DNA of 12,041 bases from Spirochaetaceae bacterium (GTDB taxonomy: Bacteria > Spirochaetota > Spirochaetia > Treponematales > Breznakiellaceae). The stretch lies in the NCBI GenBank assembly GCA_031279895.1, contig JAITHR010000181.1, positions 1 to 12,041 on the forward strand. Reading direction: 5' to 3'. The position numbers and the translations under genes were made by a program. How positions within the stretch are numbered: position 1 is the stretch's first letter; every line of letters begins with the position of its first letter. Of this stretch, positions 1 to 12,041 are shown piece after piece. The notes below the pieces were generated by a model that was given only the letters and a program-made list of their open reading frames with translations, was not told where the DNA came from and searched no databases.

Positions 1-240
1 GTCCCGCACCCGCCGCGCGATTGACCCTTTGCGCGTCCCCCGCTCCGCCGCGTCAGCCGCGGTTTTCAGCGCGGTATACGCGCCGCCCTCGATACACCGG
101 CCAAACGCGATGTGCAGGGGCCTGGGCTCGTCCTTCGCAAAGTCGCTTAACAGCGCCTTGAGCCGCGCCGCGTCGCCCAGCACCCCCTCGCCGTATTGCG
201 CGGTGATTTCTTGCAGCACCTTGAGTACCGTAGCGTTCAT
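1..240 (-). CDS. Hypothetical protein, N-terminal 80 residues (cut by window edge)
   Basis: This reading frame starts at an ATG at 240 and stays open to the left edge, so only 80 residues are visible and the C-terminus is missing. The visible part begins MNATVLKVLQEI and contains GDAARLKALLSDFAKDE and a later GGAYTALKTAADAAE segment. It looks like a helical, soluble domain with no signal peptide or membrane segment. I do not recognise the family; it vaguely recalls helical N-terminal domains placed in front of repeat or enzyme domains in treponemes, but that is only an impression. A run of six G lies 7 bases before the ATG. The stop of a possible short leader ORF overlaps the start codon as ATGA, which suggests translational coupling. 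The frame has amino-acid composition and codon use like the neighbouring genes, which is the main reason to accept it. Confidence 0.6.
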   Translation of the reverse strand, partial: MNATVLKVLQEITAQYGEGVLGDAARLKALLSDFAKDEPRPLHIAFGRCIEGGAYTALKTAADAAERGTRKGSIARRVRD

Positions 241-302
241 GGTGTATCCCCCCGCCCCGCCGCCGCCCTAAGGCGGACCGCCCGCAACACCCGTTTCTTC
301 AT
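237..302 (-). CDS. Possible 21-residue leader ORF overlapping the downstream start
   Basis: A short frame starts at an ATG at 302, reads MKKRVLRAVRL and continues with an Arg/Ala/Gly-rich end, then stops at TGA (239-237). Its stop overlaps the start of the next gene as ATGA. A clear Shine-Dalgarno sequence, AAGGAG, precedes it at about 8 bases, which is much better than anything directly in front of the larger gene. A second in-frame ATG at 308 sits too close to the AAGGAG to be the likely start. The peptide is basic and has no recognisable family. It could be a coupling leader. Alternatively the AAGGAG may mark the real start of a gene whose frame I have misjudged. I see no convincing promoter upstream; TATACT (358-353) could be a -10 but has no good -35. 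Confidence 0.35.
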   Translation of the reverse strand: MKKRVLRAVRLRAAAGRGDTP

Positions 303-395
303 AGTCATTACTCCTTATTCATCCGTTTTCCCCATACTAAGAGGGGTACTTTAGTATACCTATACCACACCGCCCCCCTCCCCGCCCAGCCTCCG

Positions 396-541
396 CCGTC
401 TCCGACGGCTTCAGCACTGTAGTTACCGAGTGGTGCAACACCGTGTCCGGTAAGCGGGCTGGTTGCTACTCAGGCGCGGCTACGCTTCGCGCAGCCTCCG
501 GCGCCGTCTCCGACGGTTTGTGCGTTGTTATGCGCGGTAGC
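396..541 (+). repeat. Composite palindromic repeat, left flank of cassette 1 (rightward orientation)
   Basis: This is a string of short hairpin modules. CCGTCTCCGACGG (stem CCGTC/GACGG, loop TCC) occurs at 396-408 and 504-516. GGTGCAACACC followed by GTGTCC lies at 432-448. A GCGCG/CGCGC stem around a CTACGCTT-like loop follows at about 475-493. After the second hairpin comes TTTGTGCGTTGTT and GCGCGGTAGCC. The same order is found inverted at 1226-1481, on the other side of the 21-bp array. No protein is supported here. The stretch 303-395 holds only GC-rich sequence and the short motif TATACC twice. Confidence 0.85.
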
Positions 542-640
542 CGGCGGGCAATAATTCCTTTACTAATCTATACTTACTACGCCGTATTTACAGGAGTCCG
601 CCCCCTCCCCGGGGGTTATACACCGGTATTTTTGCCCCGG

Positions 641-1102
641 AAATCCGGATTTCCGTGACAGAATTCCGGATTTCCGTGATAGAAATCCGGATTTCCGCGA
701 CAGAATTCCGTATTTCCGTGATAGAAATCCGTATTTCCGTGATAGAAATCCGTATTTCCGTGATAGAAATCCGGATTTCCGTGACAGAATTCCGGATTTC
801 CGTGACAGAATTCCGGATTTCCGTGACAGAATTCCGGATTTCCGTGATAGAAATCCGGATTTCCGTGATAGAAATCCGGATTTCCGTGATAGAATTCCGG
901 ATTTCCGCGACAGAATTCCGTATTTCCAGGACGGAATTCCGGGGTTCCAGGACGGAATTCCGCCCCCCAAAAACGGAATTCCCGCCCGCCGAAACAGGAA
1001 TCCGTGTGTCCAAAACGGAACCCCCGCCTGCCGAGACAAAACCCCCGACCGCCAAGACAAAACCCCCGACTGCCAAAGCGGAAAGTGCGGTTTCTCCCAT
1101 AG
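641..1102. repeat. 21-bp tandem array 1, about 22 units
   Basis: Twenty-two consecutive units stay in exact 21-bp register from 641 to 1102. Units 1-13 are nearly identical. Units 14-22 become steadily more divergent to the right without ever leaving the 21-bp step. Two unit types alternate irregularly; they differ jointly at two linked positions (CAGAAT versus TAGAAA across the unit boundary). The centre of the second type is GAAATCCGGATTTC, a perfect 14-base palindrome. Decayed units contain the palindrome CGGAATTCCG. A very weak extra unit may precede at 620-640. Because 21 is a multiple of three, several frames on both strands are open; the plus frame from a GTG at 655 reads TEFRISV/IEIRISV repeats. 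None has a ribosome binding site or a non-repeat domain, so I annotate the stretch as a repeat and not as a gene. Confidence 0.93.
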
Positions 1103-1225
1103 AAACACCTCACCCCAAAGTGCGGAGATATGCGTCCGAAACGCGGCAAAGCGGGCGCAGACAGCTGAGGGGCGCGGGTAATCTGACGGACTGGGTGTGG
1201 GGCGCGAGGCATGAAGCTCATGGAA

Positions 1226-1481
1226 CAGCCGGAGGCTACTGCGCACAACAACGCACAAACCACCGGAGACGGCGCGAGAGCGTAGCCGCGCCTTAACAGG
1301 AAACAGTGAAGTAAATGGACAAGATGTTGCACCATTCGGAAACAACAGGCGGCCATGTTTGAAGCCGTCGGAGACGGCGCGAAGCGTAAGCCGCGCCTGG
1401 GCAGCAACCAGCCCGCTCACTGGACACGGTGTTGCACCACTCTCAAGCAACAGGCGGCCCTGCTGAAGCCGTCGGAGACGG
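1226..1481 (-). repeat. Composite palindromic repeat, right flank of cassette 1 (leftward orientation, three tandem units)
   Basis: Read on the minus strand, this contains three tandem units of about 104 bp. The hairpin CCGTCTCCGACGG lies at 1481-1469 and 1377-1365, and a variant ending in GGTGG at 1272-1260. Between them are TGGTGCAACACCGTGTCC (1439-1422, with a degenerate copy near 1334-1318) and a GGCGCG/CGCGCC stem. The innermost part reads TTTGTGCGTTGTTGTGCGC and then TAGCCTCCGGCTG (1238-1226). It is the mirror image of the block at 396-541. The leuB stop codon lies inside its outermost part. Confidence 0.85.
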
Positions 1482-2576
1482 TGGGGGGAGGAAAGAGCGG
1501 ACCGCGGCGCCCATTTCTTTTGTGCCGACCACTTTTTCCGCAGGGACGCCGGAGGCAATGTCGGGAGTTCTCAGGCCCGCGTCCAGCGCCGACGCAACCG
1601 CGGCCTCAAGGCGTGCCGCTTCGGTCTCCATGCCGAAAGAATAGCGGAGCATCAGGGCCGCCGAAAGGATGGCGCCCAAGGGGTTTGCGCGGTTGGTGCC
1701 GGCAAGGTCCGGCGCGGACCCGTGAATAGGCTCGTAGAGACCTACGGGACGCCCGTCTTTACAGGCCCCCAGACTGGCGGAGGGTAACATCCCGATAGAG
1801 CCGGTCAGCGCGGAAGCCTCGTCCGAGAGAATGTCGCCGAACAGGTTGGAGGTTACGATCACGTCAAACTGCGCCGGTGCGCGGATTAACTGCATGGCGC
1901 AGTTATCCACGTACATAAAGGACGTCTCGACAGCGGGGTACGCCCTGGCTACGGTTCCCGCCACCTCCCGCCACAAACGGGAAGTCTCAAGCACGTTCGC
2001 CTTGTCAACCACGCAGAGTTTCCGGCGGCGCCGGAGTGCCGCGTCATAGCCCGCGCGCAGCACCCGCTCAATCTCGCGGCGCGAATAGGACTCGGTGTCA
2101 AACGCCGCGTCCCCGCGCCGTCCCTGCTCCCCGAAATAGAGCCCGCCGGTGAGTTCCCGCACGATAAGAAGGTCGAACCGCGCCGCGCCGTCGGGACTGC
2201 CGGCTTTGAGAACCGCCTCCCGGAGCGGGCAGGAGCCGACAAGCTGGGGCATAAGGCACGCGGGGCGGAGGTTGGCAAACACCCCCAGGCCGGACCGCAG
2301 TTCCAGAAGCGCCCGCTCGGGCCGGCTATGCCCCGGAAGCCCGTCCCATCGGGGCCCGCCCACGGCGCCCAAAAGCACCGCGCCGGCCTCCCGCGCCGCC
2401 GCAAGGGTATCCGGGGGCAGGGGGCAGCCGGTCGCGTCAATGGCCGCGCCGCCTGCGGTAAGACGCACGAAAACGAACCTGTCCCCCAGCGCCTCAAGCG
2501 CCGCCACCGCCTCTCCCGTTACCTCCGGCCCTATCCCGTCTCCCGCGATAAGGGCGATTTTTTTCTTTTCGCTCAT
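1443..2576 (-). CDS. leuB: 3-isopropylmalate dehydrogenase
   Basis: This cytosolic enzyme of leucine synthesis oxidatively decarboxylates (2R,3S)-3-isopropylmalate with NAD+ and a divalent metal. The 377-residue protein carries the family motifs in order: GDGIGPEV (12-19), substrate arginines in [14 protein letters not shown] (92-105) and [13 protein letters not shown] (138-150, Tyr147), the catalytic lysine in VVDKANVLE (Lys192), the metal-binding aspartates in [12 protein letters not shown] (244-255, Asp248 and Asp252), and the NAD-binding loop [12 protein letters not shown] (282-293). ATG at 2576 fits the normal N-terminus; GAGA 6 bases upstream can serve as the binding site. The normal fold should end near residue 362. 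The last 15 or so residues, [14 protein letters not shown], are encoded by the palindromic repeat, so the C-terminus has been extended. The ABC gene upstream ends 26 bp before the start, which suggests cotranscription. No other leu genes are in the window. Confidence 0.95.
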
Positions 2577-2602
2577 GGTATTCTCTTTATTCTCTGTATT
2601 CT
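2577..2602 (-). repeat. Three 9-bp tandem units filling the ABC-leuB spacer
   Basis: The 26-bp spacer, read on the minus strand, is AGAATACAG, AGAATAAAG, AGAATACC: three 9-base units, the last one base short. It supplies the GAGA that probably acts as the leuB ribosome binding site. Its AT richness stands out from the GC-rich surroundings. Confidence 0.7.
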
Positions 2603-4276
2603 TTACGGTACGCCGCCCGTTGTTGTTTCCGCGAAGGCGGCGCGGAGGAGTTCCCGCGTGTAGGGTTCCCGCGGGTTTTCCATGACCCTGCGGGTGGGCC
2701 CGGCTTCCACGATTTTTCCGGCCTTCATAATGAGTATCTCATGGCAGAGCCGCCGCACCACCCGCAAGTCATGGCTTATGAAAATATACGAAAGCCCCCG
2801 GCGCTCCTGTAAATCCCGCAGGAGCCGTACCACCTGAAACTGGATTGCCCTATCGAGGCTTGAGGTCGGCTCGTCCAGCACGAGGAGCGCCGGCTCCAGC
2901 ACCAGAGCGCGGGCGATGCCGATACGCTGGCGCTGGCCACCGGAGAACTCGTGGGGATACCGGTCAAGGAACCGGTCGTCCCCCATGCCCACCTCGCGCA
3001 GGGCCGCCCGCACCCGCTCGCGGCGCTCCGGGGCCGTGCCGATCCGGTGGATGAGAAGGCCCTCGCCGACGATGTGTTCCACAGTCATGCGGGGGCTGAG
3101 GGAGCCGTAGGGGTCCTGAAAAAGTATCTGCATCCGGCGCCGCAGGGGGCGGATCTCCGCCTCCCGAAGGCCCTGGATGTTCCGCCCCTCGATAACAATC
3201 TCCCCCCGGCTCTTTTCCAGCGCCACGAGCGCCTTGCCCAGGGTGGTCTTGCCGCTCCCGCTCTCGCCCACGATGCCCAAGGTCCGGCCCCGGGGCACCG
3301 TGAAATCCACCCCGTCCACCGCGTTGATATACGAGGCCGTCCGCCGGAGTATCCCTTTTTTAAGGGGGAAGCGCACGGTAAGGCCGGCAACCCGCGCCAC
3401 TTCCCGCGTCATGCCTTCGTTCCCGCGGGTTTCCGTTTCTTCCGAACACGGCGGTTCGGCTTCCCCGTCAAAATACATGAGGGACCTGGTATACGGGTCT
3501 TGAGCGCGGGAGAATATATCCGCGGCGGTTCCGGTTTCCACAATGCGCCCGTCCCGCATGACCGCCACCCTATCCGCCACGCGGCGCACCACCGCAAGGT
3601 CGTGGGAGATAAAAAGCACGGCCATGCCCAGTTCGCGGCGCAGGGTTTGGATGAGGGTGAGTATCTGGTCCTGCACCGTTACGTCCAGGGCCGTGGTCGG
3701 TTCGTCGGCAATAAGCAGTTTCGGCTTGTTTATGAGTGCGAGGGCGATCATCACCCGCTGCCGCTCCCCGCCTGAAAGCTCGTGGGGGTACGCCGAGGCC
3801 CTCTTCGCGGGGTCCCGAATACCCACCCGCTCAAGCCACGAACAGGCGGTCTCCCGCGCTTCGGCGCGGGCCGCGGGGAGCGGGGCCGCTTTTTGGCGGA
3901 GGGTGAGGGATTCGACGAGCTGTTTTTCGATTGTATGAAGGGGGTTAAGGGACGTCATGGGCTCCTGAAATATCATGCCCGCATCCCGCCCCCGTAAGGC
4001 GCGGAGTTCCTCTTTGTCCATAGCAAGCACGTTTTTCCCTTCAAAGAGGATCTCGCCTGCGGGATAGCTGATAACCTCCTCGCTTAAAAGGCGCAGTATC
4101 CCCTGGGCGCTGACCGTCTTGCCGCTCCCGCTCTCGCCCACCAGGGCCACGGCTTCCCGCTCGCCTATGCTGAAATCAATGCCGTGTACCACCGCAGTCG
4201 CGGTAGCGCCTTTTCCAAAGGCCGCGTGGAAGTTCCGGTACTCCACCAGGGGGCGTCCCGCCCCGTTTCGGTCCAC
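2603..4276 (-). CDS. Double-ATPase ABC transporter subunit of the peptide/microcin C class (YejF-like)
   Basis: This is a 557-residue protein with two full ATP-binding cassettes that would energise an oligopeptide-type importer at the inner face of the membrane. Domain 1 has Walker A GESGSGKT (47-54), Q-loop Gln104, signature LSGGERQR (167-174), Walker B LLIADEP (187-193) and switch His225. Domain 2 has GESGSGKT (337-344), Gln387, FSGGQRQR (444-451), LLVLDEP (464-470) and His502. Each half ends with the Pro-Tyr-Thr segment (PYTRSL, PYTREL) typical of Opp/Dpp/Yej ATPases. Motif spacing and phrases such as [18 protein letters not shown] match YejF closely. The start is GTG at 4276, 3 bp after the atpC stop. 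No permease or binding-protein gene is adjacent, so its partners must lie elsewhere. All catalytic residues are present, so it should be active. Confidence 0.93.
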
Positions 4277-4279
4277 GGT

Positions 4280-4723
4280 CTAGGATTCCGGCGGCGCCGG
4301 CGGCGCGTCGGAACCTTGGTAGAGGTCCCGCGCTTTGAGCCGGAGGTCCGCCCGTCTGAGGTCGGATCGGGCGCGTTCGGCCTCGAACCGGAAACTGCTT
4401 TCCCGTATCCGCGCTTCCGCCCGCTCTTTCGCCGCCAGCGCCCGCGACCGGTCTATCTCGGCGGGCCATTCGGCGGTATTAACCATAAGCACGGTTTTAT
4501 GCGCCTTGACTTCGAGGAACCCCCCGTCAACAAACGCCTCGCGCCATAGGCCCTTTTTGTCCTTGATACGCAGAATGCAGGGGCGCGTGGGCGCGGTAAA
4601 AAACGAATGGCCCGCGTACACGCCGATTTCACCGTCAATAAGGGTAACGGTCAGGGCCTCTATCATGTCCGAGTAGAACAGCCGGTACGGGGTATGCACT
4701 TCAAAGGGATACTGGGGCGCCAC
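4280..4723 (-). CDS. atpC: F-type ATP synthase epsilon subunit
   Basis: This is the epsilon subunit of the F1 central stalk, which couples rotation to catalysis and can inhibit ATP hydrolysis. The N-terminal beta-sandwich is clear: FEVHTPYRLFYSDMIEALTV (7-26), then DGEIGVYAGHS (30-40) and the conserved VDGGFLEVKAHK (65-76). Residues 90-135 form the expected charged helical C-terminal domain. The end, SDAPPAPPES, is a short Pro/Ala tail. The length of 147 residues is slightly above the usual 130-140. The start is GTG at 4723, 6 bp after the atpD stop; AGGA lies about 9 bases upstream inside atpD. Placement directly after atpD is the usual order. The gene that follows is not an ATPase subunit. 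Confidence 0.92.
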   Translation of the reverse strand: MAPQYPFEVHTPYRLFYSDMIEALTVTLIDGEIGVYAGHSFFTAPTRPCILRIKDKKGLWREAFVDGGFLEVKAHKTVLMVNTAEWPAEIDRSRALAAKERAEARIRESSFRFEAERARSDLRRADLRLKARDLYQGSDAPPAPPES

Positions 4724-4729
4724 GCTCGG

Positions 4730-6190
<1,461 letters not shown>

Positions 6191-6206
6191 TTAAACGGCT
6201 TCCCGC

Positions 6207-6273
6207 CCGTCTCCGACGGTTCCACAGCCTCCGGCTGTTTCATAAGCGTCCCGCCACGCGCCTCACAGCCGGT
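6207..6273 (+). repeat. Palindromic modules, left flank of cassette 2 (rightward orientation)
   Basis: CCGTCTCCGACGG (6207-6219) is followed at once by a hairpin with a different stem and the same loop, CAGCCTCCGGCTG (6225-6237). Then comes TTTCATAAGCGTCC and an ACGCGCCT segment. The last part recurs at about 9681-9712 inside cassette 3. The orientation is rightward, toward the 21-bp array at 6457-7143. Confidence 0.8.
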
Positions 6274-6288
6274 CAGTCCGCTTTAGGT

Positions 6289-6344
6289 ACACGCCCCCGC
6301 GTGTCAGGGGGGAACCCCCGCGTGTTGTAGGGGAGCCCCCCTAC
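6289..6344. repeat. Cluster of three very GC-rich hairpins
   Basis: Three perfect or near-perfect stems follow each other: ACACGC-CCCC-GCGTGT (6289-6304), GGGGG-AA-CCCCC (6308-6319) and GTAGGGG/CCCCTAC around AGCC (6327-6344). CCCGCGTGT occurs twice, linking them. They lie upstream of both divergent genes and have no following T-run, so they are not classical terminators. The stretch 6345-6456 shows no gene and nothing else I can name. Confidence 0.75.
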
Positions 6345-6456
6345 GACGGAGTTACGGAATTTCAGGGCGGGGGTGCGTAAGGGTGCGGCGGCGGCGGGTA
6401 TCCCCGGGTTAGAATGATTCAGATTTGCCCCGTAAACAGACGTGGCCGCGACAAAC

Positions 6457-7143
6457 GGAAATACTCCTGTTTCGGGCGTATATCTCCCCGCTTTGGCCGG
6501 CAGCCTTCCCGCTTCGGGTGGGGAACCGCCTGCGGCATTCGGGAGGCCGAATGAAGTATTCGGGAGGCTGGCCAGAGTAAACGGAGAACCGTCTGAAGGC
6601 TGCGGGAGACCGTCCGAGGCGCGTTATGAAACAGCCGGGGGCTACGGGAGGCCGAATGAAGTATTCCTGGTCAAGAATGAAGTGTTCCTGGTCAGAAATG
6701 AGTCATTCCTGGTCAAGAATGGGTTGGAAATAGTCATGGCCGCTCTGGAAACGAACGTTTTTGCGCCGGAAACATTCGTCAGCGCTCTGGAAACGAACGT
6801 TTTTGTGTTGGAAACATTCGTCAGCGCTCTGGAAACGAATGTTTTTGTGTTGGAAACGAATGTTTTTAAGTTGGAAACGAATGTTTTTAAGTTGAAAACG
6901 AATGTTTTTAAGTTGGAAACGAATGTTTTTAAGTTGGAAACGAATGTTTTCAGGTTGGAAACGAATGTTTTTGTGTTGGAAACGAATGTTTTTAAGTTGG
7001 AAACGAATGTTTTTAAGTTGGAAACGAATGTTTTCAAGTTGGAAACGAATGTTTTCAAGTCGGAAACGAATGTTTTTAAGTTGGAAACGAACGTTTCCAG
7101 GTTGGAAACATTCGTGGCCGCTGCGGGGAGACTGCGGCTCTAA
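6457..7143. repeat. 21-bp tandem array 2, about 32 units
   Basis: Units step by exactly 21 bp from 6457 to about 7143. The left third (6457-6740) is strongly diverged but still in register, and two units there (6541 and 6646) are identical to each other. From about 6751 the units are nearly uniform, around GGAAACGAATGTTTTT. Three units, with cores at 6772-6779, 6814-6821 and 7108-7115, carry ACATTCGT where the others carry ACGAATGT: the same 8-mer inverted in place. A plus-strand frame (GTG 6442 to TAA 7143, 233 codons, LETNVFK repeats) and a minus-strand frame (NLKTFVS repeats) are both open. Neither has a ribosome binding site, and the substitutions look third-position in both, so coding is not supported. 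This is a repeat array in the divergent gap between atpD and the DUF115 gene. Confidence 0.93.
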
Positions 7144-7189
7144 GCGGGCGGAGACTGGTTTGCCGCGCTGTGCGGGACGCCGTTTAAAA

Positions 7190-7342
7190 CCGTCGGAGAC
7201 GGGCCGCGCCTAAGCAGCAACCGGACTGCTCACCGGACACGGTGTTGCACCATTAAGAAACAACAGTGTTTGAGACAGCCGGAGGCTGCGGACACGGTGT
7301 TGCACCACTAAGAAACAACAGTGCTGAAGCCGTGGGACACGG
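7190..7342 (-). repeat. Palindromic modules, right flank of cassette 2 (leftward orientation)
   Basis: On the minus strand these modules mirror the left flank. CCGTCTCCGACGG lies at 7202-7190 and CAGCCTCCGGCTG at 7288-7276. TGGTGCAACACCGTGTCC occurs at 7252-7235 and again at 7307-7290. At 7342-7330 a variant hairpin, CCGTG-TCC-CACGG, has one base pair swapped on both sides of the stem. The element stops about 40 bp before the DUF115 start. Confidence 0.85.
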
Positions 7343-7368
7343 CGGTGGTAAAAAGGGCGGCGGCGCTC

Positions 7369-7374
7369 TACAAT
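7369..7374 (+). promoter_or_regulatory. Possible -10 element very close to the DUF115 start
   Basis: TACAAT lies 6 bases before the ATG at 7381. If used, transcription would begin at or next to the start codon, giving a leaderless or nearly leaderless mRNA. I see no good -35 about 17 bases upstream, so this is weak. Confidence 0.25.
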
Positions 7375-7380
7375 GGGGGT

Positions 7381-9273
7381 ATGTGGGATAGAAACAGCGC
7401 GGTCATACAAGAGCGGTTCCCCGGGCTTCTGGAACAGATTGCCGCAAGCCCTGAGATGGACATACAGACGCCGCGGGCGGCTTCCGGGGACGTGACCCTG
7501 GTGGTTAAGGGGCTTCACGTCCATTCCCCGCGGGATCCGGCGCGGGAGGCGGCGCGGCTTGCGGAGGCCGCGTCCGGCGCGGGGCCGATCGTGGCGCTGG
7601 GATTCGGGCTGGGATACGCCGCCGAAGCAGCGGCACGAAAGGCCCGCGGCAAGCCCCTTATCATTGTCGAGCCCCACGGAGGGGTTCTTAAGAAAGCGCT
7701 GGAAGTGCGGGATTTGCGCCCCCTGCTCTCCGAGCGGGAGCTTATCTTCGTGCTTGGCGGGCCAGGGGAAGGGGTTATCGGCGCACTCCGGCACTGCGAG
7801 CGCCGGTTCCCCGGAAATCCGGCGGTTATCCGCAACCGGACCCTGATGAAACTCGATGAGGCGTGGTACGCCGAAGTGGAACGCTGCCTTGGGCTTTGGG
7901 CCGCCAAGAATACCGTCAATACCGCCACGCTGAAGCGCTTCGGCGCACGGTGGGTGCGCAACCTTGCCCGCAATCTGCCCGCTATTCGGGACGTGCCGGG
8001 GATAAACCTCCTTCGCGGCGCCGCGGGGCCGGATATTCCGGTGTTCCTTGCCGCAGCGGGCCCGTCCCTTGACCTCGTGCGGCGCTTTCTGCCGGCAATC
8101 CGCGAGCGCTGCGTGGTTCTTGCGGTGGATACGTCCCTCCGGTTCGTCCTTGAGTCCGGCGTTGACCCTGATTTTACCCTCGCGGTTGACCCGCAATACT
8201 GGAACAGCCGCCACCTTGACCGCGCCGCGGCGCCGCGCACCGCGCTCGTCGCCGAGTCCGGCGTGTACCCCGCGGTGCTGCGCCACCGGTTCTCCCGCGT
8301 TTTCCTCTGCGCCTCCCTCTTTCCGCTGGGCGCGTTCATTGAAGAGCGGCTCGAGCCCAAAGGGCGGCTCGGGGCGGGCGGATCCGTGGCAACCACCGCC
8401 TGGGATTTCGCCTGCACGCTGGGGACTTCTTCGGTGTGGATCGCGGGCCTTGACCTTAGTTTCCCCCACTATAAAACCCACTATAAGGGTGCGCTTTTCG
8501 AGACCCGCGCCCTTGCGGAATCGAACCGGCTTACCCCCCTTGAAACATGGTCGGCCAACGCGCTGCGCGGCGCCGGCCCCTTCTACGGACCCGCTGCCAA
8601 CGGCGGCGCGGTGCTTACGGACAAGCGTCTTTCGCTGTACGCCGCGTGGTTTGAAAACCGGTTTCAGTACACGCCGCATATTCGGGCGCACCGGCTTGGC
8701 GGCGAGGGGCTTGCCCTTGCGGGCGCGTCAGAATCTTCGATTGACCGCTTGCTGGCGCTTCCGGCGGCGCGGCCTGAGATAGACCGCCGGCTGGGGGCAG
8801 CGTTTGCCCTGGCGGACAGGGTGCGGTGTGCGCCGGAGAACCGCGCGCGCTATGAAGAGGCGGTGCGGGAGCTTCTTGCCGGTTTAGGGGCGTTACGGAA
8901 CTGGGCGGCTGAGGCGGCGGATCTGGCGGAAAAGGCGTACCGGCGCTGTAAAAAGGGCGGGGGGCTTTCGGACAAGGAGCGGCTTTTACGAAAACTGGAC
9001 GAGACCGACCGGCGTATTCGGGAGAGCGCGGTGAAGGATGTGGCGGGCTTTCTCTTTCCGCCGGTCGAGGAGCTGGAAGCGGCGCTTACGTCATCCGAAG
9101 CCGAGCCGCTCCGCCGGTATTTCGAGCTGTCCGCCGGTCTCTACGGCGCTTTGGCCAAAGCCGCCCGCTATAACCTATCGGTACTCTCCCCTCACCCTCC
9201 GCAGCCTCCGACGGTTTCAGCATGGCCGCAGCCTCCGGCTGTTCCAGCATGGCCGCCTGGTGTTTCAAAGTAG
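7381..9273 (+). CDS. DUF115 / MptE-like protein, motility-associated (Maf-like) glycosyltransferase family
   Basis: This 630-residue cytosolic protein belongs to the family annotated as 6-hydroxymethylpterin diphosphokinase MptE-like or motility-associated Maf-like. In several flagellated bacteria Maf proteins are tied to flagellin glycosylation. The N-terminal region (1-200) includes a Rossmann-like VALGFGLGYAAEAAA (71-85). The DUF115 core follows: VFLAAAGPSLD (221-231), LAVDTSLRFVLESGVDPDF (247-265), AVDPQYWN (268-275), and GAGGSVATTAWDFA (331-344) with IAGLDLSF (354-361). Residues from about 450 look helical and charged. I chose ATG at 7381; the frame is open back to a GTG at 7321, but that stretch is repeat. 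GGGGG lies only one base before the ATG, an unusually short spacing. The last 25-30 residues (PPQPPTVSAWP and following) are encoded by tandem palindromic modules and are probably not part of the fold. Flagellar glycosylation is inference. Confidence 0.85.
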   Translation: MWDRNSAVIQERFPGLLEQIAASPEMDIQTPRAASGDVTLVVKGLHVHSPRDPAREAARLAEAASGAGPIVALGFGLGYAAEAAARKARGKPLIIVEPHGGVLKKALEVRDLRPLLSERELIFVLGGPGEGVIGALRHCERRFPGNPAVIRNRTLMKLDEAWYAEVERCLGLWAAKNTVNTATLKRFGARWVRNLARNLPAIRDVPGINLLRGAAGPDIPVFLAAAGPSLDLVRRFLPAIRERCVVLAVDTSLRFVLESGVDPDFTLAVDPQYWNSRHLDRAAAPRTALVAESGVYPAVLRHRFSRVFLCASLFPLGAFIEERLEPKGRLGAGGSVATTAWDFACTLGTSSVWIAGLDLSFPHYKTHYKGALFETRALAESNRLTPLETWSANALRGAGPFYGPAANGGAVLTDKRLSLYAAWFENRFQYTPHIRAHRLGGEGLALAGASESSIDRLLALPAARPEIDRRLGAAFALADRVRCAPENRARYEEAVRELLAGLGALRNWAAEAADLAEKAYRRCKKGGGLSDKERLLRKLDETDRRIRESAVKDVAGFLFPPVEELEAALTSSEAEPLRRYFELSAGLYGALAKAARYNLSVLSPHPPQPPTVSAWPQPPAVPAWPPGVSK

Positions 9274-9375
9274 TGCAACACCGTGTCCAGTCAGCAATCT
9301 GATTGCTGCGTAGGCGCGGCTACGCTTCGCGCAGCCGGTCGCGGTTTGGGAGCCGTGCGTTGTTGTAACCTCCGG
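9202..9375 (+). repeat. Palindromic modules, left flank of cassette 3 (rightward orientation), partly inside the DUF115 gene
   Basis: A tandem pair about 27 bp apart (9202-9214 with stem CAGCC/GACGG, and 9229-9241 CAGCCTCCGGCTG), each followed by CAGCATGGCC, codes for the DUF115 tail. The TAG stop at 9271-9273 sits at the start of AGTGCAACACCGTGTCC (9272-9288). Then come GGCGCGGCTACGCTTCGCGC (9313-9332) and GTGCGTTGTTGTAACC. The order is the same as at 396-541. The 9202-9214 copy is a hybrid whose two arms do not pair well. Confidence 0.85.
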
Positions 9376-9391
9376 CGCTGCCGGTAAAACC

Positions 9392-9424
9392 GGTGTTTTC
9401 GGGGTGTTTTCGGGGTGTTTTTGG
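9392..9424 (+). repeat. Three 11-bp tandem units
   Basis: GGTGTTTTCGG, GGTGTTTTCGG and GGTGTTTTTGG follow each other without a gap. The sequence is strongly G/T on this strand. It lies between the left modules and the 21-bp array of cassette 3. No gene is visible here. Confidence 0.8.
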
Positions 9425-9491
9425 AGGTAAAACCGTATTATTGGCGGGGTAATCCGAATGAAAGAGGCGGCTGTTCCGACGTGCCGGCGCC

Positions 9492-9596
9492 GTAAAAGGT
9501 ATACCTTTTGTCCTGAAAGGTATACCTTTTGTCGTAAAAGGTGTACCTTTTGTCCTGAAAGGTATACCTTTTGTCGTAAAAGGTGTACCTTTTAAG
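9492..9596. repeat. 21-bp tandem array 3, five units
   Basis: Five units start at 9492, 9513, 9534, 9555 and 9576. The first is centred on AAAAGGTATACCTTTT, a perfect 16-base palindrome; the others vary at one or two places (AAAGGTATACCTTT or GGTGTACC). Units beginning GTAAAA and CTGAAA alternate. The sequence is unrelated to arrays 1 and 2, but the period is the same. Its AT-rich palindromes stand out in the GC-rich surroundings. Confidence 0.93.
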
Positions 9597-9735
9597 CCGG
9601 CCTTAAGAGGTGTGGAACCGTCTCTTATAACTTGTTATGCGGTAATAAGTAATAAACGGTGCGGCAGCCTCCGGTGGGGGCATATAAGCGTCCTGATACG
9701 CGCCTGTAAGCGGTCGTTGACAACTTTGAGCCGCT
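9597..9735. other. Intergenic remainder of cassette 3
   Basis: No gene is visible. The stretch begins with the short palindrome TTAAGCCGGCCTTAA, holds an AT-rich patch at about 9625-9655, a CAGCCTCCGGTGGGGG segment near 9665, and a copy of the ATAAGCGTCC...ACGCGCCT module (about 9681-9712) that also occurs in cassette 2. Confidence 0.6.
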
Positions 9736-9800
9736 CCGCAGGAAGCTTATGAAACCGTCGGAGACGGGCCGCAGGAAGCTTATGGAACCGTCGGAGACGG
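9736..9800 (-). repeat. Palindromic modules, right flank of cassette 3 (leftward orientation), 33-bp duplication
   Basis: Two copies of a 32-base sequence (9736-9767 and 9769-9800) differ at one base. Each ends, on the minus strand, with CCGTCTCCGACGG (9767-9755 and 9800-9788) followed by GGTTCCATAAGCTTCC or GGTTTCATAAGC. The right copy contains the stop codon and last codons of the exported-protein gene. Confidence 0.88.
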
Positions 9801-10571
9801 CTGGAGGATTCCTTCGACAACCCATTGGATAATGACCTCAAGCCGCTTCTGAATAGCCGAGGGGATGTGTATCTGGGAGGCGATAAAGTCCGATACGTCG
9901 GTTCCGGCAATGCTGTACACCAAAACCCCTTCGGCAACAGGCTCGAAATAGAGCTGGGCGATAAACTTGCCCTCTTTAATCACGGGAATAAACAGGTACG
10001 TCAGGGCCCGGAAGTTTGAAAGGCGGTAGAGCAGGCCGTACCGCGTGGCCTGCACGTCGGCGCGGTAATACGAATTGCCGAAGTTCACGTCCTTAAGCCG
10101 GATATACACCGTCTCCTCCGCCGGAGCCGCGGCGGAGGGCGGGGGATCCGGTACGGGCGCGGTCTTTTCCGCGCTTTGTATGCGCGTGGCATCCTCAAAG
10201 AGCGGCACGTCGTCGTTCCGCCGCGCCGAATGATACCGCCGCCCTTTAAGGCCGCGGATGTTTCGGAGGGCGTTGTAGATTTCGAGAAAGCCCGCGTTCC
10301 GGCTGCCTGTGGGAATGACCATCAGGGCCTCCACGAGGTACGCGGGGTCGCGCCGCGAAACCGGCCCCGCCAGGTCTATGCCCGCCGCGGGCGCCGGAAG
10401 TATCTGGAAAGTCGTGGTTTTGGCCGCGACGATTAAGCCCTCGGTCGAAAACACCCGCGCCCGCTTCGCGGGGTCAAGCCCGGGAAAGAGCGTGTCGAAA
10501 GACCGGCTCTGGCCGAAAAGACCGGAGGCCCCCGCCGAAACGAGCAGCGCCGCCGCAAGTAACTGTTTCAT
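9780..10571 (-). CDS. Exported protein of unknown function (spirochaetal family)
   Basis: A 263-residue protein begins MKQLLAAALLVSAGASGLFG, a typical signal peptide, probably cleaved after residue 20 (no lipobox cysteine), so it should act in the periplasm or outer envelope. Residues 25-130 contain LVEALMVIPTG and FLEIYNALRNIRGLKG. A low-complexity Pro/Ala linker (138-152) separates these from a C-terminal domain with IRLKDVNFGNSYYRADV (157-173) and YGLLYRLSNFRALTYL (178-193), which looks beta-rich. I believe similar proteins occur in treponemes (possibly DUF6675), but cannot confirm the family. The ATG at 10571 lies 3 bp after the stop of the sugar-phosphate transferase gene, with AAGGAG inside that gene, so the two are probably cotranslated. 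The last residues, QPSPTVP, are encoded by the palindromic repeat. A role in envelope polysaccharide work is inferred only from this neighbour. Confidence 0.75.
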   Translation of the reverse strand: MKQLLAAALLVSAGASGLFGQSRSFDTLFPGLDPAKRARVFSTEGLIVAAKTTTFQILPAPAAGIDLAGPVSRRDPAYLVEALMVIPTGSRNAGFLEIYNALRNIRGLKGRRYHSARRNDDVPLFEDATRIQSAEKTAPVPDPPPSAAAPAEETVYIRLKDVNFGNSYYRADVQATRYGLLYRLSNFRALTYLFIPVIKEGKFIAQLYFEPVAEGVLVYSIAGTDVSDFIASQIHIPSAIQKRLEVIIQWVVEGILQPSPTVP

Positions 10572-10574
10572 GTT

Positions 10575-12014
10575 TCAGTAGGCTCCTTTGCCTTTGAGAA
10601 CAACCCACACGGTTTTATACAGTACCCAGAGGTCAAGCCACACGGACCAGCTCTGGAGGTAATAACTGTCAAACGCCACCCGCTCGTTGTAGTCCGTGTC
10701 CGAACGACCGGAGACCTGCCACAAACCGGAAAGCCCGGGACGCACCGAGAAGATGCGGGAAAACTCTTCCCCGTACTTGGGCACTTCCTCGTCAACGATA
10801 GGCCGGGGGCCGATGAGACTCATCTCCCCCTTTATAATGTTGATAAGCTGCGGGAACTCGTCAAGGCTCGTCTGCCGGAGGATTTTCCCCAGTTTCGTTA
10901 CCCGCGGGTCATTCTTGATTTTGCGGTTCGCCTCCCATTCGGATCGGGCTTTCGGGTCGGAATCGAGGAGTTCCCGCAGGAGCGCGTCGGCGTTCGCGGC
11001 CATGGACCGGAACTTGTAGGCCTTGAAACGCTTCCCGTCCTTGCCGATGCGGGTGTGTCCGAACAGCGCGGGCCCGGGAGAGGTGATTTTCACCAGCGCC
11101 GCGATCGAAAGGAGGAGCGGGAGGAGCGCAAGCCCCATAATAAGGGACACGCTTACATCCATAAAGCGCTTTATCCCCAGGTTCCAGGGCATTTTCAGCT
11201 TATGGCTCGTTACGAACCCCAGTATCCCGTCGAAATCCCGCACGGACATCCATATATCCGTGAAACTGGAGGCTTCGGGGATAAGCACGTGGTAGCGGAA
11301 AGCGGACACCGAAGAGCGGAACATCTCGTTCCAGTTGTGCCGGTTGGAGAGGGTGGTAACAATGGCCATCTTGATTTGATACCGGCGCACGATCTCGGGG
11401 CCGATCATCGGGTCCCGGATGATAGGCACGCCCCGGTACGTCTCCTCGGCCCCGTCCCCGTTGTCCAGGATGAGTGCCGGCACGTAGCCGGTTTTCGCGC
11501 TGTTTACCAGCCGGTCAACCAGAAGCCTGCCGGTTTTTCCGGCGCCGAAGACCACCGCGGGTATCCCTCCCAGACGGGTTTTCACAAGGACGCGGTGCGT
11601 AACGGCCCGGCAGGTAAGCAGGATGCAGGGCGAGCAGAAGAAACTTATGATAAACGCCACGGAGATCGCGTCGAATTCGGTGTCCTCGATGAAACGGGAA
11701 AAGATGATGCCCCCGTGGGTGAGAAAGGAGCTGACTACAAAGTGGCGCAACTCTTCCGCCGGCGCGAGAAAGACCCCGGGGTAGAGGTTGCTTGCCTGAA
11801 AGATGAGGATAAAGACCGGCACATAGGGCCAGTAGGTAACGAACGATTTGAAGTTTATAAGGCGTATATCGTAGAGGTTTATGAAAAAGAACCCGGCGCC
11901 GAAGGAGAGCATACACCCGATAAGGTCCGAAATAATCATGCCTGTTGTGGTAAGGGTCGAACTGGTGCGCCGGTACCTCGACCGGTACCATACATCAAAG
12001 TCGTTGAGTGTCAT
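10575..12014 (-). CDS. WbaP-like polyprenyl-phosphate sugar-1-phosphate transferase
   Basis: This membrane enzyme would transfer a sugar-1-phosphate from a nucleotide sugar to undecaprenyl phosphate, the first step of an exopolysaccharide, capsule or O-antigen unit. The N-terminal part has about four membrane segments (roughly 24-47, 60-77, 92-108, 116-134). A Rossmann-type middle domain has AVVFGAGKTGRLL (153-165). The C-terminal bacterial sugar transferase domain begins with IKRFMDVSVSL (281-291), a re-entrant membrane helix, FKAYKFRSM (330-338), the catalytic Asp-Glu in SLDEFPQL (Asp385, Glu386), GEMSLIGPRP (396-405) and RPGLSGLWQVSGRS (425-438). The full length of 479 residues fits the WbaP/ExoY-with-Rossmann architecture. 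The sugar (galactose, glucose or other) cannot be read from the sequence. ATG at 12014 has only a weak binding site; an open frame ending in TAG at 12018 may be the tail of an upstream gene. The downstream exported protein is 3 bp away. Confidence 0.93.
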   Translation of the reverse strand: MTLNDFDVWYRSRYRRTSSTLTTTGMIISDLIGCMLSFGAGFFFINLYDIRLINFKSFVTYWPYVPVFILIFQASNLYPGVFLAPAEELRHFVVSSFLTHGGIIFSRFIEDTEFDAISVAFIISFFCSPCILLTCRAVTHRVLVKTRLGGIPAVVFGAGKTGRLLVDRLVNSAKTGYVPALILDNGDGAEETYRGVPIIRDPMIGPEIVRRYQIKMAIVTTLSNRHNWNEMFRSSVSAFRYHVLIPEASSFTDIWMSVRDFDGILGFVTSHKLKMPWNLGIKRFMDVSVSLIMGLALLPLLLSIAALVKITSPGPALFGHTRIGKDGKRFKAYKFRSMAANADALLRELLDSDPKARSEWEANRKIKNDPRVTKLGKILRQTSLDEFPQLINIIKGEMSLIGPRPIVDEEVPKYGEEFSRIFSVRPGLSGLWQVSGRSDTDYNERVAFDSYYLQSWSVWLDLWVLYKTVWVVLKGKGAY

Positions 12015-12041
12015 AGGCTATACCATGCTGAAAAACCCCCC

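Follow-up and report, generated by a model that had tools for sequence, protein, structure and literature searches.

Inverted ends enclosing satellite-like central tandem repeats are a feature of eukaryotic foldback elements and of MITE or Helentron elements, and in bacteria mosaic clusters of REPs are known as BIMEs. Repeats are described as rare in bacterial genomes in the available part of PMC8049555. One that has been described, the MITE BrickBuilt, is found in Porphyromonas gingivalis and has a minisatellite core with a unit of 23 nt (PMC4596501, available sections). In REPINs, an inverted pair of REP-type hairpins flanks a spacer, most often of 71 or 110 bp (PMC3116915, accessible portion).

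The window analysed here, a stretch of 12,041 nucleotides of treponeme-like DNA, holds three cassettes that probably belong to a family of lineage-specific, very high-copy, non-autonomous palindromic elements, REPIN- or MITE-like in kind, in which a palindromic minisatellite core with a 21-bp unit is optional. The lineage is presumably one of the termite gut. To an earlier note on this DNA the family looked undescribed, but a related kind is already on record in BrickBuilt (PMC4596501, in part). Both are intergenic and non-coding, with inverted-repeat ends and a central tandem array whose unit spans some two helix turns and whose copy number varies. However, the treponeme elements run to hundreds rather than the 19 copies of strain ATCC 33277, and they consist of inverted copies of one module rather than a distinct leader and tail. 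Array-less forms dominate here, whereas in the available text BrickBuilt has one array sequence and no leader-to-tail form without a full repeat. Its short TIRs also match IS5-family elements; the treponeme ends (CCGTCTCCGACGG and CAGCCTCCGGCTG) are unlike the TIRs given in that source, and the period is 21 rather than 23 nt.

As in REPINs, two hairpins in inverted orientation make up the unit, which is extragenic and present in hundreds of copies (PMC3116915, in part). Unlike in REPINs, a 21-bp array may serve as the spacer, and the RAYT found has neither flanking modules nor the Tyr discussed below. With BIMEs the elements share mosaic REP clusters in both orientations and tandem runs, but they sort inward around a cluster instead of alternating along it with short motifs between, and they have a central periodic array (PMC2817692, available part). 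GTAG/CGTC-tagged REPs (PMC3733652, available part) are likewise small, GC-rich, high-copy hairpins, and CGTC lies inside one treponeme hairpin form; the second form (CAGCC/GGCTG) lacks it. The terminal inverted repeats, dispersed copies and absence of coding capacity that characterise MITEs are all present. From eukaryotic foldback and MITE or Helentron elements the treponeme elements differ in their bacterial host, hairpin ends and other enzymes. Among the matches listed from open-licence papers, there was no account of such elements in treponemes, and in the searchable part of PMC13067680, on termite-gut Breznakiellaceae, the words 'palindrom', 'intergenic', 'transposase' and 'mobile' are absent.

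Hairpin modules recur across the cassettes. CCGTCTCCGACGG occurs exactly at 396, 504 and 6207 on the plus strand and at 1365, 1469, 7190, 9755 and 9788 on the minus strand (mean 0.00 in 200 shuffles). Exact copies of GTGCAACACCGTGTCC start at 433 and 9273 (plus) and at 1422, 7235 and 7290 (minus; shuffle mean 0.00), while CAGCCTCCGGCTG is found at 6225 and 9229 (plus) and 7276 (minus), with a one-mismatch copy at 1226 (minus; shuffle mean 0.04). The module positions and inward orientation in the earlier note are thus accurate to within 1-2 bp; its copies of GTGCAACACCGTGTCC at 431 and 9272 are real, but start at 433 and 9273. The repeated units exceed these motifs and comprise an oriented unit of about 125 bp (E) and a 101-bp near-palindrome (S). 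Elements take the form of S, of E units, often in tandem, or of long forms with a central 21-bp palindromic array. In each form the ends are made by these small hairpins, pointing inward. The S consensus (15 copies) folds end to end. Two fully compensated forms account for 171 and 139 of 435 loose-pattern matches to the terminal hairpins. No covariation above shuffles was found between the S arms (paired cells 77.4% vs 78.6% shuffled; 51 of 58 full S copies aligned), unlike the arms of REPINs, which show compensatory changes (PMC3116915, in part). The whole S hairpin is therefore not maintained by compensatory change; the terminal hairpins alone are compensated.

Cassette 1 (390-1487) is flanked by the 3' end of leuB and a minus-strand gene running leftward from about 240. 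On its left, in plus orientation, an E unit with hairpin CCGTCTCCGACGG (396-503) and an adjacent second hairpin (504-516) precede a shoulder (518-639) that is a dispersed repeat. This shoulder has nine matches in the own-genome sample, and of the contigs with a listed match (8/9) at least L034, L049, L132, L134 and L141 carry arrays of the cassette 1 unit family. The period-21 array (640-962, plus) has 15.4 copies of the unit GAATTCCGGATTTCCGTGACA, many of them containing the palindromic GAAATCCGGATTTC, and a further period-21 stretch lies at 1019-1076. The minus-oriented right side has a shoulder (1128-1239) that contains a right S arm and, at 1226, the hairpin variant, then two tandem E units of period 105 (1254-1481) with terminal hairpins at 1365 and 1469, the latter overlapping the leuB frame at its 3' end.

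Cassette 2 (6205-7342) extends from the 5' side of atpD to the 5' side of an MptE-like gene. The left hairpins (6207 and 6225) and left S arm (6207-6286, plus) are followed by a period-21 region (6294-7110) with units at 6294-6340, GAATGAAGTATTCCTGGTCAA (6654-6721) and TGGAAACGAATGTTTTTAAGT (6746-7110), the last two forming arrays of period 21/42 bp; a motif at 6543 is found again at 6648, 5 x 21 bp further on. A right S arm with closing hairpin 7190-7202 (7133-7202, minus), a right E unit (7183-7286) and a partial E (7289-7337) complete it (E units together 7183-7337, minus). An atp operon breakpoint was rejected as an account of this cassette, because the relatives G001, G003 and G004 likewise lack atpG in the available sequence upstream of atpD.

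Cassette 3 (9199-9803) begins on the left (9202-9354, plus) with a hybrid hairpin, CAGCCTCCGACGG (9202), that pairs incompletely, followed by CAGCCTCCGGCTG (9229) and an E unit (9231-9354). Its period-21/42 array (9491-9593, plus) has the core AAAAGGTATACCTTTT with alternating linkers, and to the right lie a full S palindrome (9665-9767) and an additional hairpin copy (9788-9800; together 9665-9800, minus). Its outer borders are defined by the modules alone, the homology to the sister species (G005) stopping at 9182, where the G005 contig ends. The earlier note placed the cassettes between genes, which is not strictly so, since three open frames finish inside these repeats: leuB (1443-2576, minus) in cassette 1, and the MptE-like (7321-9273, plus) and DUF6675 (9780-10571, minus) frames, whose 3' ends cassette 3 overlaps. 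Of the six outer flanks, three were tested and all are unique; those right of cassette 1 (1487-1560) and on either side of cassette 2 (6125-6206 and 7343-7400) have no other match in the 62-contig own-genome sample. The shoulders are dispersed in that sample (9, 57, 13, 33, 1 and 84 matches). It had also been proposed that the flanks pair into a long imperfect stem; the DNA fold supports this for cassette 1, with 145 pairs between left and right, against only 17 in cassette 2 and 34 in cassette 3.

The genome itself (G000) is a MAG of 292 contigs, 75% complete, from which modules were sampled in 62 contigs (419 kb). One 13-mer has 317 forward and 307 reverse copies, 624 in all, against 0-3 per genome in 57 relatives. 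While repeats are described as rare in bacteria, the modules and arrays of this one family make up 10.9% of 40 unselected contigs. Of 55 genomes searched, only the own genome has a close relative of the right-hand unit (166 bp), although weak kin may exist in G005, where scoring covered 15 of the 127 first-look candidates. We rejected a phage or virus origin of the modules, as one 18-mer had no exact match in viral contigs and the 168-bp unit had no match in phage records.

Modules are sorted inward in the sampled contigs. When less than 150 bp apart, they face each other in 45 pairs and point away in 5 (62 of 292 contigs, 419 kb, tandem runs collapsed); in the 40 unselected contigs the counts are 27 and 1. 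Of the facing gaps below 400 bp, 37/57 measure 63-106 bp. Around 56 period-21 arrays, with two module-derived arrays left out, 74 nearest directed modules were scored, of which 58 are aimed at the array and 16 away from it: on the left 30 point right and 9 left, on the right 28 point left and 7 right. This replaces a cruder earlier count that included module-derived arrays (left 75:28, right 21:89). The orientation signal in G000 derives from the module models; a module-free test for inverted flanks was weak there (inverted 8/38 arrays, direct 5/38, at score 60).

That weak test leaves some room for a different explanation, in which two independent repeat classes share intergenic space, as in BIME clusters. 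The 21-bp minisatellites would be old in the clade, with REP-like palindromes inserting beside or around them, and the inward sorting would be the palindromes' own paired structure rather than the mark of a joint unit. We consider this doubtful, though worth weighing. It fits the mosaic S arms without covariation and the finding that one array family adjoins different modules. The earlier note had counted array-less modules in random orientation, or arrays commonly found without modules, as signs against a composite. The modules are sorted as above, but 54/70 facing pairs are shorter than 300 bp and lack an array, again as two classes would predict; of 14 long pairs, 13 enclose one. Similarly, a directed module lies within 500 bp of 52/56 arrays in the own genome, yet all five arrays with enough flank in relatives of the genus and family (G001, G003 and G008) are without inverted flanks. 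Against two classes stand the half-S arms on either side of single arrays (e.g. L036 3764 and L038 2743), the recurrence of the cassette 1 shoulder beside arrays of its family, and the copying of one composite with its array order, stretch 6654-6941 of cassette 2 having its match on the other strand of contig C185.

Shared inverted flanks in G005 also argue against two classes. There, arrays are bracketed by the sister's own inverted flank, which differs from that in G000 and is common to loci with different arrays. Flanks of single arrays reach an inverted score of at least 54 in 7/10 and at least 60 in 5/10 (direct 1/10), and at a score of at least 60, 41/60 cross-pairs of loci are inverted and 6/60 direct. 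The REPIN/MITE-like composite of the earlier note therefore keeps its form, its inward ends and its plan in a second species, but the array is only an optional core. Since G000 and G005 have the same plan with different ends and cores, it can now be asked in what way elements of the REP/MITE type come by minisatellite cores and exchange them, and how the arms of the palindromes survive linker drift.

The arrays had been called unrelated between cassettes. This is true of cassette 3, but those of cassettes 1 and 2 have units of one family, connected by intermediate units at other places (single linkage, 16 of 21 matches). Variation within arrays spares the palindrome arms, both in G000 (0.059 vs 0.126 per unit-position, P 0.0002 by random rotation, 33 arrays) and in G005 (0.062 vs 0.105, P 0.026, 12 arrays). 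Together with the compensated terminal hairpins, this might indicate that the units serve the host as structured RNA or as DNA-binding platforms (a transcription boundary, operator or nucleoid array), with the palindrome and the 21-bp phase of two helix turns under selection. Such a role seems improbable, given that cores differ between loci and, save one family, between species, that some orthologous sites have no element, and that an Rfam scan of the window gave no match at the gathering threshold. Hairpin-templated correction could also keep the arms perfect.

Since 21 bp is seven codons, arrays might alternatively encode heptapeptide-repeat proteins, and long open frames do cross them (e.g. 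655-1296 and 6442-7143, both plus). We rejected this as scarcely credible, because no single codon position attracts the variation among units (0.496 against 0.539 when shuffled in 42 G000 arrays; 0.531 vs 0.541 in 12 G005 arrays) and a mean of 4.8 of the six frames are open through arrays anyway. Beyond the sister pair, period-21 arrays are sparse: they are present in G001 and G003, none was found in G002 or G004 (4 contigs each) or in two 12-kb stretches of G032, and among 19 other genera of the family (one contig each) only G008 and G010 have them.

Comparison of orthologous sites shows some elements in just one of the two sister species. G005 lacks the cassette found at L159 2650-4200 (gap 1567 bp, in G005 323 bp) and also the S element at L134 5844-5945, which begins directly 3' of a conserved gene's stop codon; elements are dispersed and can abut a stop codon in this way. 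At L134 the spacers are near-equal in length (205 vs 199 bp in G005) and different in sequence. Presence or absence at these two sites supports the earlier note. At leuB the far-side gene varies between genomes and the site is therefore not a clean empty one. G000 and G005 have unrelated arrays there, G001, G002 and G003 have no such element, and G004 has another spacer. Not every rearrangement is marked by a cassette, since gene X, the next after leuB in G001-G003, sits in G000 on a module-free stretch of 3.7 kb. Collinearity with G005 ends at 1508 on the right side of cassette 1; on that of cassette 2 homology ends at 7356 while the G005 contig continues. No target-site duplication was seen by eye in the orthologous pairs compared, whose sister sequences are strongly diverged.

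Tentatively, the elements may be a chassis with an interchangeable core, in which conserved inward hairpin ends form a slot for 21-bp-phased palindromic arrays that are grown, exchanged and kept palindromic. Cores would differ between loci and species, and the family, at about a tenth of the sampled genome, would remodel intergenic space in this treponeme lineage. On the more probable REPIN- or MITE-like reading given at the outset, a trans-acting enzyme would recognise the terminal hairpins, which it probably binds in single-stranded form (HUH/Y1 type), and would copy the unit between the inverted ends. The array would grow in the middle of the inverted repeat, through slippage or unequal exchange. 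Cells can also tolerate a long inverted repeat when its centre is non-palindromic. Shared ends would allow recombination to exchange cores between loci. Most likely the elements are selfish and affect gene ends and transcription as a side effect.

The search with PF01797 (Y1_Tnp), the transposase profile used, brought out no demonstrable mobiliser. Its one match in the own genome is a RAYT-like gene on contig C185 (7442-8032), outside the window, in keeping with the earlier remark that no mobilising enzyme is found inside. As a neighbour of modules it was rejected, the nearest module on its contig (11351) being 3.3 kb away and none adjoining. Its protein has the HIH but lacks two residues, including a Tyr kept in G005, G001 and G008, presumably the catalytic one. 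With the genome 75% complete, another RAYT may be missing from the assembly.

Finally, repeats in so fragmented a MAG could have been misassembled, which would make the cassettes or their neighbours partly artefacts: there are 292 contigs, and at least 19 of 56 arrays sit within 300 bp of a contig end. This is very unlikely, as the elements recur across many contigs and again in another assembly, and gene homology between the two assemblies reaches the element borders at several sites. The repeat family may also explain the poor assembly of the genome.

The modules of the three cassettes (390-1487, 6205-7342 and 9199-9803), and the orientations that the earlier note had assigned to them, were all confirmed in the window, and shuffled sequences yielded none or nearly none. 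The period-21 arrays were likewise borne out, with Tandem Repeats Finder reporting 21 (or 42) in each cassette. The window is one entire contig (C208, 12,041 bp) of genome G000 (1.88 Mb, 292 contigs, completeness 74.7%), and it carries leuB, atpC, atpD and genes for an oligopeptide ABC ATPase, an MptE-like protein (PF01973, which we take to be 'maf'), DUF6675 and a sugar transferase. The nearest named match of atpD (83%) is Treponema sp. Gx481_bin162, and MAGs of this kind presumably originate from termite guts. In three relatives (G001, G003 and G004; L228, L229 and L230), atpG is not in the available flank upstream of atpD; other family members (L231-L234) differ. The LeuB and MptE-like open frames both enter element sequence and terminate inside it (window 1443-1500 and 9199-9273, respectively), and the LeuB C-terminal tail is missing in five relatives, where alignments end at residue 359-363 of 377.

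The whole G000 genome contains 317 forward and 307 reverse exact copies of the 13-mer. This 13-mer is present in 12 of 58 genomes including G000, and the remaining 11 carry only 1-3 occurrences, similar to the reversed control pattern. Modules and arrays were counted in a G000 sample of 62 contigs (419,013 bp). Here, an iterated profile of the ~125-bp oriented unit E gave 137 matches including partial ones, many in one-orientation tandem runs, and S, a 101-bp near-palindrome defined by facing small-hairpin pairs, gave 219 (58 full, 65 left, 90 right and 6 middle). Modules are themselves tandemly repeated at L040 4626-4961 (period 68/137), L049 2574-2777 (47/95) and L048 9918-10287 (27/144). 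With tandem runs collapsed, successive modules less than 150 bp apart faced each other in 45 cases vs 5 facing away, while 38 of 57 pairs more than 1 kb apart faced away, the expectation across genes. Among the 70 inward collapsed neighbour pairs within 1.5 kb, 54 were short (<300 bp) without an array, 2 short with an array (periods that are multiples of 21), 13 long with an array and 1 long without.

The sample contained 58 period-21 arrays, and 56 were analysed after removal of two derived from modules. Within 500 bp on the left, the nearest directed module pointed rightwards in 30 and leftwards in 9 (10 arrays reached a contig end and 7 had none); on the right, it pointed leftwards in 28 and rightwards in 7 (contig end 9, none 12). 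Thus 58 of 74 nearest modules point inwards (one-sided sign test, 5e-7, neighbouring modules being treated as independent). Directed modules flanked 22 arrays on both sides: 12 inward, 5 + 4 same-direction and 1 outward. Several arrays (L036, L038) have half-S arms on both sides, as in cassette 2. Four arrays had no directed module to the left or to the right. Two of these are near a contig end (within 300 bp), and the others (L134 3996 and L038 13195) are taken to be putative coding repeats. Repeats of period 21/84/117 occupy aligned places in both G000 (L134 3996-4526, without modules) and its sister species G005 (L187 5760-6332), and are perhaps a coding coiled-coil repeat.

G005 is 79% identical to G000 in leuB and 78% in the MptE-like gene. 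Its contig C84 is collinear with the window over atpC-opp-leuB, and homology ends at the leuB 3' end (window 1508) while the G005 contig continues into a cassette of its own (L286 2990-3885), which has a CAGCCTCCGGCTG hairpin as well as inverted flanks of ~200 bp around two arrays with 21-bp units unlike those of cassette 1. The next gene overlaps leuB by 4 bp in G002 and follows after 31 bp in G001 and 50 bp in G003; G004 has a different spacer. In G003 (L281), the 50-bp spacer includes a small hairpin, GCCTCCGGC, whose TCC loop matches that of the G000 modules. MptE-like homology with G005 ends at 7356, adjoining cassette 2; its other limit, 9182, is the G005 contig end and uninformative for cassette 3. 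Elsewhere, G005 lacks the L159 cassette (E units, array and left-facing modules), and the gap of 1567 bp in G000 is 323 bp there. G005 also lacks the S element found at L134 5844-5945, which directly follows the stop codon of a gene ending GVMLKW in G000 and G005 alike; the G005 spacer is similar in length (205 vs 199 bp) and different in sequence. An L044 gap with S-like elements measures 301 bp, the corresponding G005 gap 99 bp. These comparisons show lineage-specific presence and do not reveal the enzyme.

G005 has the CAGCCTCCGGCTG hairpin in common with G000 (26 in the sample), the other form occurring only 3 times. Of 23 G005 arrays in 161 kb, 10 had flanks long enough for testing: the left flank matched the reverse complement of the right with a score of at least 54 in 7/10 and at least 60 in 5/10, and directly in 1/10. 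Between loci, inverted flank matches reached at least 60 in 41/60 vs 6/60 direct, despite differing arrays. The same module-free test was weak in G000 (8/38 inverted vs 5/38 direct), and inverted flanks were found around 0/5 arrays in other genus and family members.

Arrays with multiple-of-21 periods occupy 3.45% and 3.52% of two unselected contig sets, and no codon signature was found in them. Their units are more palindromic than shuffled ones in G000 (arm score 4.88 vs 3.24; 35/48 above their own mean) and G005 (4.63 vs 3.49; 17/19), with 2/4 in other genomes. Between-unit variation spares the arms in G000 (share 0.41 vs null 0.58, P 0.0002; 33/48 arrays, those whose arms are clear and that have at least 4 variants) and in G005 (P 0.026, 12/19 arrays). 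Single linkage of 115 array rows from both species gave 42 unit families, 26 confined to one contig; among the 16 multi-contig families, one GC-rich family is common to both species. The core AAAACATYRATGTTTT occurs in G000 alone among 39 genomes searched. The cassettes' array sequences had been described as unrelated, which holds for cassette 3, but the units of cassettes 1 and 2 chain into one family. The proposed pairing of whole flanks into a long stem is supported for cassette 1 (145 pairs in the DNA fold, 390-549 with 1228-1487); the flanks form only 17 pairs in cassette 2 and 34 in cassette 3. Fold energies against the means of 10 two-mer shuffles per cassette were -313.6 vs -182.5, -256.0 vs -177.7 and -134.8 vs -94.7 for cassettes 1 to 3.

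The nearest known kind is BrickBuilt (PMC4596501), followed by REPINs (PMC3116915) and BIMEs, and the elements probably work like these. We do not class them as REPINs because two REPIN features, compensatory arm changes and REPs flanking a RAYT gene, were tested and not found. What is new is the scale, with 10.9% of unselected bases occupied, together with modular ends in inverted arrangement and changing cores under a constant plan. The elements are dispersed with inward ends and differ in presence between the species at some sites, and one composite was copied together with the order of its arrays. They may have been mobilised in trans, arrays would have grown at the element centre, and cores could have been exchanged. 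A second cassette-2-type copy, on the opposite strand, lies at L199 15218-16600, with several array families within one cassette.

The only RAYT-like gene found in G000 (L199 7442-8032, contig C185) has no module within 3.3 kb. In a four-protein alignment its product keeps HIH and lacks two residues, one of them a Tyr that the three other proteins share. Since the genome is incomplete, another Y1_Tnp copy may exist. Y1_Tnp genes number one in G000, one in G005 and 0-22 in 27 other genomes, with 8-22 matches in G001, G013, G004, G003 and G016 vs the single match in G000.
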